Positions 1 to 64,000 of a stretch of DNA of 64,000 nt are shown here, one piece after another. The stretch's first letter is position 1; each line of letters opens with the position of its first letter. The notes below the pieces were generated by a model. That model worked only from the letters and a program-made list of their open reading frames with translations. It searched no databases and was not told the origin of the DNA. The DNA comes from Nocardioidaceae bacterium (GTDB taxonomy: Bacteria > Actinomycetota > Actinomycetes > Propionibacteriales > Nocardioidaceae): positions 1 through 64,000 of the forward strand of contig JAURVT010000040.1 of assembly GCA_030655315.1 (NCBI GenBank), read 5' to 3'. Made by a program: the position numbers and the translations under genes.

Positions 1-571
1 CGGCGAGGTCGCCGCCCAGCGGCGCGACGGTGCGCTGCGCATGACGCGACGACAGCGCGACCAGCGCCGGGACCCCGACGCCCGCGACGGCCACGCAGCC
101 GGCGAGCAGCAGCCCGCCGACCGGCAGGACCACGATCACGAGCGCGGTGACGCCGACCGCGACGGTGGTGGTGACGGCGACCGGCAGCGCCACGCGGAGC
201 AGGCGGTCCTGGACGCCGTCGGCGTCGGCCGTGACGCGTCGGACGAGGTCGCCGTGGCGGCGTCCGGACGGCCCGCGGCGGCGCACGCCGTCGTAGGCGC
301 GCACCCGCACGTCGGTGAGGAGCCGCAGGGCCGCGTCGTGCGTGACGAGGCGCTCGCCGTACCGCAGGACGGCGCGGGCGATGCCGCACGCGCGGACGCC
401 GACGATCGCGACCATCAGGTAGAGGACGGGCGGCTGCTCGGCCGCCCGCGAGACCAGCCAGGCCGACACGAGCAGCAGGCCCGCCGTGCTCCACGCGGCG
501 AGCACGCCGAGCAGCCAGCCGCCCAGCAGCCGGCCCAGCGTGCGCCCGTCGGGGCGCAGGACGCCGGTCAC
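1..571 (-). CDS. cydC: CydC, heterodimeric ABC exporter subunit (3' part outside window)
   Basis: Second half of the CydDC inner-membrane ABC exporter, which moves thiols and helps mature cytochrome bd. Only about 190 N-terminal residues are visible; the gene runs off the left edge. They begin VTGVLRPDGR and hold long hydrophobic stretches typical of the first transmembrane helices; the ATPase domain is outside the window. The GTG start at 571 overlaps the cydD stop by four bases (GTGA), which fixes the start and suggests translational coupling. Assignment as CydC rests on order (A-B-D-C) and the membrane pattern. Confidence 0.85.
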   Translation of the reverse strand, partial: MTGVLRPDGRTLGRLLGGWLLGVLAAWSTAGLLLVSAWLVSRAAEQPPVLYLMVAIVGVRACGIARAVLRYGERLVTHDAALRLLTDVRVRAYDGVRRRGPSGRRHGDLVRRVTADADGVQDRLLRVALPVAVTTTVAVGVTALVIVVLPVGGLLLAGCVAVAGVGVPALVALSSRHAQRTVAPLGGDLA

Positions 572-2235
572 GTCGGCGCCCCGAGGTCGACCACGTGGTC
601 GCAGCGGTCGATCGCCGCGCGCCGGTGCGCCGCGGTGACGATCGTCGCGCCCGTCCCGTGCAGGGCGTCGAGCACGTGTCGCTCGGTGTCGGGGTCCAGC
701 CCCGCGGTGGGCTCGTCGACGAGCAGCAGCCGTGCGCCGCGGTGCCGCACGCGCAGGAGCGCCCGGGCCACGCCCACCCGTCGCCGCTCCCCCGACGACA
801 GCCCGTCGCCCGACTCGCCGACGTCGCGGTCGGCGTCGAGATCGGCAGCGCCGGCGTCGTCGAGGGCCGTGCGCACCGCCGCGTCGTCGGCCGCGGTGCC
901 GAGCCGGACGTTGTCGGCCACCGTGCCCGCGAGCAGCGCCGGGTGCTGCGGCACCCAGGCGACCTGCCGTCGCCAGTCCTCGAGGTCCACGTCGCCGAGG
1001 TCGACGCCCCCGACGAGCACCTGTCCCGCGTCGGGACGCACGGTGCCCAGAAGTACCGCGACGAGCGTGGACTTGCCGCAGCCGCTCGGTCCCACCAGCG
1101 CCACCGACGCCCGCGGCGCGAGCCTGAGGCCGGCGCCGTCGGGCGCGGCGCCGTCGCGCTGGTCGTGCCGCACCGACACGCCCCGCACCTCGATGACGGC
1201 GGTGTCGAGGTCGGGGGCGGCGCGGTGCCCGCCGGCCGGCGGGCCGTCGCGGTCGGGGGCCGCCCGGTCGAGGACGGCGAACGCCTCGCGCGAGGCGGCG
1301 ACGCCCTCGGCGCTGTCGTGGAAGTGGGTGCCCAGCTGGCGCAGCGGGGCGAACGCCTCGGGCGCGAGCAGCAGGACGAACAGGCCGGTCCCGAGGTCGA
1401 GGTGGCCCTCGACGACGCGCAGGCCGACGCCGACCGCCACCAGCGCGACCGACACCGTCGCCACCAGCTCGAGCACCATCGAGGACAGGAAGGCGAGGCG
1501 CAGCGCCCGGGTCGTCGCGCGGCGGTGCCGCTCGCCGACCTGGCGCAGGCCGGTCACCTGCGACGCGGCCCGGCCGAGCACGGTCAGCACCGTCAGCCCG
1601 GCGAGCACGTCGGCGAAGTGGTGCGTGAGGCGCGCGAGCGCGTCCCACCGGCGCTGGGTGCGCTCCTGCGTCAGCCAGCCGACCAGCACCATGAACACGA
1701 TCACGAGCGGCAGGGTGACGGCGACGGTCACCGCCGCGAGGGTGTCGGCGGTGAAGAGCGCGACGACCACCACGCCGGGCACGGTCACGGCCAGGCCGAG
1801 GGCGGGCAGGTAGCGGCCGACGTAGGGCTCGAGCGCGTCGATCCCCTGGCCGAGCAGGGCCACGACGCGTCCGCTCGCCGGCAGCACGGCGCCGGGACGT
1901 CCCGCCACGAGCGCCTCGGCCACCTCCTGCCGCAGCGCGCTCGTCACCGCCGTGGCGGCCCGCGCCGAGAGCACGCGGTGCCCCCAGTCCACCAGGGCGC
2001 GTCCGAGCACCACCACGGCCAGCGCCGCCACGACGCCCACCAGCGCGCCCGAGGTGCCGCCGCCGGCGAACCCGTCGGCCACGGCGTCGGAGACCAGCCA
2101 GGCCTGGGCCACGACCAGCGCGGCGACCACCGTGCCGAGCGCCACCACCAGCACCAGGTGGCGACGGACCGCGCGCGAGTGGCGCACGAGCCGTGGGTCG
2201 ACCGGACCACGCGCCGGTGCCTCGACGGTGCTCAC
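568..2235 (-). CDS. cydD: CydD, ABC exporter ATPase/permease for cytochrome bd assembly
   Basis: A 555-residue fused permease-ATPase, half of the CydDC exporter. The N-terminal 300 residues hold about six membrane helices. The C-terminal ATPase shows Walker A (GPSGCGKST), signature (LSSGERRRVGVARALL), Walker B (LLLVDEPTAGLDP) and a switch His (AAHRR). An open frame extends far upstream through cydB, but the real start is GTG at 2235 (VSTVEAPARG), overlapping the cydB stop by GTGA. Fourth-to-last step of a cydA-B-D-C operon. Usual length for the family. Confidence 0.93.
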   Translation of the reverse strand: MSTVEAPARGPVDPRLVRHSRAVRRHLVLVVALGTVVAALVVAQAWLVSDAVADGFAGGGTSGALVGVVAALAVVVLGRALVDWGHRVLSARAATAVTSALRQEVAEALVAGRPGAVLPASGRVVALLGQGIDALEPYVGRYLPALGLAVTVPGVVVVALFTADTLAAVTVAVTLPLVIVFMVLVGWLTQERTQRRWDALARLTHHFADVLAGLTVLTVLGRAASQVTGLRQVGERHRRATTRALRLAFLSSMVLELVATVSVALVAVGVGLRVVEGHLDLGTGLFVLLLAPEAFAPLRQLGTHFHDSAEGVAASREAFAVLDRAAPDRDGPPAGGHRAAPDLDTAVIEVRGVSVRHDQRDGAAPDGAGLRLAPRASVALVGPSGCGKSTLVAVLLGTVRPDAGQVLVGGVDLGDVDLEDWRRQVAWVPQHPALLAGTVADNVRLGTAADDAAVRTALDDAGAADLDADRDVGESGDGLSSGERRRVGVARALLRVRHRGARLLLVDEPTAGLDPDTERHVLDALHGTGATIVTAAHRRAAIDRCDHVVDLGAPT

Positions 2236-3236
2236 GGCGCGGCCACGGTCGTGCCGGTGCGGATGCGGCGGCGGAACACCCAGTAGGTCCAGCCCTGGTA
2301 GAGCAGGACCAGCGGGGTGAAGGCGAGCGCGGCCCAGCTCATGATCGTCAGCGTGTAGGGCGTCGACGCGGCGTTCTGCGTCGTCAGGCTCCAGGCCGGG
2401 TCGAGCGTCGAGGGCATCACGTCGGGGAAGAGCGAGACGAACATCGTCACGACCACCGCTCCGACGCCGAGCGCGGTGCCGGCGAAGGCGAGCCCATCGC
2501 GGCCACGGCCGGCAGCGACCACCGACAGCACGAGGGCCACCAGGGCGACGGACGCCGCCACGACGACCGGTGTCGTGCCGCCGTCGAGCACCACCGTCCA
2601 GACCACGAACGCACCGCCGACCGGCACGGCCACCAGCCCACCGCGCGACGCGAGGCGCTCGGCGCGGTCGTGCACCGGGCCACTGGTCTTGAGCGCGACG
2701 AACGCGGCGCCGTGCAGCACGAACAGCGTGAGGAACGCCGCGCCCCCGAGCAGCGCGTACGGGCCGAGCAGGTCGGCGAGGCCGCCGACCATCTCTGCGT
2801 CGGCGTCGACGGGCACGCCGCGCACCACGTTGGCCAGCACGACGCCCCACAGCACGGGGGCCAGCACCGATCCCCCGGTGATCACGACGTCCCACCGCGT
2901 CTGCCACCACGCCTCGTGCCGCTTGTGCCGGTACTCCAGGCCCACGGCCCGCACGATCAGCGCGAGCAGGATCAGCAGCATCGGCAGGTAGAACCCGCTG
3001 AACAGGGTGGCGTACCACTCGGGGAAGGCCGCGAACGTCGCCCCGGCGGCGACGATCAGCCAGACCTCGTTGCCGTCCCAGACCGGGCCGATGGTCTCCA
3101 GCACCTCGCCGCGCTGGTGGACGTCGTCGGCCAGGACGGGTGCCAGCACGCCCACGCCGAAGTCGAAGCCCTCGAGCACGAGGTAGCCGAGCCAGAAGAA
3201 CGCGATCGCGCAGAACCATGCGGTGGTGAGGTCCAT
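2232..3236 (-). CDS. cydB: Cytochrome bd ubiquinol/menaquinol oxidase subunit II
   Basis: CydB, 334 residues, the second integral membrane subunit of the high-affinity bd terminal oxidase. The N-terminus (MDLTTAWFCAIAFFWLGYLV, then EGFDFGVG) and the segment IGPVWDGNEVWLI are CydB hallmarks; eight or nine hydrophobic helices follow. The ATG at 3236 sits 17 bases after the cydA stop with a GGAGG-like site in the gap. Its stop overlaps the cydD GTG. A longer frame continues upstream inside cydA and is a shadow. Confidence 0.96.
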   Translation of the reverse strand: MDLTTAWFCAIAFFWLGYLVLEGFDFGVGVLAPVLADDVHQRGEVLETIGPVWDGNEVWLIVAAGATFAAFPEWYATLFSGFYLPMLLILLALIVRAVGLEYRHKRHEAWWQTRWDVVITGGSVLAPVLWGVVLANVVRGVPVDADAEMVGGLADLLGPYALLGGAAFLTLFVLHGAAFVALKTSGPVHDRAERLASRGGLVAVPVGGAFVVWTVVLDGGTTPVVVAASVALVALVLSVVAAGRGRDGLAFAGTALGVGAVVVTMFVSLFPDVMPSTLDPAWSLTTQNAASTPYTLTIMSWAALAFTPLVLLYQGWTYWVFRRRIRTGTTVAAP

Positions 3237-3253
3237 CAGGTGCCTCCGGGGCG

Positions 3254-4660
3254 TCAGTGGGCGAGGACGAGCGGCGCGTCGTCGTCGACGTCGTCGGGGT
3301 CGGGCGGCGGGTCGAGGTCGGGCAGGCCGCCGCGCACCACCCGGAGCAGGAGCCGCACCTCGACGACGGCGAGCACGCTGTAGAGCACGGTGAAGGCGGC
3401 CATCGAGGTGATCACCTCGCCCGACGTGGTGCCCGGCGAGACCCCGGACGCCGTGGGCAGCAGCCCGAACACCAGCCAGGGCTGGCGGCCCATCTCGGTG
3501 AAGACCCACCCGAAGACGTTGGCCGCGAGGGGCAGCAGCGGGAGCGCGACCGTGGTGGCGAGGAGCAGCCGACCTCGCGGCACCCGGCCGCGACGCGTCG
3601 ACCAGAGCGCCCACGCGGCCACGGCCATCGCGAGGCCGCCGCAGGTGATCATCAGGCGGAAGGTCCAGTAGGCGACCGGCACGTTGGGCGCGTGGTCGCC
3701 GGGGCCGAACCGCTGCTCGTACTCGGCCTGGAGGTCGTCGATGCCGCGCACCTCGCCGTCGAGCGTCCCGGTGCCGAGGAACGACAGCAGCCGCGGCACC
3801 TTGACCGAGTAGACCTCCTCGCTGCCGTCGAGGGTGCCGATCGTCAGCAGCGAGAACGCCGCCGGCGCCTCGGTCTCGTACAGCCCCTCCGCCGCGGCCA
3901 TCTTCATCGGCTGGACGTCGGTCATCACCTTGCCCTGCAGGTCGCCCGAGACCATGACGCCGAGCCCGGCCACCAGGACGGTGACCGCGCCGATGCGCAG
4001 CGATGACCGGAACGCGCTCTCGTCGGTGCCCGGGCGCCGGAACAGGTGCCACAGCGACACCGCCGCCATGAACGCCCCGCCCACCATGAACGCGGCGAAC
4101 AGGGTGTGCGGCACCGTCACGAGCACGACCTCGTTGGTCATCACGGCGACGAAGTCGGTGAGCTCGGCCCGCTCCCGCTCGGCGTCGTAGGTGAACCCCA
4201 CCGGGTTCTGCATGAACGAGTTGGCGGCGAGGATGAAGTAGGCCGACAGCATCGTGCCGATCGACGCGATCCAGATGCAGGCGAGGTGGACGCCCCGCGG
4301 CAGCCGGTCCCAGCCGAAGATCCACAGCCCGAGGAACGTCGACTCGAGGAAGAACGCCAGCAGGCCCTCGATGGCGAGCGGCGCGCCGAACACGTCGCCG
4401 ACGAAGCGCGAGTAGTCGCTCCAGTTCATCCCGAACTGGAACTCCTGGACGATGCCCGTGACGATGCCGAGCGCGAAGTTGACCAGGAACAGCGTGCCGA
4501 AGAACTTGGTGAGCCGCAGGTACCGGTCGTCGTCGGTGCGCCACCAGATCGTCTGCAGCACCGCGACCAGGGCCGACAGGCCGATCGTCACCGGCACGAA
4601 GAAGAAGTGGTAGACGGTCGTGATCCCGAACTGCCAGCGTGCGAGCTCCAGCGCCTCCAT
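3254..4660 (-). CDS. cydA: Cytochrome bd ubiquinol/menaquinol oxidase subunit I
   Basis: CydA, 468 residues, carries the haems b558, b595 and d and the quinol site. His18 (TVYHFFFVP) matches the conserved haem ligand; PHTLFAAFMVGGAF holds the second conserved His and EMGRQPW contains the Met ligand and GRQPW motif. The quinol loop is short, as in Gram-positive forms; the protein is about 50 residues shorter than the E. coli one. First gene of the operon. Its start lies 43-60 bases from a cluster of BlaI-like palindromes shared with the divergent repressor gene, so low-oxygen or cell-wall signals may reach it through that repressor (inference). Confidence 0.97.
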   Translation of the reverse strand: MEALELARWQFGITTVYHFFFVPVTIGLSALVAVLQTIWWRTDDDRYLRLTKFFGTLFLVNFALGIVTGIVQEFQFGMNWSDYSRFVGDVFGAPLAIEGLLAFFLESTFLGLWIFGWDRLPRGVHLACIWIASIGTMLSAYFILAANSFMQNPVGFTYDAERERAELTDFVAVMTNEVVLVTVPHTLFAAFMVGGAFMAAVSLWHLFRRPGTDESAFRSSLRIGAVTVLVAGLGVMVSGDLQGKVMTDVQPMKMAAAEGLYETEAPAAFSLLTIGTLDGSEEVYSVKVPRLLSFLGTGTLDGEVRGIDDLQAEYEQRFGPGDHAPNVPVAYWTFRLMITCGGLAMAVAAWALWSTRRGRVPRGRLLLATTVALPLLPLAANVFGWVFTEMGRQPWLVFGLLPTASGVSPGTTSGEVITSMAAFTVLYSVLAVVEVRLLLRVVRGGLPDLDPPPDPDDVDDDAPLVLAH

Positions 4661-4703
4661 GACGACCTCCCGGACGGGGACCGCCGCACCGTTGCGGTTG
4701 TCC

Positions 4704-4764
4704 TACTACTGACTGTAGTACGACGTCGCGTCGTACTGTCAAGGCAGTACTACGTCACGTCGTA
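4704..4764. promoter_or_regulatory. Cluster of three 17-bp BlaI-like operators between cydA and blaI
   Basis: Three palindromes of form 6+5+6 lie in the 123-base divergent gap. Site 1 (4704-4720) is TACTAC-TGACT-GTAGTA, perfect. Site 2 (4719-4735) is TACGAC-GTCGC-GTCGTA, perfect, and extends to 21 bp (4717-4737). Site 3 (4748-4764) is TACTAC-GTCAC-GTCGTA with one mismatch between arms. Centres are 15 and 29 bases apart. BlaI/MecI proteins bind TACN/NGTA-type dyads as dimers, so the divergent BlaI is the natural binder. An extra dyad GTACTG-6-CAGTAC (4733-4750) bridges sites 2 and 3. Confidence 0.8.
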
Positions 4765-4783
4765 GAGGAGGTAGGCTGGGTCC

Positions 4784-5167
4784 GTGGCACGACTGGGAGA
4801 CCTCGAGCGCGCGGTGATGGACGTCCTGTGGGACGCCGACGGACCACGCACGGTCCGAGCCGTGATGGACGCCCTGGGAGACCGCGCCCTGGCCTACACC
4901 ACCGTGATGACGGTGCTCGACCGCCTCGACGGCAAGCAGCTGGTCACCCGCGAGCGCGTGGGCCGGGCGTTCGCCTACTCCCCCGCGCACGACCGCGAGC
5001 AGCTCACCGCCGAGCTGATGCGCGAGGCGCTGGCCGGCGCCGGCGACGACCGCGCCTCGGCGCTGGTCCGCTTCGCCGAGCAGGTCAGCCCCGACGAGGC
5101 AGCCGCCCTGCAGGCCGCGCTCGCCCGCGTCGTCGCCCGTGCCGCGGACGACACCACCGGGTCATGA
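4784..5167 (+). CDS. blaI: BlaI/MecI/CopY-family transcriptional repressor
   Basis: 127-residue winged-helix repressor. It starts ARLGDLERAVMDVLWDADGPRTVR and has the family segment LAYTTVMTVLDRLDGKQLVTRERVGRAFAYSP, the recognition helix and wing. The C-terminal third is the dimerisation and protease-cleavage region. GTG start at 4784 follows GAGGAGGT at 4766-4773. The stop overlaps the next gene's ATG (ATGA), a metalloprotease of the BlaR1/M56 type, so the two form a sensor-repressor pair. No beta-lactamase gene is near; the divergent neighbour is the cyd operon, and three matching palindromes lie between them. Confidence 0.93.
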   Translation: MARLGDLERAVMDVLWDADGPRTVRAVMDALGDRALAYTTVMTVLDRLDGKQLVTRERVGRAFAYSPAHDREQLTAELMREALAGAGDDRASALVRFAEQVSPDEAAALQAALARVVARAADDTTGS

Positions 5168-6063
5168 CGCCCCTGCTGCTCGGGGCGATCGGGTTGCTCC
5201 TGGCCCACCCCGTGCCCGCCGTGCTCGCGCGGGCCCGCTGGCCCTACCTCGCTCCGCGCGCCGGCATCGTGTTGTGGCAGTCGCTCGCCCTGGCGGCGGT
5301 GCTCGCCGTGCTCGGCGCGGGGCTCTCGACGGCGCTGTGGCTGGTCACCCCGCAGGACCCGTCACCGCTGCGCATCGCGGTGCACGTCGCCGTCATGGCG
5401 CTCACCGTCCTGGTGGGAGGACGGCTGGCGTGGTCGGTCGTCGACGTCGCCCGCGACACCCGGGCCCGTCGGCGCCGGCACCGGGCCCTGCTCGACCTGC
5501 TGGCCGGCGTCGACGAGAGCGAGCCCAGCCTGCGGATCCTGGCCGACGAGCTGCCGATGGCCTACTGCCTGCCGGGGGTCGGCGCGACCCGGGTCGTGGT
5601 GTCGGCCGGGGCGCTCGAGCGGCTCGACCCCGCCGAGGTCGACGCGGTGCTCGAGCACGAGCGGGCGCACGTCCGTGCGCGACACGACCTCGTGCTCGAG
5701 GGGTTCACCGCGCTCCACCGCGCGTTCCCGCGCGGACCCCGGGGCGACGCGCCGCTGCACCACAGCGAGGTGCTCGTCGAGCTGCTCGCCGACGACCGGG
5801 CCCGGCGTCGGTGCGGCGCGGTCCCGCTGGCCCGGGCGCTCGTCACGCTCGGCTCGGGCGCCGCGGCCCCACGGGGCGCGCTCGGGGCCGGATCGGCCGT
5901 GCAGGTCAGGCTCGAGCGGCTCGGCGACGACCCCGACGAGGCCCGCTCCGGACGACTCGCCGCCGCGGCCGTCGCCTATGCGGCGTCAGCCGTCGTCCTC
6001 GTCGCCCCCACCCTGTTCCTCGCCGTCCCGTGGATCAGCTCGGCCTGGCAGCGGCTGGCCTGA
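5164..6063 (+). CDS. M56-family membrane metalloprotease (BlaR1-like, no sensor domain)
   Basis: 299-residue integral membrane protein with about four hydrophobic helices and the zinc motif HERAH at residues 165-169 within VDAVLEHERAHVRARHD. M56 proteases cleave BlaI-type repressors to relieve repression. The extracellular penicillin-binding sensor domain of classical BlaR1 is absent: after the protease core only one more helix follows (AAAVAYAASAVVLVAPTLFLAVPW). What it senses is therefore unknown. Translationally coupled to blaI through an ATGA overlap. Confidence 0.88.
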   Translation: MTPLLLGAIGLLLAHPVPAVLARARWPYLAPRAGIVLWQSLALAAVLAVLGAGLSTALWLVTPQDPSPLRIAVHVAVMALTVLVGGRLAWSVVDVARDTRARRRRHRALLDLLAGVDESEPSLRILADELPMAYCLPGVGATRVVVSAGALERLDPAEVDAVLEHERAHVRARHDLVLEGFTALHRAFPRGPRGDAPLHHSEVLVELLADDRARRRCGAVPLARALVTLGSGAAAPRGALGAGSAVQVRLERLGDDPDEARSGRLAAAAVAYAASAVVLVAPTLFLAVPWISSAWQRLA

Positions 6064-6093
6064 GGTGCCGGGGCGGCGCCGCGGGGGCGACCA

Positions 6094-6148
6094 GACACCA
6101 CGTGAACGTGGTGTCCGGGCCGAAGCACGGTCGATCTACCGTGCTTCG
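6094..6148. terminator. Two tandem perfect hairpins between convergent genes
   Basis: Hairpin 1 has 10-base arms GACACCACGT (6094-6103) and ACGTGGTGTC (6106-6115). Hairpin 2 has 11-base arms CGAAGCACGGT (6121-6131) and ACCGTGCTTCG (6138-6148) with a six-base loop. They lie just after the M56 stop and before the end of the opposing small gene, so a bidirectional terminator is likely; there is no T run. About 30 bases on (6176-6189) is CGTCCTCGCTGCGC, a sequence also seen in the repeat block near 38 kb, followed by its own small dyad GCTGCGC/GCGCAGC. Confidence 0.55.
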
Positions 6149-6210
6149 ACACCTCTGCCGTGTTCGGGCTGCCCGCGTCCTCGCTGCGCTTCCACCCAGC
6201 GCAGCGAACC

Positions 6211-6417
6211 TCAGGCGTCGTCGCGCGGACGATCCTCGACGGCGACGCCGCCGCGGCCGGGCGTGGTGATGTCGAGCTGCTCGGAGACCTTCACGAGGAG
6301 GTCGTTGACGCGCGGCGCGTTCGGCACCTCGCGGCCACGCTGCGGGTAGGCGGTGATGGCGCCGAGCAGCACGGCTGCCGCGACGATCACCACCATGATC
6401 AGGACGATGACGAGCAT
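6211..6417 (-). CDS. Small single-helix membrane protein, unknown function
   Basis: 68 residues: one strongly hydrophobic N-terminal helix (MLVIVLIMVVIVAAAVLLGA) followed by a polar tail of about 45 residues ending in a charged stretch. The ATG at 6417 was chosen because the helix begins there; the longer frame to 6558 adds a low-quality basic stretch. A GGGGGAAG-like site precedes the ATG. Nothing in the sequence gives a function. Same strand as the thioesterase and smc upstream, 179 bases away. Confidence 0.6.
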   Translation of the reverse strand: MLVIVLIMVVIVAAAVLLGAITAYPQRGREVPNAPRVNDLLVKVSEQLDITTPGRGGVAVEDRPRDDA

Positions 6418-6596
6418 GACGGAACTTCCCCCGGGGTGGTGCAGACAGACGTGGACGGACGCGCCGCGAGGCGGCGCTCCGTGGTCCGATTCTGTCATGT
6501 TCGTCACCGATCGCACGCCCGTGACCGCCGGGCGCGCCGTGACGGGCCGTCGCACCATGCGTCACACCCGCCCCAGCGGGCGCCGGGCCCGGGCCG

Positions 6597-7040
6597 TCAG
6601 CGCAGCAGCGGCTCGACGGCGCGCCGGACCGGCTCGGGCACCGGCGTGGTCGCCCGCTGCTCGCCCTGCCCGGCCACGTAGACGTGGACGAAGCGGCCCA
6701 GGGCGGCCGGCTCCTCGGACTCGCCCTGGAACAGCGCGATCCGGTAGGTGATGCTCGAGGTGCCGAGCCGCTCGACCGCGAGGCCGACCTCGACGTCGGC
6801 CGGGAACCGGAGCTGCCGCAGGAACCGGCAGCTGGTCTCGGCGACCACCCCGACGGCGTCGAGCGTGCGCGTGTCCACCCCGCTGTGCTCGATCAGGTGC
6901 CCGTTCACCGCGGTGTCGAAGTAGGAGTAGTAGGTGACGTTGTTGACGTGCCCGTAGACGTCCTCGTCGGCCCACCGGGTGGTGATCCGGCGCAGCACGC
7001 CGAAGTCCTCCCGGCGCGGCAGGGTCTCGTCGTCGCTCAT
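6597..7040 (-). CDS. Hot-dog-fold acyl-CoA thioesterase (4HBT family)
   Basis: 147 residues matching the YbgC/FadM-like thioesterase fold. The motif RWADEDVYGHVNNVTYYSYFD carries the catalytic Asp and the HVNN signature of the 4HBT family. It would hydrolyse an acyl-CoA in the cytoplasm; the substrate cannot be read. ATG at 7040 overlaps the smc stop by ATGA, so it is expressed with smc. Confidence 0.87.
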   Translation of the reverse strand: MSDDETLPRREDFGVLRRITTRWADEDVYGHVNNVTYYSYFDTAVNGHLIEHSGVDTRTLDAVGVVAETSCRFLRQLRFPADVEVGLAVERLGTSSITYRIALFQGESEEPAALGRFVHVYVAGQGEQRATTPVPEPVRRAVEPLLR

Positions 7041-10000
7041 GCCGGCTCCGCCTCGCGCATCCGCTGGCTGATGACCGCCGAGACGCCGTCCCCGCGCATC
7101 GAGACGCCGTACAGCGCGTCGGCGACTTCCATGGTCCGCTTCTGGTGGGTGATGACCACCAGCTGGGAGTTCTCGCGGAGCTCCTCGTAGATCTCGAGCA
7201 GGCGTCCGAGGTTGACGTCGTCGAGCGCCGCCTCCACCTCGTCCAGGATGTAGAACGGGCTGGGCCGGGCCTTGAACAGCGCCACCAGGAACGCGACGGC
7301 GACCAGCGACCGCTCGCCGCCGGACAGCAGCGACAGCCGCTTGACCTTCTTGCCCGGCGGTCGGGCCTCGACGTCGATGCCCGTCGTCAGCATGTCGGAC
7401 GGGTCGGTGAGCAGCAGGCGACCCTCGCCCCCGGGGAACAGCCGGGAGAAGACGTGCTGGAACTCGCGCTCGACGTCGGTCCAGGCGTCGGTGAACACCT
7501 GCTCGACGCGACGGTCGACCTCGTCGACGATCTCGAGGAGGTCGCGGCGGGTCTTGCGGAGGTCCTCGAGCTGCTCGCTGAGGAAGCGGTGACGCTCCTC
7601 CATCGCGGTGAACTCCTCGAGCGCCAGCGGGTTGACCCGGCCCAGCGCGGCGATGGCACGCTCGGCGGCGCGCAGCCGCTTGGTCTGCTGCTCGCGGTCG
7701 TAGGGCACCGGGTCGGGGTCGGGGGCGTCCTCGTCGAGGCCCTCGGGCCGCTCGACGGGGACGAGCACGTCCGGTCCGTACTCGACGACCAGCGCCTCGT
7801 GCTCCACGCCCAGCTCGTCGACGGCGCGCTGCTGCAGCGCCTCGATCCGCAGCCGCTGCTCGGTCCGGGCCATCTCGTCGCGGTGCACCGAGTCGGTGAG
7901 CCGGTCGAGGTCGGTGGCCAGCCCGCGCAGGCGCTCGCGCACCGAGGCCAGCCTCGACTCGTCACCGGTGCGAGCCTCCTCGATCTCGCGACGCTGCGTG
8001 CCGGCCAGCTCGACGGACCGGTCGAGGTGGCGCAGGACGACCTCGCCCGCGGCGGCGACGGCCTGCGCCGCCTCGGCCTCGCGACGCCGACGCTCGCGCC
8101 GCACGCGTGCCTGCTCGCGCGCGGCCCGCTCCTCGCGGGCTGCGCGGCGCAGCGAGTCCGCGCGGCCGGACAGGGCGCGGGCCCGCTCCTCGGCGGTGCG
8201 CAGCGCCAGCCGCGCCTCGGTCTCGCTCTGGCGTCCGGCCTTGGCGGCGTCGGCGAGGCGCTCGAGGTCGGAGGTGTCCGGGTCCTCCTCGGGGGCGTCC
8301 TCGGCCTGGCTCAGCCGCTCCTCCAGCTCGGCGAGGCCGGCCAGGTCGGCGTCGCGGGAGGCCTCGGCGGCGGCGATCGACCGGGCCAGGCGCTCGGCCT
8401 CGCCGGAGGCCGCCCGGGCCGCCCCACCGAGCTGCCCGAGGTTCTCCGCGACGGCCGACATCGCCGCATCGGACTCGTGCAGCCGCGACAGCGTGGCGTC
8501 GACGGCCCGCTGCGCGTCCTGCTGCTCCTGGGTGACGCGCGCGAGGTCGAACGACAGCCGCTCCACGAGCCGGGTGGCCTCGCCCAGCTCGTCGGTGGCG
8601 CGGTCGACCGCGGCCTGGACCTCGAGGAGGCTCGGCACCGACGACGACCCGCCCGACGCGTGGTGGGCTCCGAGCACGTCGCCCTCGAGGGTCACGGCGA
8701 CCACCGCGGGCATCGCGTCGACGAGGCCGCGCGCGGCGGCGAGGTCGTCGACGACGGCGACGCGGTCGAGCAGGCGCCTCACCGCGGGGCGCAGCGCGTC
8801 CTGCACCTCGACCGAGTCCACGGCCCAGGAGGCGGACGCGGGCAGCGCGGGCCAGGCGGCGGGGTCGTCCGCCGCGCCCCCGACCACGAATCCGGCCCGA
8901 CCGAGGTCGTCGTCCTTCAGTCGGTGCATCGCGTCGACGGCCGCACCGGCGTCGGACACCGCGACGGCGTCCGCGGCCGAGCCGAGCGCGGCGGCGACCG
9001 CGGCCTCGTGGCCCGAGCGGACCGTGAGCAGCGCCGCGACCGAGCCGAGCAGGCCGCTGACCTGCTCGTCGGCGGCGAGCAGGGCGCCGGCGCCGTCCTT
9101 GCGGGCGAGGCCCATCTCGAGCGCCTCCTTGCGGGCGACGAGCGCCGCACGCTCCCGGTCAGCCACGCGGGACTTCTCGGCGACCTCGGCGAGACGTGCG
9201 CGGGCGGCCTCGAGCGCGTCCTCGGCGGCCTCGTGCTCGGCGTCGAGGCCGCTCTCGCCGGCGTCGAGGCTCGCCACCTGGGTCTCGAGCGCGGTGAAGT
9301 CGTGACGGGCCTTGTCGGCGCGCACGCTCGCCTGGTCCCGCGCGTCGGCGAGGCGTCCGATCTCGTCCTCGGCGGCGCGGGCGCGGCTGCGGAGCGCACC
9401 GACCTTGCCGTTCAGGCGGGCCAGGCCCTCGCGGCGGTCGGCGGCCGCCCGGACGAGGCTCGCGACGCGGGCCTCCTCGGCGGAGTAGGCAGTCTCGGCC
9501 ACCTGGCGGGCCGCGACCTGGGCCTCGAGGCCCGCGCGCGCCTGCTCCACCTCGGCGGCGATGTCACGCTCCCGACCCGCCATCTGCTCGGCGTCGGCCT
9601 CGAGCTGGTCGGGGTCGCGGCCGGTGCGCTCGTCGTCGGACTGCGTGGCGGCCAGGCGCACCCGCTCGGCGGCCAGGCCGGCGGTGCCGCGGAACCGCTC
9701 GCGCAGGCCGGACAGCTGGTACCAGGTCTCCTGGGCGGCCGACAGCCGCGGCGCCGAGGCGCGCAGCGCGTCCTCGTGCTCGCCCTCCTCCTGACGCGCC
9801 TGGGCGACGGCCGCCTCGGCGGCGGCGCGCCGCTGACGGAGCGCGTTCTCGTCGGCGAGCTCGGTCCGGAGCGTGGTGGTGGCGGTGACGAGGTCGTCGG
9901 CGAGCAGGCGCGCTCGGGCGTCGCGCACGTCGGCCTGGACGACGGCGGCGCGGCGCGCGACCTCGGCCTGGCGGCCGAGCGGCTTCAGCTGGCGACGGAT

Positions 10001-10591
10001 CTCGCTGAGCAGGTCGGCCAGGCGCTGGACGTTGCCCTGCGTGGCCTCGAGCTTGCGGAGCGCCTTCTCCTTGCGCTTGCGGTGCTTGAGCACGCCGGCG
10101 GCCTCCTCGACGAAGCCGCGACGCTCCTCGGGGGTGGCGCGCAGGACCCCGTCGAGCTGGCCCTGGCCGACGATGACGTGCATCTCGCGCCCGATGCCGG
10201 AGTCGCTGAGCAGCTCCTGGACGTCGAGCAGGCGGCACGACGAGCCGTTGATCGCGTACTCCGAGCCGCCGTTGCGGAACATCGTCCGGGCGATGGTCAC
10301 CTCGGCGTACTCGATGGGCAGGGCGCCGTCGGTGTTGTCGATGGTGAGGACGACCTCGGCACGACCGAGCGGCGGACGCCCGGACGTGCCCGCGAAGATG
10401 ACGTCCTCCATCTTGCCGCCGCGCAGCGACTTGGCGCCCTGCTCGCCCATCACCCAGGCGAGGGCGTCCACGACGTTGGACTTGCCCGAGCCGTTGGGGC
10501 CCACCACGCAGGTGATGCCCGGCTCGAGCGACAGGGTCGTCGAGGAGGCGAAGGACTTGAACCCACGGAGCGTCAGGCTCTTGAGGTACAA
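7037..10591 (-). CDS. smc: SMC chromosome-condensation ATPase
   Basis: Structural-maintenance-of-chromosomes protein, about 1184 residues. N-terminal head LYLKSLTLRGFKSFASSTT with Walker A GPNGSGKS (residues 31-38), two long heptad-rich coiled coils rich in Ala, Arg and Glu, a globular hinge near residues 500-660, and a C-terminal head with LSGGERSLVAVAFL and Walker B FYILDEVEAALDD. Start: TTG at 10591 is preferred because SMC proteins begin at YLKSL and GGGAG lies six bases upstream; an ATG at 10687 would add 32 unsupported residues. Works with ScpA/ScpB, which are not in this window. Confidence 0.96.
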   Translation of the reverse strand: MYLKSLTLRGFKSFASSTTLSLEPGITCVVGPNGSGKSNVVDALAWVMGEQGAKSLRGGKMEDVIFAGTSGRPPLGRAEVVLTIDNTDGALPIEYAEVTIARTMFRNGGSEYAINGSSCRLLDVQELLSDSGIGREMHVIVGQGQLDGVLRATPEERRGFVEEAAGVLKHRKRKEKALRKLEATQGNVQRLADLLSEIRRQLKPLGRQAEVARRAAVVQADVRDARARLLADDLVTATTTLRTELADENALRQRRAAAEAAVAQARQEEGEHEDALRASAPRLSAAQETWYQLSGLRERFRGTAGLAAERVRLAATQSDDERTGRDPDQLEADAEQMAGRERDIAAEVEQARAGLEAQVAARQVAETAYSAEEARVASLVRAAADRREGLARLNGKVGALRSRARAAEDEIGRLADARDQASVRADKARHDFTALETQVASLDAGESGLDAEHEAAEDALEAARARLAEVAEKSRVADRERAALVARKEALEMGLARKDGAGALLAADEQVSGLLGSVAALLTVRSGHEAAVAAALGSAADAVAVSDAGAAVDAMHRLKDDDLGRAGFVVGGAADDPAAWPALPASASWAVDSVEVQDALRPAVRRLLDRVAVVDDLAAARGLVDAMPAVVAVTLEGDVLGAHHASGGSSSVPSLLEVQAAVDRATDELGEATRLVERLSFDLARVTQEQQDAQRAVDATLSRLHESDAAMSAVAENLGQLGGAARAASGEAERLARSIAAAEASRDADLAGLAELEERLSQAEDAPEEDPDTSDLERLADAAKAGRQSETEARLALRTAEERARALSGRADSLRRAAREERAAREQARVRRERRRREAEAAQAVAAAGEVVLRHLDRSVELAGTQRREIEEARTGDESRLASVRERLRGLATDLDRLTDSVHRDEMARTEQRLRIEALQQRAVDELGVEHEALVVEYGPDVLVPVERPEGLDEDAPDPDPVPYDREQQTKRLRAAERAIAALGRVNPLALEEFTAMEERHRFLSEQLEDLRKTRRDLLEIVDEVDRRVEQVFTDAWTDVEREFQHVFSRLFPGGEGRLLLTDPSDMLTTGIDVEARPPGKKVKRLSLLSGGERSLVAVAFLVALFKARPSPFYILDEVEAALDDVNLGRLLEIYEELRENSQLVVITHQKRTMEVADALYGVSMRGDGVSAVISQRMREAEPA

Positions 10592-10749
10592 GGCGGGCTC
10601 CCGGGGATCGATGAGGGACGTCGTCGACACGTGCGTCGGCGATGCCGGGGTCGTCCGACGGGCATCGGGGAAGAGGCCGAGGCCCATGCTAGGGCGTCGG
10701 GAGCGGCCGCCGGCTCATTCGCGGCGGGCCGGAGCGGTGTCGGCGGGCC

Positions 10750-10941
10750 TCAGCCCGCGGCGGGCTCCAGCAGGTCCGCGGTGCTCAGGTTGTCGGTGAG
10801 CGAGCTGTGCAGCGCGTCGTTCTCGGACTTGAGGCGCAGGACCTCGGTCTCGAGGTCGACCACGCGGCGCCGCAGGACGGCGAGCTCGCGGGTCAGGTGC
10901 GGGTTGTCCGCGGCGACATAGCCCAGGAGAGCCTTGGCCAT
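10750..10941 (-). CDS. Small conserved coiled-coil protein (MAKALLGYV type)
   Basis: 63 residues beginning MAKALLGYVAADNPHL, then a heptad-patterned helix (LAVLRRRVVDLETEVLRLKSENDAL) predicting a short coiled coil. ATG at 10941 has a good GGAGG seven bases upstream; the longer frame to 11076 is basic and unsupported. I recall similar short actinobacterial proteins, but none with known function. It lies just upstream of smc on the same strand. Confidence 0.75.
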   Translation of the reverse strand: MAKALLGYVAADNPHLTRELAVLRRRVVDLETEVLRLKSENDALHSSLTDNLSTADLLEPAAG

Positions 10942-11103
10942 GGATGTCCTCCGGAGGTGGTGAGCAGGTGCGGGGTGGGGCCCCGCGTCGACGAGCGGCC
11001 GCCCGAGAGCCCGGCTCGGGTCGCGAGCGGGCGTGCGGCGTCTCTGATCGTCCCACCCGCCCGTCGTACCGGTCAAATGTCGCCCCGGGAGCGTCCTCGC
11101 GGG

Positions 11104-12201
11104 TCAGCCGCGGGGCAGCAGGACCACCTTGACCTGGTCGCCGGCGGACGCCAGGACGAACGCGTCGGCGGCCTCGGACAGGGGCAGCCGGGCGGTGATG
11201 ACGTCCTCGGTGCGGACGCTGCCCGCGCGCAGGATCTCCATCGCCTCGTCGTAGTCCTCGCGGAGGTACGTGGCGGCTCCCTGGATGCGCACCTGCTGGT
11301 CCTGGACGATCGGCAGCGGCACCGTGACCTCGCCCGTGGGGACGCCCACGACCACCACCGTCCCGCCCTTGAGCGCCATGGCGATCGCCGCCTCGACGGT
11401 GGGCTGCACCGCGACGCAGTCGAAGACGACGTCGGCGCTCTCGCCGAGCCGCGCGCGCACCTGCTCGACCACGTCGGGCGCGGCCGCGTCGACGACGTGG
11501 TCGGCCCCGAGCCGCAGGGCCCGCTCGCGCTTGTCCTCCCGGACGTCGGTCATCACCACGGTGCGGGCACCGCGGTGGCGGGCGGCGGCGCTGACGAGGA
11601 GCCCGATGGTGCCCGCACCGAGCACGACGACCGTCCGCCCGGTCAGGTCCCCGGCCAGGCGCACGGCGTGCACCGGCGTCGAGAGGGGCTCGACGAGCAC
11701 CGCCTGCAGGTCGTCGAGGTCGTCGGGGATCGGACGGAGCCGGGACGCCCGCACCGAGAAGCGGTCCGCCATGCCGCCCTCGCGGAAGCCGCAGCCGAAG
11801 AACTGCAGGTTCTCGCAGATGTTCTCCCGCCCGGTGGTGCAGGGCTTGCAGGCCCCGCACGGAAGGGTCGGCTCCACCGTGACCCGCGAGCCGACCGTCA
11901 CGCCCTCGGGCGGCTCGGCCCCCTCGCCCAGTGCCTCGACGACCCCCACGACCTCGTGCCCCGGGTAGTAGGGCAGGGCCACGAACGGGTGCCTCCCGTG
12001 CGCGGCGTGCGTGTCCGAGCCGCAGAGGCCGACGACGGTCATCGCGACCAGCGCCTCGTCGGGGCCGAGGTCGGGCGCCGGCTCCTCGACGACCTCGATC
12101 CGCCCGGGCGCTTGCACGCGGACCCGGCGCCGGGAGCTGGAGCTGGCGGAGTTGGAGGTGGTGGCGGAGGAGGTGGTGGTGGTGGTGGTGGGGACGGTCA
12201 T
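11104..12201 (-). CDS. Zinc-dependent medium-chain dehydrogenase, probable polyol dehydrogenase
   Basis: 365-residue MDR enzyme of the sorbitol/threonine dehydrogenase type. Catalytic zinc motif GLCGSDTHAAHG, then PYYPGHEVVG, a structural-zinc cluster LPCGACKPCTTGRENIC, and a Rossmann motif VLGAGTIGLL. It likely oxidises a sugar alcohol with NAD. The first 22 residues are a Thr/Ser-rich low-complexity tail encoded by ACC repeats (12150-12193), not part of the fold; translation may start later. Its start overlaps the DeoR gene stop (ATGA), and a polyol-type ABC transporter lies across the divergent promoter, so a shared catabolic role is likely. Confidence 0.85.
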   Translation of the reverse strand: MTVPTTTTTTSSATTSNSASSSSRRRVRVQAPGRIEVVEEPAPDLGPDEALVAMTVVGLCGSDTHAAHGRHPFVALPYYPGHEVVGVVEALGEGAEPPEGVTVGSRVTVEPTLPCGACKPCTTGRENICENLQFFGCGFREGGMADRFSVRASRLRPIPDDLDDLQAVLVEPLSTPVHAVRLAGDLTGRTVVVLGAGTIGLLVSAAARHRGARTVVMTDVREDKRERALRLGADHVVDAAAPDVVEQVRARLGESADVVFDCVAVQPTVEAAIAMALKGGTVVVVGVPTGEVTVPLPIVQDQQVRIQGAATYLREDYDEAMEILRAGSVRTEDVITARLPLSEAADAFVLASAGDQVKVVLLPRG

Positions 12202-12989
12202 GAGCTGCTCCTGGGGTCCTGGACGGGGGCACGGACGATGTCGGGCCCGCAGGCCGAGACGGCCTCGGCGACCTCGGCTCCGAGCCCGTCGTCGGTGACG
12301 ACGACGTCGATGTCGGCGAGGTCGGCGAAGTGGCAGAACGAGGTACGGCCGAACCGCTCGGACACGACCGGCACGAGCCGGCGGCGCGCGCAGCGCACCA
12401 TCGCCCCCTTGGTCGCGGCCTCCTCGGGGACGGTGGTGGTGAGGCCGTGCTCGATGCTCAGCGCGTTGGTGCCGACGATCGCGAGGTCGACGTGCAGCGT
12501 CGCGAGCCGGTCGACGACGGCGGTGTCGACCACGGCGCTGGTCACGCCCCGGACGCGCCCGGGGAGCACGAGCACCTCGAGGTTGGTCATGGAGGCCATC
12601 ACCCGTGCGGCGGGCAGGTTGTTGGTGACGACGATCAGGCGGCGGTCGGTCGGCATCATGCTCGCCACCACGGAGGTGAGCGATCCGGAGTCCAGCGCGA
12701 CCACGCCGTCGGAGGGCAGCTGCTCGACCACGGCCCGGGCGATGGCCCGCTTCTCCGCCGCGTACGATCGCTGCCGCTCGGCCAGGGCGAGCTCGAAGGG
12801 CAGCGACGGGGTCAGCACCGCTCCCCCGCGCACCCGGCTGATCGCACCCTGCCGCTCGAGCACCTCGAGATCACGCCGGACGGTCTCGGTGGTGACGCCC
12901 AGCAGCTCGCTGATCTCGGCCGCGCCGACGGCCTCGCCGCGCTCCTGGGCGAGGGCGAGGATCGTGCGCTGACGCTCCTGCGGGTACAT
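12198..12989 (-). CDS. DeoR/GlpR-family regulator of the polyol cluster
   Basis: 263 residues. The N-terminal helix-turn-helix is GAAEISELLGVTTETVRRDLEVLERQGAISRVRGGA, the DeoR signature; the C-terminal sugar-phosphate sensor follows (VVALDSGSLTSVVASMM, VVVTDDG). Family members repress carbohydrate genes until a phosphorylated sugar binds. It is first of a two-gene unit with the dehydrogenase and divergent from the ABC transporter; three copies of a shared box lie in between. Confidence 0.9.
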   Translation of the reverse strand: MYPQERQRTILALAQERGEAVGAAEISELLGVTTETVRRDLEVLERQGAISRVRGGAVLTPSLPFELALAERQRSYAAEKRAIARAVVEQLPSDGVVALDSGSLTSVVASMMPTDRRLIVVTNNLPAARVMASMTNLEVLVLPGRVRGVTSAVVDTAVVDRLATLHVDLAIVGTNALSIEHGLTTTVPEEAATKGAMVRCARRRLVPVVSERFGRTSFCHFADLADIDVVVTDDGLGAEVAEAVSACGPDIVRAPVQDPRSSS

Positions 12990-13003
12990 GGCGAGGTGAG
13001 ACT

Positions 13004-13112
13004 ACACGCGAACGGGCATCGGACCGGCCCGTTCGTGTGGGGTAAATCTCAGTCTCCTCTTATGCGGGACCGTCTCGGTGCGTTACGGTCCGGTTGCACA
13101 CACGAACGGGCA
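13004..13112. promoter_or_regulatory. Three copies of a CACACGAACGGGC box in the divergent promoter
   Basis: Copies are CACGCGAACGGGC (about 13005-13017, plus), its inverse GCCCGTTCGTGTG (13027-13039) and CACACGAACGGGC (13099-13111, plus). The first two form a 13-base inverted repeat with one mismatch. Placement between the DeoR gene and the transporter fits an operator for that regulator. The binder is inferred from position only. Confidence 0.65.
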
Positions 13113-13168
13113 TGGTCGCCAGCCAAACGGGCGCGACATTCCCGCCGTACACCCGGAGGACCACCACC

Positions 13169-14527
13169 ATGACGACCAGACTCACCCGGCGCCGCCTCGC
13201 GGCCGCCATCGCCGCGGTCGCCTCGGCGAGCATGCTCGCCGCCTGCGCCGGCGCCGGCGGCAGCGGCGGAGGCAGTGGCGAGACCACGCTGACGCTCGCC
13301 ACCGTCAACAATCCGCAGATGAAGGACATGGAGTCGCTGAAGAGCAACTTCGAGAAGGACAACCCCGACATCACGGTCAACTTCATCCAGATGGAGGAGA
13401 ACGACCTCCGCGACGCCGTCACCAAGGACGTCGCGACCCAGGGCGGCCAGTACGACATCGCCACCGTCGGCGCCTACGAGGTCCCGATCTGGGCCGAGAA
13501 CGGCTGGCTGACCGACCTCGGTCCGAAGGCCAACGAGGACGCCGACTACGACGTCGACGACCTGTTCCCCTCGATCCGCCCGATCCTCGGCGAGGGCGAC
13601 GAGCTCTACGCCGTCCCGTTCTACGGCGAGTCGTCGTTCCTGATGTACCGCAAGGACCTCTTCGAGGCCGCCGGCATCACGATGCCCGAGAAGCCGACCT
13701 GGGACCAGGTCGCCCAGTACGCCAAGCAGCTCAACGACCCGAGCAAGAACCAGACCGGCATCTGCCTGCGCGGCAAGCCCGGCTGGGGCGAGATGTTCGC
13801 GCCCGCCACCACCGTCGTCAACACCTTCGGCGGCCAGTGGTTCGACGAGGACTGGAACGCCCAGGTCGACGGCGCCGGCTTCACCGAGGCGATGAAGTTC
13901 TACACCGACCTGATCAAGACCGCCGGTGAGAAGGACCCCGTCTCGTTCGGCTTCACCGAGTGCCTGAACCTGTTCAGCCAGGGCAACGCGGCCATGTGGT
14001 ACGACGCGACGTCGGCCGCCGGCTCGGTCGAGGACACCGAGAACTCCAAGGTCGCCGGCAAGGTCGGCTACGTCCAGGCTCCCGTCAAGGAGACCGACGA
14101 GGCCGGCTGGCTCTGGTCGTGGAACCTCGCGGTCCCCAAGACCTCGAAGAACCAGGACGCCGCGTGGACGTTCGTCAAGTGGGCAACGTCCAAGGAGTAC
14201 ATCAAGACCGTCGGTGAGGAGCTCGGCTGGTCGCGCGTTCCCCCGGGCTCGCGCCTGTCGACCTACGAGCTGCCCGAGTACGAGAAGGCCGCCGCGGCGT
14301 TCGCCCCGATCACCAAGACGATCATGGAGAGCGTCGACCCCGAGCAGCCGGGCACCCAGCCCCAGCAGTGGGTGGGCGTCCAGTACGTCTCGATCCCGGA
14401 GTTCCAGGACGTGGGGAACCAGGTCTCGCAGAAGATGGCTGACGTCCTCGCCGGACGGTCCAGCCTGGACAGCGCGCTGAAGGAGAGCCAGGCCATCGCC
14501 CAGAAGGCCGGCGACGCGCAGAAGTAG
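13169..14527 (+). CDS. ABC transporter substrate-binding lipoprotein, sorbitol/mannitol type
   Basis: 452 residues. Signal peptide with twin-arginine-like RRR and lipobox LAAC (Cys26), then a glycine-rich linker. The mature part resembles SmoE/MtlE polyol-binding proteins: LATVNNPQMKDM, QYDIATVGAYEVPIWAENGW, GICLRGKPGWGEMF, SRVPPGSRLSTYELPEY and IPEFQDVGNQVSQ are segments I associate with that group. ATG at 13169 has GGAGGA eight bases upstream; the longer frame from 13094 would bury the signal peptide. First gene of the transporter operon. Confidence 0.92.
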   Translation: MTTRLTRRRLAAAIAAVASASMLAACAGAGGSGGGSGETTLTLATVNNPQMKDMESLKSNFEKDNPDITVNFIQMEENDLRDAVTKDVATQGGQYDIATVGAYEVPIWAENGWLTDLGPKANEDADYDVDDLFPSIRPILGEGDELYAVPFYGESSFLMYRKDLFEAAGITMPEKPTWDQVAQYAKQLNDPSKNQTGICLRGKPGWGEMFAPATTVVNTFGGQWFDEDWNAQVDGAGFTEAMKFYTDLIKTAGEKDPVSFGFTECLNLFSQGNAAMWYDATSAAGSVEDTENSKVAGKVGYVQAPVKETDEAGWLWSWNLAVPKTSKNQDAAWTFVKWATSKEYIKTVGEELGWSRVPPGSRLSTYELPEYEKAAAAFAPITKTIMESVDPEQPGTQPQQWVGVQYVSIPEFQDVGNQVSQKMADVLAGRSSLDSALKESQAIAQKAGDAQK

Positions 14528-14533
14528 TCACAT

Positions 14534-14567
14534 CCGGGTGGGACGGGCCTCGGCCCGTCCCACCCGG
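14534..14567 (+). terminator. Strong intercistronic hairpin after the binding-protein gene
   Basis: Perfect 16-base arms (14534-14549 and 14552-14567) separated by two bases, starting seven bases after the binding-protein stop and ending 31 bases before the first permease. No T run. Such stems usually stabilise the upstream mRNA or partly stop transcription, giving more binding protein than permease. Confidence 0.75.
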
Positions 14568-14597
14568 CACCCGTCCCGGTAGTACGGAGAGCAACCC

Positions 14598-15569
14598 ATG
14601 GCACAGACAACCGCGGTGGACCCGGCGGCCGACGCCGACGACACGCCGCCCCCCTCCTCCTCGCCCCGCCAGGCCCTCAAGGCCAACAGCGCGAGCGCCC
14701 GCGAGCGCAAGTTCGGCCGCAAGCTCCTGCTGCCGGCCTTCGTCGTCTCGGTGATCATCACCCAGGTCCCGTTCCTGGTGACGATCTACTACTCGTTCCA
14801 GGACTGGAACCTGCAGCGGCCCAACGATCGCGCGTTCGCCGGGTTCGACAACTACGTCACGGTCTTCACCGGTGGCTCCTTCATCCCCGCGATGATCGCG
14901 ACCATCATCATCGTGGGCGGCTCGGTGCTGCTGTCGCTCGTCCTCGGGCTCGGCCTGGCCACGCTGCTCGACCGCAAGTTCGTCGGTCAGGCGTTCGCCC
15001 GCACCCTGCTCATCACCCCGTTCCTGGTGATGCCCGCCGCCGCGGCGCTCATCTGGAAGTGGACGATGCTCGACGCCAACGTCGGCATGGTCAACTGGGC
15101 GCTCGGCCTGCTCAACATCCCGGCCGTCGCCTGGAACACCGACTTCCCGCTCGTCACGATCATCGCCGTGCTCACCTGGCAGTACACGCCGTTCATGATG
15201 CTGATCCTGCTCGCGGGCCTGCAGTCGCAGAGCGGCGAGATCCTCGAGGCCGCCTCGGTCGACGGTGCCGGCGGGTGGCGCATCTTCACCGCCATGACGC
15301 TGCCCCACCTGCGTCAGTACCTGATCCTCGCGACCGTGCTCGGCACCATCATGATGATCCAGGTCTTCGACCCGGTCGCGATCATGACGCGCGGCACCGG
15401 CGGCACCAAGACGCTGTCGTACCTGCTCTACGAGCGGGCGTTCGTCGGGCTCGAGGTCGGCGAGGCCGCCGCCTACGGCGTCGTCACCGTCATCCTCACG
15501 ATCATCGTCGCGACGCTCGCGCTGCGCAGCGTCTTCAAGTTCCTCACCGAGGAGGGCAGCCGGTCATGA
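14598..15569 (+). CDS. ABC polyol/sugar transporter permease 1
   Basis: 323-residue MalF-type inner-membrane permease with about six helices after a 45-residue polar N-terminus. The ATPase-contact EAA loop is EAASVDGAGGWRIFTAMTLPHL. Partner of the adjacent binding protein and of permease 2, whose ATG overlaps this stop (ATGA). No ATPase gene is present in the operon, so a shared MsiK-like ATPase elsewhere is expected. Confidence 0.92.
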   Translation: MAQTTAVDPAADADDTPPPSSSPRQALKANSASARERKFGRKLLLPAFVVSVIITQVPFLVTIYYSFQDWNLQRPNDRAFAGFDNYVTVFTGGSFIPAMIATIIIVGGSVLLSLVLGLGLATLLDRKFVGQAFARTLLITPFLVMPAAAALIWKWTMLDANVGMVNWALGLLNIPAVAWNTDFPLVTIIAVLTWQYTPFMMLILLAGLQSQSGEILEAASVDGAGGWRIFTAMTLPHLRQYLILATVLGTIMMIQVFDPVAIMTRGTGGTKTLSYLLYERAFVGLEVGEAAAYGVVTVILTIIVATLALRSVFKFLTEEGSRS

Positions 15570-16420
15570 CCAGCGCCACCGCCACCCGCCAGGCCCCCTC
15601 GCGCCTCGGTCGGAAGACCACCTCCGGCCTCGTGACCCTGTTCACCTGGTTCGTCGTGTTCGTGTTCTTCTTCCCCGTCGCCTGGATGGTCTTCACCTCC
15701 TTCAAGACCGAGGGCGCGGCCGCCACGTTCCCGCCGCAGTTCGTCACCGACCTCAGCCTGGACCGCTACCGCGACATCCTCGGCCGGGGCATGGGGCCGT
15801 ACCTGATCAACTCGACGATCGCGTCGGTCGGCTCGACGCTGATCGTCATGCTGCTCGCGATCCCCGCGGCCTACGGGCTGTCGGTGCGGCCCATCACGCG
15901 CTGGTCCGACATGCTGTTCTTCTTCATCTCGACCCGGTTCATGCCGGTCGCGGCGTCGATCATCCCGGTCTACATCGTGCTGCAGAAGGCCGGCCTGCTC
16001 GACAACATCAACGCGCTCGCGTTCCTGTACGTCGGCATCAACCTGCCGATCGCGATCTGGATGATGCGCTCGTTCTTCGCCGAGATCCCGCGCGAGGTGG
16101 TGGAGGCGGCCCAGATCGACGGCGCCGGCTACTTCCGCGAGCTCGTGCGCGTCTCGCTGCCGATGGTCTCCCCCGGAGCCGCCGCGGCCGCGCTGATCAC
16201 GTTCATCTTCGCGTGGAACGAGTACTTCCTGGCCAACCTGCTGACCTCGACGCTGGCCCGCACCACCCCGCCGTTCCTCGGCAGCGTGGTCGACGGTCGC
16301 GGTCAGTTCCTGGCCGCCCTCTGCGCGGCGTCGACGCTCGCGGTGCTGCCCGTCGTCCTCGCCGGCTGGGTCGCCCAGAAGCGTCTGGTCCGTGGCCTGG
16401 CCATGGGCGCGATCAAGTAG
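15566..16420 (+). CDS. ABC polyol/sugar transporter permease 2
   Basis: 284-residue MalG-type permease. EAA loop is EAAQIDGAGYFRELVRVSLPM; six hydrophobic helices. Starts at ATG 15566 within the stop of permease 1. Last gene of the transporter operon; the next gene begins 79 bases on. Confidence 0.92.
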   Translation: MTSATATRQAPSRLGRKTTSGLVTLFTWFVVFVFFFPVAWMVFTSFKTEGAAATFPPQFVTDLSLDRYRDILGRGMGPYLINSTIASVGSTLIVMLLAIPAAYGLSVRPITRWSDMLFFFISTRFMPVAASIIPVYIVLQKAGLLDNINALAFLYVGINLPIAIWMMRSFFAEIPREVVEAAQIDGAGYFRELVRVSLPMVSPGAAAAALITFIFAWNEYFLANLLTSTLARTTPPFLGSVVDGRGQFLAALCAASTLAVLPVVLAGWVAQKRLVRGLAMGAIK

Positions 16421-16499
16421 GGGACGACGTGCGAGCGATCGTCCCCGGCGCGGAGCCGGTCCCGATGCCGCCCGCCGGGTCCGTCGTCCTCCCACGGCC

Positions 16500-17321
16500 A
16501 TGACCGACACGATGGGCACGGCGGGCCGCGCGGACGCCGTGCGCACGAGCGTCAGGAAGCGTCACGACTCGATCCTGGAGTGCCTCGGGTCCGAGGGACG
16601 GGTGGAGGCCACCGACCTCGCCCTGCGGCTCGGGGTCGCCGTCGAGACGGTGCGCCGCGACCTGCGGCTGCTGGAGGGCCGTGGTGCGCTGCAGCGGGCC
16701 CACGGCGGGGCCGTCCCGGTCAGCCCGCTCGAGCGGCCGGCGCGTCCGGTCGCCGACGCCGCGTCGGTGTCGCTCGGCGCCGCCGCCGTGCAGCACCTGC
16801 CCGCGCGGGGCTCGGCGCTGATCGGGCAGGGGCAGCACTGCCTCGCGCTCGCGGCCGCCGTCGTGGAGGACCAGCGGCGCTGGGACGGGCTCCGCATCGC
16901 CACCACCTCGGTCGAGGTGGCGGTGCTGCTCTCCCGTCGCGAGGACCTCGTCGTGCACAACCTCGGGGGCACCGTCGGGTCGGACTTCGCCCAGCACGGG
17001 CAGTGGACCCTCGACGAGCTCGACCGGATCAACGTCGACGTGGCGTTCCTCGCGCCCAGCGGCGTCAGCATCGACGGCGGCCTCACCCTGGAGGACGGTC
17101 GTGACGGCGCGGTCGCCACGGCCGTGGTGGCCTCCGCCGCCCGCCTCGTGGTGATCGCGGACGCCGCGGCCGTCGGCACCGTGTCGTTCTGGCGGTTCGG
17201 CACCCTGGGCGACGTCGACGTCCTGGTGGCCGACGCGTCCGCCTCCGAGCACGAGCTCACCGCGCTCTCCGAGCTCGACCTCCGGCTCGAGCGGGTCGGC
17301 ACCGCCGACCTCAGGGGCTGA
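16500..17321 (+). CDS. Second DeoR-family sugar regulator
   Basis: About 273 residues. Helix-turn-helix ATDLALRLGVAVETVRRDLRLLEGRGALQRAHGGAVP near residues 35-70, then a DeoR sensor domain ending FGTLGDVDVLVADASA. The sensor is more divergent than that of the first DeoR: the usual DSGTT-like phosphosugar loop reads LIGQGQHCL here. The start is uncertain (ATG 16500 or 16512); neither has a clear ribosome site. Its 3' end overlaps the convergent EIIA gene by 11 bases. It could act on the polyol operon behind it or on the GlcNAc cluster ahead. Confidence 0.82.
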   Translation: MTDTMGTAGRADAVRTSVRKRHDSILECLGSEGRVEATDLALRLGVAVETVRRDLRLLEGRGALQRAHGGAVPVSPLERPARPVADAASVSLGAAAVQHLPARGSALIGQGQHCLALAAAVVEDQRRWDGLRIATTSVEVAVLLSRREDLVVHNLGGTVGSDFAQHGQWTLDELDRINVDVAFLAPSGVSIDGGLTLEDGRDGAVATAVVASAARLVVIADAAAVGTVSFWRFGTLGDVDVLVADASASEHELTALSELDLRLERVGTADLRG

Positions 17322-17760
17322 AGAGCAGGTCCCCCACCGCGACGGTCGACCCCACGGTGGGGGCCACGACGCTGCCGGGCGTGGAGTCCATCAGCACGAC
17401 CGGGACCACCGCCGAGCGTCCGCCCCGGACCACCTCGGCGGGGTCCCAGCGGATGACGGGCGCCCCGGCGGCCACCGGACCGCCCTCGGTCGCGAGCAGC
17501 TCGAACCCCTCGCCCGCCAGCTGCACGGTGTCGATGCCCAGGTGCACGAGCACGCCGGTCCCCTCGGCCGACACCACGACGAACGCGTGCGGGTGCAGCT
17601 TGACGAGGGTGCCGTCGAGGGGCGACACGACGACCTCGGGGCCGTCGGCGCTCGGCTCCACGGCCACGCCCGAGCCGACGATCTCGCCGGCGAACACCGG
17701 GTCGGGCACGTCGGCCAGCGCGTGCACGGCCCCGGCGACCGGCGCGAGGACGTCCGTCAT
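17311..17760 (-). CDS. PTS EIIA domain protein (glucose/GlcNAc family, crr-like)
   Basis: 149-residue soluble phosphocarrier. VLVHLGIDTVQL holds the phosphorylated His (residue 73) and KLHPHAF the partner His (58), as in IIA-Glc. It accepts phosphate from HPr and passes it to EIIB. ATG at 17760 overlaps the EIIB stop (ATGA). In many bacteria this domain is fused to EIIBC; here the three PTS parts are separate genes on two divergent arms. Confidence 0.92.
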   Translation of the reverse strand: MTDVLAPVAGAVHALADVPDPVFAGEIVGSGVAVEPSADGPEVVVSPLDGTLVKLHPHAFVVVSAEGTGVLVHLGIDTVQLAGEGFELLATEGGPVAAGAPVIRWDPAEVVRGGRSAVVPVVLMDSTPGSVVAPTVGSTVAVGDLLFSP

Positions 17761-17987
17761 CGCAGGTCCTCGATGTCGCTCGCGATGGTGTCGGCGTCGG
17801 GACCGACGACCACCTGGACGACGGTGCCCGAGATCATCACGCCGTAGGCGCCGGCGGCCTTGAGCGCCCGCTCGTCGACGAGCGAGCCGTCCTCGACCTC
17901 GGTCCGCAGACGGGTGATGCAGGGCTCGATCTCGACGATGTTGGACAGGCCTCCGAGGCCGTCGACGATCTGCTGGGCCTGGCTCAT
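17757..17987 (-). CDS. PTS EIIB protein, N-acetylglucosamine/glucose type
   Basis: 76 residues, a complete single EIIB domain. The phosphorylated Cys23 sits in IVEIEPCITRLRTEV, the family signature; GAYGVMISGTVVQVVVG follows. Transfers phosphate from EIIA to the sugar bound in the EIIC encoded at 21137. Starts 44 bases after the SIS gene and overlaps EIIA. Confidence 0.93.
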   Translation of the reverse strand: MSQAQQIVDGLGGLSNIVEIEPCITRLRTEVEDGSLVDERALKAAGAYGVMISGTVVQVVVGPDADTIASDIEDLR

Positions 17988-18031
17988 GGGGTCTCCTCAG
18001 GCGGTGGTGCTGGACGGGGCGGGCGGGTGGT

Positions 18032-19081
18032 TCAGGTGGCGTCGGTGCGGGTGACCTTGGACAGGCCGCGGGGCGCGTCGGGGTCGAGCCCGAGCCTACG
18101 GGCGAGCTGCTCCACGACCAGCTGGAGCGGGACGATCGTCGCGAGCGGGGCGAGCGGCTCGGTGACGTCCCCGCCGGGCAGCCAGAGGTCGCAGCCACCG
18201 GCGAAGGAGGGGTCGCCGCCCACCCCGACGACGGTGGCTCCGCGCCCACGGAGGTCGGCCGCGAGCTCGGTCATCGCGCCGCTCAACGGACCGTCCGGCG
18301 CGGCCACGACGATCGCCGTGACGTCCTCGTCCACCACGGAGATCGGGCCGTGCCGCAGGTCGGCGTAGGAGTAGCCGCGCACCGGCTGCAGGCAAGTCTC
18401 CTCCAGCTTGAGCGCGGTCTCGAGGGCGGTGCCCATCAGCAGGCCGCGACCGGTGACGATCGTCTGGTCGGCCCCGGCGAGCTGCTCCACCGCGGCGTCG
18501 ACGCCGTCACGGGCGGCCAGCAGGCCGGCGACCACGTCGGGCAGGCCGAGCAGCACCGCGTCGAGGGACGCGTCGACCGGCCCCACCGACGTGCCGATGA
18601 CGGCCATCGCGGCGACCTGCGCGAGGTAGGTCTTGGTGGCCGGCACGGCGAGCTCGCGGCCGGCGGTGGTCACCAGGGCCAGACCGGCCTCGCGGGCCAG
18701 TGCTGAGTCGGCGCCGTTGGTGACCGCGACGGTGGCAGCACCGCAGCGCGCGGCCCAGGCCTGCGTCTGCACGATCTCGGTGGTCTCCCCCGACTGCGAG
18801 ACGCTCACCACGACGGTGTCGGAGAGGTCGAGCTCGGCCTCGTAGTGGGTCGCGACGCTCGGAGCCGCCATCGCGGCCGGGACGCCGGCGTGGGCCTCCA
18901 GCAGGTAGCGGCCGTAGAGCGCGGCGTTGTCGCTGGACCCGCGGGCGACGAGCAGCACGCGACGTCGCTCCCGCAGGAGCGCCCCCACCTGCTCGCGCAG
19001 GGGCATCAGCGCGTCGAGGGTGGACCGCAGGACGGCGGGCTGCTCGGCGACCTCGGTCGCCATCTGGGTGGGGTTGGTCAT
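18032..19081 (-). CDS. SIS-domain glucosamine-6-phosphate deaminase (NagB-II type)
   Basis: 349 residues with two SIS domains, like GlmS isomerase without its glutaminase part. LVARGSSDNAALYGRYLLE and SVSQSGETTEIVQTQAWA are the phosphosugar-binding loops; second-domain motifs are TGRGLLMGTALETALKLEETCLQP and YADLRHGPIS. In this context it most likely converts GlcN-6-P to fructose-6-P and ammonia after NagA. ATG 19081 overlaps the nagA stop (ATGA). An AgaS-type role on another amino sugar is the main alternative. Confidence 0.87.
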   Translation of the reverse strand: MTNPTQMATEVAEQPAVLRSTLDALMPLREQVGALLRERRRVLLVARGSSDNAALYGRYLLEAHAGVPAAMAAPSVATHYEAELDLSDTVVVSVSQSGETTEIVQTQAWAARCGAATVAVTNGADSALAREAGLALVTTAGRELAVPATKTYLAQVAAMAVIGTSVGPVDASLDAVLLGLPDVVAGLLAARDGVDAAVEQLAGADQTIVTGRGLLMGTALETALKLEETCLQPVRGYSYADLRHGPISVVDEDVTAIVVAAPDGPLSGAMTELAADLRGRGATVVGVGGDPSFAGGCDLWLPGGDVTEPLAPLATIVPLQLVVEQLARRLGLDPDAPRGLSKVTRTDAT

Positions 19082-20274
19082 GCCTGCTCCTGCTCGGGGT
19101 CGAGGGGACGGGTGGGGTCGGACCAGACGAGCCGGCCGCCGATCCAGGTGGCGCGGCACCGGAGACCGTCGTCGAGCCAGACCAGGTCGGCCAGCGTGCC
19201 GGGGCTCAGCCGACCGAGGTCGGGGCGGCCGAGAGCGTCGGCCGGCACCCGGGTGGCGGCGTCGACCGCCGTCGCCAGGTCGATGCCGCACGAGACGGTG
19301 TGCGCGACCGCGTCGTCCATCCGGACCGCGGAGCCGGCGATGGTGCCGTCGGCCCGCAGCGGCGGGCTGCCGTCGGCGACGGTCAGCGCCTCGCCGCCCA
19401 GCTCGTAGGTGCCCGGCGGCATGCCGAGCGCCGCGACCGCGTCCGTCACGAGCATCACCCGGCCGCCGGCCGCGGCGAAGGCGAGGCGGACCGCGGTGGG
19501 CTCGACGTGGTGCAGGTCGACGATCAGCCCGAGGGTGAGTCGGGGATCGGCGAGACCCGCGCCCACGACGCCCGGGTCGCGGTGGTGCAGCGGGCGCTGG
19601 GCGTTGTAGAGGTGCGTGACCAGGGTCGCGCCGGCGTCGGCGGCGGCACGCACGACGTCGTCGCCGGCGTCACTGTGCCCCACCGCCACCGCGACCCCCG
19701 CCGTGGCCAGCTGACGCACCGCGTCGATCGCGCCGTCCCGCTCGGGCGCGAGGGTGACGTAGCCGAGGTCGCCGGGCGAGGCCTCCACCAGGGCGCGCAC
19801 GAGGTCGGACGTGGGATCGACCAGGAGGTGCTCGCGGTGCGCGCCGCGCCGCCGGGACGACAGGAAGGGCCCCTCCACGTGGCAGGGCAGCAGGCGCGCG
19901 CCGTCGCCGGGCGCCGTCGACCGGACGCGGCCGTAGGAGCCGAGCAGGGTCACGAGCTCGTCGACGGGCGCGGTGATGAAGGTCGGCACCACCGACGTCG
20001 TGCCGGTCGCGGTCAGCTCGTGCGCGATGCGGGCGAAGTCGGCCGGTGAGGCGTCGGCGAAGTCGGTGCCGAACGCGCCGTTGAGCTGGGCGTCGACCAG
20101 TCCGGGCACCAGGTGCCCGTCGGCCAGGACGAGATCGGGTTCCCCCGGGCAGGGGCCGTGCCCCGACGCCGTGACCGCCTCGCCCGTGACCTCGACCCAG
20201 CCGGGTCCACGGGCACCCCGGGCGACGCCGAGCACGCTGGCGGCGGCGATCAGGGTGCGCTCGGGCTCGGGCAC
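19078..20274 (-). CDS. nagA: N-acetylglucosamine-6-phosphate deacetylase
   Basis: 398-residue amidohydrolase that removes acetate from GlcNAc-6-P. Motifs in order: LVPGLVDAQLNGAFG, PCHVEGPFL (metal Glu), VAVGHSDA and THLYNAQRP (metal His), LVTDAVAALG (catalytic Asp). First gene of the nagA-nagB-II-EIIB-EIIA unit, divergent from the GntR gene, with a DasR-type site in the 119-base gap. Confidence 0.94.
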   Translation of the reverse strand: MPEPERTLIAAASVLGVARGARGPGWVEVTGEAVTASGHGPCPGEPDLVLADGHLVPGLVDAQLNGAFGTDFADASPADFARIAHELTATGTTSVVPTFITAPVDELVTLLGSYGRVRSTAPGDGARLLPCHVEGPFLSSRRRGAHREHLLVDPTSDLVRALVEASPGDLGYVTLAPERDGAIDAVRQLATAGVAVAVGHSDAGDDVVRAAADAGATLVTHLYNAQRPLHHRDPGVVGAGLADPRLTLGLIVDLHHVEPTAVRLAFAAAGGRVMLVTDAVAALGMPPGTYELGGEALTVADGSPPLRADGTIAGSAVRMDDAVAHTVSCGIDLATAVDAATRVPADALGRPDLGRLSPGTLADLVWLDDGLRCRATWIGGRLVWSDPTRPLDPEQEQA

Positions 20275-20332
20275 GTCTCGCTCCAGGGGGTTGACACGGT
20301 GACGAGCGCCGGAGGATGCTGCGCTGGTTCGA

Positions 20333-20348
20333 ACTGGACCGTACCAGT
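20333..20348. promoter_or_regulatory. DasR-type operator (dre-like) between nagA and gntR
   Basis: ACTGGACCGTACCAGT: arms ACTGG and CCAGT around six bases. Streptomyces dre sites read about ACTGGTCTAGACCAGT, so the arms match fully and the centre does not. It sits between divergent GlcNAc genes next to a HutC-type GntR gene, as expected for auto- and cluster control released by GlcN-6-P. Confidence 0.75.
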
Positions 20349-20393
20349 CGGGGGCGCAAGCCGTCGAGGACCCGACGAGAGGTGGTGGTCACG

Positions 20394-21140
20394 GTGCTGA
20401 CCGACCCCGGCGTGCCCAAGCACGCGCAGCTCCGCGCGATCCTGCTGGAGCAGATCGACGCCGGTCTCGCACCCGGTGACCTGATCGCCTCCGAGCGCGA
20501 CCTGATGGGCACGCACGGCGTCAGCCGGGCCACCGTCCGGGAGGCCATCGGCTCGCTGGTCACCGCCGGGCGCCTGCAGCGCGTGCACGGCAGGGGCACC
20601 GTCGTCACCCGCCCGCGGGTGGAGAGCCGGCTGCACCTCGCGTCGTTCACCCAGGACATGCACCGGCGCGGGCACCGTCCGACGACCCGCGTGCTCTCGG
20701 TCGACTGGCCCGTACCACCTGCCGACGTCGCCGCGGCCCTGCTCGTCGGCCCGGGCGACATCGCGTGGCGCGTCGAGCGGCTGCGCCTGGCCGACGACGA
20801 GCCGATGGCGCACGAGGTCAGCTGGTACCCCGTCGACCGCTTCCCCGACCTGGACGACCACGACCTCACCGGCTCGGTCTACGCGCTGCTCGAGGAGCAC
20901 TACGCGGTCCGGGTGGACAGCGCGGTCCAGACCGCCTGGTCCGACCTGTGCGACCGGGACGTCGCCGCGCTGCTCGAGGTGCGACGTCCGGCGAGCGTGA
21001 TGGTGTTCGAGCGCGTCGGCTCGGCCGGCGACGACCCGGTCGAGCACACCACCAGCCGGTACCGCGGCGACCGCTACCAGCTCCAGATGACCCTGGGCCC
21101 CGGCCCCGGACCCGACCAGCACGAGGAAGGCCATCCATGA
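20394..21140 (+). CDS. GntR/HutC-family regulator of GlcNAc use (DasR/NagR-like)
   Basis: 248 residues from GTG 20394. N-terminal winged helix PKHAQLRAILLEQIDAGLAPGDLIASERDLMGTHGVSRATVREAIGSLV, then a UTRA ligand domain (ESRLHLASFTQDMHRRGHRPTT). The start is supported by GAGAGGTGG just upstream; an ATG at 20316 would overlap the operator. The stop overlaps the EIIC ATG. Ligand is probably a phosphorylated amino sugar. Confidence 0.9.
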   Translation: MLTDPGVPKHAQLRAILLEQIDAGLAPGDLIASERDLMGTHGVSRATVREAIGSLVTAGRLQRVHGRGTVVTRPRVESRLHLASFTQDMHRRGHRPTTRVLSVDWPVPPADVAAALLVGPGDIAWRVERLRLADDEPMAHEVSWYPVDRFPDLDDHDLTGSVYALLEEHYAVRVDSAVQTAWSDLCDRDVAALLEVRRPASVMVFERVGSAGDDPVEHTTSRYRGDRYQLQMTLGPGPGPDQHEEGHP

Positions 21141-22444
21141 CCGCCACCACGCAGACCCGCGCCCGGCGAGGCGTGCCCGGGCTCGCCCAGGTGCAGAAGT
21201 TCGGCCGCAGCCTGATGCTGCCGATCGCGTCCCTGCCCGTCGCCGCACTCCTCGCGCGTCTCGGCAGCCCCGACATGCTGGGCGCCGACGGGCTGGGGTG
21301 GACGTCGGTGGCCACCGTGATGGGCGCAGCGGGCAACGCGCTGCTCAACAACCTCGCGCTGCTCTTCGCCGTCGGCGTGGCCATCGGCATCGCCAAGAAG
21401 GCGGACGGCTCGACCGCGCTCGCCGCGGTGGCCGGCTACCTGGTGTTCAAGGGCGTCTTCGACGCGACCATCCCGCTCGTGATGACCGTCGACGACTCCA
21501 ACGCCGCCGCGGTGGCCAAGGGCTACGACGTGCTCGGCGGCATCGTCATGGGCGTCACCGCCGGTCTGCTCTGGCAGCGCTACTACCGGATCAAGCTGCC
21601 GTCCTACCTGGCGTTCTTCGGCGGCCGGCGCTTCGTGCCGCTCGTGACGGCGATCTCCGCGATCGTCATCTCGGTGCTGATGAGCCTGGTCTACCCCGCG
21701 TTCTCGGCCGGTCTGGAGAATGTCTCGGACTGGGTCGCGGGCAACAGCGTCGTGGGCGGGTTCGTCTACGGCACCCTGAACCGGCTGCTGATCCCCCTCG
21801 GCCTGCACCACGTGCTCAACTCCGGCCCCTGGTTCCTGTTCGGCTCCTACGAGGGAGCCGCGGGCGTCGTGAACGGCGACATCCCCCGCTTCCTCGCGGG
21901 CGACCCCACCGCCGGTGCCTTCATGACGGGCTTCTTCCCGATCATGATGTTCGCCCTCCCCGCCGCCGCGATCGCGATCTGGCACGAGGCCCGGCCGTCG
22001 CAGCGCAAGATCGTCGGCGGCATCATGATCAGCGCCGCCCTGACGAGCTTCATCACCGGCGTCACCGAGCCGCTCGAGTTCTCGTTCATGTTCGTCGCGT
22101 TCCCGCTGTACGTCATCCACGCACTGCTCACGGGCACCTCGATCGCCCTGGTCAACGCGCTCGGCATCAAGGACGGCTTCGGCTTCTCCGCGGGCCTGAT
22201 CGACTACCTGATCAACTTCAACATCGCCACGAAGCCGGGCCTGCTCATCGTCGTCGGCCTGGGCTACGCGGTCGTCTACTACGTGCTCTTCCGCTTCGTC
22301 ATCCGCTGGTGGAACCTCAAGACCCCCGGCCGCGAGGACGACGCGGACCTCGAGCCCGAGACCGCCGGAGCCTCCCCCACGGCCGCGGACTCCTCCGCCA
22401 CCTCGGCGTCGACTTCCGCGCCATCGCGGGATGAACCCCGCTGA
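21137..22444 (+). CDS. PTS EIIC, N-acetylglucosamine-specific permease
   Basis: 435 residues, about ten membrane helices. LNNLALLFAVGVAIGIAKK, GLHHVLNSGPWFLFGSYEG and GVTEPLEFSFMFVAFPLYVIHA are GlcNAc/glucose EIIC hallmarks; the GVTEPLEF loop carries the conserved sugar-binding Glu. Ends in a 40-residue Ser/Ala-rich polar tail. Coupled to the GntR gene by ATGA. Works with EIIB (17757) and EIIA (17311); EI and HPr are not in the window. Confidence 0.94.
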   Translation: MTATTQTRARRGVPGLAQVQKFGRSLMLPIASLPVAALLARLGSPDMLGADGLGWTSVATVMGAAGNALLNNLALLFAVGVAIGIAKKADGSTALAAVAGYLVFKGVFDATIPLVMTVDDSNAAAVAKGYDVLGGIVMGVTAGLLWQRYYRIKLPSYLAFFGGRRFVPLVTAISAIVISVLMSLVYPAFSAGLENVSDWVAGNSVVGGFVYGTLNRLLIPLGLHHVLNSGPWFLFGSYEGAAGVVNGDIPRFLAGDPTAGAFMTGFFPIMMFALPAAAIAIWHEARPSQRKIVGGIMISAALTSFITGVTEPLEFSFMFVAFPLYVIHALLTGTSIALVNALGIKDGFGFSAGLIDYLINFNIATKPGLLIVVGLGYAVVYYVLFRFVIRWWNLKTPGREDDADLEPETAGASPTAADSSATSASTSAPSRDEPR

Positions 22445-22505
22445 ACCCCCGACCACGCGGAAGTCGACGAGGGGGCGGGCCGCCAGTTGGCCTAGGGTCG
22501 GGGAC

Positions 22506-22997
22506 GTGAGCGACGTCTTCGCACCACCGGTGGAGCACTGGAACCGGGTCTCCCCCGCCCTGTGCACGGTCCAGCGCATCGTCACCATCGTCCCGGTCGT
22601 CGCCCTCGGCGCGGGTGCCGCAGTCCTGCTGCAGCTGCTGGTGGGCTGGTGGTGGCTGACGGCCCTGGTGGTCGTCGTGACGCTGGGTCTGGTGGGCTGG
22701 CTGTGGGCCTGGGCCGCCCGGCACCAGGCGTCCTGGGGCTACGCCGAGAACGAGGACGACCTCTACGTCACCGGGGGCGTCGCGTGGCGGCGCCTCGTGG
22801 CCGTCCCCTACGGCCGCATGCAGTTCGTCGACGTCACCGCCGGTCCGATCGACCGCGCGTTCGGCATCGCGAAGGTCACGCTGCACACCGCCAGCAGCGG
22901 GACCGCGGCCACCATCCCCGGCCTGCCCGCGGACGAGGCCAACCGCCTGCGCAACCGCATGACCGAGCTCGGCGAGGCCCGTGGCGCCGGCCTCTGA
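22506..22997 (+). CDS. PH-domain membrane protein, YdbS-like
   Basis: 163 residues: two N-terminal helices (RIVTIVPVVALGAGAAVLLQLL and WWWLTALVVVVTLGLVGWLW) followed by one bacterial PH (bPH2) domain, whose core reads VPYGRMQFVDVTAGPIDRAFGIAKVTLHT. GTG 22506 chosen from the family N-terminus (VSDVFAPP). Overlaps the next gene by 17 bases; the YdbS-YdbT pair is a common arrangement with unproved role in envelope stress or toxin tolerance. Confidence 0.87.
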   Translation: MSDVFAPPVEHWNRVSPALCTVQRIVTIVPVVALGAGAAVLLQLLVGWWWLTALVVVVTLGLVGWLWAWAARHQASWGYAENEDDLYVTGGVAWRRLVAVPYGRMQFVDVTAGPIDRAFGIAKVTLHTASSGTAATIPGLPADEANRLRNRMTELGEARGAGL

Positions 22998-24414
22998 CCC
23001 CGCCCCCGACCCGTCGACACCCGACCTCGACGTGAGCGGGGTCGACGCCGAGGCGCTGGAGCCGGCCGAGGTGCGCGGGTCGCGCACCCACCCCGCGAGC
23101 GCGTTCGTGCGGGTCTGGCTCTTCGTGCTCGCAGCGGGCGTGGGCTCGGTGCAGCAGCTCGCCGAGGAGCTCGACGTCCGCCGCGCCGCGATCGTCATCG
23201 GCCTCGGGCTGGTGGTCGGCGGCGTCTACGGCGTCGTCCGCTGGCTCACCACCCGCTACGTCATCGACGGCCACGAGCTGCGCGTCGACTCCGGCCTGCT
23301 CACCCGCACGTCACGGCGCGCGCCGTACGAGCGGATCCAGTCCGTCGACGTCGCACAGCCGCTCGGGGCCCGGATCCTGGGCCTGGCCGAGCTGAGGGTC
23401 GAGCTCGCCGGCGGCGACGGCTCACGCGTCGCGCTGCAGTACCTGACCAAGGCCGACGCCCACCGGCTCCGCGGGGTCCTGGTGGAGCGGGCCCACGCCG
23501 TCGGCCTGCCGGCACCCACCGACGACGCCGCCGACGACCCGGCGGCTCCCCGCGCCGCGGCCGTGGACCAGCCGGAGCGGCTGGTGGCCCAGGTCGACCC
23601 GGGCCACCTGGTGGTCGGCACCCTGCTGTCGATGGACCTCATCGTCGGCGCGATCGGGACGCTCGTGGTGCTCGCGGTCGTGGGCGTCACCGGCTCGTTC
23701 TTCCTGGTCGTGCCGCTGCTGCTGCCCTTCGCGGGCAACGTCTTCCGGATCGTGGCCGGCCGGGTGGTGGCCCAGTGGGGGTCGCGGCTCACCCGTGGTC
23801 CGCGAGGTCTGCGGATCGAGCGCGGGCTCCTCGGCCGCGTCAGCCAGACGGTGCCCGTCGGACGCGTCCAGGGCGTCGCGGTGGAGCAGCCCATCCTGTG
23901 GCGCCGCTGGGGCTGGCGGCGGCTGCTCGTCGACGTCGCAGGCTCGGCGGGCGAGAAGGACAGCGACGAGAACCCGTCCACCCTGCTGCCCATCGGGTCT
24001 CCCGAGCTGGCGCGGACCGTCGTGCGCGAGGTGCTGCCGGGCGTCGACGCCGAGTCGATCCCCGTGGAGCCGCTCCCCCGCCGCTCGCGCTGGTTCGCGC
24101 CGATCGGGTGGCGCCGTCGGGCCGTCGGCGCCGACGAGCGCGCGTTCGTCACGGCCACCGGGTGGGTCACCCACCGGATCGACGTCGTGCCGCACGCCAA
24201 GACCCAGTCGGTGTCGGTCTCGCAGGGGCCGCTGCAGCGCCGGCTCGGGCTGGCCGACGTCGACGTGCACACCCCCGACGGCCCGGTGCACGCGCGGGTG
24301 CACAACATGGACGCCGGCCGGGCCCGCCAGGTCGCGATCCGACAGCTCGACGCCGCGCGCGCGGCGCGGCTGTCGGACGACGGCTCAGCCGCCGGACACC
24401 GCGTCCTCGGCTAG
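22981..24414 (+). CDS. PH-domain membrane protein, YdbT-like
   Basis: 477 residues with three bPH2 repeats: RAPYERIQSVDVAQPLGARILGLAELRVELA, then VPVGRVQGVAVEQPILWRRWGWRRLLVDVA, then VPHAKTQSVSVSQGPLQRRLGLADVDVHTP, separated by paired hydrophobic helices. GTG start at 22981 inside the ydbS 3' end. The last 30 bases overlap the convergent dus gene, an unusually long 3' overlap. Confidence 0.88.
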   Translation: MAPASDPAPDPSTPDLDVSGVDAEALEPAEVRGSRTHPASAFVRVWLFVLAAGVGSVQQLAEELDVRRAAIVIGLGLVVGGVYGVVRWLTTRYVIDGHELRVDSGLLTRTSRRAPYERIQSVDVAQPLGARILGLAELRVELAGGDGSRVALQYLTKADAHRLRGVLVERAHAVGLPAPTDDAADDPAAPRAAAVDQPERLVAQVDPGHLVVGTLLSMDLIVGAIGTLVVLAVVGVTGSFFLVVPLLLPFAGNVFRIVAGRVVAQWGSRLTRGPRGLRIERGLLGRVSQTVPVGRVQGVAVEQPILWRRWGWRRLLVDVAGSAGEKDSDENPSTLLPIGSPELARTVVREVLPGVDAESIPVEPLPRRSRWFAPIGWRRRAVGADERAFVTATGWVTHRIDVVPHAKTQSVSVSQGPLQRRLGLADVDVHTPDGPVHARVHNMDAGRARQVAIRQLDAARAARLSDDGSAAGHRVLG

Positions 24415-25521
24415 TGGGTCAAGCGCCGAGTCGTGCCGGCGGTGGTCGAGCCACCCGTCGGGCACGACGACCCGCTTGGGGCTGCCCTGCCGACCGCGCG
24501 GGGTACCGAGCTCGGAGACCGGGTAGGGCTCGGTCGGGTCCAGACGGTCGAGGAGCGCGTCGAGCGACGCGAGGTCGTCGACGTGACCGAGCTGGTCGCG
24601 CAGCTGGCCGCCCGCGGCGAACCCCTTGAGGTACCAGGCGACGTGCTTGCGGAACTCGGTGCAGCCGCGACGCTCGTCGTGCAGGTGCTCGACGAGCAGC
24701 TCGGCGTGCCGGCGCATGACCGCCCGCACCTCGCCGAGGGTGGGCAGCTCGAGGACCTGCTCGCCCGCGAAGGCGGCGGCGAGGTCGCGGAACAGCCACG
24801 GCCGCCCCAGGCACCCGCGTCCGACGACGACGCCCGCGGCCCCCGTGTGCTCGACCATGCGCACCGCGTCGGAGGCCTCCCACACGTCGCCGTTGCCGAG
24901 CACCGGGATGTCGACCGCCTCGACGAGCGTGGCGATCGCGTCCCAGTCGGCGGTGCCGGAGTAGTGCTGCACCGCGGTGCGCCCGTGCAGGGCGATCGCG
25001 GCGCAGCCGGCCTCCTGGGCGATGCGGCCGGCGTCGAGATAGGTCAGGTGGTCCTCGTCGATGCCCTTGCGGGTCTTCATCGTCACCGGCACGCCGTACG
25101 GACCCGCAGCGCCGACGGCCGCGTCGAGGATCTCGGCGAGCAGGCCCGACTTCCAGGGCAGCGCCGCTCCCCCGCCCTTGCGCGTCACCTTGGGGACGGG
25201 GCAGCCGAAGTTCAGGTCCACGTGGTCGACGCCGTGGTCGCCGCACAGGATCTCGACGGCCTTGCCGACGTAGGTCGGGTCGATGCCGTAGAGCTGCACC
25301 GAGCGGACCGACTCGTTCTCGGCGAACTTCAGCATCGAGAGGCTCACGCGGTCGCCCTCGACGAGGCCGCGCGACGTGATCATCTCGCACACGTACAGGC
25401 CCGCGCCCTGCTCGGCGCAGAGCTCGCGGAACGCGGCGTTCGTGACCCCCGCCATCGGCGCGAGCACGACCGGAGGGCTGACCTCGAGGTCACCCAGGCG
25501 GAGCGTGGTCGGGAGCGTCAT
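24385..25521 (-). CDS. dus: tRNA-dihydrouridine synthase (DusB type)
   Basis: 378-residue FMN enzyme that reduces uridines in the tRNA D-loop. VVLAPMAGVTNAAFRELC starts the TIM barrel; VDHVDLNFGCPVPKVTRKGGGAAL holds the catalytic Cys; MKTRKGID and VVGRGCLGRPWLF bind substrate and FMN. ATG 25521 starts the conserved fold; the longer upstream frame is a shadow over yidC. Its 3' end overlaps the convergent ydbT gene. Confidence 0.95.
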   Translation of the reverse strand: MTLPTTLRLGDLEVSPPVVLAPMAGVTNAAFRELCAEQGAGLYVCEMITSRGLVEGDRVSLSMLKFAENESVRSVQLYGIDPTYVGKAVEILCGDHGVDHVDLNFGCPVPKVTRKGGGAALPWKSGLLAEILDAAVGAAGPYGVPVTMKTRKGIDEDHLTYLDAGRIAQEAGCAAIALHGRTAVQHYSGTADWDAIATLVEAVDIPVLGNGDVWEASDAVRMVEHTGAAGVVVGRGCLGRPWLFRDLAAAFAGEQVLELPTLGEVRAVMRRHAELLVEHLHDERRGCTEFRKHVAWYLKGFAAGGQLRDQLGHVDDLASLDALLDRLDPTEPYPVSELGTPRGRQGSPKRVVVPDGWLDHRRHDSALDPLAEDAVSGG

Positions 25522-25541
25522 GCCCCCATTGTCGCGCACCG

Positions 25542-26276
25542 TCAGGCCCGGGCGAGGAGGAGGCGGCGCACCACCAGGCGCTCGGTGCACGTCCAGGCGG
25601 CCGACGTCGCCAGGTACAGCGCCGCGGCGAGCGGCACGAAGCAGGCGAACCCGACCGAGAGCACCGGGGCGAGGTACCGCAGCGCGGGCCCGCCGGGGAC
25701 CGGCTCGGCGCCCTCGACCGGGGCGGTCGAGCGTGCCAGCACGACGCCGGCCGTCGCGACGACCACGAGCACCACGGCGAACACCGCGGCACCGGGCGCC
25801 GCCAGCGCGCCGGCCGTCACCGCCTGGACCAGCGAGGTCCCGAGACCCACCCCCACGAGCGCCTGGTCGAGCAGCAGGTTGGGAAGCCCGGCGAGACGCG
25901 CCTGCGTGAAGACGCCGTAGACCATGGCGAGGACGGGGGCCTGCGCGAGCACGGGCAGGCACCCGGCGAGCGGTGAGGCGCCCTCCCGCGCGTACAGCTC
26001 GAGCATCTTGGCCCGGAGCAGCTCAGGGGTGTCGCGGTGACGTCGGCGCAGCTCGGCCACCAGCGGCGCGAGCCGTCGTCGTCCGAGGTCGGCCCGCACC
26101 TGCGCGACACCGAGCGGCACCAGCAGCAGACGCACGAGCGCGGTCAGCGCGACCACGGCCGCCGCGGCCGCGTGGTCGGCCCCCACCAGCGGGGCGAGGG
26201 CGTCGGACAGGGACAGCACGAGGTCGCCCGCGTGCCGCAGCACGGGGGCGATCAGAGGGAGGTCGAACGGTGACAT
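25542..26276 (-). CDS. YidC/Oxa1-family membrane protein insertase paralogue
   Basis: 244 residues, shorter than the main YidC. ALTALVRLLLVPLGVAQVRA and the polar stretch PLVAELRRRHRD match the family; ASPLAGCLPVLAQAPVLAMVYGVF is the conserved Oxa1 core. Five hydrophobic segments, no long N-terminal domain. Lies next to a DUF6412 gene, a pairing I recall from Streptomyces. Probably an alternative insertase; its clients are unknown. Confidence 0.86.
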   Translation of the reverse strand: MSPFDLPLIAPVLRHAGDLVLSLSDALAPLVGADHAAAAAVVALTALVRLLLVPLGVAQVRADLGRRRLAPLVAELRRRHRDTPELLRAKMLELYAREGASPLAGCLPVLAQAPVLAMVYGVFTQARLAGLPNLLLDQALVGVGLGTSLVQAVTAGALAAPGAAVFAVVLVVVATAGVVLARSTAPVEGAEPVPGGPALRYLAPVLSVGFACFVPLAAALYLATSAAWTCTERLVVRRLLLARA

Positions 26277-26350
26277 GGGTGGCTCCAGGGATGGCGCGGA
26301 CGTGGGGTCGTCTGGCCACCGGAGCCCTCACCCCTCGCGTCGAGTTCCGA

Positions 26351-26387
26351 CCCAGTTACCCCAAGACAGCACGGATGGGTGACTGGG
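26351..26387. promoter_or_regulatory. Imperfect inverted repeat between the DUF6412 and yidC genes
   Basis: CCCAGTTACCC (26351-26361) and GGGTGACTGGG (26377-26387) pair over 11 bases with one T-G wobble and a 15-base loop. It lies in the 165-base gap upstream of the yidC paralogue and after the DUF6412 stop. It may be an operator or an intercistronic stem; no binder is evident. Confidence 0.4.
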
Positions 26388-26441
26388 CCGGAAGTCGACG
26401 GCCGTGGTGGGTCGCTCTGGGGGACGCGCGCGGGTGCGGCG

Positions 26442-26738
26442 TCAGGCGGTGGCCGGGACGCGACGTCCCGGGGCACGGGGACGCGGACGCGCATCGGTGT
26501 CGGGATCGCTCTGCGCGACCGCGGCCACCTCGCCGGGCGCGGTGCGCCGGGCCGAGGCGTAGGGCGGGGCGACGTGCGTCGTCACCGGTGCGGAGGCCGG
26601 GCGCGCGCGTCCGAGCAGCGCGACGACGGCCAGCGCGGCCGCGGCGGTGCCGACGAGCCGCGGGTCGGCGTCGAGCAGCCACAGGTGCGCGGCGAGGAAC
26701 GCCACCACCTGCTGCAGCAACGCGTCCATGCCCGGCAC
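26442..26738 (-). CDS. DUF6412 membrane protein
   Basis: 98 residues. One hydrophobic N-terminal region (two short segments around VVAFLAAHLWLL and GTAAAALAVVALLG), then a polar C-terminus with SDPDTDARPRPRAPGRR, the DUF6412 hallmark as I recall it. Function unknown. Paired with the neighbouring yidC paralogue. Start could be ATG 26738 or ATG 26729. Confidence 0.75.
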   Translation of the reverse strand: MPGMDALLQQVVAFLAAHLWLLDADPRLVGTAAAALAVVALLGRARPASAPVTTHVAPPYASARRTAPGEVAAVAQSDPDTDARPRPRAPGRRVPATA

Positions 26739-26778
26739 CCTAGCCCGTCGCGACGCCCGGATCCCCGTGCGGCGACGT

Positions 26779-27402
26779 TCAACGGCCGAGGAGCCAGCCG
26801 TTGAGGTCGGCGAGGCGGACGGCCTCGGCGCGGGTGCGGGCGCCGGTCTTGCCGATCGCGCTCGACAGGTGGTTGCGCACGGTCCCCTCCGACAGCGACA
26901 GGGCCCGGGCGACGTCGGCCACGGTCCCGCCGTCGCGGGCGGCCGACAGCACGTCGGTCTCGCGGGCCGTCAGCGGCGTCTCGCCCTGGGTGAGCGACTC
27001 GGCCGCCAGGGTCGGGTCGACGACGCGCAGGCCCTGGGCCACCCGACGCACGGCGTCGGCGAGCTGGCGGGCCGGGGTGTCCTTGACGACGAAGCCGCTC
27101 GCCCCCGCCGCCATGGCCTGGCGGAGGTAGCCCGGGCGTCCGAACGTGGTCACCATCAGCACGCGGCACGAGGGCAGCTCGGCGACGAGCTCGCGGGCGG
27201 CCGCGACACCGTCGACGCCGGGCATCTCGACGTCGAGCAGGGCGACGTCGGGACGCTCGCGCCTCGCCGCCTCCAGCACCTCGTCGCCGCGTCCCACCTC
27301 GGCCACGACCGTGATGTCGGGCTCGAGGTCGAGCAGGGCGGCCAGGGCACCGCGGACGAGGCTCTGGTCGTCGGCCAGGAGCACGCGGATCGGGTCGGTC
27401 AT
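26779..27402 (-). CDS. NarL/LuxR-family response regulator
   Basis: 207 residues. Receiver domain IRVLLADDQSLVRGAL with phospho-acceptor Asp in VALLDVEMPGVDG and Lys in FVVKDTPA; C-terminal helix-turn-helix TPLTARETDVLSAARDGGTVADVARALSLSEGTVRNHLSSA. Partner of the histidine kinase immediately upstream (ATGA overlap). Context says it controls the ABC-2 transporter ahead of the kinase. Confidence 0.95.
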   Translation of the reverse strand: MTDPIRVLLADDQSLVRGALAALLDLEPDITVVAEVGRGDEVLEAARRERPDVALLDVEMPGVDGVAAARELVAELPSCRVLMVTTFGRPGYLRQAMAAGASGFVVKDTPARQLADAVRRVAQGLRVVDPTLAAESLTQGETPLTARETDVLSAARDGGTVADVARALSLSEGTVRNHLSSAIGKTGARTRAEAVRLADLNGWLLGR

Positions 27403-28535
27403 CGGGGCACGTCCAGGGTGAGCCGGAACCCGCGGCCGTCGGTACCGGGTCCGGTGGACAGGTGGGCACCGGCGAGCCGGGCACGTTGGCGCAGCCCGTC
27501 GAGCCCGTGGCCGGGATCGGCATGGTGGTCCGCGCCGACGCCGTCGTCCTCGACCGCCATCCCGGTGGACGACACGGTCACGCTGCACCTGGACGCGCCG
27601 CTGTGCCGGACCACGTTGGTGACGGCCTCGCGCACCGTCCAGGCGTAGAGGTCGCGGTAGCGGCTCGGCACCTCCTCGGCGACGGTGGGCAGGTCGGGCG
27701 TGATGCCGGCGGACTCCAGCGCCGACCGGGCCGACGCGATCTCCGCGGGCAGCGACACGCCCCGCACGCCGAGCGCGGTCTGGCGGACGTCGGCCAGCGC
27801 GTCGCGCGACAGCCGCTCGAGGTCGACGAGCTCGCGGCGGGCGCGGTCGAGGTCGACGTCGAGCATCCGCTGGGCGAGCTCGGCCTTGACGGTCACCACG
27901 GTGAGGGAGTGGCCGAGGATGTCGTGCAGGTCCCGGGCGATGCGTGAGCGCTCCTCCTCGATGGTCAGCTCGGCCAGCTCGCGCTCGGCGACCACCAGCG
28001 CGTCCTGACGCATCGAGGCGACCCGGAACCCCCACACCGCGAGGGTCGCCAGCACCACGGCGAGGCCGTTGCCGTTGTCCTGCCAGCCCGGCACGAGCCG
28101 CAGCGACGCCTCGGCGAGCACGAACAGCGCGCCGCACGTCACCCACGCCCACCGGACGGGCAGCGAGCCCATGCTCAGCGCGGCGACGAACACCAGGCAG
28201 GTGAGCGCCTGGTCGCCGGCGATCGGGACCAGCAGGGCGGTACAGGCCACGAGCACCACCAGGACGACTCCGCGCAACGCGAGCTCGCGTCCCCGCCGCG
28301 GCGGCCGCCGGATCGGGCCGCTGACGAGCAGGCCGCCGAGGTACACGGCCGCGAACACCACCAGCAGGACGACCCCGGCGACGCGGGCCCAGCCGTCCTC
28401 GCCCAGCACCCGGCCCAGCGGGTTGCCCAGGTAGGCCAGCCAGATGCCACCGACGACCGTGCGCATCCACGGGCGTGGCGGCTCGGTCGTCGGTGGCGCG
28501 TCGGCCCCGGTGCTCACGTCGGGGACGATACTCAC
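27399..28535 (-). CDS. Sensor histidine kinase, NarX/DesK-like
   Basis: 378 residues. Six hydrophobic segments in the first 180 residues with almost no extracellular domain, so it probably senses the membrane itself. HisKA_3 motif SRIARDLHDILGHSLTVVTVKAELA carries the phospho-His; the ATPase domain shows VREAVTNVVRHSGAS and DDGVGADHHADPGHGLDGLRQRA. GTG 28535 overlaps the ABC permease stop (GTGA). Four genes run as one operon: ATPase, permease, kinase, regulator, a layout typical of membrane-damage or peptide detoxification systems. Confidence 0.94.
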   Translation of the reverse strand: MSIVPDVSTGADAPPTTEPPRPWMRTVVGGIWLAYLGNPLGRVLGEDGWARVAGVVLLVVFAAVYLGGLLVSGPIRRPPRRGRELALRGVVLVVLVACTALLVPIAGDQALTCLVFVAALSMGSLPVRWAWVTCGALFVLAEASLRLVPGWQDNGNGLAVVLATLAVWGFRVASMRQDALVVAERELAELTIEEERSRIARDLHDILGHSLTVVTVKAELAQRMLDVDLDRARRELVDLERLSRDALADVRQTALGVRGVSLPAEIASARSALESAGITPDLPTVAEEVPSRYRDLYAWTVREAVTNVVRHSGASRCSVTVSSTGMAVEDDGVGADHHADPGHGLDGLRQRARLAGAHLSTGPGTDGRGFRLTLDVPR

Positions 28536-29322
28536 ACCCGGGCCGTGTCCCTGCGGAACCGCCAGACCGCGCCGGCGACGAAGACCACGGTCCAGGCGAC
28601 GACGTTGACCACGGCCGTCCACAGCGTGCCCTCGTGCCCGAGCGGGTAGCGGGCGATGACGCCCACCCCGTAGACCGGGGTGTACTGGGCGATCGTGGAG
28701 AACACGTCGCCCATCTGTGAGAGCGGGACGAACAGTCCGCCGGCGAACGACAGCACCGCGAGCAGCGGACCGAGCACCTGCATGACGTTCTCGCTCGGCA
28801 GCAGGTAGCCCATGAACAGGCCGAAGGCCGAGAACAGCGCGGAGCAGAGCCAGGCGAGCACGCCGCACTCGAGCAGCGTCGACGTCGGCAGCTCGGCGCC
28901 CGCCAGCAGCCCGACGACGGACGTCGCCACGACGGCGACGAGCCCCATGGCCATCGCGCAGGCGATCTTCACCGCGACGTAGGCCACGGGGTGCAGCGGC
29001 GTCAGGCGCAGCTGACGGCTCCAGCCGACGGCCCGCTCGATCGAGACCATCGCGCCGCCGCTCGTCGAGGCCACCATGGCCCCGTAGACCGCCATCGAGA
29101 TCATGACGTAGGCGGTGACGTTGCCGGCGCCGGCGCTCTGCGTCCGGTAGGAGGCGTCGGTCCCGAACAGCAGGAACAGCACCGGCGGGAGGACGACGGT
29201 GAAGATCACCGTGCGGCGGTTGCGGACCATGCGTCGCAGCTCGAGGCCGAGCAGCGTGGCCGAGAAGCCTCCCCACGGCGGGGTGCGGCGGTCCTGGACG
29301 CGGGTGGGTGCGGCGGTGGCGC

Positions 29323-29326
<4 letters not shown>
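28532..29326 (-). CDS. ABC-2 type transporter permease
   Basis: 264 residues, six helices. Begins with a polar stretch and LLGLELRRMVRNRRTVIFTVVLPPVLFLLFG, typical of ABC-2 permeases such as those of drug or peptide exporters. ATG 29326 overlaps the ATPase stop (ATGA). The exported substrate cannot be read from sequence. Confidence 0.9.
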
Positions 29327-30258
<932 letters not shown>

Positions 30259-30341
30259 GTCCTCAGGCTGTCGCGCGGGCGCCGCCCCGACCCGTGCCGC
30301 AGGTCACGTCCCCGCCCTGACATCCGTCACGGGCGACCGGG

Positions 30342-30968
30342 TCAGGACGCCGGTGCGGCCGCCCAGCTGATCGGCTCGGACAGGCTCGGCGAGGTCAGCT
30401 CGACGGAGGTGGTCGTGCCGCCCTCGGGGAGCAGGAAGAGCAGGCACAGGTCGGCCGTCGCCTCGGGCGCGAAGGTCGCGGGCAGCGTCCCCGAGGGGCA
30501 CTGGCGGAGGGTGCCGACGACGGGGGTGGCGCCCCAGGTCTCGCCCTCGGCGTCGAGCACGGCCAGCGGCAGCGAGGCGCCACCGAGGTCGGAGGTGCCC
30601 CGGTTGGTCGCCTTCACCGCGACGTACCAGGGCTGGGAGGTCTCGGCGTCGGCCACCCCGAAGTCGGTGAGGTCGGCCGTCCTGCCGCGGGTGACGGAGC
30701 CGACGCTCACGTCGACGATGCCGGGATCCTGGTCGCCCCGGCGCAGCAGCACCGTGGCGGGTGCGCCGAGCTCGAGCTCGGCGCCACCACCGGTGAGCGA
30801 CACCCTCGCCGCGGACGGCGACGCGCTCGCCGCCGCGGAGGGAGCAGCGGACGGCGCGGGGTCGCCCGCGTCGTCACCGGACGAGCAGCCGGTGGCGGCC
30901 AGGACGACCAGGACCGCCCCCACCGCCCAGCGGCGTGAGGACGGTCCCGAGGTCGAGCTGCGGCGCAT
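30342..30968 (-). CDS. Putative lipoprotein, unknown function
   Basis: 208 residues from ATG 30968: Arg-rich start, hydrophobic core and lipobox LAATGCSSGDD, then an Ala/Ser/Pro-rich linker. The rest is a beta-rich domain (ITRG-like VGSVTRGRTADL, PWYVAVKATNRGTSDLGG) resembling DUF4352-type immunoglobulin-like lipoproteins. Monocistronic between the transporter operon and glyS. Confidence 0.78.
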   Translation of the reverse strand: MRRSSTSGPSSRRWAVGAVLVVLAATGCSSGDDAGDPAPSAAPSAAASASPSAARVSLTGGGAELELGAPATVLLRRGDQDPGIVDVSVGSVTRGRTADLTDFGVADAETSQPWYVAVKATNRGTSDLGGASLPLAVLDAEGETWGATPVVGTLRQCPSGTLPATFAPEATADLCLLFLLPEGGTTTSVELTSPSLSEPISWAAAPAS

Positions 30969-31083
30969 CGCGCCAGTGTGGCGCACGTCGCTTCCCGGTG
31001 TCCGGCGGATCGCCGGACGGGCAGCGGGCTCGGATGCTCGCACTAGAGCCGGGGCAGGCGCCAGGCGGGATGCCTGCGTTCGC

Positions 31084-32472
31084 TCAGCAGCCGATGAGGC
31101 GGGCGGCGAGGTAGGCCGGGAGCTGGTCGAGCGAGACGCGCTCCTGGGCCATCGTGTCGCGCTCGCGCACCGTCACCGCGTCGTCGTCGAGGGAGTCGAA
31201 GTCGAACGTGATGCAGAACGGGGTGCCGATCTCGTCCTGGCGGCGGTAGCGACGGCCGATGGCGCCGGCGTCGTCGAAGTCGACGTTCCAGCTCTGGCGC
31301 AGGTCGGCGGCGAGCTGCTTGGCGCGGGGCGTCAGCCGCTCGTTGCGCGACAGCGGGAGCACGGCGGCCTTGACCGGCGACAGGCGCGGGTCGAGCTTGA
31401 GCACGACGCGCTTGTCGACGCCGCCCTTGGCGTTGGGCGCCTCGTCCTCGGTGTAGGCGTCCACGAGGAAGGCCATCATCGAGCGGTTGACGCCGGCGGC
31501 GGGCTCGATGACGTACGGCGTCCAGCGCTCGTTCTTCTCCTGGTCGAAGTACGACAGGTCCTGGCCGGAGTGCTCGGCGTGCGTCGACAGGTCGAAGTCG
31601 GTGCGGTTGGCGACGCCCTCGAGCTCGCCCCACTCGGAGCCGGCGAAGCCGAAACGGTACTCGATGTCGACGGTGCGCTTGGAGTAGTGCGAGAGCTTCT
31701 CCTGCGGGTGCTCGAACAGGCGCAGGTTGTCGGCGTCGATGCCGAGGCCGGTGTACCAGTCGTGCCGCGTGGAGATCCACTCCTCGTGCCACTGCTCGTC
31801 GGTGCCGGGCTCGACGAAGAACTCCATCTCCATCTGCTCGAACTCGCGCGTGCGGAAGATGAAGTTGCCGGGCGTGATCTCGTTGCGGAAGCTCTTGCCG
31901 ATCTGGCCGATGCCGAACGGGGGCTTCTTGCGCGCCGAGCCCATCACGAGCGCGAAGTTCACGAAGATGCCCTGCGCGGTCTCGGGGCGCAGGTAGTGCT
32001 TGCCCTCCTCGGACTTGACGACGCCGAGGTAGGTCTCGAGCAGGCCGTTGAACATCCGGGGCTCGGTCCAGGCGCCGCGCGTGCCGCAGTTGGGGCAGGG
32101 GACGTCGGCCATCTGCACCGTGTCGGGGTCGTCGATCTTCTTGCGCTCGGCGTACTCCTCCTGCAGGTGGTCCTCGCGGAAGCGCTTGTGGCAGCTCTGG
32201 CACTCCGTCAGCGGGTCGACGAAGGCGGCGAGGTGGCCCGAGGCCTCCCAGACCGGGGTGGGCAGGATGACCGAGGAGTCGAGGCCGACGACGTCGTCGC
32301 GCCCCTGCACGGTCGAGCGCCACCACTGGCGCTTGATGTTCTCCTTGAGCTCGACGCCGAGGGGGCCGTAGTCCCAGGCGGAGCGGGTGCCCCCGTAGAT
32401 CTCGCCGCAGGGGAAGACGAACCCCCGGCGCTTGCAGAGGCTGATGACGTGGTCGAGGGTCGTGGCAGGCAT
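31084..32472 (-). CDS. glyS: Glycyl-tRNA synthetase (alpha2 type)
   Basis: 462-residue class II synthetase charging tRNA-Gly. Starts [36 protein letters not shown]; motif 2 region is [25 protein letters not shown], motif 3 is [22 protein letters not shown]; anticodon-binding domain at the C-terminus. Zinc-type Cys pairs in CQSCHKRF and CPNCG. ATG 32472 chosen from the family start. No T-box is seen upstream. Confidence 0.96.
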
Positions 32473-32540
32473 GGCCTGTCTCCGTCCGGCTGGGTGTCGG
32501 CGGGCGTGTGCGGGAGGTCGTGACGCCCCGCGCCCGAGGG

Positions 32541-32846
32541 TCACCTCAGGCTAGCGGCAGGCGGTGCTGCGACGACAACCTGATAGGCCGTCGGCTCGTC
32601 GACGGCCCGGGAGAGCAGCGGCACGACCACCATCTTGGACTCGGTGCCCGACAGGGCGCGGCGGTAGGAGCCGACATCGTCCCAGCGCGTGGTCAGGCAC
32701 CAGAGCTCGGGGTCGTCGACGTTCTGCCCGACCTCGCCGCCCGCGTACCCGGCCCGGCCCGACAGCACCCGCAGCGCCGACTCGGCCTGCGCGGCGAACG
32801 CCTCGCGGTCGGGCTGTGCCACGCGGTAGCGGGTGAGGACGACCAT
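32541..32846 (-). CDS. Antibiotic-biosynthesis-monooxygenase (ABM)-domain protein
   Basis: 101 residues, a single dimeric ferredoxin-like barrel: [57 protein letters not shown]. Such proteins are usually haem-degrading or quinol-oxidising enzymes, or have unknown roles; nothing here decides. Divergent from the DUF6703 gene with only 14 bases between starts. Confidence 0.82.
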
Positions 32847-32860
32847 GGCACCATCAGACC

Positions 32861-33148
32861 ATGCCGGAGCCCTCGTCCCGCGCCCCGATGAGCCAGGTGC
32901 TCATGCTGCGCCTGCAGTCGCTGCCGCGGCTCGCGCTGCCCGCCGCCGTCCTGCTCCTGGCGCTCGTCGGCCTGGCCGCGCCGCCGCTGTACGCGGTGCC
33001 CGCGCTCGGGATGCTGCTGGCGCTGCTGGCCTTCCTCGCCTCCTTCACCTGGGCCCAGGCCGGCTCCCGCGGCCGTCTCGTGCGGATGGTCGTCATGGGC
33101 GTCCTCGCCGGCCTCCTCGTCTCCCGCGCGTTCGAGGCCCTGTCCTGA
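32861..33148 (+). CDS. Small DUF6703-like membrane protein
   Basis: 95 residues with two or three hydrophobic helices (LALPAAVLLLALVGLAA, ALGMLLALLAFLASFTWAQ, VVMGVLAGLLVSRAF). Resembles the actinobacterial DUF6703 family by pattern. ATG 32861 lies 14 bases from the divergent ABM start. Function unknown. Confidence 0.7.
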   Translation: MPEPSSRAPMSQVLMLRLQSLPRLALPAAVLLLALVGLAAPPLYAVPALGMLLALLAFLASFTWAQAGSRGRLVRMVVMGVLAGLLVSRAFEALS

Positions 33149-33173
33149 CGGACGAGCGTCCCCCCGGGTGGAT

Positions 33174-33212
33174 TTGACAACCGTTCCCAGGCTTCCTGAG
33201 AATGACAGTCAT
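33174..33212 (+). promoter_or_regulatory. znuA promoter with Zur-like box over the start codon
   Basis: A -35-like TTGACA (33174-33179) and a -10-like GAGAAT (33198-33203) are 18 bases apart, which would put the transcript start at about 33210, at the ATG itself. TGAGAATGACAGTCA (33198-33212) matches the TGANAATGANNNTCA pattern of actinobacterial Zur boxes and covers the -10 and start. The gene for Zur lies three genes downstream. Confidence 0.6.
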
Positions 33213-34188
33213 GAAGAACAAGTCCTCCGCCCTGCTCGGCGCGACGCTGTCCGGCGTGCTCCTCCTTGCCGCCTGCGGCAGCAGCGACCCGGGGTCGTCC
33301 GACGCGGGTTCCGGTCCCCGCGTCGTGGCGTCGTTCTACCCGTTCGCGTACGTCGTCGAGCAGGTCGCAGGCACCTCGGTCGACGTGGAGAACCTCACCA
33401 CGCCCGGCACCGAGCCCCACGACCTCGAGCTCAAGCCGCGCCAGGTCGCCGACGTCCAGGACGCCGACCTCGTGGTCTACGAGACCGGCTTCCAGGCGGC
33501 CGTGGACCAGGCCGTCGACCAGGGCGACCTGTCGGACGACCAGCGGCTCGACGTGGCCGACGTCGTCACGCTGCTGCAGGCCGGCGAGGACGGGGCCGAG
33601 GAGGAGGGCCACGACCACGAGGGCGAGGACCACGCGCACGAGGACGAGGAGGGCCACGACCACGGCGGCACCGACCCGCACGTGTGGCTCGATCCCGCCA
33701 ACATGGCCAGGATCACCGACGCCGTCGTCGAGCGCCTCGGCGACGTCGACCCCGACCAGGCCGACACCTTCGAGCAGAACGGCGAGGCGTTCAAGGCCGA
33801 GCTCACGACGCTCGACACCTCCTTCCGCGAGGGCCTGGCGACCTGCGAGACGCGCGACGTCGTCACCAGCCACGCCGCGTTCGGATACCTCGCCGAGGCC
33901 TACGACCTGGTGCAGGTCCCGATCGCCGGCATCGAGCCCGGCAACGAGCCCACCGCCGCGCAGCTGGCCGACATCACCCGGCTCGTGCGCGAGGACGGCA
34001 TCACCACGATCTTCACCGAGGAGCTCGCGAGCCCCGCGGTCGCGGAGACCGTCGCCCGGGAGACCGGTGCGACGACCGCTACGCTCTCCCCCATCGAGGG
34101 CCTCACCGACGACACCGCGGACCAGACGTACCTGACCCTCATGCAGCAGAACCTCGCCGCCCTCCAGAAGGCCAACCGTTGCTCGTGA
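33211..34188 (+). CDS. znuA: Zinc ABC transporter binding lipoprotein
   Basis: 325 residues. Lipobox LLLAACGSS (Cys22). Zinc ligands: EPHDLELKP, HVWLDP, TSHAAFGYL and EELASPAVAE. A His/Asp/Glu loop (GHDHEGEDHAHEDEEGHDHGG) is the ZnuA zinc-sensing loop. Start: ATG 33211 (MKNKSS) is preferred to ATG 33202 because the promoter predicts a leaderless transcript there and neither ATG has a ribosome site. Leads znuACB-zur. Confidence 0.93.
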   Translation: MKNKSSALLGATLSGVLLLAACGSSDPGSSDAGSGPRVVASFYPFAYVVEQVAGTSVDVENLTTPGTEPHDLELKPRQVADVQDADLVVYETGFQAAVDQAVDQGDLSDDQRLDVADVVTLLQAGEDGAEEEGHDHEGEDHAHEDEEGHDHGGTDPHVWLDPANMARITDAVVERLGDVDPDQADTFEQNGEAFKAELTTLDTSFREGLATCETRDVVTSHAAFGYLAEAYDLVQVPIAGIEPGNEPTAAQLADITRLVREDGITTIFTEELASPAVAETVARETGATTATLSPIEGLTDDTADQTYLTLMQQNLAALQKANRCS

Positions 34189-34198
34189 GCACCCGCCC

Positions 34199-34987
34199 GT
34201 GACCGCCGCCGACGCGGCGCCGCCCGTCCGGCTGGTCGACGTCACCGTCCAGCTCGGCGGGCGTCCGGTCGTCCGGGGGGTCGACCTGACGGTGGGCGCC
34301 GGCGAGTTCGTCGCCCTCCTCGGCACCAACGGCTCGGGCAAGAGCACGCTGATGCGTGCCGCGGTCGGCCTGCTGCCCCTCGCCGGCGGCACCGCGCAGC
34401 TGTTCGGCTCGCCCGTCGACCGGTTCCGCGCCTGGGAGCGGCTCGGCTACGTGCCGCAGCGCTCGACCGCCGTGTCCGGCGTCCCGTCCACCGTGGGCGA
34501 GGTGGCGCTGAGCGGCACCCTGTCGCGACGCCGCGTCGTGGGCCTGGCCCGGCGCGACGACCGTCGCGCGGCGATGGAGGCGCTCGACCGCGTCGGCCTG
34601 GCCGACCGCGCCCGCGACGCCGTCACCGAGCTGTCCGGCGGCCAGCAGCAGCGCGTGATGATCGCCCGCGCCCTGGCCGGACGCTGCGACCTGCTGGTGA
34701 TGGACGAGCCCACCGCCGGCGTCGACCAGGAGAGCCAGCTGGTGCTGGCCGACCTGTTCCGCGGCCTGGTCTCCGAGGGACGCTCGGTCTGGCTCGTCGC
34801 GCACGAGCTCGGCCCGCTGGCCGCCCTGGTCGACCGTGCCGTCGTCCTGAGGGACGGCTCGGTGGTGCACGACGGCCCGTACGAGCACGCGATCGGCGCC
34901 CCGCACGCGCACGACCACCCGCACGGCGACGAGCCGGCGCGCCCGGGCGCCATCGGCACGCACGGCGCCTGGGGGTCGGCCACCTGA
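34199..34987 (+). CDS. znuC: Zinc ABC transporter ATPase
   Basis: 262 residues. Walker A LLGTNGSGKSTL, signature LSGGQQQRVMIARAL, Walker B LLVMDEPTAGVD, switch HELG. The Q-loop reads GYVPQRSTA. C-terminus carries His-rich HAHDHPHGDE, possibly a zinc sink. GTG start 11 bases after znuA. Stop shares one base with the znuB ATG (TGATG). Confidence 0.93.
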   Translation: MTAADAAPPVRLVDVTVQLGGRPVVRGVDLTVGAGEFVALLGTNGSGKSTLMRAAVGLLPLAGGTAQLFGSPVDRFRAWERLGYVPQRSTAVSGVPSTVGEVALSGTLSRRRVVGLARRDDRRAAMEALDRVGLADRARDAVTELSGGQQQRVMIARALAGRCDLLVMDEPTAGVDQESQLVLADLFRGLVSEGRSVWLVAHELGPLAALVDRAVVLRDGSVVHDGPYEHAIGAPHAHDHPHGDEPARPGAIGTHGAWGSAT

Positions 34988-35862
34988 TGCTGGAGCTGCT
35001 CGACTACGACTTCATGCGCCGCGCGCTCGTGGCCGCGGTGCTCACCGGCCTCACCGCGCCCGCGATCGGCACCTACCTGGTCCAGCGGCGCCTGGCGCTG
35101 CTCGGCGACGGCATCGGCCACATCGCGCTCACCGGGGTCGCGCTCGGCCTGCTGACGGGCTTCGCGCCCATCCTCACCGCCGTCGTCGTCGCCGCGCTCG
35201 GCGCCGTCGTCATCGAGCTGCTGCGGGTCTACAGCCGCACCAGCGGCGACGTCGCCCTGGCGCTGCTGTTCTACGGCGGCATCGCGGGCGGCGTGCTGCT
35301 GCTCAACCTCGCGGGCGGCTCGGCGTCCACCCTCAACAACTACCTGTTCGGCGCCATCACCACGGTCTCGGACGGCGACCTCACGCTCGTGGCCGGCCTG
35401 ACGGTGCTCGTCCTGGTGCTCGCGGTCGGGCTCGCGCCGCAGCTGTTCGCGGTCTGCCAGGACGAGGAGCACGCGCGCGTCAGCGGCGTGCCGGTGCGGT
35501 TCTACGGGCTGCTGATCGCGGTCCTGGCCGCCGTCACCGTGACGGTCGCCATGCGCACCGTCGGGCTGCTGCTGGTCTCGGCCCTGATGGTGGTTCCCGT
35601 GGCCACCGCGCAGCAGCTGACGCGCAGCTTCCGCGTGACGTTCGCGCTGGCGATGGCCATCGGCACCGTCGCGGCGGTCGCCGGGGTCGGCACCAGCTTC
35701 TACGCCGACACCCAGCCCGGGCCGACCATCGTCGTCCTCGCGCTCGCGGCGTTCGCGGTGACCGCGCCGGTCGGCGCGATCCTGCACGCACGACGCCGGC
35801 GACCACGCGGTGGGCCGCCCGTCCCCACCGCCGGTCCGGCGGACAGTACCGTGGTGCCATGA
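34987..35862 (+). CDS. znuB: Zinc ABC transporter permease
   Basis: 291 residues, eight or so helices of the ABC-3 family. LLGDGIGHIALTGVALGLL, YLFGAITTVS, ARVSGVPVRFYGLL and MRTVGLLLVSALMVVPVATAQQLTRSF are conserved family segments. Coupled to znuC and overlapping zur (ATGA). Confidence 0.94.
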   Translation: MLELLDYDFMRRALVAAVLTGLTAPAIGTYLVQRRLALLGDGIGHIALTGVALGLLTGFAPILTAVVVAALGAVVIELLRVYSRTSGDVALALLFYGGIAGGVLLLNLAGGSASTLNNYLFGAITTVSDGDLTLVAGLTVLVLVLAVGLAPQLFAVCQDEEHARVSGVPVRFYGLLIAVLAAVTVTVAMRTVGLLLVSALMVVPVATAQQLTRSFRVTFALAMAIGTVAAVAGVGTSFYADTQPGPTIVVLALAAFAVTAPVGAILHARRRRPRGGPPVPTAGPADSTVVP

Positions 35863-36251
35863 CGTCCACGCCCGTGCGCACCACGCGCCAGCGCCGCGCC
35901 GTCTCGGCGATCCTCGCCGAGCTCGACGCCTTCGCGAGCGCGCAGGACATCCACGAGAAGCTGCGCAGCAACGGCGACGCCGTCGGCCTGTCCACGGTCT
36001 ACCGCAACCTGCAGGCGCTCTCCGACGCCGGCGAGGTCGACGCGATCCGGGGCGACGACGGCGAGGTCCTGTACCGACGCTGCAGCTCGGGGCACCACCA
36101 CCACCTGGTGTGCCGCACCTGCGGACGCACGGTTGAGGTCGAGGGGCCCACCGTCGAGTCGTGGGCCGACCGCACCGCCCGCGAGCACGGGTTCGTCGAC
36201 GTCGAGCACACCCTCGAGATCTTCGGCACCTGCGACACCTGTGCGCACTGA
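35859..36251 (+). CDS. zur: Fur-family zinc uptake regulator
   Basis: 130 residues. Winged helix TRQRRAVSAILAELDAFASAQDIHEKLRSNGDAVGLSTVYRNLQALSDAGEV, then the metal site SSGHHHHLVCRTCGRTVEV and the second Cys pair GTCDTCAH. HHHH is typical of Fur/Zur; the operon context with znuACB says Zur. It probably represses its own operon at the box over the znuA start. GTG of the next gene overlaps its stop by 11 bases. Confidence 0.94.
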   Translation: MTSTPVRTTRQRRAVSAILAELDAFASAQDIHEKLRSNGDAVGLSTVYRNLQALSDAGEVDAIRGDDGEVLYRRCSSGHHHHLVCRTCGRTVEVEGPTVESWADRTAREHGFVDVEHTLEIFGTCDTCAH

Positions 36252-37149
36252 GACTCCCCCGCGCCTGCGCCACCTCGCCCCCCACGAGTGGCAGCCGCTG
36301 CGCGACGCCCACCGCGAGCGTGCGGAGCGCTGGACCCTCCCCCACCTCGAGCGGCGCAGCCGACGCGAGCCGCACCCCGTGCTCGACTTCGTCTTCGAGT
36401 ACTACCCCTACGAGCCGGCCAAGCTCGCCCGCTGGCACCCCGGCGTCGGCACGGCGCTGACCGGCGACGGCGCCGATGCGCTGCTGGCGCTCGCGGCCTA
36501 CCGCGCCGAGGGTGACGCCGTCACGGTCGACCTCTCCCGCCTGGAGCGACGCCGTGAGGGGCTCGTCTGGGCCCGCGACCTGATGGTCCGCACCGCGTCG
36601 CGCCCCGCCCGCACCGACTGCTTCGGCCTGCACGAGTGGGCGATGGTGCACGGCGCCGGCTCCGAGGGCCGCCGCCACTCGACGGTCCCGCTGCGGCTCG
36701 GGCAGGACGGCACCGACGCGGTCACCGAGGCGCACCAGGTGCGCTGCACCCACGTCGACGCGTTCCGCTTCTTCACCGACTCCGGCCGCCCGCTCAACAG
36801 CCTGCAGCCGACACGCGAGACGCAGCCGGCGATGGAGCAGCCGGGCTGCCTGCACGCCAACATGGACCTCTACCGGTTCGCCGCGAAGCTCTCGCCGTTC
36901 GGCGACTCCGCGCTGCTGCTCGACACCTTCGAGCTGGCGGTCGAGATCCGCGAGGCCGACATGCGCGCCTCGCCCTACGACCTCACCGCGTGGGGCTACG
37001 AGCCGGTGCGGATCGAGACCCCCGAGGGCAAGGCGGAGTACGTCCGCCGCCAGCGCGACTTCGCCACCCGGGCGGCGGTGCTGCGGGCGCGGCTCGTCGC
37101 CGACCACGACCGCGTCCTGACCGCCGACGAGAGCACGGAGACCCGATGA
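36241..37149 (+). CDS. Actinobacterial protein annotated as 3-methyladenine DNA glycosylase
   Basis: 302 residues from GTG 36241. Pattern PHEWQPLRDAHRERAERWTLPHLERRSRREPHPVLDFVFEYYPYEPAKLARWHPG, DCFGLHEWAMVHG, CTHVDAFRFFTDSGRPLNSLQPTRETQPAMEQPGCLHANMDLYRFAAKLSP and DMRASPYDLTAWGYEPVRIET match a family carried in databases under this name; no helix-hairpin-helix is visible, so the enzymatic label is weak. The unusual density of conserved His/Asp/Cys suggests a metal-dependent enzyme. Overlaps zur by 11 bases, so probably zinc-controlled with it. Confidence 0.75.
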   Translation: MRTETPPRLRHLAPHEWQPLRDAHRERAERWTLPHLERRSRREPHPVLDFVFEYYPYEPAKLARWHPGVGTALTGDGADALLALAAYRAEGDAVTVDLSRLERRREGLVWARDLMVRTASRPARTDCFGLHEWAMVHGAGSEGRRHSTVPLRLGQDGTDAVTEAHQVRCTHVDAFRFFTDSGRPLNSLQPTRETQPAMEQPGCLHANMDLYRFAAKLSPFGDSALLLDTFELAVEIREADMRASPYDLTAWGYEPVRIETPEGKAEYVRRQRDFATRAAVLRARLVADHDRVLTADESTETR

Positions 37150-37736
37150 GCCGCACCACCTGGACCACCACGGCGACGCTGGCGGCGGTGGCCCTGCTCG
37201 CGGGCTGCGGGTCGTCCGGCGGCGACGCCGTCGACGTCCCGACGACGGGACGCGCGCTCACCGCCGCGGTGATCGACGACATCGGCAACGAGCCCACCGC
37301 GGCCGGCCCGTCCGAGGAGGTCGGCGACCTCGGTGGCGACGCAGTCGGCGCCGACGTGCGGTTCGGTCGGGGCGCCCGGCCCTACACCGTCTCCACGGTG
37401 GTCGCGCCGGCCGACGCCGCGCCGGACGACCAGTGCGTCGCGGGCTCCGACGGGTGCGACACCGTCGCGCTCACCGACGGCGGCCGCGCCACGATGTCGT
37501 GGAGCCTGCTCGACCCCGACGAGGACCCGGGCAGCGTCACCCTCTCGACGGTTCGCGGCGACTCCTACGTCCTCGTCCGCTACCGCGGCACCGCGCTGCG
37601 CCAGGACCCCCGCAACGCCGGCGCCATGCCGGTCGACTTCACCGCGCTGGTCGACGTGCTCGACGACCCCACGGTCGGCGTGCTCACCACCCAGCGCCGT
37701 GTCGACCAGGGCGACAACCTCAGCCTCTGGGGCTGA
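37146..37736 (+). CDS. Putative lipoprotein at the end of the znu operon
   Basis: 196 residues, ATG 37146 overlapping the previous stop (ATGAG). Signal peptide TTATLAAVALLAGCGSSGGD with lipobox LLAGC. Mature part is acidic with a Cys pair (DDQCVAGSDGCD) and beta-rich pattern. Not recognised. Its position hints at a role under zinc limitation, but nothing in the sequence binds metal obviously. Confidence 0.8.
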   Translation: MSRTTWTTTATLAAVALLAGCGSSGGDAVDVPTTGRALTAAVIDDIGNEPTAAGPSEEVGDLGGDAVGADVRFGRGARPYTVSTVVAPADAAPDDQCVAGSDGCDTVALTDGGRATMSWSLLDPDEDPGSVTLSTVRGDSYVLVRYRGTALRQDPRNAGAMPVDFTALVDVLDDPTVGVLTTQRRVDQGDNLSLWG

Positions 37737-37880
37737 GCTGCGGCCCCTCGGTCTGACGGGCTTCTCTGGCCGGCCGACCCCGTTCGACCTGGGGTCTCAG
37801 GCGGGACCGTCTGTTGTTCCCGGCTGGGAAGTGCGCAGCGAGGACGGCGGCGGCGGCCGTCACCTAGGTGTGCGGGCTGT

Positions 37881-38080
37881 CGTCTCGGTCTGCGAGACGG
37901 ACTGCCTGCTGGCGCGGGCTGACCGTGGCAAACGGCGCGAAACACGGCATATTCACCACGGTCAGCACCTGTTTGCCTGAGTCGGTGTGACCTGTGGGGT
38001 GGACGGGATCAGCCGTCTCACCCACCGAGACCACAGGCGGGACGTGCACCCGACCTACGGCCGCAGCCCGCGCCGTCCTC
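37881..38080. repeat. Repeat A, copy 1
   Basis: 200 bases, identical at about 85% to copy 2 with no gaps; copies are 573 bases apart. Bounded by two small stems conserved in both copies: CGTCTCG/CGAGACG (37881-37899) and GTCTC/GAGAC (38015-38031). Inside, GCTGACCGTGG (37918-37928) pairs with CCACGGTCAGC (37956-37966) in this copy only. On the minus strand a frame reads GKQVLTVVNMPCFA and FATVSPR in both copies. Confidence 0.9.
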
Positions 38081-38453
38081 GCTGCGCACTTCCGCCCGCC
38101 ACCGCGACGGGTGCGCCCGGGCGCGGTCGCTCGTGCTCGGGTGGCCGGCGCCGCTGCAGGCCGGGGCTCAGCCCGGACCGTCCCCTGCCTACGGCTGGGA
38201 CGTGCGCAGCGAGGACGGCGGCGGCGGCCGTCACCTGCGCGGTACGGCCACCCAACCTCGACCGCTGCCCACGCCGTCCTCGCTGCGCACTTCCGCCCAC
38301 CACCGCGACGGGTGCGCCCGGGCGCGGTCGGTCGTGCTCGGGTGTCCGGCTCCGCTGCCAGTCGGGGCTCAGCCCGGACCGTCCCCAGCTCGAGGCTGGG
38401 AAGTGCGCAGCGAGGACGGCGGCGGCGGCCGTCACCTGCGAGGTGTGGGCCGC

Positions 38454-38653
38454 CGTCTCGGTCTGCGAGACGGACCGCGTCAGCGCGCGGACTGACCGTG
38501 GCAAACAGCGCGAAGCACGGCATATTCACCACGGTAAGCACTTGTTTGCCTGGGTCGGTGTGACGGACGGGACTGACGGGATTCGTCGTCTCACCCACCG
38601 AGACTCGAAGACGGACGTGCACCCGACCTACGGCCGCCGCCCACGCCGTCCTC
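38454..38653. repeat. Repeat A, copy 2
   Basis: Second copy of the 200-base element. Differences to copy 1 cluster in three patches (38476-38484, 38565-38573, 38605-38612) with nearly unchanged blocks between. Two changes break pairs of the inner stem seen in copy 1, so that stem is not under conservation here. Confidence 0.9.
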
Positions 38654-38705
38654 GCTGCGCCCTTTCACCCACCACCGCGAAGGCAGCGCCCGGCGGGAGC
38701 GGCTC

Positions 38706-40313
38706 TCAGCCCAGACCGGCGGGCGCCACGGAGTGCTTCCTCAGGCCGTAGGTCACGGCGTCGAGGAGCGCCTCCCAGGAGGCCTCGACGATGTTGTGGC
38801 CGACGCCGACGGTGACCCAGGAGTCGACGCCGTCCGTGGTCTGGATGAGCACCCGGATGACGGCGTCGGTGCCCTGGCCCTGGTCGAGGATGCGGACCCG
38901 GTAGTCGATCAGGCGGAAGCTGCTGATCGCGGGCCAGGCCTGCTCGATCGCCTGGCGGAGCGCGTGGTCGAGCGCGTTCACCGGGCCGTTGCCCTCGCCG
39001 ACGACGACCAGCCGCCGTCCACCCGCACGCAGCTTGACCGTCGCCTCCGACAGCGCCTCCTCGCCGGGCACACCGCCGGACTCGGTGATCACGCGCCACG
39101 ACTCGACGTCGAAGAACGCCGGCCGGCCGCCCTCGAGCTCCTCGGCGAGGAGCAGCTCGAACGAGGCGTCCGCCGCCTCGAAGGTGTAGCCCGCCTGCTC
39201 CATCGTCTTCACGCGGTCGGTGACGCGCGACAGGCGTGCGCCGTCGCCGCTGAGGTCGTAGCCCAGCTCCTTGCCCTTGAGCTCGATCGTGGCGCGACCG
39301 GCCATCTCGGAGACAAGGAGCCGCATGTCGTTGCCGACGCGCTCGGGGTCGACGTGCTGGTACAGGTCGGGGTCGACGCGGATGGCGCTGGCGTGCAGAC
39401 CGGCCTTGTGCGCGAACGCCGAGACGCCGGTGTACGGCTGCCGCGCGACGGGCGGGTAGTTGGTGGTCTCGGCGATCGCGTGCGCGATGCGGCTCGCCTC
39501 GCGCAGGGCGCCCGCGGGCAGCACCGGCCGTCCGAGCTTGAGCTCGAGGTTCGCCACGACGCTGATCAGGTCGGCGTTGCCGGTGCGCTCGCCGTAGCCG
39601 TTGATGCAGCCCTGGACGTGCGAGGCGCCCGCCTCGACGGCGGCGATGCTGTTGGCGACCGCGCAGCCGGTGTCGTTGTGGGCGTGGATGCCGAGACGGG
39701 CACCCGTGCTCGCGGCGACGTCCTCGACGATCTCACCGACCCACCGCGGCAGCATGCCGCCGTTGGTGTCGCACAGCACGACCACGTCCGCCCCGGCGTC
39801 GGCCGCGGTGCGGACCACCTCGAGCGCGTAGTCGCGGTTGGCGCGGAAGCCGTCGAAGAAGTGCTCGCAGTCGAGGAACACCCGTTGGCCGCTCGCCCGC
39901 AGGTGCGTGACCGTGTCGCGGACCATCGCGAGGTTCTCCTCGAGCGTGGTGCGCAGGGCCAGCTCGACGTGCCGGTCGTGGCTCTTGGCGACCAGCGTGA
40001 CCACACCGGCGCCGGAGTCGCGGAGCGCCGCCACCTGGGGGTCGTCGGCCGCCACGGCGCCCGCCCGACGGGTGGCGCCGAAGGCCGCCAGCGTCGCGTG
40101 CTCGAGGGCGAGCTCGGTACGGGCGCGGGCGAAGAACTCGGTGTCCTTGGGGTTCGAGCCCGGCCACCCGCCCTCGATGAAGCCGACGCCGAGCTCGTCG
40201 AGGTCCCGCGAGATGCGCAGCTTGTCGATCACCGAGAGGTTGAGGCCCTCCTGCTGCGCGCCGTCACGCAGGGTGGTGTCGTACACGTGGAAGTCGTCGG
40301 CCGGTGCGTTCAC
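38706..40313 (-). CDS. cimA: (R)-citramalate synthase
   Basis: 535 residues of the DRE-TIM/LeuA superfamily; condenses pyruvate and acetyl-CoA for a threonine-independent route to isoleucine. DFHVYDTTLRDGAQQEGLNLSV is the catalytic RD motif, FIEGGWPGSNPKD is CimA-type, IHAHNDTGCAVANSIAAVEAGASHVQGCINGYGERTGNADL the metal His and Gly-rich segment, and the C-terminus is the LeuA allosteric dimer domain. GTG 40313 with GAGGA upstream is chosen over the longer frame from 40346, which would run through the attenuator poly-U. Confidence 0.92.
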   Translation of the reverse strand: MNAPADDFHVYDTTLRDGAQQEGLNLSVIDKLRISRDLDELGVGFIEGGWPGSNPKDTEFFARARTELALEHATLAAFGATRRAGAVAADDPQVAALRDSGAGVVTLVAKSHDRHVELALRTTLEENLAMVRDTVTHLRASGQRVFLDCEHFFDGFRANRDYALEVVRTAADAGADVVVLCDTNGGMLPRWVGEIVEDVAASTGARLGIHAHNDTGCAVANSIAAVEAGASHVQGCINGYGERTGNADLISVVANLELKLGRPVLPAGALREASRIAHAIAETTNYPPVARQPYTGVSAFAHKAGLHASAIRVDPDLYQHVDPERVGNDMRLLVSEMAGRATIELKGKELGYDLSGDGARLSRVTDRVKTMEQAGYTFEAADASFELLLAEELEGGRPAFFDVESWRVITESGGVPGEEALSEATVKLRAGGRRLVVVGEGNGPVNALDHALRQAIEQAWPAISSFRLIDYRVRILDQGQGTDAVIRVLIQTTDGVDSWVTVGVGHNIVEASWEALLDAVTYGLRKHSVAPAGLG

Positions 40314-40344
40314 GTCAGGTCCTCGGGTGGCTGTGGGTGGGCAC

Positions 40345-40404
40345 AAAAAAACCTCCCGTGGGGACGAGAGGTCGCGCGTCGGGCTCGCAGGGAGTCAGAC
40401 GCGC
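40345..40404 (-). promoter_or_regulatory. Transcription attenuator in the cimA leader
   Basis: On the minus strand: first hairpin GACGCGC-type stem (arms 40398-40404 and 40374-40380), then a terminator with 9-base arms ACCTCTCGT/ACGGGAGGT (40364-40372 and 40351-40359), CCCC loop, and seven U (40345-40351). The loop of the first hairpin holds CTCCC (40390-40394), complementary to GGGAG of the terminator 3' arm (40353-40357), giving an antiterminator. Same plan as the ilvB leader. Confidence 0.8.
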
Positions 40405-40445
40405 CGGCTAATGGCGATCAGGGCCTCGGCCGCGCAGGTGTGCAC
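40395..40445 (-). CDS. cimA leader peptide
   Basis: 16-codon frame VHTCAAEALIAISRRV from GTG 40445, or 20 codons from ATG 40457, ending with TGA inside the first hairpin loop. The regulatory part has CTG, ATC, ATT and GTC codons, so stalling at Leu/Ile/Val would open the antiterminator. Start GTGCAC matches that of the ilvB leader. Too short for homology evidence; the call rests on position and shared layout. Confidence 0.65.
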   Translation of the reverse strand: MHTCAAEALIAISRRV

Positions 40446-40470
40446 GGGGTCGAGCATAGACTGCCGACCT

Positions 40471-41526
40471 ATGCCTGTCAGCACCCCTGAGTCCCACACC
40501 CGTGTCCTGCTCGCCGAGCGTCCCGTCGGCGAACCCACCCCCGCGAGCTTCCGCGTCGAGACCGTCCCGGTGCCCGAGCCGGCCGACGGCCAGGTGCTCC
40601 TGCGCACCGTCTACCTGTCACTCGACCCCTACATGCGGGGCCGGATGAGCGCCGCCAAGTCGTACGCGGCACCCGTGGAGGTCGGTGACGTCATGGAGGG
40701 CGGCACCGTCTGCGAGGTCGTCGCGAGCCGCAGCGACCAGCGCGCCGTCGGCGACGTCGTCCTGGCCTACACCGGGTGGCAGGAGTACGGCGTGGTCGAC
40801 GCCCGGGCCACGCGCCGCCTCGACCCGGCGGCCGCCCCCGTCTCGACCGCGCTGGGCGTGCTCGGCATGCCCGGCTTCACCGCCTACGCGGGCCTGCGGG
40901 AGATCGGACGGCCGCAGCCCGGCGAGACGGTCGTCGTCGCGGCCGCCGCCGGCCCCGTCGGCTCGGCGGTCGGCCAGATCGCGAAGATCTCCGGAGCCCG
41001 TGCCGTGGGCATCGCCGGCGGACCCGAGAAGTGCGCCTACGTGGTGGACGAGCTCGGGTTCGACGCGTGCCTGGACCACCGCGCGCCCGACCTCGCCGGC
41101 CGGCTCGCCGCCGCCGCGCCCGACGGCATCGACGTCTACTTCGAGAACGTCGGCGGCGCGGTGCTCGAGGCCGTCGTCCCGCTGCTCAACACCTACGCCC
41201 GCGTCCCCGTCTGCGGCCTGGTGTCGCAGTACAACGCGACGTCCGCGCCCGAGGGCCCCGACCGCGCGCCCGCGCTGATGTCGGCGATCCTCACCCAGAG
41301 CCTGACGGTGCGCGGCTTCATCCAGACCGAGTTCGTCAAGGCCCACCACGCCGACTTCCTGCGCGACATGGCCGGCTGGGTCGCCGACGGGCGGGTCAAG
41401 CACCGCGAGGACGTCGCCGACGGCATCGCCGGCGCGCCCGAGGCGTTCATCGGGATGCTGCGGGGCCGCAACCACGGCAAGCAGCTCGTGCGGGTCGGCG
41501 TCGACCCCGAGGGCGCCGGTGCCTGA
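40471..41526 (+). CDS. NADP-dependent medium-chain oxidoreductase (leukotriene B4 12-HD/YncB type)
   Basis: 351 residues, zinc-free MDR. LSLDPYMRGRMSAAKSYAAPVEVGDVMEGGTVCEVV, GVLGMPGFTAYAGLREIGRPQPGETVVVAAAAGPVGSAVGQIAK and VDVYFENVGG-like IDVYFENVGGAVLEAV are the family signature of alkenal/enone reductases such as YncB. Reduces an activated double bond with NADPH. Divergent from cimA; overlaps the next gene by eight bases. Confidence 0.92.
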   Translation: MPVSTPESHTRVLLAERPVGEPTPASFRVETVPVPEPADGQVLLRTVYLSLDPYMRGRMSAAKSYAAPVEVGDVMEGGTVCEVVASRSDQRAVGDVVLAYTGWQEYGVVDARATRRLDPAAAPVSTALGVLGMPGFTAYAGLREIGRPQPGETVVVAAAAGPVGSAVGQIAKISGARAVGIAGGPEKCAYVVDELGFDACLDHRAPDLAGRLAAAAPDGIDVYFENVGGAVLEAVVPLLNTYARVPVCGLVSQYNATSAPEGPDRAPALMSAILTQSLTVRGFIQTEFVKAHHADFLRDMAGWVADGRVKHREDVADGIAGAPEAFIGMLRGRNHGKQLVRVGVDPEGAGA

Positions 41527-42223
41527 CGCCGGTCCGGTGCCCGTGCCGCCACTGGCCCGGGCCTGGTACCAGGTCGCGGTCGACGCGTTGCGCGACGGCG
41601 ACGAGGTGCCCGACCTCGGGCTGCCGCCGGCTCCCGCGGCCCTGCTGCTGGCGCGGGGCTCCGCACCCGCGAGCGTCGAGCGGCTGGCCGGCCTCGACGC
41701 CTACCTCCTGGTGCGTGCGGAGTCGGCACCGGGCGCCGAGGCGCTCGAGGCCAACCAGCGGGCGCTGGCCCGGGCCCGCGAGCTGGCCACCGAGCGCGAC
41801 GGCGTGGTCGTTGACCTCGGCGTGCCGCGCGTCGTCGAGCCCGAGGCGCCGGCCGGACGCGCTGCCGGCCACTGGTTCGTCTTCGCGCACGACGGCGCGC
41901 TCGTCGACACCTGGGGCCTGGACCGCTTCGGCCTGCCCGAGCTGCACTGCGACCAGGCCGACGACGCCCGGCTTCCGATGTACGACGCGGTGCTCGTCGG
42001 CGTCGCCCAGCGGCTCCTCGAGGAGTGGCCCGGTCACGACCCCGTCGGACCGGCCACCGTCACGTTGCGCGACGTCGCCCGCGGCTACGGCGACGCATCG
42101 GCCGGCGGCGACGACCCCACGCTCGACCGCGGCGTCGACGTCACGCTCGCGCACGACGCCGCCGGGCGACGGCTCGTCGTCACGCTGCACGACGACCCCG
42201 CCACGGCGCTCTTCGGCCCCTGA
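41519..42223 (+). CDS. Hypothetical protein coupled to the oxidoreductase
   Basis: 234 residues from GTG 41519, overlapping the oxidoreductase stop by eight bases. Acidic, Ala/Leu-rich; segments GHWFVFAHDGALVDTWGLDRFGLPELHCDQADDARLPMYDAVL and GVDVTLAHDAAGRRLVVTLHDDPATALFGP look like a small alpha-beta domain. Not recognised. Codon use matches neighbours, so it is probably real. Confidence 0.7.
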   Translation: MPDAGPVPVPPLARAWYQVAVDALRDGDEVPDLGLPPAPAALLLARGSAPASVERLAGLDAYLLVRAESAPGAEALEANQRALARARELATERDGVVVDLGVPRVVEPEAPAGRAAGHWFVFAHDGALVDTWGLDRFGLPELHCDQADDARLPMYDAVLVGVAQRLLEEWPGHDPVGPATVTLRDVARGYGDASAGGDDPTLDRGVDVTLAHDAAGRRLVVTLHDDPATALFGP

Positions 42224-42253
42224 GCACTCCCCCGGCGACCCGGAGGTCCGGGC

Positions 42254-43363
42254 TCAGACCTCGACGCGGTGCATCCAGCCGCGGGTGTCGTCGGCGCGAC
42301 CGTACTGGATGTCGACCAGGGTGCGGCGGACGGCGGAGGTGACGGGACCGGGCTCGCCGTCGCTGCTCGACACGGCCTCGCCGCCGTCCCAGGCCAGCTT
42401 GCCGACGGGCGTCACGACCGCCGCGGTGCCGCAGGCGAACACCTCGGTGATACGGCCCGAGGCGACGCCCTCCTTCCACTCCTCGATCGAGAAGGGGCGC
42501 TCGACGACCGCGTGGCCGAGGTCGGCGGCGATGGTGTGGATCGAGTCCTTGGTGATGCCCTCGAGGATCGAGTCGGACTGCGGGGTGACGATCGAGCCGT
42601 CGTCGTGGACGAAGTACAGGTTCATGCCACCGAGCTCCTCGACCCACCGGTGCTCGCGTGAGTCCAGGAACGCCACCTGGTCGCAGCCGTGGGCGGCGGC
42701 CTCCTGCTGGGGCAGCAGCGACGCGGCGTAGTTGCCGCCGCACTTGGCCGACCCGGTGCCGCCGGTGCCGGCACGCGAGTAGTGCTCGGACAGCCAGATC
42801 GACACGGGCTTGAGGCCGCCCTTGAAGTAGGCGCCGGCCGGGGAGGCGATCACCGAGAAGGTGACGTGCTGCGAGGGCCGCACGCCGAGGAACACCTCGG
42901 ACGCGAACATGAACGGCCGCAGGTACAGGCTCTTCTCCTCCCCACGCGGAACCCATGCGAGGTCGGCCGACACCAGGGCGTCGACCGCGCCGATGAACCA
43001 CTCGGCCGACAGCTGCGGCAGCGCGAGCCGGGCGGCCGAGCGCTGGAAGCGGGCCGCGTTGGCGTCGGGGCGGAAGGTCCAGACCGAGCCGTCGGCGTGG
43101 GCGTAGGCCTTCATGCCCTCGAAGATCTCCTGCGCGTAGTGCAGGACGGCCGTGGCCGGGTCGAGGGACAGCGGGCCGTAGGGCACGACGCGCTCGTCGT
43201 ACCAGCCGCTGTCGGGCGTCCACTCGGCCAGCACCATGTGGTCGGTGAAGAAGCGTCCGAAGCCGGGGTCGGCGAGGATCTCGTCGCGACGCTGGTCGGC
43301 GACGGCGCGCGTGCTGCGCTCGACGGTCGGCTGGAACGGCTTCGGGGTGGTCATGTCGTGCAC
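42254..43363 (-). CDS. ilvE: Branched-chain amino-acid aminotransferase
   Basis: 369-residue fold-IV PLP enzyme making Leu, Ile and Val from their keto acids. FEGMKAYAHADGSVWTFRPDANAARFQRSAARLALP, SLYLRPFMFASEVFLGVRPS, GTGSAKCGGNYAASLLPQ (PLP Lys) and LEGITKDSIHTIAADLG are family segments. GTG 43363 has GAGAGG nine bases upstream and is preferred to ATG 43354. Follows leuB after a 70-base gap with two competing stems. Confidence 0.94.
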   Translation of the reverse strand: MHDMTTPKPFQPTVERSTRAVADQRRDEILADPGFGRFFTDHMVLAEWTPDSGWYDERVVPYGPLSLDPATAVLHYAQEIFEGMKAYAHADGSVWTFRPDANAARFQRSAARLALPQLSAEWFIGAVDALVSADLAWVPRGEEKSLYLRPFMFASEVFLGVRPSQHVTFSVIASPAGAYFKGGLKPVSIWLSEHYSRAGTGGTGSAKCGGNYAASLLPQQEAAAHGCDQVAFLDSREHRWVEELGGMNLYFVHDDGSIVTPQSDSILEGITKDSIHTIAADLGHAVVERPFSIEEWKEGVASGRITEVFACGTAAVVTPVGKLAWDGGEAVSSSDGEPGPVTSAVRRTLVDIQYGRADDTRGWMHRVEV

Positions 43364-43389
43364 GGTAGCGAACCTCTCGGGGCGGTGTC

Positions 43390-43436
43390 TGCGGGGCCTG
43401 GCGTGGTGAGGCGCGGCCCCGCAGGGTCGCGCCTCA
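43390..43436 (-). promoter_or_regulatory. Two mutually exclusive stems between leuB and ilvE
   Basis: Stem 1 pairs TGAGGCGCG with CGCGCCTCA (43428-43436 and 43407-43415) and includes the leuB stop. Stem 2 pairs TGCGGGGCC with GGCCCCGCA (43415-43423 and 43390-43398). They share 43415, so only one can form fully. No U run follows, so this may set mRNA stability or read-through rather than terminate. Confidence 0.45.
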
Positions 43437-44504
43437 GGGCGTGGGTACGGCCTCGGCCACCCTGGTGGCGATGGCCCGACCCACCTCCTCGGTGGTGCGT
43501 GCGGCGGTGCCGCGCTCGGCGATGTCGGCGACGACGGCGGCCTCGACCTCGGCGGCGGCCCGCGGCTCGTCGTGGTGCTCCAGCAGGAGCGACATCGACA
43601 GGATCGCCGCGGTGGGGTCGGCCTTGCCCTGGCCGGCGATGTCGGGCGCCGATCCGTGGACGGGCTCGAACATGCTCGGGAACGCGCGCTCGGGGTTGAT
43701 GTTGCCGCTGGCGGCGAGGCCGATGCCTCCGCTGATCGCGCCGGCCTGGTCGGTGAGGATGTCGCCGAACAGGTTGTCGGTGACGATCACGTCGAAGCGG
43801 GACGGGTCGGTGGTGAGGAAGATCGTGGCGGCGTCCACGTGGAGGTAGTCCACGGTGACGTCGGGGAACTCGGTGGCCACCTCGTCGACCAGGCGGGACC
43901 ACAGGTTGCCCGCGTGCACGATGACGTTGGTCTTGTGGACCAGCGTCAGCCTGCGGCGCGGACGGGCCTGCGCCTTGGCGAAGGCGTAGCGGACGACGCG
44001 CTCGACGCCGTACGCGGTGTTGACGCTGACCTCGGTGGCGATCTCGTGCGGGGTGCCCGCACGGATCACGCCGCCGTTGCCGGCGTAGGGACCCTCGGTG
44101 CCCTCGCGGACGACGACGAAGTCGACCTCGCCCGGGTCGCGCAGCGGTGAGGTGACCCCGGGGAAGATCCGGGTGGGCCGCAGGTTCACGTAGTGGTCCA
44201 GCTGGAACCGCAGCCGCAGCAGCAGGCCCCGCTCGAGCAGGCCGGCCGGGATCCGGGGGTCGCCCGGCTTCCCGCCGATCGCTCCGAGGACGATCGCGTC
44301 GTGGGTGACGATCTCGGCGAGCGTCTCGTCGGGCAGCACCTCGCCGGTCGCGAGGTAGTGCTCGGCACCGAGCGTGAAGCGGCGCGTGGTGATCGAGAGG
44401 TCGTGCCGGGTGGCGACCTGCTCGAGGACGCGGAGCGCCTCGTCGGTCACCTCGGGGCCGATGCCGTCGCCGGGGACGACGGCCAGGGACAGGGAGCGCG
44501 TCAT
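43434..44504 (-). CDS. leuB: 3-isopropylmalate dehydrogenase
   Basis: 356 residues. NAD-dependent oxidative decarboxylase of leucine synthesis. [88 protein letters not shown] and [20 protein letters not shown] are diagnostic. Short actinobacterial type. ATG 44504. Upstream lie two possible small genes and a strong hairpin. Confidence 0.95.
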
Positions 44505-44586
44505 GCATCGACCCTATCGAGCGGTCTCACGATCTGGTACGCCGGTCTCGCCCGGTGGACAGCGGTGGTCATCGCGGCGGCGTCGC

Positions 44587-44706
44587 TCAGTTGTCGTCGG
44601 GGCGCTCGCCGCTGTCGCGACGGTCCATGGCGGTCTGGACGGCCGCGGTCGCACGGTCGTCGCCGCGCAGGTGGCTGGGTCCCCACTCGGGGTACATGTC
44701 GTACAT
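44587..44706 (-). CDS. 39-residue small protein
   Basis: ATG 44706 with GGAG nine bases upstream, ending 82 bases before leuB. Sequence starts MYDMYPEWGPSHLRGDDRAT and ends acidic (ERPDDN). Composition and codon third positions look coding, and I recall similar very short actinobacterial proteins starting MYDMYPEWGP, without function. Confidence 0.65.
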   Translation of the reverse strand: MYDMYPEWGPSHLRGDDRATAAVQTAMDRRDSGERPDDN

Positions 44707-44718
44707 GGTGCTGCTCCT

Positions 44719-44871
44719 TCACGTCGTGGACAGGGCTGCGGGTCCGGGACGGCCGGGACCCTGCCGATGCCACGCGCCGGTCCGACCGACGGATCGCGTC
44801 GGGAGGAGCTGGAGCCTGAGACGAGTGATGCGGATGGCGATGTCGTCCTCGCGGCGGAAGTCCCGGGCCAT
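44719..44871 (-). CDS. Possible 50-residue small protein
   Basis: Frame from ATG 44871 (GGAG seven bases upstream) to TGA at 44719, 12 bases ahead of the 39-residue gene. It begins MARDFRREDDIAIRITRLRL, a basic amphipathic helix, and ends Gly/Pro-rich. G or C at most third positions is expected by chance at this GC, so support is weak. Confidence 0.35.
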   Translation of the reverse strand: MARDFRREDDIAIRITRLRLQLLPTRSVGRTGAWHRQGPGRPGPAALSTT

Positions 44872-44880
44872 GACCGAACT

Positions 44881-44945
44881 CCGCGGCGAGGGTGGCCTTA
44901 CGAGGCCTCGCCGCGGCAGTCGATGACTACGTCGAGCTTCCGCAT
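44881..44945 (-). promoter_or_regulatory. Strong hairpin with a 15-codon frame, upstream of the small genes
   Basis: Perfect 11-base arms CCGCGGCGAGG (44881-44891) and CCTCGCCGCGG (44906-44916). A frame from ATG 44945, MRKLDVVIDCRGEAS, stops with TAA (44898-44900) in the loop. An alternative stem GGCCT/AGGCC (44894-44898, 44903-44907) overlaps it. Leader-peptide-like layout, but there is no U run and no amino-acid run. The rest of 44946-45052 shows nothing I can name. Confidence 0.45.
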
Positions 44946-45052
44946 GATGCGCCGACGTTATTCCCGTCAGGTCGTGCTGTCACCGACTTCCCGGGGTCGT
45001 CCCACGTCGTGAGACCGCGTGCCCGATCCGTGGACCGTGGGAGACTGGCGAC

Positions 45053-45616
45053 GTGAGTGCCCCCACCGACGTCCCGCCGCTGGTGGCCAGGGCTCTCGAC
45101 CTGTCCCGTCGCGAGGGCTTCATCACCTCCACCCGGACCGAGACCGGCCGTCTGCTGGCGGCCCTGGCCGCGATGCGCGTGGGCACGCTCGCCGAGCTCG
45201 GCACCGGCTGCGGCGTCGGGTCGGCCTGGATCTCCAGCGGCATGCCCGAGGGCGCGCGGGTCGTCAGCGCCGAGCTCGACCCGAGGCTGGCCGGCAAGGT
45301 GCAGCGGATCTTCGACGACGTGCCGCAGGTGGAGGTCACGGCCGGCGACTGGAGCACGCTCGAGCAGTACGCCCCGTTCTCGCTGCTCTTCGTCGACGTG
45401 CGCGACGTCAAGCGCACCGTCGACGCCGTCGCCGACCTGATGGAGCCCGGCGGCGTCGCCGTGCTCGACGACTTCACCCCGTGCCACACCTGGCCCCCCA
45501 TGTACGAGGGGCGCGTCGACACCCTGCGCGAGCAGTGGCTCACCGACGAGCGGTTCACCGCGGTCGAGGTGATGGTCGCGCCGGACGCCTCCGTCGTCCT
45601 CGCCACCCGCCGCTGA
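45053..45616 (+). CDS. Class I SAM-dependent O-methyltransferase
   Basis: 187 residues. SAM motif TLAELGTGCGVGSAWISSGMP, then VVSAELDPRLAGKVQ, LFVDVRDVKRTVD and PGGVAVLDDFTP. Similar to caffeoyl-CoA/catechol O-methyltransferase-like proteins. Acceptor unknown. GTG 45053. Convergent with the protease gene. Confidence 0.87.
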   Translation: MSAPTDVPPLVARALDLSRREGFITSTRTETGRLLAALAAMRVGTLAELGTGCGVGSAWISSGMPEGARVVSAELDPRLAGKVQRIFDDVPQVEVTAGDWSTLEQYAPFSLLFVDVRDVKRTVDAVADLMEPGGVAVLDDFTPCHTWPPMYEGRVDTLREQWLTDERFTAVEVMVAPDASVVLATRR

Positions 45617-45637
45617 CCGACCGCGCGACGCCACCGG

Positions 45638-46534
45638 TCAGAAGCAGGTGGCCAGCGGGCGCGGGCTCTGCGTGAGCGCGATCGTCGGCGACACCTTGGT
45701 GCTCGGGACGACGAAGCTGATGCCCTGCGCGTCGAGGCGCCCGGCGTCGGCGACCCCGACGACGCGGCCGTCGATGTCGAGCATCGGGCCCCCGGAGTTG
45801 CCCGGGTTGATCGCCGCGTCGGTCTGGATCAGCCCGGTGAACCGCCGGCCGGACACCACGATCTCGCGGTCCAGGCCCGACACGGTGCCCTCGGTGAGGG
45901 TCTTGGGCGAGTCGAGCGGGAAGCCGATGGCCGCGATCCTGGTGCCGGTGGCAGGCACCTCGTCGGCGACGTCGAACACGTACGCGTCGGGGACGGAGCC
46001 GTCGAGCCGGACGAGCGCGAGGTCGTCGGCCTCCGCGGCCGCCACGACGGTGCCGCCCACCCGGGTGCCGTCGAAGTCGAGGTCGATCGAGGTCGCGCCG
46101 TCGACGACGTGGTACGCCGTCACCGCGAGGCCCGGCTCCACCAGGAACGCCGTGCCGGTGCCACCCCCGGCGCAGGTGCCGACGCGTACCTGGCCCACGC
46201 CGGAGCTGACGCTCGCGTAGACCGCGGCGAAGTCCTCGAACCCGGTGGGCCCGGTGGTCACCGGCGTCGGGTCGGCGACCGTGCGTCCGTCACCGTCGCG
46301 CTGGTCCAGGACCAGGAACAGCCCGCCCGCGAGCACCGCGCCGACCACGACGACCGCCACCACCGCGATCGCGACGGACAGCCCGCGGCCGCCACCGGAC
46401 GGGCCCGCTGGCGGCGGGCCGACCTGGCGCGGCACGAGGTGGTCGGGCGCGGGCGGTGCCATCTGGGCCCCGCAGGTGGCGCACGTGCGCCGGCCCGGTG
46501 GCTGCACCGACCGGCACCTCGGACAGCTGCTCAC
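45638..46534 (-). CDS. Membrane-anchored trypsin-like serine protease with zinc ribbon
   Basis: 298 residues. N-terminal zinc ribbon CPRC-11-CATC (residues 4-20), Pro/Gly linker, one helix (VAIAVVAVVVVGAVLAGGLFLVL), then an HtrA-like protease domain outside the cell: His in LAVTAYHVVDG, Asp in ADDLALVRL, Ser in AINPGNSGGPML. All three catalytic residues are present. No PDZ domain follows. Probably an envelope quality-control protease tied to an internal zinc ribbon. Confidence 0.9.
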   Translation of the reverse strand: MSSCPRCRSVQPPGRRTCATCGAQMAPPAPDHLVPRQVGPPPAGPSGGGRGLSVAIAVVAVVVVGAVLAGGLFLVLDQRDGDGRTVADPTPVTTGPTGFEDFAAVYASVSSGVGQVRVGTCAGGGTGTAFLVEPGLAVTAYHVVDGATSIDLDFDGTRVGGTVVAAAEADDLALVRLDGSVPDAYVFDVADEVPATGTRIAAIGFPLDSPKTLTEGTVSGLDREIVVSGRRFTGLIQTDAAINPGNSGGPMLDIDGRVVGVADAGRLDAQGISFVVPSTKVSPTIALTQSPRPLATCF

Positions 46535-46598
46535 GGTCGTCCCCCTCGCCCCGAGCGGACCGCCGCGTCCGCGGCTCCCAGGGTAGGCGCCACCGGGG

Positions 46599-47300
46599 TC
46601 AGTCGCGGCCGGGCTCCGCGAGGTCGCGCGCCGGGACCGGGCCGGCCGAGCACGGCAGGTCGAGACGCACCTGCACCCACGGCAGGAACAGCTGCACCAG
46701 GGGGCCGATGGCGAGGGCGTACAGGACGGTGCCGGCGCCGACCGTGCCTCCGAGCGCGAAGCCGATCACCACCACGGTGATCTCGACGGACGTGCGGGCC
46801 ATCCGCACGCTGCACCCCGTCAGCCGGACGATGCCGAGCCAGAGCCCGTCGCGGGGTCCGGGGCCGAGGTGGGTGCCGATGTACAGCGCACCGGCGAGCC
46901 CGTTGAGGACCACGCCGGCCACGAGCATCGTGGCCGCGACCCCGACGTGGTCGGGGGTGGGCAGCACGGCGATGCCCCAGTCGGCGGCCAGCCCGATCAG
47001 CACCACGTTGAGCAGGGTGCCGAGGCCCGGCCACTGGCGCAGCGGAATCCAGAGCAGCAGGACGAGCGCGCCGACGACGATGACGACCTGGCCGAAGCTG
47101 AGCGGCACGTGGCGCGTCAGGCCCTCGTGCAGGACGTCCCACGGGTCGAGGCCGAGGCCTGCCTGGACCATCATCGCCATCGACCAGCCGTAGAGCAGCA
47201 GCCCGACGACGAGCTGCGGCACCCGTCGTCCGAGCCGCCCGGCGCGCAGCTGCGCGAGGCTCGACAGGGTGGGCGGGTCGTAGGTGCGTCGCGTGGTCAC
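46599..47300 (-). CDS. YczE-family membrane protein
   Basis: 233 residues with five helices. LLLYGWSMAMMVQAGLGLDPWDVLHEGL and GTHLGPGPRDGLWLGIVRLTG are YczE family segments. YczE proteins are usually divergent from a MocR regulator, as here. Function is unproved; links to antibiotic export or production exist in Bacillus. Confidence 0.87.
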   Translation of the reverse strand: MTTRRTYDPPTLSSLAQLRAGRLGRRVPQLVVGLLLYGWSMAMMVQAGLGLDPWDVLHEGLTRHVPLSFGQVVIVVGALVLLLWIPLRQWPGLGTLLNVVLIGLAADWGIAVLPTPDHVGVAATMLVAGVVLNGLAGALYIGTHLGPGPRDGLWLGIVRLTGCSVRMARTSVEITVVVIGFALGGTVGAGTVLYALAIGPLVQLFLPWVQVRLDLPCSAGPVPARDLAEPGRD

Positions 47301-47319
47301 CGGGCCATCGTGCCGCAGA

Positions 47320-47360
47320 ACTGGTCTGCCTTTCGATAGCCAGTCGTGCCACAGTGGTCT
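47320..47360. promoter_or_regulatory. Repeated TGGTCT half-sites between yczE and the MocR gene
   Basis: ACTGGTCT (47320-47327) and AGTGGTCT (47353-47360) are direct repeats 33 bases apart; inverse CCAGT (47340-47344) lies between. MocR regulators often bind paired direct repeats near their own start. The 53-base gap holds both promoters. Confidence 0.5.
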
Positions 47361-48823
47361 ACGTGATCGTCGCCACCGTGACCGCCGCCCGCCTCCGGGA
47401 GCTGCTCGGCCTCTCGGCCTCGGACACCCCGGGGTACCGGGCCCTGGCCGACGCCGTGCGGCTGCTCGTCGCCGAGGGGGGCCTCGCGCCGCGGACCCGG
47501 CTGCCCAGCGAGCGCGAGCTCACCGGCGCGCTGGCCGTCAGCCGCACCACCGTCACGCGGGCCTACGCCGAGCTGCGCGACGCCGGGTACCTGGTGTCAC
47601 GCCGCGGGTCGGGCAGCGTCGTCAGCCTGCCCGGGTCGGGCCTCACGACGCGTGTCTCACCGGTGCCCGAGGCGCTGGGCGTCCACCTCGACGACAGCCC
47701 CGACGGCTCCGTCCTCGCCTGGACGATCGCCTCGTCCCGCGCCGTGCCCGGGGTGGGTCGGGCGAGCGCGCTCGCGGTGCAGGCGCTGCCGGCCTACCTG
47801 GCCCAGAGCGGCTACCACCTCGCGGGCGTCCCGGCGCTGCGCGAGGCACTCGCGCGCCGCTACACCGAGCGCGGGCTGCCCACCGACCCCGACCAGGTCG
47901 TGGTGACCGCCGGGGCGCAGGCCGCGTGGACCCTGCTGATGCGCTCGCTCGCACGGCCCGGTGACCGGGTGCTGCTCGACTCCCCCACCTACCCCAACGC
48001 CGCCGACGGGGTGCGGCTCGGCGGTCTGCGCCCGCTCGGCGTGCCCCTGGACGGCGGGCGCTGGGACCTGGAGGCGCTCGGCTCCACGGTCGCCTCGGCC
48101 CGTCCCGCGCTGGCCTACCTGCTCCCGGACTTCCACAACCCGACCGGCGCGCTGATGGACGACGAGACGCGGTCGCGGCTGGGGGCGTTGCTCGGTCGAT
48201 CGGGCACCACGGCGGTCGTCGACGAGACGATGGTCGACCTGTCCCTCGACGTCGAGGAGGGCACGATGCCGTTGCCCTTCGGCGCTCACGACCGGACGGC
48301 GGTCCTGGTGGGGTCGGCCAGCAAGAGCTTCTGGGGCGGCCTGCGGATCGGCTGGGTGCGGGCGCCGCACGACGTCGCACGGCTGCTCCTGCAGCGTCGC
48401 TCGGGGACCGACCTCGGGGCGTCCCTGCTGGACCAGCTGGTGGTCAGCGAGCTGCTCGCCGACCGCGACGCCGTGCTCGTCGAGCAGCGCGACACCCTCC
48501 GCGCCGGCCGCGCGCACCTGCTGGACCTCCTCGCGACGCACCTGCCCGACTGGGAGCCGAGCCGGCCGGCGGGCGGGATGGCCCTGTGGACACGGCTGCC
48601 GGGCCGTGGCAGCACCCAGGTGGTGGCCGCGGCCGAGCGAGGGGGCCTGCTGCTGACGTCGGGGCCGCGGTTCTTCGTGGGCCCCGGCGGCGAGCAGCAC
48701 CTCCGTCTGCCCTACAGCCGCACCCCCGAGCACCTCGACGAGGCCGTCCGTCGCCTCACCCGGGCCTGGCACGCCCTCGATCGCCCCGCCCCCACCTCCC
48801 GAGCCATCTCCCTCACGGCCTGA
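47354..48823 (+). CDS. MocR-family PLP-dependent transcriptional regulator (YczR-like)
   Basis: 489 residues: GntR winged helix (ALADAVRLLVAEGGLAPRTRLPSERELTGALAVSRTTVTRAYAELRDAGYLVSRRGSGSVV) fused to an aminotransferase fold I domain. PLP segments: VVTAGAQAAWTLLMRSL, DSPTYPNAADGV, LLPDFHNPTGALM and the Schiff-base Lys in GSASKSFWGGLRIGWVR. Regulates the divergent yczE gene. GTG 47354 or in-frame GTG 47363 may be the start; neither has a ribosome site, so the message may be leaderless. Confidence 0.9.
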   Translation: MVYVIVATVTAARLRELLGLSASDTPGYRALADAVRLLVAEGGLAPRTRLPSERELTGALAVSRTTVTRAYAELRDAGYLVSRRGSGSVVSLPGSGLTTRVSPVPEALGVHLDDSPDGSVLAWTIASSRAVPGVGRASALAVQALPAYLAQSGYHLAGVPALREALARRYTERGLPTDPDQVVVTAGAQAAWTLLMRSLARPGDRVLLDSPTYPNAADGVRLGGLRPLGVPLDGGRWDLEALGSTVASARPALAYLLPDFHNPTGALMDDETRSRLGALLGRSGTTAVVDETMVDLSLDVEEGTMPLPFGAHDRTAVLVGSASKSFWGGLRIGWVRAPHDVARLLLQRRSGTDLGASLLDQLVVSELLADRDAVLVEQRDTLRAGRAHLLDLLATHLPDWEPSRPAGGMALWTRLPGRGSTQVVAAAERGGLLLTSGPRFFVGPGGEQHLRLPYSRTPEHLDEAVRRLTRAWHALDRPAPTSRAISLTA

Positions 48824-48833
48824 GCGGGAGACA

Positions 48834-48875
48834 CCGACCCCGGAGCGACGGACCGCCGGGGTCGGAGCGACGGAT
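48834..48875. repeat. 22-bp-period GCGACGGAT repeat and hairpin, first locus
   Basis: Between convergent MocR and tenA genes. GCGACGGAC (48845-48853) and GCGACGGAT (48867-48875) are 22 bases apart. A perfect 10-base inverted repeat CCGACCCCGG/CCGGGGTCGG (48834-48843, 48856-48865) surrounds the first unit and may terminate transcription in both directions. Same repeat as at 63.3 kb. Confidence 0.7.
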
Positions 48876-48880
48876 CGGCG

Positions 48881-49558
48881 TCAGGAGGCGGGAACGGCGG
48901 GCCAGGCCTCGCCGCGCCAGGAGGCGTCCCAGAACATCAGCTCGAACCGGGTGGCGCGGACGTAGGCGTCGGTCATGGCGTCCCGGACCGGCCGGGTGGT
49001 GGCGGAGCTGAGACCGTCGGCGTAGGCACTGACCTCGCGGACGGCCGCGTCGAACTCCTCGTCGGCGTAGGCCTCGATCCACTCCCGGTAGGGGTGGTCG
49101 TCGGAGGTGCCAAGGGCGGCGATCGCCGCGCCCACCTCGGCGTAGACGCGGAAGCACGGGAGCAGCGAGGCGACGGCCACCTCGACCGGCGCCGAGGCCG
49201 CCTGGGCCTGCAGCCAGCCGACGTACGCGTCGCAGGTGGGGGACGGCTCGGCGGCGCCGTGCGCGTCCGGGTCGAGACCCAGCGGCTCGAGGAACCCGCG
49301 GTGCAGGGCCCGCTCGGCCTCCACCGCTCCGGCGGCGGAGCGGGCGAGCAGCGCGATGCCGGCGGCGTCGGGGGCGCGGGCGGCCACCGCCGCGAGCGCG
49401 CGGGCGTAGCCGAGCAGGTAGTGCGCGTCGTCCAGGAGGTAGCGCGCGAAGACGTCCCGCTCGAGCGTGCCGTCGCCGAGCGCCACGACGAAGGGGTGGG
49501 CGAGCACCGCGCGGTACCACCCGGAGACGTCGCTCCAGGCGTCCTCGGACCAGCTCAT
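48881..49558 (-). CDS. tenA: TenA-family thiaminase II / aminopyrimidine hydrolase
   Basis: 225 residues, all-helical. Catalytic Cys135 in SLLPCFRVYAEVG matches the B. subtilis active Cys position. YREWIEAYADEEFDAAV and FELMFWDASWRGEAW are conserved. Salvages the thiamine pyrimidine. Last gene of thiM-thiE-thiD-tenA; ATG overlaps thiD (ATGA). Confidence 0.92.
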   Translation of the reverse strand: MSWSEDAWSDVSGWYRAVLAHPFVVALGDGTLERDVFARYLLDDAHYLLGYARALAAVAARAPDAAGIALLARSAAGAVEAERALHRGFLEPLGLDPDAHGAAEPSPTCDAYVGWLQAQAASAPVEVAVASLLPCFRVYAEVGAAIAALGTSDDHPYREWIEAYADEEFDAAVREVSAYADGLSSATTRPVRDAMTDAYVRATRFELMFWDASWRGEAWPAVPAS

Positions 49559-50367
49559 CGGGGGGACCGCCGTCCACGCAGGTGGTCGACGGGACCGTGA
49601 CCCCGGCCGACCTCGAGGTGTGCGCCCGCCTCCAGCGCCTCGGTCAGGTAGGCCTTGGCCCGCAGCACCGCCTCGCCCAGCGGGAGGCCGACGGCGAGCC
49701 CGGCGGCGACGGCGGACGACAGGGTGCAGCCGGTGCCGTGGGTGTGGGCGGTGCGCACGCGCGGGCCGGGCAGCTCGAGCACGCCGTCGGCGTCGACGAG
49801 GACGTCGACCACCGCGCCGTCGCCCGCCGCGTGCCCGCCCTTGACGAGCGCGGCGTCCGCGCCGAGGACGAGCAGCCGGCGACCGGCGGCGGCCATGTCG
49901 TCCGGGTCGACCACGGGACCACCGACGAGCGCCTCGGCCTCGGGCAGGTTGGGCGTCACCACGGCGGCCAGGGGCAGCAGCTCCTCGCGGATGGCCGCCA
50001 CCGCGTCCTCGGGGACGAGCCGGTCGCCCGAGGTCGCGACCATCACCGGGTCGAGCACGATCGTGGGCACCGGGTGCCGCCGGAGCGCGCCCGCCACCGC
50101 CCGGACCAGGACGGCGTCGCCGAGCATGCCGATCTTGACCGCGCGGACGTCGAGGTCGGCGACGACCGCCTCGTACTGGGCCACGACGAAGTCCGCCGGC
50201 ACCGGGTGGATGTCGTGCACGCCGGTGGTGTCCTGGACGGTCAGGCCGGTGACCACGGTGGCGCCGTAGACGCCGAGCTCGGTGAAGGTCTTGAGGTCGG
50301 CCTGGATCCCCGCGCCGCCCGAGGGGTCGGACCCGGCGATGGTCAGCACGACCGGCTCACGGGTCAT
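49555..50367 (-). CDS. thiD: Hydroxymethylpyrimidine (phosphate) kinase
   Basis: 270 residues of the ribokinase fold. LTIAGSDPSGGAGIQADLKTF, VKIGMLGD, LDPVMVATSG, TPNLPEAEAL, ALVKGGHA and HTHGTGCTLSSAVAAGLA (anion hole and catalytic Asp/Cys region) are diagnostic. Phosphorylates HMP and HMP-P. ATG 50367 overlaps thiE (ATGA). Confidence 0.95.
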   Translation of the reverse strand: MTREPVVLTIAGSDPSGGAGIQADLKTFTELGVYGATVVTGLTVQDTTGVHDIHPVPADFVVAQYEAVVADLDVRAVKIGMLGDAVLVRAVAGALRRHPVPTIVLDPVMVATSGDRLVPEDAVAAIREELLPLAAVVTPNLPEAEALVGGPVVDPDDMAAAGRRLLVLGADAALVKGGHAAGDGAVVDVLVDADGVLELPGPRVRTAHTHGTGCTLSSAVAAGLAVGLPLGEAVLRAKAYLTEALEAGAHLEVGRGHGPVDHLRGRRSPR

Positions 50368-51011
50368 CGGAGCACCCCGCGGCCGGCGAGCGCCTCGTCC
50401 ACCGCGGCGAGCAGCCCGCGGGCGGCTCGCTCGGGGTCGTCGGCGGCGCAGATCGCGGAGATCACCGCGACGCCGTCGGCCCCGGCGCGCACCACCGCGG
50501 CGGCGTTGGACGCGTCGATCCCGCCGATGCCCACGACCGGCAGCGTCGTGCCCGAGCGCAGGGCGGCGACGCCGTCGAGGCCCAGCGGCGGCGCGGTGTC
50601 GGTCTTGCTGGGGGTGGACCACACCGGGCTCGCCGCGAGGTAGGACGCGGAGTCGACCTCGGCGGCGTCGTCCAGCTGGCCGGCGTGCTCGACCGACCAG
50701 CCGACCAGCGCGCCCGACCCGAGACGGTCGCGGGCGTGGGCCGCGGCGGCATCGGACGTGCCGACGTGGACGCCGGCCCCCACGATCGCCGCCGCCTCGA
50801 CGTCGTCGTTGACCACGAGGGGCACGCCGGCCGGGTCGAGGACCTCCAGCAGGGCCCGGGCCGTGGCCACGCGCTCGTCGGTGGTGGCGGTCTTGTCGCG
50901 GAGCTGCACCGTCGTCACGCCCCCGGCGACGGCGGCGGCGACGACCTCGACGAGGTCGCGTCCCTCCGGCACCGGGCCCGTGACGAGGTACAGACGCAGG
51001 TCAGGCCTCAT
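50364..51011 (-). CDS. thiE: Thiamine-phosphate synthase
   Basis: 215-residue TIM barrel. LYLVTGPV, VTTVQLRDKTAT, LVVNDDVEAA, GVHVGTSD, YLAASPVWSTPSKTD and VVGIGGIDASN line the active site. Joins HMP-PP and thiazole phosphate. Overlaps thiM by 11 bases and thiD by four. Confidence 0.94.
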   Translation of the reverse strand: MRPDLRLYLVTGPVPEGRDLVEVVAAAVAGGVTTVQLRDKTATTDERVATARALLEVLDPAGVPLVVNDDVEAAAIVGAGVHVGTSDAAAAHARDRLGSGALVGWSVEHAGQLDDAAEVDSASYLAASPVWSTPSKTDTAPPLGLDGVAALRSGTTLPVVGIGGIDASNAAAVVRAGADGVAVISAICAADDPERAARGLLAAVDEALAGRGVLR

Positions 51012-51810
51012 CGACCACGACGCGCAGGTGCGATGCGAGCGCGTCGGCGTCGATCGTCGAGAGCTCGTCGACGAGCATCCACCGCAGTGATCCGGGACCG
51101 TGCGCGCGGGCGCCGGCCCGTCCCCCGGCGGCCGCGAGGATGCCCAGCGCCGCCACGGTCGCCTCGAACGGGTCGGCCTCGACCGCGCAGAAGGCCCCGA
51201 CGAGGGCCGAGGCGGAGCACCCGAGCGCGGTGATCTGCGGCATCCGCGGGTCACCGCCGTGCACGTGCGCGACGCGTCGCCCGTCGGTGACGACGTCGAC
51301 CGCTCCGGTGACCGCGACGACCAAGCCCGTGCTGCGGGCGAGGTCGACGGCCACCGCGACGTCGCCGAGGTCGCCGTCGGCGTCGACGCCGCGACCGTGG
51401 GACTGCTGCGTCGCGATCGCGAGGACCTCGCTGGCGTTGCCGCGGACGACCGTGGGCCGGTGCTCCATCAGCGCGGCGACGGTCTCTCGCCGGTAGGCGG
51501 TGGCGCCGACGGCCACCGGGTCGAGCACCCAGGGGGTGCCGCGGTCGTGGGCGACGGACGCCGCGTCCGTCATCCCCTCCACCCACGGCGGCGACGGGGT
51601 GCCGATGTTCACCACGACGGCGGCGGCGAGGGCGGCGAACTCCCCCGCCTCGCGACGGTCGTGGACCATCGCCGGGGACGCCCCGGCAGCCAGCAGGACG
51701 TTGGCGGCGACGTCCATCGAGACGTAGTTGGTGAGGCACTGCACCAGGGGCGTGCGGGCACGCACCTCGGCATGGACCTGGCTCACGCGGTGGAGCGCGT
51801 CGGCGGACAT
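51001..51810 (-). CDS. thiM: Hydroxyethylthiazole kinase
   Basis: 269 residues. VQCLTNYVSMDVAANVLLAAGASPAMVHD, NIGTP, WVLDPVAVGATAYRRE, RGNASEVLAIA and MPQITALGCSASALVGAF are ThiM signatures; the catalytic Cys is in GCSASA. Salvages thiazole. ATG 51810 preceded by AAGGGAG and a TPP riboswitch. First gene of the operon. Confidence 0.94.
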   Translation of the reverse strand: MSADALHRVSQVHAEVRARTPLVQCLTNYVSMDVAANVLLAAGASPAMVHDRREAGEFAALAAAVVVNIGTPSPPWVEGMTDAASVAHDRGTPWVLDPVAVGATAYRRETVAALMEHRPTVVRGNASEVLAIATQQSHGRGVDADGDLGDVAVAVDLARSTGLVVAVTGAVDVVTDGRRVAHVHGGDPRMPQITALGCSASALVGAFCAVEADPFEATVAALGILAAAGGRAGARAHGPGSLRWMLVDELSTIDADALASHLRVVVDEA

Positions 51811-51819
51811 CGGGCTCCC

Positions 51820-51901
51820 TTCGCCGGAACGACCCGGATCAGGTTCGGCGGGTGTGATCTCAGCCCCCTCGGTAGGGGCACCCCGGCCTCGTGGTCCCGA
51901 G
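51820..51901 (-). ncRNA. TPP riboswitch (THI element)
   Basis: On the minus strand: GGGGTGCCCC, then GGGGCTGAGATCACACCC, then GAACCTGATCCGGGTCGTTCC. CTGAGA and the ACCTGATC box are the universal pyrimidine- and phosphate-binding parts of TPP riboswitches. It ends about ten bases before the thiM start, so it probably hides the ribosome site when TPP is bound. Confidence 0.95.
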
Positions 51902-51926
51902 CGTACTGGGGACAGCAGGACGACGA

Positions 51927-51966
51927 GCAGCACCCCGCCCAGCGCAGCGGCTGGACGGGGTGCTGC
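51927..51966 (-). terminator. Hairpin downstream of ilvC
   Basis: Perfect 11-base arms GCAGCACCCCG (51927-51937) and CGGGGTGCTGC (51956-51966) with an inner CCAGC/GCTGG stem. It lies 111-150 bases after the ilvC stop and upstream of the thi riboswitch. A second small stem (GCCGCCC/GGGCGGC) touches the ilvC stop. No U run. Confidence 0.6.
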
Positions 51967-52076
51967 GAGCCTCGCTCCACGATCTCCGCGGTGCGAGAGG
52001 CCGTGCTGGGCAAGGCCGAGGAGCGACGGCGAACTGGTCTCGTTCGCCGAGCGACGAGAACGCCGCCCAGGGCGGC

Positions 52077-53687
<1,611 letters not shown>

Positions 53688-53691
<4 letters not shown>

Positions 53692-55487
53692 GACAGGACT
53701 CCCTCGGTGGTCTCGGCGAGCTGGCTGGGGTCGTTCTCGAGGTCGTCCTCGTCCCACGTGGGAGCCATGTCGCGGGCGATCTTGATGTCGTCGTTGCTCA
53801 TGCCGGCGGCGACCATCGGCCAGACCATCGCGTCGCGCTCGACCACGAAGTCGATGACGACGGGCGCGTCGTCGATCGCCATGGCCTGCTCGATCACCGA
53901 GTCGAGGTCCTCGTACTTCTCGCAGCGCAGCCCGACGCAGCCGTACGCGTCGGCGAGCTTGACGAAGTCGGGGATGTGACGGGTCTGGCCGGCGGTGTGC
54001 AGGTCGGTGTTGGAGTAGCGGCCCTCGTAGAACAGGGTCTGCCACTGGCGCACCATGCCGAGCGAGGAGTTGTTGATGACCGCGACCTTGATCGGGATGC
54101 CCTCGAGCGCGCACGTGGCGAGCTCCTGGTTGGTCATCTGGAAGCAGCCGTCGCCGTCGATGGCCCAGACGGTGCGGGACGGGTCGCCGACCTTGGCGCC
54201 CATCGCGGCGGGCACCGCGTAGCCCATCGTGCCGAGGCCGCCGGAGTTGATCCACGACCCGGGGCGCTCGTAGGTGACGAAGTGCGCGGCCCACATCTGG
54301 TGCTGGCCGACGCCGGCGACGTAGATCGCCTCGGGCCCGGCGATCTCGCCGAGGCGGCGGATCACGTGCTGCGGGGCGAGGCCTCCGTCGGCGGGCTCCT
54401 CGAAGCCGAGCGGGTAGCGCGCGGCGACGCCCTTCATGTGCGCGGTCCACGGGGCGTGGTCGACGGCGTCGGCCGGCTCGTCCTGGAGCGCGACCACGAG
54501 GTCGGCGATGACCTCGCGGCAGTCGCCGACGATCGGGACGTCGGCCACGCGGTTCTTGGAGATCTCGGCGGGGTCGATGTCGGCGTGGACGATCTTGGCG
54601 CCGGGCGCGAACGAGTCGAGCTTGCCGGTGACACGGTCGTCGAACCGGGCGCCGAGCGAGACGATCAGGTCACTGCGCTGCAGGGCGCCGACCGCGGCGA
54701 CCGTGCCGTGCATGCCGGGCATGCCGAGGTGCAGCGGGTGGCTGTCGGGGAAGGCGCCGCGGGCCATCAGCGTGGTCACCACGGGGATCTGGGTCAGCTC
54801 GGCCAGCACCTTGAGCTCGGCGCTGGCGTGGGCCTTGATGACGCCGCCGCCGACGTACAGCACCGGACGCTCGGCCTGGGCGATCAGGCGGGCCGCCTCG
54901 CGCACCTGCTTGCCGTGCGGGCGCGTCGTCGGGTGGTAGCCCGGCAGCGAGACCTCGGTCGGGTACTCGAAGGTGGTCGTCGCCTGCAGCGCGTCCTTGG
55001 CGATGTCGACCAGGACGGGCCCGGGACGCCCCGTGAGCGAGAGGTGGAACGCCTCGGCGATCACGCGCGGGATGTCGTCGGGGTTCGTGACCAGGTAGCT
55101 GTGCTTGCAGATCGGCATCGTGATGCCGCGGATGTCGGCCTCCTGGAAGGCGTCGGTGCCGATCGCGGCGCTCGAGACCTGCCCGGTGATCGCGACGATC
55201 GGGACCGAGTCCATGTTGGCGTCGGCCAGCGGCGTCACCAGGTTGGTGGCACCGGGGCCCGAGGTCGCCATGCACACGCCGACCCGTCCGGTGGCCTGGG
55301 CGTAGCCCTGGGCCGCGTGGCCGGCGCCCTGCTCGTGGCGCACCAGGATGTGCCGGATCTGCTCGGAGTCCAGGAGGGGGTCGTAGGCGGGGAGGATGCA
55401 TCCTCCGGGGATGCCGAAGACGGTGTCGACCCCCGCGTGCTCCAGGGCCTTGACGAGGCTCTGGGCCCCGGTCATCTGCTCGCTCAT
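53688..55487 (-). CDS. ilvB: Acetolactate synthase catalytic subunit
   Basis: 599 residues, ThDP enzyme making acetolactate/acetohydroxybutyrate. [16 protein letters not shown], catalytic Glu in [39 protein letters not shown] region and ThDP motif [16 protein letters not shown]. First gene of ilvBNC, behind a leader-peptide attenuator that ends 98 bases upstream. Confidence 0.96.
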
Positions 55488-55585
55488 CGCCTTGGTCCTC
55501 CGCTGGCTCTCATGGCGTCACGTGGGTGCTGCATGGGTGCTGGTGGGGCCGTGGTGGCCCCTGGTGCTCATCGTCCTCGTCGCAC

Positions 55586-55650
55586 AAAAAAACCCCCCAG
55601 CCCGGCGTGGGCAGTGGAGGGTGACGCGCGGCCGCTGGGGCTGCGCGTCA
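55586..55650 (-). promoter_or_regulatory. Transcription attenuator in the ilvB leader
   Basis: On the minus strand: first hairpin with perfect 8-base arms TGACGCGC/GCGCGTCA (55643-55650, 55622-55629) beginning at the leader stop codon, then terminator CCCTCCA-CT-GCCC-loop-GGGC-TGGGGGG (55593-55621) and seven U (55586-55592). The first loop carries CCCCAGC (55634-55640), complementary to GCTGGGG (55595-55601) of the terminator, giving an antiterminator. Confidence 0.88.
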
Positions 55651-55680
55651 GGCGATTACGAGAAGTCGACGGTGGTGCAC
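55648..55680 (-). CDS. ilvB leader peptide
   Basis: Ten codons, VHHRRLLVIA (GTG start 55680, TGA 55648-55650), with GAGGGA about ten bases upstream. Four consecutive codons for Leu-Leu-Val-Ile are the sensing run. Known actinobacterial ilvB leaders share this plan. The stop begins the first attenuator hairpin. Confidence 0.85.
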   Translation of the reverse strand: MHHRRLLVIA

Positions 55681-55775
55681 AGTCAGACTGTCCCTCGTCG
55701 GCGCGCCGGGGTCAACCGCAGCCCCGACCCGTACCAGGATGTGAGACAGCCGTCCCAGATGGCGGAGAGCCGTCA

Positions 55776-58238
55776 TCAGCCGGCCCGTCGCTCGGTCAGC
55801 AGCTCGGCGAAGTCGCGGGGGTGCAGCTCGGGCGAGAACAGGTAGCCCTGACCGAGGTGGCAGCCCATCTCGGACATCAGCCGGCGCTGGTCGTCGGCCT
55901 CGATCCCCTCGGCCACGACGCGCAGCGAGAGCTCGCGGCCGATGGTGACGATCCCCTGCACGATGCTGCGTGCCGTCTGGCCGGTCGACACCTGCTGGAC
56001 GAACGCGCGGTCGAGCTTCAGGGTGTCGATCGGCAGCTCGAGCAGGTACCGCAGCGAGGAGAAGCCGGTGCCGAAGTCGTCGACGGCCACCTGGATCCCC
56101 CGGGCGCGCAGGGCCTCCATCGCGTCGATCGCCCGTGCCGGGTCCTGGATCATCACGCGCTCGGTCACCTCGAGCTCCAGCGTCCCCTCGGGGATGCCGT
56201 AGTCCTCGATCACCTGGTCCAGGAAGACGATGAGCGCGGGATCGGTGAACTCGACCGGCGAGAGGTTGATCGTGACCTGGAGGTGGTGACCCTCCGCGCG
56301 CCAGACGAGCTGCTGCTTCACGGCCTCGGCGATCACCCAGCGGCTCAGGGCCTGGCCGCGGCCCGTGCGCTCCATGAACTCGACCAGGTCGAGCGGGCGC
56401 TGCTCGATGCCGTCGACGTCGATCCAGCGCAGCAGCCCCTCGGCCTTGACCACCTCGCCGCTGACGAGGTCGACGATCGGCTGGTAGAGCAGGTGGAGCC
56501 GCCCGGAGTCGAAGGCCTCGGTGAGCGCGAAGTCGGCCCGGGCCTGCTCCTTGACCGCCGAGAGCATGCCCGGCTCGAAGAAGGTGTAGCCGCTGCGGGC
56601 CTTCTTGGCGACGTACATCGCCATGTCGGCGAACCGGACGATCGAGTCGGCCTGGGAGTCGACCTCGGCCAGCGCGATCCCCACGCTGGCGCCGAGGACG
56701 AACTGGTGGCTGGCCCAGATGTAGGGCTCCTTGACCGCCGCCACGATGGCCTCGGCCAGCTCGCGCGGGTCGGTCTGGTCGCGGTCGGGGACGATGACGA
56801 CGAACTCGTCGCCGCCGTAGCGGCCGAGCACGCAGTGGGCCGGGATGGCCCCACGGAGGCGCTCGGCGACGGCCTTGAGCAGCCGGTCGCCGACGTCGTG
56901 GCCCGCGGCGTCGTTGACGCGCTTGAAGCCGTCGAGGTCCATGAACAGCACCGCCGGACGTCCCGAGCGGAGTCGCAGCGCGCCGGCCAGCGTCTGGTTG
57001 ATGCCGCGTCGGTTCAGCAGGTCGGTGGCGAGGTCGTGGCTCGCGACGTACGAGAGCTGCTCACGGAGCCGGTCGCGGTCGGTGAGGTCGCGGATGGTGA
57101 ACAGCACCTTGCCCGCCTGCGCCGACACCCGCGCCTCGAGCAGCAGGTCGCCCCGCTCCGAGTCCGCCCGCGTGTCGACGACGACCTCCTCGTCCGAGCT
57201 CAGCACCTGGCGGGCCAGCTCGGCGAACCGGCGCTGGTCGAGGTCGAGCAGGGCACCGACCGGCCGTCCGACGGTCTCGGCGGCTCCCAGCCCGAGCGTC
57301 TCGCCGACCGACTGGCTCGTGTACTCCACGATGCCCTCCGGCGAGCAGATCAGGAGCATGTCGGTGGAGTCCTGGACGAGGGACCGGAAGTACCGCTCCC
57401 GGGACGTGAGGTGGGCCGCGACGCGCTCGTTCTGGCGCGAGATGAGCATCTGCCGGCCGACGAGGGCGACCACGCACGACAGGCACAGGAACAGGGCCGG
57501 CATCACCGCCGGGCTCGGGACGTAGAAGGCCACCAGCGTGGTCGTGACGACGGCCGCCGCGAGGACCGCGAGGGAGGCGGCCTGGTCGGGGTGACGCACC
57601 TCGTCGACGCGGGGGGACTCCCCCGCGACCGGGCGGGCCTGGAACGAGACGATGACCACGACCGTGTAGCCGAGGACGAGCAGCATGATCGCGCCGACGA
57701 GCGTCGCGTTGCCGACGTCCGGCGAGGCGAGGTACAGCAGGCCCACCGCCCCGGCGTGCAGCACCGCGACCAGGCAGGTGCCGGTGGACGCGACGAGCGG
57801 CAGCCGTGCGTAGGGGGCCAGCAGCAGCGTCGTCGCGGCCACCCACGTCGTGACGACCACCGCGGCCAGCAGGATGGTCGGGACGTCGTGCCCGAGCCCG
57901 AGCTGCGCGAACGCGACCGCCGGCACCAGCACGGCCACCGCCACGAGCCACGCGTCCAGCAGGACGTGGATCCAGCGGCGGTGCAGGTAGGTCGACAGCC
58001 AGACCTGGCAGGCGACGAGCACGGCACTGGTCGCGGCCACCAGGACCGACCAGGCGAGGGTGCCGGCACCGACCGCGACGCCGACCGTGCTCAGGCCCAG
58101 CAGGCACAGGCTGACCAGCCAGGCCAGGCCGAGGCCCGACGGGAGCCAGGCGTCCGAGCGCGATCGACGCAGGTAGGCCACGAGGACCACGACCATGGTG
58201 AGCGCGACGCCCACCCCGAGAGATGCCACCTGGTGCAC
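55776..58238 (-). CDS. Membrane PAS-GGDEF-EAL cyclic-di-GMP enzyme
   Basis: About 820 residues from GTG 58238. Eight or nine N-terminal helices (about 1-280), a PAS domain (FRSLVQDSTDMLLICSPEGIVEYTSQS), GGDEF with intact RYGGDEFVV, and EAL. EAL motif reads AEGLLRW (EGL); other EAL residues are intact: NLSPVEF, ELEVTERVM, DDFGTGFSSL, LKLDRAFV, VAEGIE. Both activities are possible. An upstream frame to 58322 is basic and lacks a helix, so it is excluded. The start has no clear ribosome site. Confidence 0.9.
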   Translation of the reverse strand: MHQVASLGVGVALTMVVVLVAYLRRSRSDAWLPSGLGLAWLVSLCLLGLSTVGVAVGAGTLAWSVLVAATSAVLVACQVWLSTYLHRRWIHVLLDAWLVAVAVLVPAVAFAQLGLGHDVPTILLAAVVVTTWVAATTLLLAPYARLPLVASTGTCLVAVLHAGAVGLLYLASPDVGNATLVGAIMLLVLGYTVVVIVSFQARPVAGESPRVDEVRHPDQAASLAVLAAAVVTTTLVAFYVPSPAVMPALFLCLSCVVALVGRQMLISRQNERVAAHLTSRERYFRSLVQDSTDMLLICSPEGIVEYTSQSVGETLGLGAAETVGRPVGALLDLDQRRFAELARQVLSSDEEVVVDTRADSERGDLLLEARVSAQAGKVLFTIRDLTDRDRLREQLSYVASHDLATDLLNRRGINQTLAGALRLRSGRPAVLFMDLDGFKRVNDAAGHDVGDRLLKAVAERLRGAIPAHCVLGRYGGDEFVVIVPDRDQTDPRELAEAIVAAVKEPYIWASHQFVLGASVGIALAEVDSQADSIVRFADMAMYVAKKARSGYTFFEPGMLSAVKEQARADFALTEAFDSGRLHLLYQPIVDLVSGEVVKAEGLLRWIDVDGIEQRPLDLVEFMERTGRGQALSRWVIAEAVKQQLVWRAEGHHLQVTINLSPVEFTDPALIVFLDQVIEDYGIPEGTLELEVTERVMIQDPARAIDAMEALRARGIQVAVDDFGTGFSSLRYLLELPIDTLKLDRAFVQQVSTGQTARSIVQGIVTIGRELSLRVVAEGIEADDQRRLMSEMGCHLGQGYLFSPELHPRDFAELLTERRAG

Positions 58239-58334
58239 TGTGTGAGGACCCGTTCTGCCTGAGGACGACCCCGACAGTAACTGAGGGTGACGTCTGCACC
58301 GAGTCGCCGTCGCACCCGCCACGCGGCCCTCACC

Positions 58335-58362
58335 CAGGTGTGGGAGACCCCTCCCCCACCTG
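58335..58362 (-). terminator. Hairpin downstream of ilvD
   Basis: CAGGTGTGGGAG (58335-58346) and CTCCCCCACCTG (58351-58362) pair at 11 of 12 positions with an ACCC loop, 88-115 bases after the ilvD stop and ahead of the GGDEF gene. No U run on either side. Confidence 0.55.
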
Positions 58363-58449
58363 CGTGCCGGGATCGTCAGACCTCAGTAAGTCCGGGGCTC
58401 GTGCACCACCGGGTTCGGGCGCCGACGCGGGTCGGGTGCCGGGCGCGTC

Positions 58450-60141
58450 TCAGGAGGTGGTGGCGCCGGTGGAGGCGGACCCGACGAGCTTGGCGTACTT
58501 GGCGAGGACGCCGCGGGTGTACTTGGGGGCCTGCGGCTGCCAGCCGTCGCGACGCGCCTCGAGCTCCTCGTCGTCCACGACGACGTCGAGGGTGCGGGCA
58601 CCCATGTCGAGCCGGATCGCGTCGCCGTCGCGGACGAAGGCGATGGGTCCGGCGTCGACCGCCTCGGGGGCGACGTGGCCGACGCACAGGCCGGTGGTGC
58701 CGCCGGAAAAGCGGCCGTCGGTGAGGAGCAGCACGTCCTTGCCCAGTCCGGCGCCCTTGATGGCCGCGGTGATGGAGAGCATCTCGCGCATGCCCGGGCC
58801 GCCCTTGGGGCCCTCGTAGCGGATGACGACGACGTCGCCGGCCCCGACGGTGCCGTCCTCGAGCGCGTCCATCGCGGCGCGCTCGCCGTCGAAGACGCGT
58901 GCGGTGCCCTCGAACACGTCGCTGTCGAACCCGGCGCTCTTGACTACGGCGCCCTCGGGGGCCAGCGAGCCGTGCAGGATGGTCAGGCCGCCGGTGGCGT
59001 GGATGGGGTTGGACATCGTGCGGACGACGTCGCCGTCGACGTCGGCGGGCTTGAGGTCCTCGAGGTTCTCGGCCAGCGTCTTGCCCGTGACGGTGAGGCA
59101 GTCGCCGTTCATGAGGCCCGCCTCGAGCAGCGCGCGCATGACGACGGGGATGCCACCCTGGCGGTCGACGTCGTTCATCACGTAGCGGCCGAACGGCTTG
59201 AGGTCGCCCAGGTGCGGGACCTTGTCGCCGATGCGGTTGAAGTCGGCGAGCGTCACGTCGACGTCGGCCTCGCGGGCCATGGCGAGCAGGTGGAGGACGG
59301 CGTTGGTGGAGCCACCGAGCGCCATCACGACGGCGATGGCGTTCTCGAACGCCTCGCGGGTCATGATCTGGCGGGCCGTGATGCCCTGGCGCAGCATCTC
59401 GACGACCGCGGCGCCGGAGCGCTTGGCGAACCCGTCGCGACGACGGTCGACGGCGGGGGGCGCGGCCGAGCCGGGCAGCGACATGCCGATGGCCTCGGCC
59501 ACCGACGCCATCGTGTTGGCGGTGTACATGCCGCCGCAGGCGCCCTCGCCCGGACAGATGGCGCGCTCGATCTTGTCGACCTCCTCGCGGCTGATCAGCC
59601 CCTTGAAGCAGGCGCCGACGGCCTCGAAGGCGTCGATGATCGTGACGTCCTTGCCGTCGACGTTGCCGGGCATCGTCGAGCCGGCGTAGAGGAACACCGA
59701 GGCGAGGTCGAGCCGGGCGGCGGCCATGAGCATGCCGGGCAGGCTCTTGTCGCAGCCGGCGAGGAGCACCGAGCCGTCGAGGCGCTCGGCCATCATCACG
59801 GTCTCGACGGAGTCGGCGATGACCTCGCGCGACACCAGCGAGAAGTGCATCCCCTCGTGGCCCATGGAGATGCCGTCGGAGACCGAGATGGTGCCGAACT
59901 CCAGCGGGTAGCCGCCGGCCTGGTGGACGCCGGACTTGACGGCGTCGGCGAGGCGGTCGAGCGAGAGGTTGCAGGGGGTGATCTCGTTCCAGCTCGACGC
60001 GACGCCGATCTGGGGCTTGGCCCAGTCCTCGTCACCGAGGCCGACGGCGCGGAGCATCCCGCGCGCTGCGGTGGCCTCCAGGCCGTCGGTGACGGCGCGG
60101 CTGCGGGGCTTGATGTCGGGGGTCTGGGTCTGCTCGGGCAT
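58450..60141 (-). CDS. ilvD: Dihydroxy-acid dehydratase
   Basis: 563 residues. Fe-S Cys in [33 protein letters not shown] and [17 protein letters not shown]-terminal [23 protein letters not shown]. Dehydrates dihydroxy acids in Ile/Val synthesis. Alone, 3 kb from ilvBNC; no attenuator seen upstream. ATG 60141. Confidence 0.96.
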
Positions 60142-60195
60142 GGCGGCAGCCTACGCCGGGGCGTCGGACGTCCGGGCCCGGCTCGGGCGGAGGCG

Positions 60196-60759
60196 TCAGG
60201 CCGTGAGGCGCAGCGGCCCGAGGCCGACGTACGCGCACGCCGCGCACCACACGAGCGACACCATGGTGCCGATGATGAACGTCTCGGCGGTGAGAGCGCC
60301 CGCCCGCCGACCACGGGCCGGGTCGCCGCGCAGCTCGGGATAGCGCCCGAGGCCCTTGACGGCGACGACCACCGCGATGCCCTCGGGCCAGCGGGCGGCC
60401 ACGCTGCCGAAGACGGCGAGCCGCTCGAGCACGCCGATCCAGGTACCGCCGCGCAGCACCTCGGTGGTCGGCGGCGACTCGGGCGGCGGCGAGCCGAGCA
60501 GCTCGAGCACGGCGGGGGCGACGACCAGGCCACCGACCGCGGCGAGCACGAGCGCGGGCAGCGCGCGCACGTCGCCGAGCGTGCCGGTGGCCGGTCCGTC
60601 GACGAGCGTGACGACGACGGCCGCGACCAGCAGCAGGGTGAGCAGCGTCGCGACGAGCGGGCGGGCCCAGCGGGGCGCCGTGGCGCCGAGCACCCACAGG
60701 CCGGGCGTGGCGAGCACCGACACGACGGTGCCCGCGGTCAGCAGCGCGAAGGCGGTCAC
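60196..60759 (-). CDS. Membrane protein coupled to the SatD-like gene
   Basis: 187 residues, five hydrophobic segments; conserved-looking GGTWIGVLERLAVFGSVAARWPEGIAVVVAVKGLGRYPELRG near the middle and GTMVSLVWCAACAYVG at the end. GTG 60759 overlaps the SatD stop (GTGA). I recall this pairing with SatD proteins in actinobacteria; function unknown. Confidence 0.8.
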   Translation of the reverse strand: MTAFALLTAGTVVSVLATPGLWVLGATAPRWARPLVATLLTLLLVAAVVVTLVDGPATGTLGDVRALPALVLAAVGGLVVAPAVLELLGSPPPESPPTTEVLRGGTWIGVLERLAVFGSVAARWPEGIAVVVAVKGLGRYPELRGDPARGRRAGALTAETFIIGTMVSLVWCAACAYVGLGPLRLTA

Positions 60760-61346
60760 TCCGGGCCCCCCTGGTCGACGACGGCGAGCAGGTGCGTCGC
60801 CAGTCGTCGCACCCGCTCCTCGAGGGACCACCCTGCCACGGCCAACCGACGGTTCATGGCCTGCGGCGTGATGCCGAGGGCCGCCGCAGCGTCGGCCTGC
60901 GTGGCGTGGACGGTCATGGCGCGGACCGCCTCCCACCCGGCGTCCGAACGGCCCGAGACCAGCTCGGCCAGCGCCTGCAGCGCCGTCTCCGCGTGCTCGG
61001 CCGCCTCCTCGTCACCGGCGCGCAGGCGCACGGCAGGCGCCCGCTTGGCGGCCTCGACGGCCCCGCGCGCGTGGAGGTACGCCTCGCCGCGGGCCTCGCG
61101 GGTCGATCCCGGCAGCGGCGTCTCGACGTCCCCGACGCCGACGCCGAGGGCCCATCCCCCGGTGGCGGCGACCAGCGCCACGACGTCGACGACGACGGAC
61201 GGGGCGGCGACGAGCCCCTGGACCTCGTCGCCGACGGTGCGCTCGAAGGGCAGCACCGTGGCCACCGGACCGAGGTCGACGAGCAGGCCGGGCACCGCGT
61301 CGGGGCGGGTCCGGCTGCGGTCCTGGTCGATCGTCACCGCGAACAT
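60756..61346 (-). CDS. SatD-like protein with C-terminal helix-turn-helix
   Basis: 196 residues. MFAVTIDQDRSRTRPDAVPGLL and LPFERTVGDEVQGLV are SatD-type N-terminal segments; the C-terminus VHATQADAAAALGITPQAMNRRLAVAGWSLEERV is a helix-turn-helix. Likely binds the two palindromes just upstream and controls the divergent ATP-grasp gene and itself. SatD was named from acid tolerance in Streptococcus; the role here is not known. Confidence 0.8.
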   Translation of the reverse strand: MFAVTIDQDRSRTRPDAVPGLLVDLGPVATVLPFERTVGDEVQGLVAAPSVVVDVVALVAATGGWALGVGVGDVETPLPGSTREARGEAYLHARGAVEAAKRAPAVRLRAGDEEAAEHAETALQALAELVSGRSDAGWEAVRAMTVHATQADAAAALGITPQAMNRRLAVAGWSLEERVRRLATHLLAVVDQGGPE

Positions 61347-61357
61347 GAACCCAGCCT

Positions 61358-61405
61358 ATCAAGGCTCAGGGCTTGATCTGGCATCATCAACCCTGAGCGA
61401 TTGAT
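61358..61405. promoter_or_regulatory. Two matching 20-bp palindromes between satD and the ATP-grasp gene
   Basis: ATCAAGGCTCAGGGCTTGAT (61358-61377) and ATCAACCCTGAGCGATTGAT (61386-61405). Both have perfect ATCAA/TTGAT arms, and each carries GCTCAGGG in opposite orientation. Centres are 28 bases apart. They lie 12 bases from the satD start, the right place for autorepression. Confidence 0.7.
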
Positions 61406-61484
61406 CGATCGGGACCACCACCCGGGGCCGGTGCCCGCCCGCTGCCATGCTGGACCACCCACCCCCGGCCCACCAGGAGCGCCC

Positions 61485-62354
61485 GTGACCCCCGCCCGCG
61501 TCGTCCTCGCGACGTCGTCCCACGAGCTGGACCGCGACCCCGAGCTCGCGCTCGTCGTCGACGAGCTCGCCGCCGTCGGCGTCGAGGCCGAGGCCGTCGC
61601 CTGGGACGAGGTCGGCCACGACTGGACCGCCCACGAGCTGGTGGTCGTCCGGTCCTGCTGGGACTACACCGAGCGGCTCGGGGAGTTCCTGGCCTGGGCG
61701 CGCGCCGTGCCCGTGCTCGCCAACCCGCTCGCGGTGCTGGAGTGGAACACCGACAAGACCTACCTGCGCGACCTCGACGCCCGCGGCTGCCCGGTGATCG
61801 AGACGGTGTGGGACCCCACCGACGTCGCCGAGCTCGGCGACCACGCCGAGTGGGTGTGCAAGCCGTCGGTCTCGGCCGGCTCGCGCGACACCGCCCGCTG
61901 GTCCGATCCCGTCGACGCGCTCACCCACGCCGCCGAGCTGCGGGCGGCGGGCCGCACGGCGATGGTGCAGCCCTACGTCGCCTCGGTCGACGACGAGGGG
62001 GAGACCGCGCTGCTGTTCGTCGACGACGCCTTCTCGCACGCGATCCGCAAGGCACCGCTGCTCGCGCCGGGCGAGGGGGTGCGCCAGGACCGGTCGTCCG
62101 CGGGCGGCATCACCCCGCGGACGCCCACCGACGCCCAGCTCGACGTCGCCCGCACCGCGCTCGACGTCGTGGCGACCGCGGTGCCGTCGGCCGGGCCCCT
62201 GCTGTACGCGCGGGTCGACCTCGTCACGGGCGCCGACGGCCTCCCCCGGGTGATCGAGCTCGAGCTCACCGAGCCCGGTCTGTTCCTGCCGTGGTCCGAC
62301 GGAGGCGCCGGTCGGCTGTCCGGTGCGATCAGGTCGCGACTGTCAGACTCGTGA
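61485..62354 (+). CDS. ATP-grasp domain protein (RimK/glutathione-synthetase-like)
   Basis: 289 residues. VVVRSCWDYTERLGEFLAWARAVPVLANPLAVLEWNTDKTYLRDL, VCKPSVSAGSRDTAR, TAMVQPYVASVDDEGETALLFVDDAFSHAIRK, and metal-binding VIELELTEPGLFLPW. Likely a ligase forming an amide or peptide bond; substrate unknown. GTG 61485 with AGGAG upstream. Next gene starts one base after its stop. Confidence 0.88.
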   Translation: MTPARVVLATSSHELDRDPELALVVDELAAVGVEAEAVAWDEVGHDWTAHELVVVRSCWDYTERLGEFLAWARAVPVLANPLAVLEWNTDKTYLRDLDARGCPVIETVWDPTDVAELGDHAEWVCKPSVSAGSRDTARWSDPVDALTHAAELRAAGRTAMVQPYVASVDDEGETALLFVDDAFSHAIRKAPLLAPGEGVRQDRSSAGGITPRTPTDAQLDVARTALDVVATAVPSAGPLLYARVDLVTGADGLPRVIELELTEPGLFLPWSDGGAGRLSGAIRSRLSDS

Positions 62355-62355
62355 G

Positions 62356-63264
62356 ATGGCGATCCTCCCGGCACCCTCGATCGTCAGTGCGCCCGTCGAG
62401 CTGATCCGCCGCCGGCTCGGGGCGACGATCTTCGCCCGGGTGGCCGGCGACGAGGGACCCCAGCGACGCGAGCGCATCCACGGCGCCGACGGTCCCCGTC
62501 CGTTCGACGCCGACGACCCGATCCAGCGCGTGCACTCCGACGCGTCGATGTTCGTCGGCGGCATGCGCGCTCTGCTGCTCCAGTCGCTGCACCCGCTCGC
62601 GATGGCAGCCGTGGACCAGCACTCGGGCTACCGCGGTGACCCGTGGGGCCGCCTGCAGCGCACCAGCACGTTCCTCGCCGAGACCACCTTCGGCACCGCC
62701 GCCGACGCCGAGCGGGCCGTCCGCATCGTCCGCGCGGTGCACTCGCGCATCACCGGCACCGCGCCCGACGGCCGCCCCTACGCGGCCAACGACCCGTGGC
62801 TGCTGCGCTGGGTGCACGTCGCCGAGGTCGACAGCTTCCTGACCGCGCACGACCGCTTCGGGTCGCGACCGCTCGTCGGCGAGGAGCGCGACGTCTACGT
62901 CGAGCAGTTGGGCCGCACCGCCCTCGCGCTCGGGGCCTCCGACGTGCCCACGACCGAGGTCGAGCTGCGGGCCGCGCTCGCGGAGTTCCGTCCCGAGCTC
63001 GAGAGCACCGCGGCCGCCCGCGGCGCCGCCCGGTTCATGCTGCTCAACCCGCCGATCCCGCTGGCGATGCGCGCCCCCTACGGCGTGCTGTCGGCCACGG
63101 CGGTCTCGACGCTCCCCCGCTGGGCGCGGCGTCCGCTGCGGCTGCCGTACCTCCCGCTGACCGAGGCCACCACGGTCCGGGCGAGCGGCGCGGTGCTGAC
63201 CACGGCGATCCGGTGGGCCATGCGCCCGCCCGCACCGACCTCCGTCGACGCGACCGCCACCTGA
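62356..63264 (+). CDS. MpaB-type (DUF2236) oxygenase-like protein
   Basis: 302 residues. RVHSDASMFVGGMRALLLQSLHPLAMAAVDQHSGYRGDPWGRLQRTSTFLAETTFG and LLRWVHVAEVDSFLTAHDRFG are signatures of the DUF2236/rubber-oxygenase family; conserved His in LHPLAMA and WVHVAEV are haem-ligand candidates. Coupled to the ATP-grasp gene. Substrate unknown. Confidence 0.87.
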   Translation: MAILPAPSIVSAPVELIRRRLGATIFARVAGDEGPQRRERIHGADGPRPFDADDPIQRVHSDASMFVGGMRALLLQSLHPLAMAAVDQHSGYRGDPWGRLQRTSTFLAETTFGTAADAERAVRIVRAVHSRITGTAPDGRPYAANDPWLLRWVHVAEVDSFLTAHDRFGSRPLVGEERDVYVEQLGRTALALGASDVPTTEVELRAALAEFRPELESTAAARGAARFMLLNPPIPLAMRAPYGVLSATAVSTLPRWARRPLRLPYLPLTEATTVRASGAVLTTAIRWAMRPPAPTSVDATAT

Positions 63265-63268
63265 CGCG

Positions 63269-63388
63269 ATCCGTCGCTCCCGCCCCACCCGTCCGGCGGT
63301 CCCGCCCTCACGTCGCTTGCGGGTCAGGGGCCGGCGCGACGGATGGCGGGGGCCGGAGCGACGGATCGCGGGGGTGGGAGCGACGGAT
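63269..63388. repeat. 22-bp-period GCGACGGAT repeat, second locus
   Basis: Three GCGACGGAT units at 63336, 63358 and 63380, exactly 22 bases apart, and an inverted ATCCGTCGC at 63269. Flanks read GGGGGTGG/GGGGCCGG. Lies between convergent mpaB and dehydrogenase genes, as the first locus does between mocR and tenA. Confidence 0.75.
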
Positions 63389-63394
63389 GGCGGA

Positions 63395-64000
63395 TCAGGT
63401 GGAGGAGCCGATCACGACGTTGCGCAGCTCCTCGCCCGCGACGTAGCGCTCGACCTGGTCGCGGATCAGCGCGCGCACCCGCGGCGCCATGGCCTGGGTG
63501 CCGCCGGCGACGTGGGGTGAGACGAGCACGCCCGGCGCCGACCACAGCGGGTGGTCCGCGGGCAGCGGCTCGGGGTCGGTGACGTCGAGCGCGGCGCGCA
63601 GGCGTCCCCGTCCGAGCTCGACGAGCAGCGCATCGGTGTCGACGACGGGTCCGCGCGCCATGTTGACGAGCAGCGCGCCGTCCTTCATCCCGGCGAGGAA
63701 GCCCGCGTCGACCAGGTGCCGGGTGGAGCCCGTGAGCGGCACGAGGAGCACGACGACGTCGGCGGCGGGGAGCAGGTCGGGCAGCTCGTCCATCGTGTGC
63801 ACGCCGTCACGCGGGCGCCGCGCCACCCGGACGATCTCGCACTCGAAGCCGTCGAGACGGCGCTCGAGCGCGGCGCCGATGCTGCCGTGGCCCACGATCA
63901 GGACGGAGCGGTCGGCGAGCGACGGCCCACGGTGCTCCTGCTCCCACGTGCCGGTGGCCTGCTGGCGCACCCAGCGGGGCACGTCGCGCAGGCTCGCGAG
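63395..64000 (-). CDS. D-2-hydroxyacid dehydrogenase, C-terminal part (5' end outside window)
   Basis: At least 201 codons; the gene continues past the right edge. NAD motif VLIVGHGSIGAALERRL, LLVPLTGSTRHLVDAGFLAGMKDGALLVNMARGPVVDTDALL with the catalytic Arg in NMARG, and DVTDPEPLPADHPLWSAPGVLVSPHVAGG with Glu and His of the catalytic triad. Reduces or oxidises a 2-hydroxy acid; GhrA-like or phosphoglycerate-dehydrogenase-like. Confidence 0.9.
   Translation of the reverse strand, partial: LASLRDVPRWVRQQATGTWEQEHRGPSLADRSVLIVGHGSIGAALERRLDGFECEIVRVARRPRDGVHTMDELPDLLPAADVVVLLVPLTGSTRHLVDAGFLAGMKDGALLVNMARGPVVDTDALLVELGRGRLRAALDVTDPEPLPADHPLWSAPGVLVSPHVAGGTQAMAPRVRALIRDQVERYVAGEELRNVVIGSST

Follow-up and report, generated by a model that had tools for sequence, protein, structure and literature searches.

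Large palindromic repeats at gene 3′ ends of a Nocardioidaceae genome: candidate bidirectional transcription-end elements

The repeats that fill a gap of nearly 1 kb between two convergent genes of a Nocardioidaceae bacterium appear to be REP/BIME-like large 3′-end hairpins, most likely bidirectional transcription-end elements that were locally amplified, a reading to which we give a probability of roughly 0.6. It is favoured by the position of the copies at 3′ ends, their symmetry and stability, and the palindromy kept among relatives. More tentatively, with the odds against so broad a statement, most convergent pairs in the Nocardioidaceae might be punctuated by a few amplifying, homogenised palindrome families that act as bidirectional transcription-end elements and are copied without a dedicated transposase. 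Such repeats may decide how head-on genes avoid collision.

Results

A three-unit array between convergent genes

The block was analysed within a stretch of 64,000 nucleotides (the window), for which an earlier note, made from the letters alone, had described a repeat block of about 1 kb between convergent genes. A codon-model gene caller trained on the Nocardioidaceae bacterium genome itself agreed, with positions 37737-38705 forming the whole gap between stops at 37736 (+) and 38706 (-) (Table 1). The top ungapped direct-repeat score of the block was 135, whereas none of 15 Markov shuffles scored above 11. The parts that had been described were recovered as well: the 201-base tandem unit as a 186-nt direct repeat spaced 201 bp apart (91% identity), the 200-base element without gaps as a 251-nt ungapped repeat at 37870/38443 (84% identity), the inverted ends as 35-nt arms (86-89% complementary), and the small stems bounding each copy as GTCTCGGTCTGCGAGAC and GTCTCACCCACCGAGAC flanking each core. 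The block had also rightly been set apart from CRISPR arrays, since its repeats are long palindromes that have diverged from one another and spacer C also recurs, and from insertion sequences and genes, since its ORFs have no Pfam match and were not called as genes.

Each complete element is a nested palindrome of ~270 bp, built of a 63-bp palindromic core, a mini-hairpin of 17 bp to each side of it and inverted arms B on the outside, and a spacer C of about 100 bp separates the units. The order within a unit is B (AAGTGCGCAGCGAGGACGGCGG...), mini-hairpin GTCTCG..CGAGAC, core (GACCGTGGCAAAC..CACGG..GTTTGCC..), mini-hairpin and iB. As assembled, the block has three tandem copies with a period of about 371 bp, the middle one without its ~170-bp centre, and alignment places degenerate C-like spacer upstream of the first B and downstream of the last iB. 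The B arms start at 37827, 38198 and 38399, i.e., at spacings of 371 and 201, and these spacings, together with a 371-bp period at a separate locus (contig C43), make three tandem copies followed by a loss of ~170 bp from the middle one the simplest history, in place of the nesting of one element in another that had been suggested. The array would thus have grown locally by tandem duplication, and an internal deletion would have removed the centre of the middle copy, core included. The sequence around both flanking stop codons (37730-37745 and 38700-38710; GGGGCTCAGCCC / GGGGCTGAGC) resembles spacer C, and these gene ends may therefore derive from the repeat or have been replaced by it. An assembly artefact might be suspected, the assembly being in 57 contigs and the site rich in repeats, but 9-16% divergence, with distinct single changes, separates the copies and the C43 locus shares the period, and we find this explanation scarcely credible.

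Table 1. Coordinates in the window of the repeat block, its parts, its flanking genes and a related core
Feature	Position	Strand	Basis or remark
Weaker related palindromic core	6104..6165	.	inside convergent gap 6064-6210; sister repeat family (ACCACGTGAACGTGGT...)
Left flanking gene	37146..37736	+	putative lipoprotein, without Pfam match; stop codon directly abuts block
Degenerate C-like spacer ahead of unit 1	37737..37826	.	alignment
Outer arm B, unit 1	37827..37861	+	repeat search; exact B motif
Mini-hairpin GTCTCGGTCTGCGAGAC, unit 1	37882..37898	+	
63-bp palindromic core, unit 1	37921..37983	+	covariance-model match E 7.8e-11; model R1 built including this copy
Mini-hairpin GTCTCACCCACCGAGAC, unit 1	38015..38031	+	
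Outer arm iB, unit 1	38063..38097	-	repeat search; B motif
Spacer C, first copy	38098..38197	+	also in contig C43 array
Arm B, unit 2	38198..38232	+	unit centre (~170 bp including core) deleted
Arm iB, unit 2	38260..38294	-	repeat search; B motif
Spacer C, second copy	38299..38398	+	repeat search, alignment
Outer arm B, unit 3	38399..38433	+	repeat search; B motif
Mini-hairpin GTCTCGGTCTGCGAGAC, unit 3	38455..38471	+	
63-bp palindromic core, unit 3	38494..38556	+	covariance-model match E 1e-11; model R1 built including this copy
Mini-hairpin GTCTCACCCACCGAGAC, unit 3	38588..38604	+	
Outer arm iB, unit 3	38636..38664	-	repeat search; B motif
Truncated C-like spacer reaching right gene's stop codon	38665..38705	+	
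Right flanking gene	38706..40313	-	HMGL-like/LeuA-dimer protein (citramalate or isopropylmalate synthase type)

Copies in the same genome and their siting at gene 3′ ends

Used as a BLAST query, the block gave 71 matches that cluster in about 18 further loci of its own genome, so the copy count that the earlier note had proposed shows that it is not single-copy. Arrays of two to four units are common (four on contig C9, three each on C43 and C19, two each on C27, C45, C55, C37 and C6), and the cores of the C43 array, at 5437, 5808 and 6179, repeat the period of the block. Unit geometry is near-fixed, B preceding the core by ~90-103 bp and iB following the core start by ~99-155 bp. Exact matches to the B motif number 21 across the genome, compared with 0-2 for the backwards-read pattern even when two mismatches are allowed. 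Searching the 1.3 Mb of the genome that was read with R1, a covariance model for the core, gave 35 loci, among them shorter relatives with a single hairpin; some E-values were weak.

These R1 loci are concentrated at gene 3′ ends, with 18 in convergent, 15 in tandem and 2 in divergent gaps, against 76, 329 and 164 such gaps of at least 60 bp in the 1.3 Mb (Fisher p 2e-8). Gaps of the same 1.3 Mb that share a repeat with another gap follow the same order, with 62/95 convergent, 62/400 tandem (from which the five gaps of repeat-cluster family 8, which are tRNA genes, should be discounted) and 9/177 divergent (p 1e-26), and several further palindrome families contribute to them besides the R1 family. 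Over the part of the genome that was read, 65% of convergent gaps thus contain repeated sequences, mostly palindromic, and one RNA 3′-end experiment could therefore cover many copies. The repeat is closer to the stop than to the start codon in 53 of the 62 tandem gaps, and in convergent gaps the median distance from repeat edge to stop codon is 2.5 bp. Samples of 400 kb gave convergent shares of 14/23 and 15/28 here and of 6/17 and 8/31 in two relatives from the family, with the repeats of one relative (G086) less clearly tied to convergent gaps, while an order-level outgroup gave 0/41, so the pipeline does not create repeats by itself. Position alone cannot separate function from purging, because any insertion would also be tolerated best at gene 3′ ends.

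Other features were seen in the window. A lone iB-like arm (CGTCCTCGCTGCGCTTCC) lies beside the sister-family palindrome in the gap 6064-6210, convergent gaps at 48824-48880 and 63265-63394 hold short repeats around GGAGCGACGGATCG that form a separate family, and a tandem gap at 26277-26441 holds a palindrome of the GTCGACTTCCGGCTCAGT family. A TPP riboswitch (Rfam RF00059, 61.8 bits) lies at 51799-51895 (-).

Folding and proposed function at 3′ ends

Unit 1 is predicted to fold as RNA almost end to end (-169.9 kcal/mol, z -7.9), and unit 3, folded as DNA, has a z of -6.7, with no shuffle equally stable in either case. Across an alignment of 32 core copies, 78.6% of cells pair at the true register, compared with 32-40% when the register is slid. 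The covariation score of the core is above all shuffles (0/500 reach it), while counts of double-sided changes are not, a shortfall that speaks against a 3′-end element, as do stems without a U-tract and the two loci between divergent genes. A terminator scan of the block sequence found no U-tract after the stems on either strand, and the sole terminator-like match in the block, at 37793, is not part of the element. A symmetric, stable hairpin does lie at the stop codons of the convergent genes, as in a bidirectional terminator. High-GC actinobacteria often lack classic U-tract terminators.

As the element is a near-symmetric palindrome, transcripts that enter it from the left or from the right would alike contain a very stable hairpin. 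Each copy would stop or end transcription of both convergent genes, and would protect or trim their mRNA 3′ ends. Because a U-tract is missing, the element would have to depend on Rho, clustered hairpins or 3′ processing; one published study reports that hairpin clusters can bring about intrinsic termination (PMC8355165).

The structured RNA suggested by the earlier note stands insofar as 3′-end position and folding favour a structured RNA or 3′-end element, while a discrete RNA gene fares poorly. If the block encoded a riboswitch-like RNA or a small gene for a structured RNA, a very stable fold such as the one predicted would be expected, but there is no Rfam family and no promoter-like site, the palindrome is symmetric without strand preference and the copies are placed by gene ends, leaving this a very improbable reading. 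The sole match in the Rfam search of the block was a chance miRNA.

Spread, turnover and mobility

The earlier note also considered a non-autonomous mobile element, and part of that idea holds: the copies are scattered through the genome, are specific to the species and end in inverted arms that keep a near-fixed distance from the core. A MITE-like transposon would use B as its terminal inverted repeat, be moved by a transposase acting in trans, and be seen at 3′ ends where its copies survived selection, and it would account for the dispersal, the geometry with inverted ends and a species-specific B. The rest of the evidence, however, runs the other way. Target-site duplication was found in 0/15 units; RAYT / Y1 transposase (PF01797) is absent from the genome, by a search that was positive in 5/14 control genomes; and strong B sites (0-1 mismatch) in the whole genome are almost all at known repeat loci, and within the 1.3 Mb that was read none of them frames a gene for a transposase, no transposon with matching ends being found there.

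One orthologous locus in another genus was informative about turnover. Two close sisters (3 kb at 95% and 89% identity) carry the element there, while in four further species alignment covers the flanking genes and not the gap (118-183 bp), judged from coordinates only, with the exception of the first 26 bp of the element, which align in one of the four. From these coordinates alone it looks like one sequence was replaced by another, not like insertion into an empty site, so the clean empty sites for which the note had called gave way, at this one locus, to replaced gaps of similar size, a further point against the MITE-like transposon, which we consider unlikely. Bidirectional 3′-end elements would instead have spread by a copying process leaving no target-site duplication, and spread without a REP transposase or such duplications raises the question of how such repeats copy themselves.

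Relatives across the family and order

R1 matches 59/250 genomes of the family, in 14/26 genera and often many times per genome, although weak matches in relatives need caution because the model derives from this genome's copies. Several or many matches occur in genomes of a second family of the order (17 in G288, 7 in G280), and single or double matches elsewhere. The relatives' sequences are nested palindromes, commonly near stop codons, with lineage-specific letters (GTTTACCACGG, GTTTCCCA, CTTCATCACGG), and the core relatives retain palindromy although those letters differ. Among the matches listed for 120 relatives there was no exact B site, and at most two sites per genome at up to one mismatch; since B is near-absent from these relatives, the large unit seems to have expanded at the level of this species, the B arm being species-specific. 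Among the matches listed for the 120 relatives, the right gene aligns as far as its 3′ end, and there is no alignment of the block or of the left gene. No match to the block was found in a phage collection. An exact 17-mer of the core gave 31 scattered matches in 84,980 genomes, mostly in unrelated phyla, which we took as chance. Another relative in the family (G101, L187-L206) carries many intergenic copies of a different palindromic repeat, GGTTTCGAGACGGTTGCTGCGCAACCTCCTCAACCACC.

These comparisons bear on whether the block is an array of binding sites, with half-sites GTTTGCCACGG / GACCGTGGCAAAC, for a chromosome-organising or nucleoid protein. Dyad-symmetric conserved half-sites do recur across the family, and arrays of two to four units would suit such a role, but the half-site letters vary by lineage while pairing stays, and the copies are dispersed, patchy among relatives (the 59/250 genomes above) and tied to gene 3′ ends. 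We consider it improbable, and the nucleoid or segregation site that had been proposed earlier is accordingly unlikely.

Comparison with known systems

The general kind of element is already known, as convergent bias has been published for stem-loops (PMC1590033) and REPs, the latter biased to convergent and 3′ positions (PMC3733652), while our literature searches found no published description of these palindrome families. The stem-loop families of 40 bacterial genomes (PMC2267715) are similarly repeated, intergenic and predicted to form stem-loops; that text does not name Nocardia or Nocardioides, and the block family is set apart from them on names, not on sequence. Bidirectional intrinsic terminators share the position between convergent stop codons and the strong symmetric hairpin, whereas the block family is sequence-conserved across many loci, without a U-tract and far larger. 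ERIC/RU and other MITEs share the 100-300 bp size class, inverted ends, and a non-coding, dispersed nature, but the block family has neither a target-site duplication nor a detected partner transposase, conserves an internal core and not just ends, and is tightly sited at stop codons. REP/BIME of enterobacteria and pseudomonads have units of 20-40 bp, compared with ~270 bp and a 63-bp core here, and the block family further differs in its three nested palindrome levels, its ~371-bp tandem period and the lack of a RAYT in the genome searched. It resembles them in being made of dispersed intergenic palindromes that build mosaic composites with a convergent and 3′ bias, and, like them, it is extragenic and biased away from divergent gaps.

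Follow-up and report, generated by a model that had tools for sequence, protein, structure and literature searches.

The window, that is the whole stretch of 64,000 nucleotides analysed here, comes from contig JAURVT010000040.1 of a Nocardioidaceae bacterium (the source genome, G000). Near its right end lie two convergent genes whose 130-bp intergenic gap is filled by an array of 22-bp units in two orientations; as judged by self-similarity at a lag of 22, the array comes to within 5 bp of one end of this gap and 1 bp of the other. The features concerned, including further units of the same family within the window, are as follows.

62323-63264, forward strand: mpaB/Lcp-like oxygenase gene, left convergent neighbour (PF09995, E 4e-60)
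63269-63290, forward strand: left-arm unit 1, type A (profile score 24.6; inverted partner placed at 63265-63286 by copy comparison)
63291-63312, forward strand: left-arm unit 2, degenerate (profile score 13.5)
63323-63344, reverse strand: right-arm unit 1 (profile score 16.1)
63345-63366, reverse strand: right-arm unit 2 (profile score 22.7)
63367-63388, reverse strand: right-arm unit 3 (profile score 23.3)
63395-64000, reverse strand: D-2-hydroxyacid dehydrogenase gene, convergent neighbour on the right, truncated by the end of the window (PF02826, E 2.5e-46, over 63395-63982)
about 48832-48875, reverse strand: second array of the window, located between convergent genes and made of two right-arm units (pair pattern at 48847-48874)
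44773-44794, reverse strand: lone unit of the same profile (score 19.2)

At 63269-63388 two left-arm units are followed by three inverted right-arm units, the first unit starting 4 bp past the stop codon of the mpaB-like gene and the last ending 6 bp short of that of the dehydrogenase. The array has a TRF score of 106, and its three direct copies start at 63327, 63349 and 63371, with spacings of 22 and 22 bp and identities to the first copy of 100, 91 and 86%. The initial annotation, which described three units in exact 22-base register and an inverted copy between convergent mpaB and dehydrogenase genes, is borne out by these copies, by the partner at 63265-63286 and by the Pfam matches on either side, although its count of three units plus one overlooked the second, degenerate left-arm unit at 63291-63312. 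It had also treated the array as one locus of a repeat family, and the other locus it had in mind corresponds to the two-unit array at about 48832-48875, where the unit at 48854 scores 22.3 and its companion below 9 on the profile. The lone unit sits in the gap between called genes at 43434-44504 and 45053-45616. Rfam gave no covariance-model match up to E 1 across 62800-63900. Elsewhere in the window a 201-bp tandem duplication (two copies, 90% matches) lies between called genes at 38047-38444.

The array belongs to a nuclease-linked family that is dispersed over the whole source genome, from 108 units of which the unit profile was built. The 17-letter unit occurs there with up to two mismatches at 81 places, compared with 46 for the reversed control, and all 40 matches with no or one mismatch fall inside the arrays examined. 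The pair pattern TCCGNCNNTYC-N11-TCCGNC occurs 46 + 34 = 80 times against 0 + 0 for its reversed control, a count far beyond chance; 65 of these 80 matches lie in the arrays described here, and the other 15, which belong to related but longer repeats ('type D' and a few more), were set aside. There are 27 arrays, 16 with units in two orientations and 11 one-armed, and their polarity is fixed, such that left units precede inverted right units in 16 of 16 two-orientation arrays (p 3e-5). Three unit types are built on a common 22-bp frame and are mixed within arrays, namely type A (TCCGTCGCTCC.RCCCC), type B (TCCGTCASTTCYGCYGG) and type C (TCCGGCGGTTCTGC.GG). When 294 genomes sampled from the family were searched for the source-genome unit, only the source itself (80 matches) and G015 (12) stood out, the rest giving 0-4.

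Could such arrays simply reflect neutral expansion of tandem repeats in intergenic DNA, copied by recombination without any dedicated protein? Unit sequence does vary inside arrays and unit numbers differ among them, which would suit such an origin. Against it stand the fixed 22-bp step within arms and the arm order in 16 of 16 arrays, together with the linkage to a nuclease and the correlation between unit and nuclease that are described below, and we regard a neutral origin as very improbable. Units of one array are more alike (0.79) than units of different arrays (0.71; 3 of 2000 shuffles), a comparison in which types A and B are mixed.

The site occupied in the window is empty in relatives. 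Among 80 named loci with an mpaB relative, where a dehydrogenase relative was counted at an identity of at least 45%, the two genes adjoin in seven (three Mumia species and four MAGs). No array is present at the mpaB-dehydrogenase site in any of these seven loci, in which the aligned protein ends lie 2-44 bp apart or overlap. Because all seven relatives that keep the gene pair carry none, the array was probably gained at this site in the source lineage. As regards a transposon or MITE, inverted arms are present and the array is missing in relatives, which are too distant for a target-site duplication to be read.

The fullest copies of the arrays enclose one gene, identified by inspecting split arrays, whose product combines an AbiEi-like DNA-binding region with a probable PD-(D/E)XK (MTES_1575/DUF559) nuclease. 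In the source genome a complete type-A copy lies on contig C9 at about 127082-128264 and is the one nuclease-bearing copy among the 27 arrays; of the nine nuclease matches of this genome five were examined, and none of these is cognate to type B/C arrays. The same protein, at 43-45% identity, is encoded between the arms in G000, G015 and G138. AbiEi models match the N-terminal half to two thirds of all three proteins tested (PADLOC AbiEi, E 6e-19, 1.1e-22 and 7.9e-16), in agreement with the winged-helix and C-terminal domain that mark an AbiEi antitoxin. Across 25 relatives, Pfam searches at E<=0.01 returned AbiEi_4 in 16 and AbiEi_1 in 15, often below the curated cut-offs, and MTES_1575 in 19 and DUF559 in 13. 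Residues E198, E242, D244 and H249 are among those that are invariant and D231 is nearly so, a pattern to be expected of a PD-(D/E)XK nuclease; the C-terminal domain is a probable member of that group. No solved structure matches the nuclease-family profile. Relatives at E <= 0.001 are found in 43 of 43 genomes tested, which comprised 21 array-positive and 22 array-negative genomes as classified by pair patterns. With regard to a phage origin, which was rejected, a close-relative search of viral_contigs gave no relative of two nucleases. Two gene-split arrays of the source genome enclose ordinary genes between left and right arm, an SMR-family transporter gene (L251:2624-2938) in one and a D-glutamate cyclase gene (L260:1793-2575) in the other, as if arrays were able to enclose other genes.

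A second candidate for the cognate enzyme, the DUF222/HNH proteins, was rejected: these go with the longer 'type D' repeat, and the far flank of the gene is arrayless in four distinct loci, although DUF222/HNH genes do lie beside some arrays in G131 and G166. The DUF222/HNH repeats, which we take to be of the 13E12 type, resemble the present family in that multi-copy genes lie beside inverted repeats in the same genomes, but they involve a different protein family and an inverted repeat of their own. This 'type D' repeat (TCCGTCTGTTCGGCCGCACCCATCCGCC with its partner) is longer and dispersed, bears a likeness to type B units, and is found close to genes of a single DUF222 (PF02720) subfamily and at other places too, with source-genome sites on contigs C7, C14, C16, C38, C41 and C44 (L253, L254, L257, L258, L264, L265 and L270). 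The DUF222 genes in L400, L401, L408 and L409 (G131 and G166) begin beside right-arm arrays and are preceded by a common upstream stretch with TTTTCCACAGGC or similar. The presumably DnaA-box-like TTGTCCACA occurs, in addition, upstream of two array-borne nucleases (L203 and L330). Finally, palindromes GACCCGTCGC...GCGACGGGTC, which are spaced 42-43 bp and are not 22-bp units, flank the nuclease gene in Nocardioides rubriscoriae (L501) and in G092 (L542).

Arrays and nuclease are linked across genera. As a measure of linkage, the best-scoring tandem lag between 12 and 60 was taken from roughly 450 bp on either side of a gene. The counts pool both sides of genes, the side labels being interchanged for minus-strand loci in L419-L448. 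From 61 close nucleases (matches above 140 bits) 51 were scored, belonging to 31 genomes; an array is present on at least one side in 46 of the 51 and on both sides in 32, with five of the 51 being either seeds (three) or members of loci chosen for arrays (L442 and L394). Distant paralogues (78-117 bits, n=20) gave four and none, respectively, and none at lag 22, while random genes from arbitrary stretches (n=480) gave 74 and six; every comparison between close, distant and random genes has p < 1e-6. The lags on scoring nuclease sides are 22 (51 sides), 32 (11), 21 (7), 44 (4), 31 (2) and others (3), compared with lag 22 on 9 of 960 random-gene sides. The five nucleases below threshold are L427, L428, L436, L454 and L420, the last with short arrays that are visible by eye. 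Arrays with other units or periods were found in several genomes classed as array-negative (G083, G020, G116, G058, G099, G064 and G087).

In named genomes 17 of 30 best copies score above threshold on at least one side and 13 have no array above it on either side. Those flanked by arrays are found in Mumia quercus, M. xiangluensis and Mumia sp. zg.B17, in Nocardioides silvaticus, N. ungokensis and Nocardioides sp. Root240, 1609 and Yes46-02, in Aeromicrobium terrae and Aeromicrobium sp. Leaf350, and in Georgenia satyanarayanai (18 bp) and Sanguibacter suarezii (20 bp). The best copies of Mycobacterium, Rhodococcoides, Streptomyces and Kribbella fall below the array threshold. At E <= 1e-60 a relative is present in at least 34 of 296 genomes of the class, at least 19 of them outside the family of the window, with eight candidates scored per genome. 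Thirteen out-of-family loci were examined (two more were too short), with arrays on both sides in eight and none above threshold in five; these arrays often have the core TGATCATGCA and have periods of 17-63.

The periods that flank the nuclease cluster at 21-22 and 31-32 bp, that is two or three helical turns, which fits binding on one face of the DNA. Further periods of 17, 18, 20, 26, 33, 38, 44 and 62 bp also exist, and strict helical phasing was therefore rejected as a rule. The suggestion in the initial annotation that the units are phased on one DNA face hence describes what is common and not what is obligatory.

The unit goes with the nuclease and not with the genome. A 22-bp array could be scored for 34 of the 51 nucleases, and among these protein identity correlates with unit identity (Mantel r 0.32, p 0.0002), mainly owing to close pairs. 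Above 70% protein identity 73% of unit letters are common (eight pairs, one of which reaches only 50%), whereas paralogues within one genome have a unit identity of 0.530 (12 pairs) compared with 0.529 for different genomes, and shuffled units give 49%.

The 22-bp step can also be seen without reference to the nuclease. In 807 intergenic regions, taken from 80 named loci and from 40 stretches of 20 kb placed arbitrarily in members of the family (8 of the 120 loci being left out for low gene coverage), lag 22 is the top self-similarity in 20 regions, compared with two each for lags 21 and 23 and none in composition-shuffled sequence. A single Kribbella locus, whose repeat is of 11 bp, accounts for eight of the 20, and four of the other 12 come from G022 and G239, already known as repeat carriers; of these 12, one (L094, Streptomyces) is doubtful and the rest are from Nocardioidaceae or Propionibacteriales. 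The Kribbella tandem repeat (GGACCTCT core) lies upstream of a gene in several species (L054, L058, L067, L068, L077, L092, L108, L109 and L110), and its 11-bp period was rejected, being apparently that of one orthologous locus. Many lag-22 regions have a common core, TGACNNNTC at a 22-bp repeat. When 391 genomes of the order were searched for this pattern, 19 gave 9-178 matches, against 0 or 1 for their controls; all 19 belong to the family of the window, and the other three families gave 0-2 matches. The source genome has no match to it, because its own units carry other letters there. Thus the 22-bp step is general, and the centre and tail of the unit are specific to each genome.

The arrays prefer gaps behind stop codons. 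Of 67 lag-22 arrays that are bounded by two called genes (25 from the source genome and 42 from nine others), 30 lie in convergent gaps compared with 125 of 755 baseline intergenic gaps (p 3e-7), and five in divergent gaps compared with 239 of 755 (p 9e-6). Of 60 array edges in convergent gaps, 37 overlap the stop codon or come to within 7 bp of it; a unit can even provide the TGA, as in G138 and G195. Where one-armed arrays lie between co-directional genes, 14 of 17 point away from the stop (p 0.013), or 14 of 19 if L207 and L397 are included (p 0.064), an orientation that is suggestive only. This placement is what would be expected if the arrays were bidirectional terminators, or hairpins protecting 3' ends, that insulate convergent genes and carry the nuclease as a passenger. 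The two strands of the window array do fold strongly (-98.6 and -88.1 kcal/mol, z -6.7 and -5.2 against shuffles), which also favours such a role. Yet there are no terminator-like sites and no U-tract at 63000-63700, and the 11 one-armed arrays among the 27 of the source genome are unable to form a hairpin.

The arms give little sign of a selected stem either. Symmetric units score 0.786 compared with 0.778 for non-symmetric ones (p 0.58), and an arm matches its partner in the same array no better than it matches the arms of other arrays, the values for own partner and other arrays being 0.477 and 0.510 for type A (seven arrays), 0.387 and 0.488 for type B (seven arrays), and 0.538 and 0.513 in 13 arrays of four other genomes (p 0.15). 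A selected hairpin is argued against because the arms lack co-variation, and a terminator role would leave unexplained why the unit differs with each nuclease within one genome; we consider it unlikely. The proposal of serial terminators made from the sequence at the outset is in keeping with the folding, far beyond shuffles on both strands, but finds no counterpart in a U-tract or in co-variation of the arms. Two further candidates were rejected by eye: a C-rich outward strand or Rho site, seen in type A only, with several other genomes having units that are not C-rich, and a G-quadruplex, with G-runs in type A only.

What, then, is the array in the window? The best explanation overall, and one that we hold to be reasonably likely, is that it represents a solitary, gene-less copy of a dispersed nuclease-linked element. 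A complete copy would consist of a left arm of ~22-bp tandem units, the gene for the AbiEi-like region fused to the probable nuclease, and an inverted right arm. A unit probably corresponds to one site at which the cognate AbiEi-like protein binds, since known AbiEi proteins bind 23-bp repeats, as described for AbiEi and for Rv2827c, which binds four at once (PMC7319586); one unit per protomer would be the simplest reading. The alternative guess of the initial annotation, a protein-binding array, is in this respect its better half, as like arrays flank a gene with an AbiEi-like DNA-binding region. Cutting by the nuclease would take place at or close to arrays, which would be spread and resized through break repair or unequal exchange, the route being either cutting followed by repair from another array or transposition. 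This would amount to a selfish strategy comparable to that of REP/RAYT, with any hairpin or terminator action in the host being a by-product.

The AbiEi-like region also invites a reading in which the arrays are operator or tether sites of a regulator, serving autoregulation or a chromosome-held nuclease in a defence system without mobility. The AbiEi autoregulator binds 23-bp repeats in its own promoter (PMC7319586), and here the gene is flanked by arrays and its product matches PADLOC AbiEi models. What speaks against operators is that arrays stand at dozens of loci and flank the gene on either side, that they usually follow stop codons and seldom occupy divergent gaps, and that the site is empty in relatives; we find this reading quite unlikely. 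The AbiEi antitoxin of AbiE (a type IV toxin-antitoxin) and Rv2827c have the AbiEi-like N-terminal region in common with the present proteins, which differ in the fused C-terminal nuclease-like domain. The arrays differ too, being made of abutting units on both sides of the gene and dispersed in the genome, whereas the known 23-bp inverted repeats are described as separated by 3-13 bp (PMC7319586).

In the part of the open-licence PMC literature that was covered, neither such arrays nor a gene-array pairing of this kind was found described. The nearest published idea there is the REP/RAYT pair, in which small dispersed extragenic inverted repeats form families that differ from species to species, with many solitary copies and with repeats flanking a gene that encodes a DNA enzyme (PMC3733652). 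The differences are that (i) REPs, of the GTAG kind with RAYT or of the CGTC kind, are described as single 20-40 bp palindromes, compared with tandem arrays of ~22 bp in two arms, and (ii) RAYT is a tyrosine transposase, compared with an AbiEi-like nuclease (PMC3733652). The GTAG tag is not in the unit consensus by column counts. The form of CGTC REPs (a stem of 8-9 bp, a loop of 4-5 nt and the CGTC tag) does not describe 22-bp tandem units in multi-unit arms, and CCGTC is missing from many units of other genomes. The same source describes CGTC REPs as being without a dedicated transposase, and its main text does not mention Actinobacteria (PMC3733652).

The present arrangement can also be likened to that of homing endonucleases. 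A homing endonuclease gene lies inside its own recognition sequence, and here a nuclease gene splits what appears to be its own target repeat. The putative target differs in comprising several units per array and in being present dozens of times in the genome.

Taken together, the repeat family points to a mobile or DNA-binding element of actinobacteria of a kind that has not been described before. We would put at about even the chances that it represents a new class of prokaryotic mobile element, found in several families of the actinobacterial class, in which an AbiEi-PD-(D/E)XK nuclease recognises its own tandem array (often of two- or three-turn period), lives between inverted arms and seeds solitary arrays behind stop codons, with nuclease-unit pairs diverging jointly into several independent families per genome. 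The element may, as a guess, also lie behind CRISPR repeats that are called although cas genes are missing, for example ten that were reported in Nocardioides dokdonensis (PMC5526307). If the explanation is true, many unexplained intergenic repeats of actinobacteria would acquire both a cause and a cognate protein, a REP-like element would have been built on an unrelated nuclease, and the many natural pairs of protein and site would allow the rules of DNA recognition by AbiEi domains to be read.
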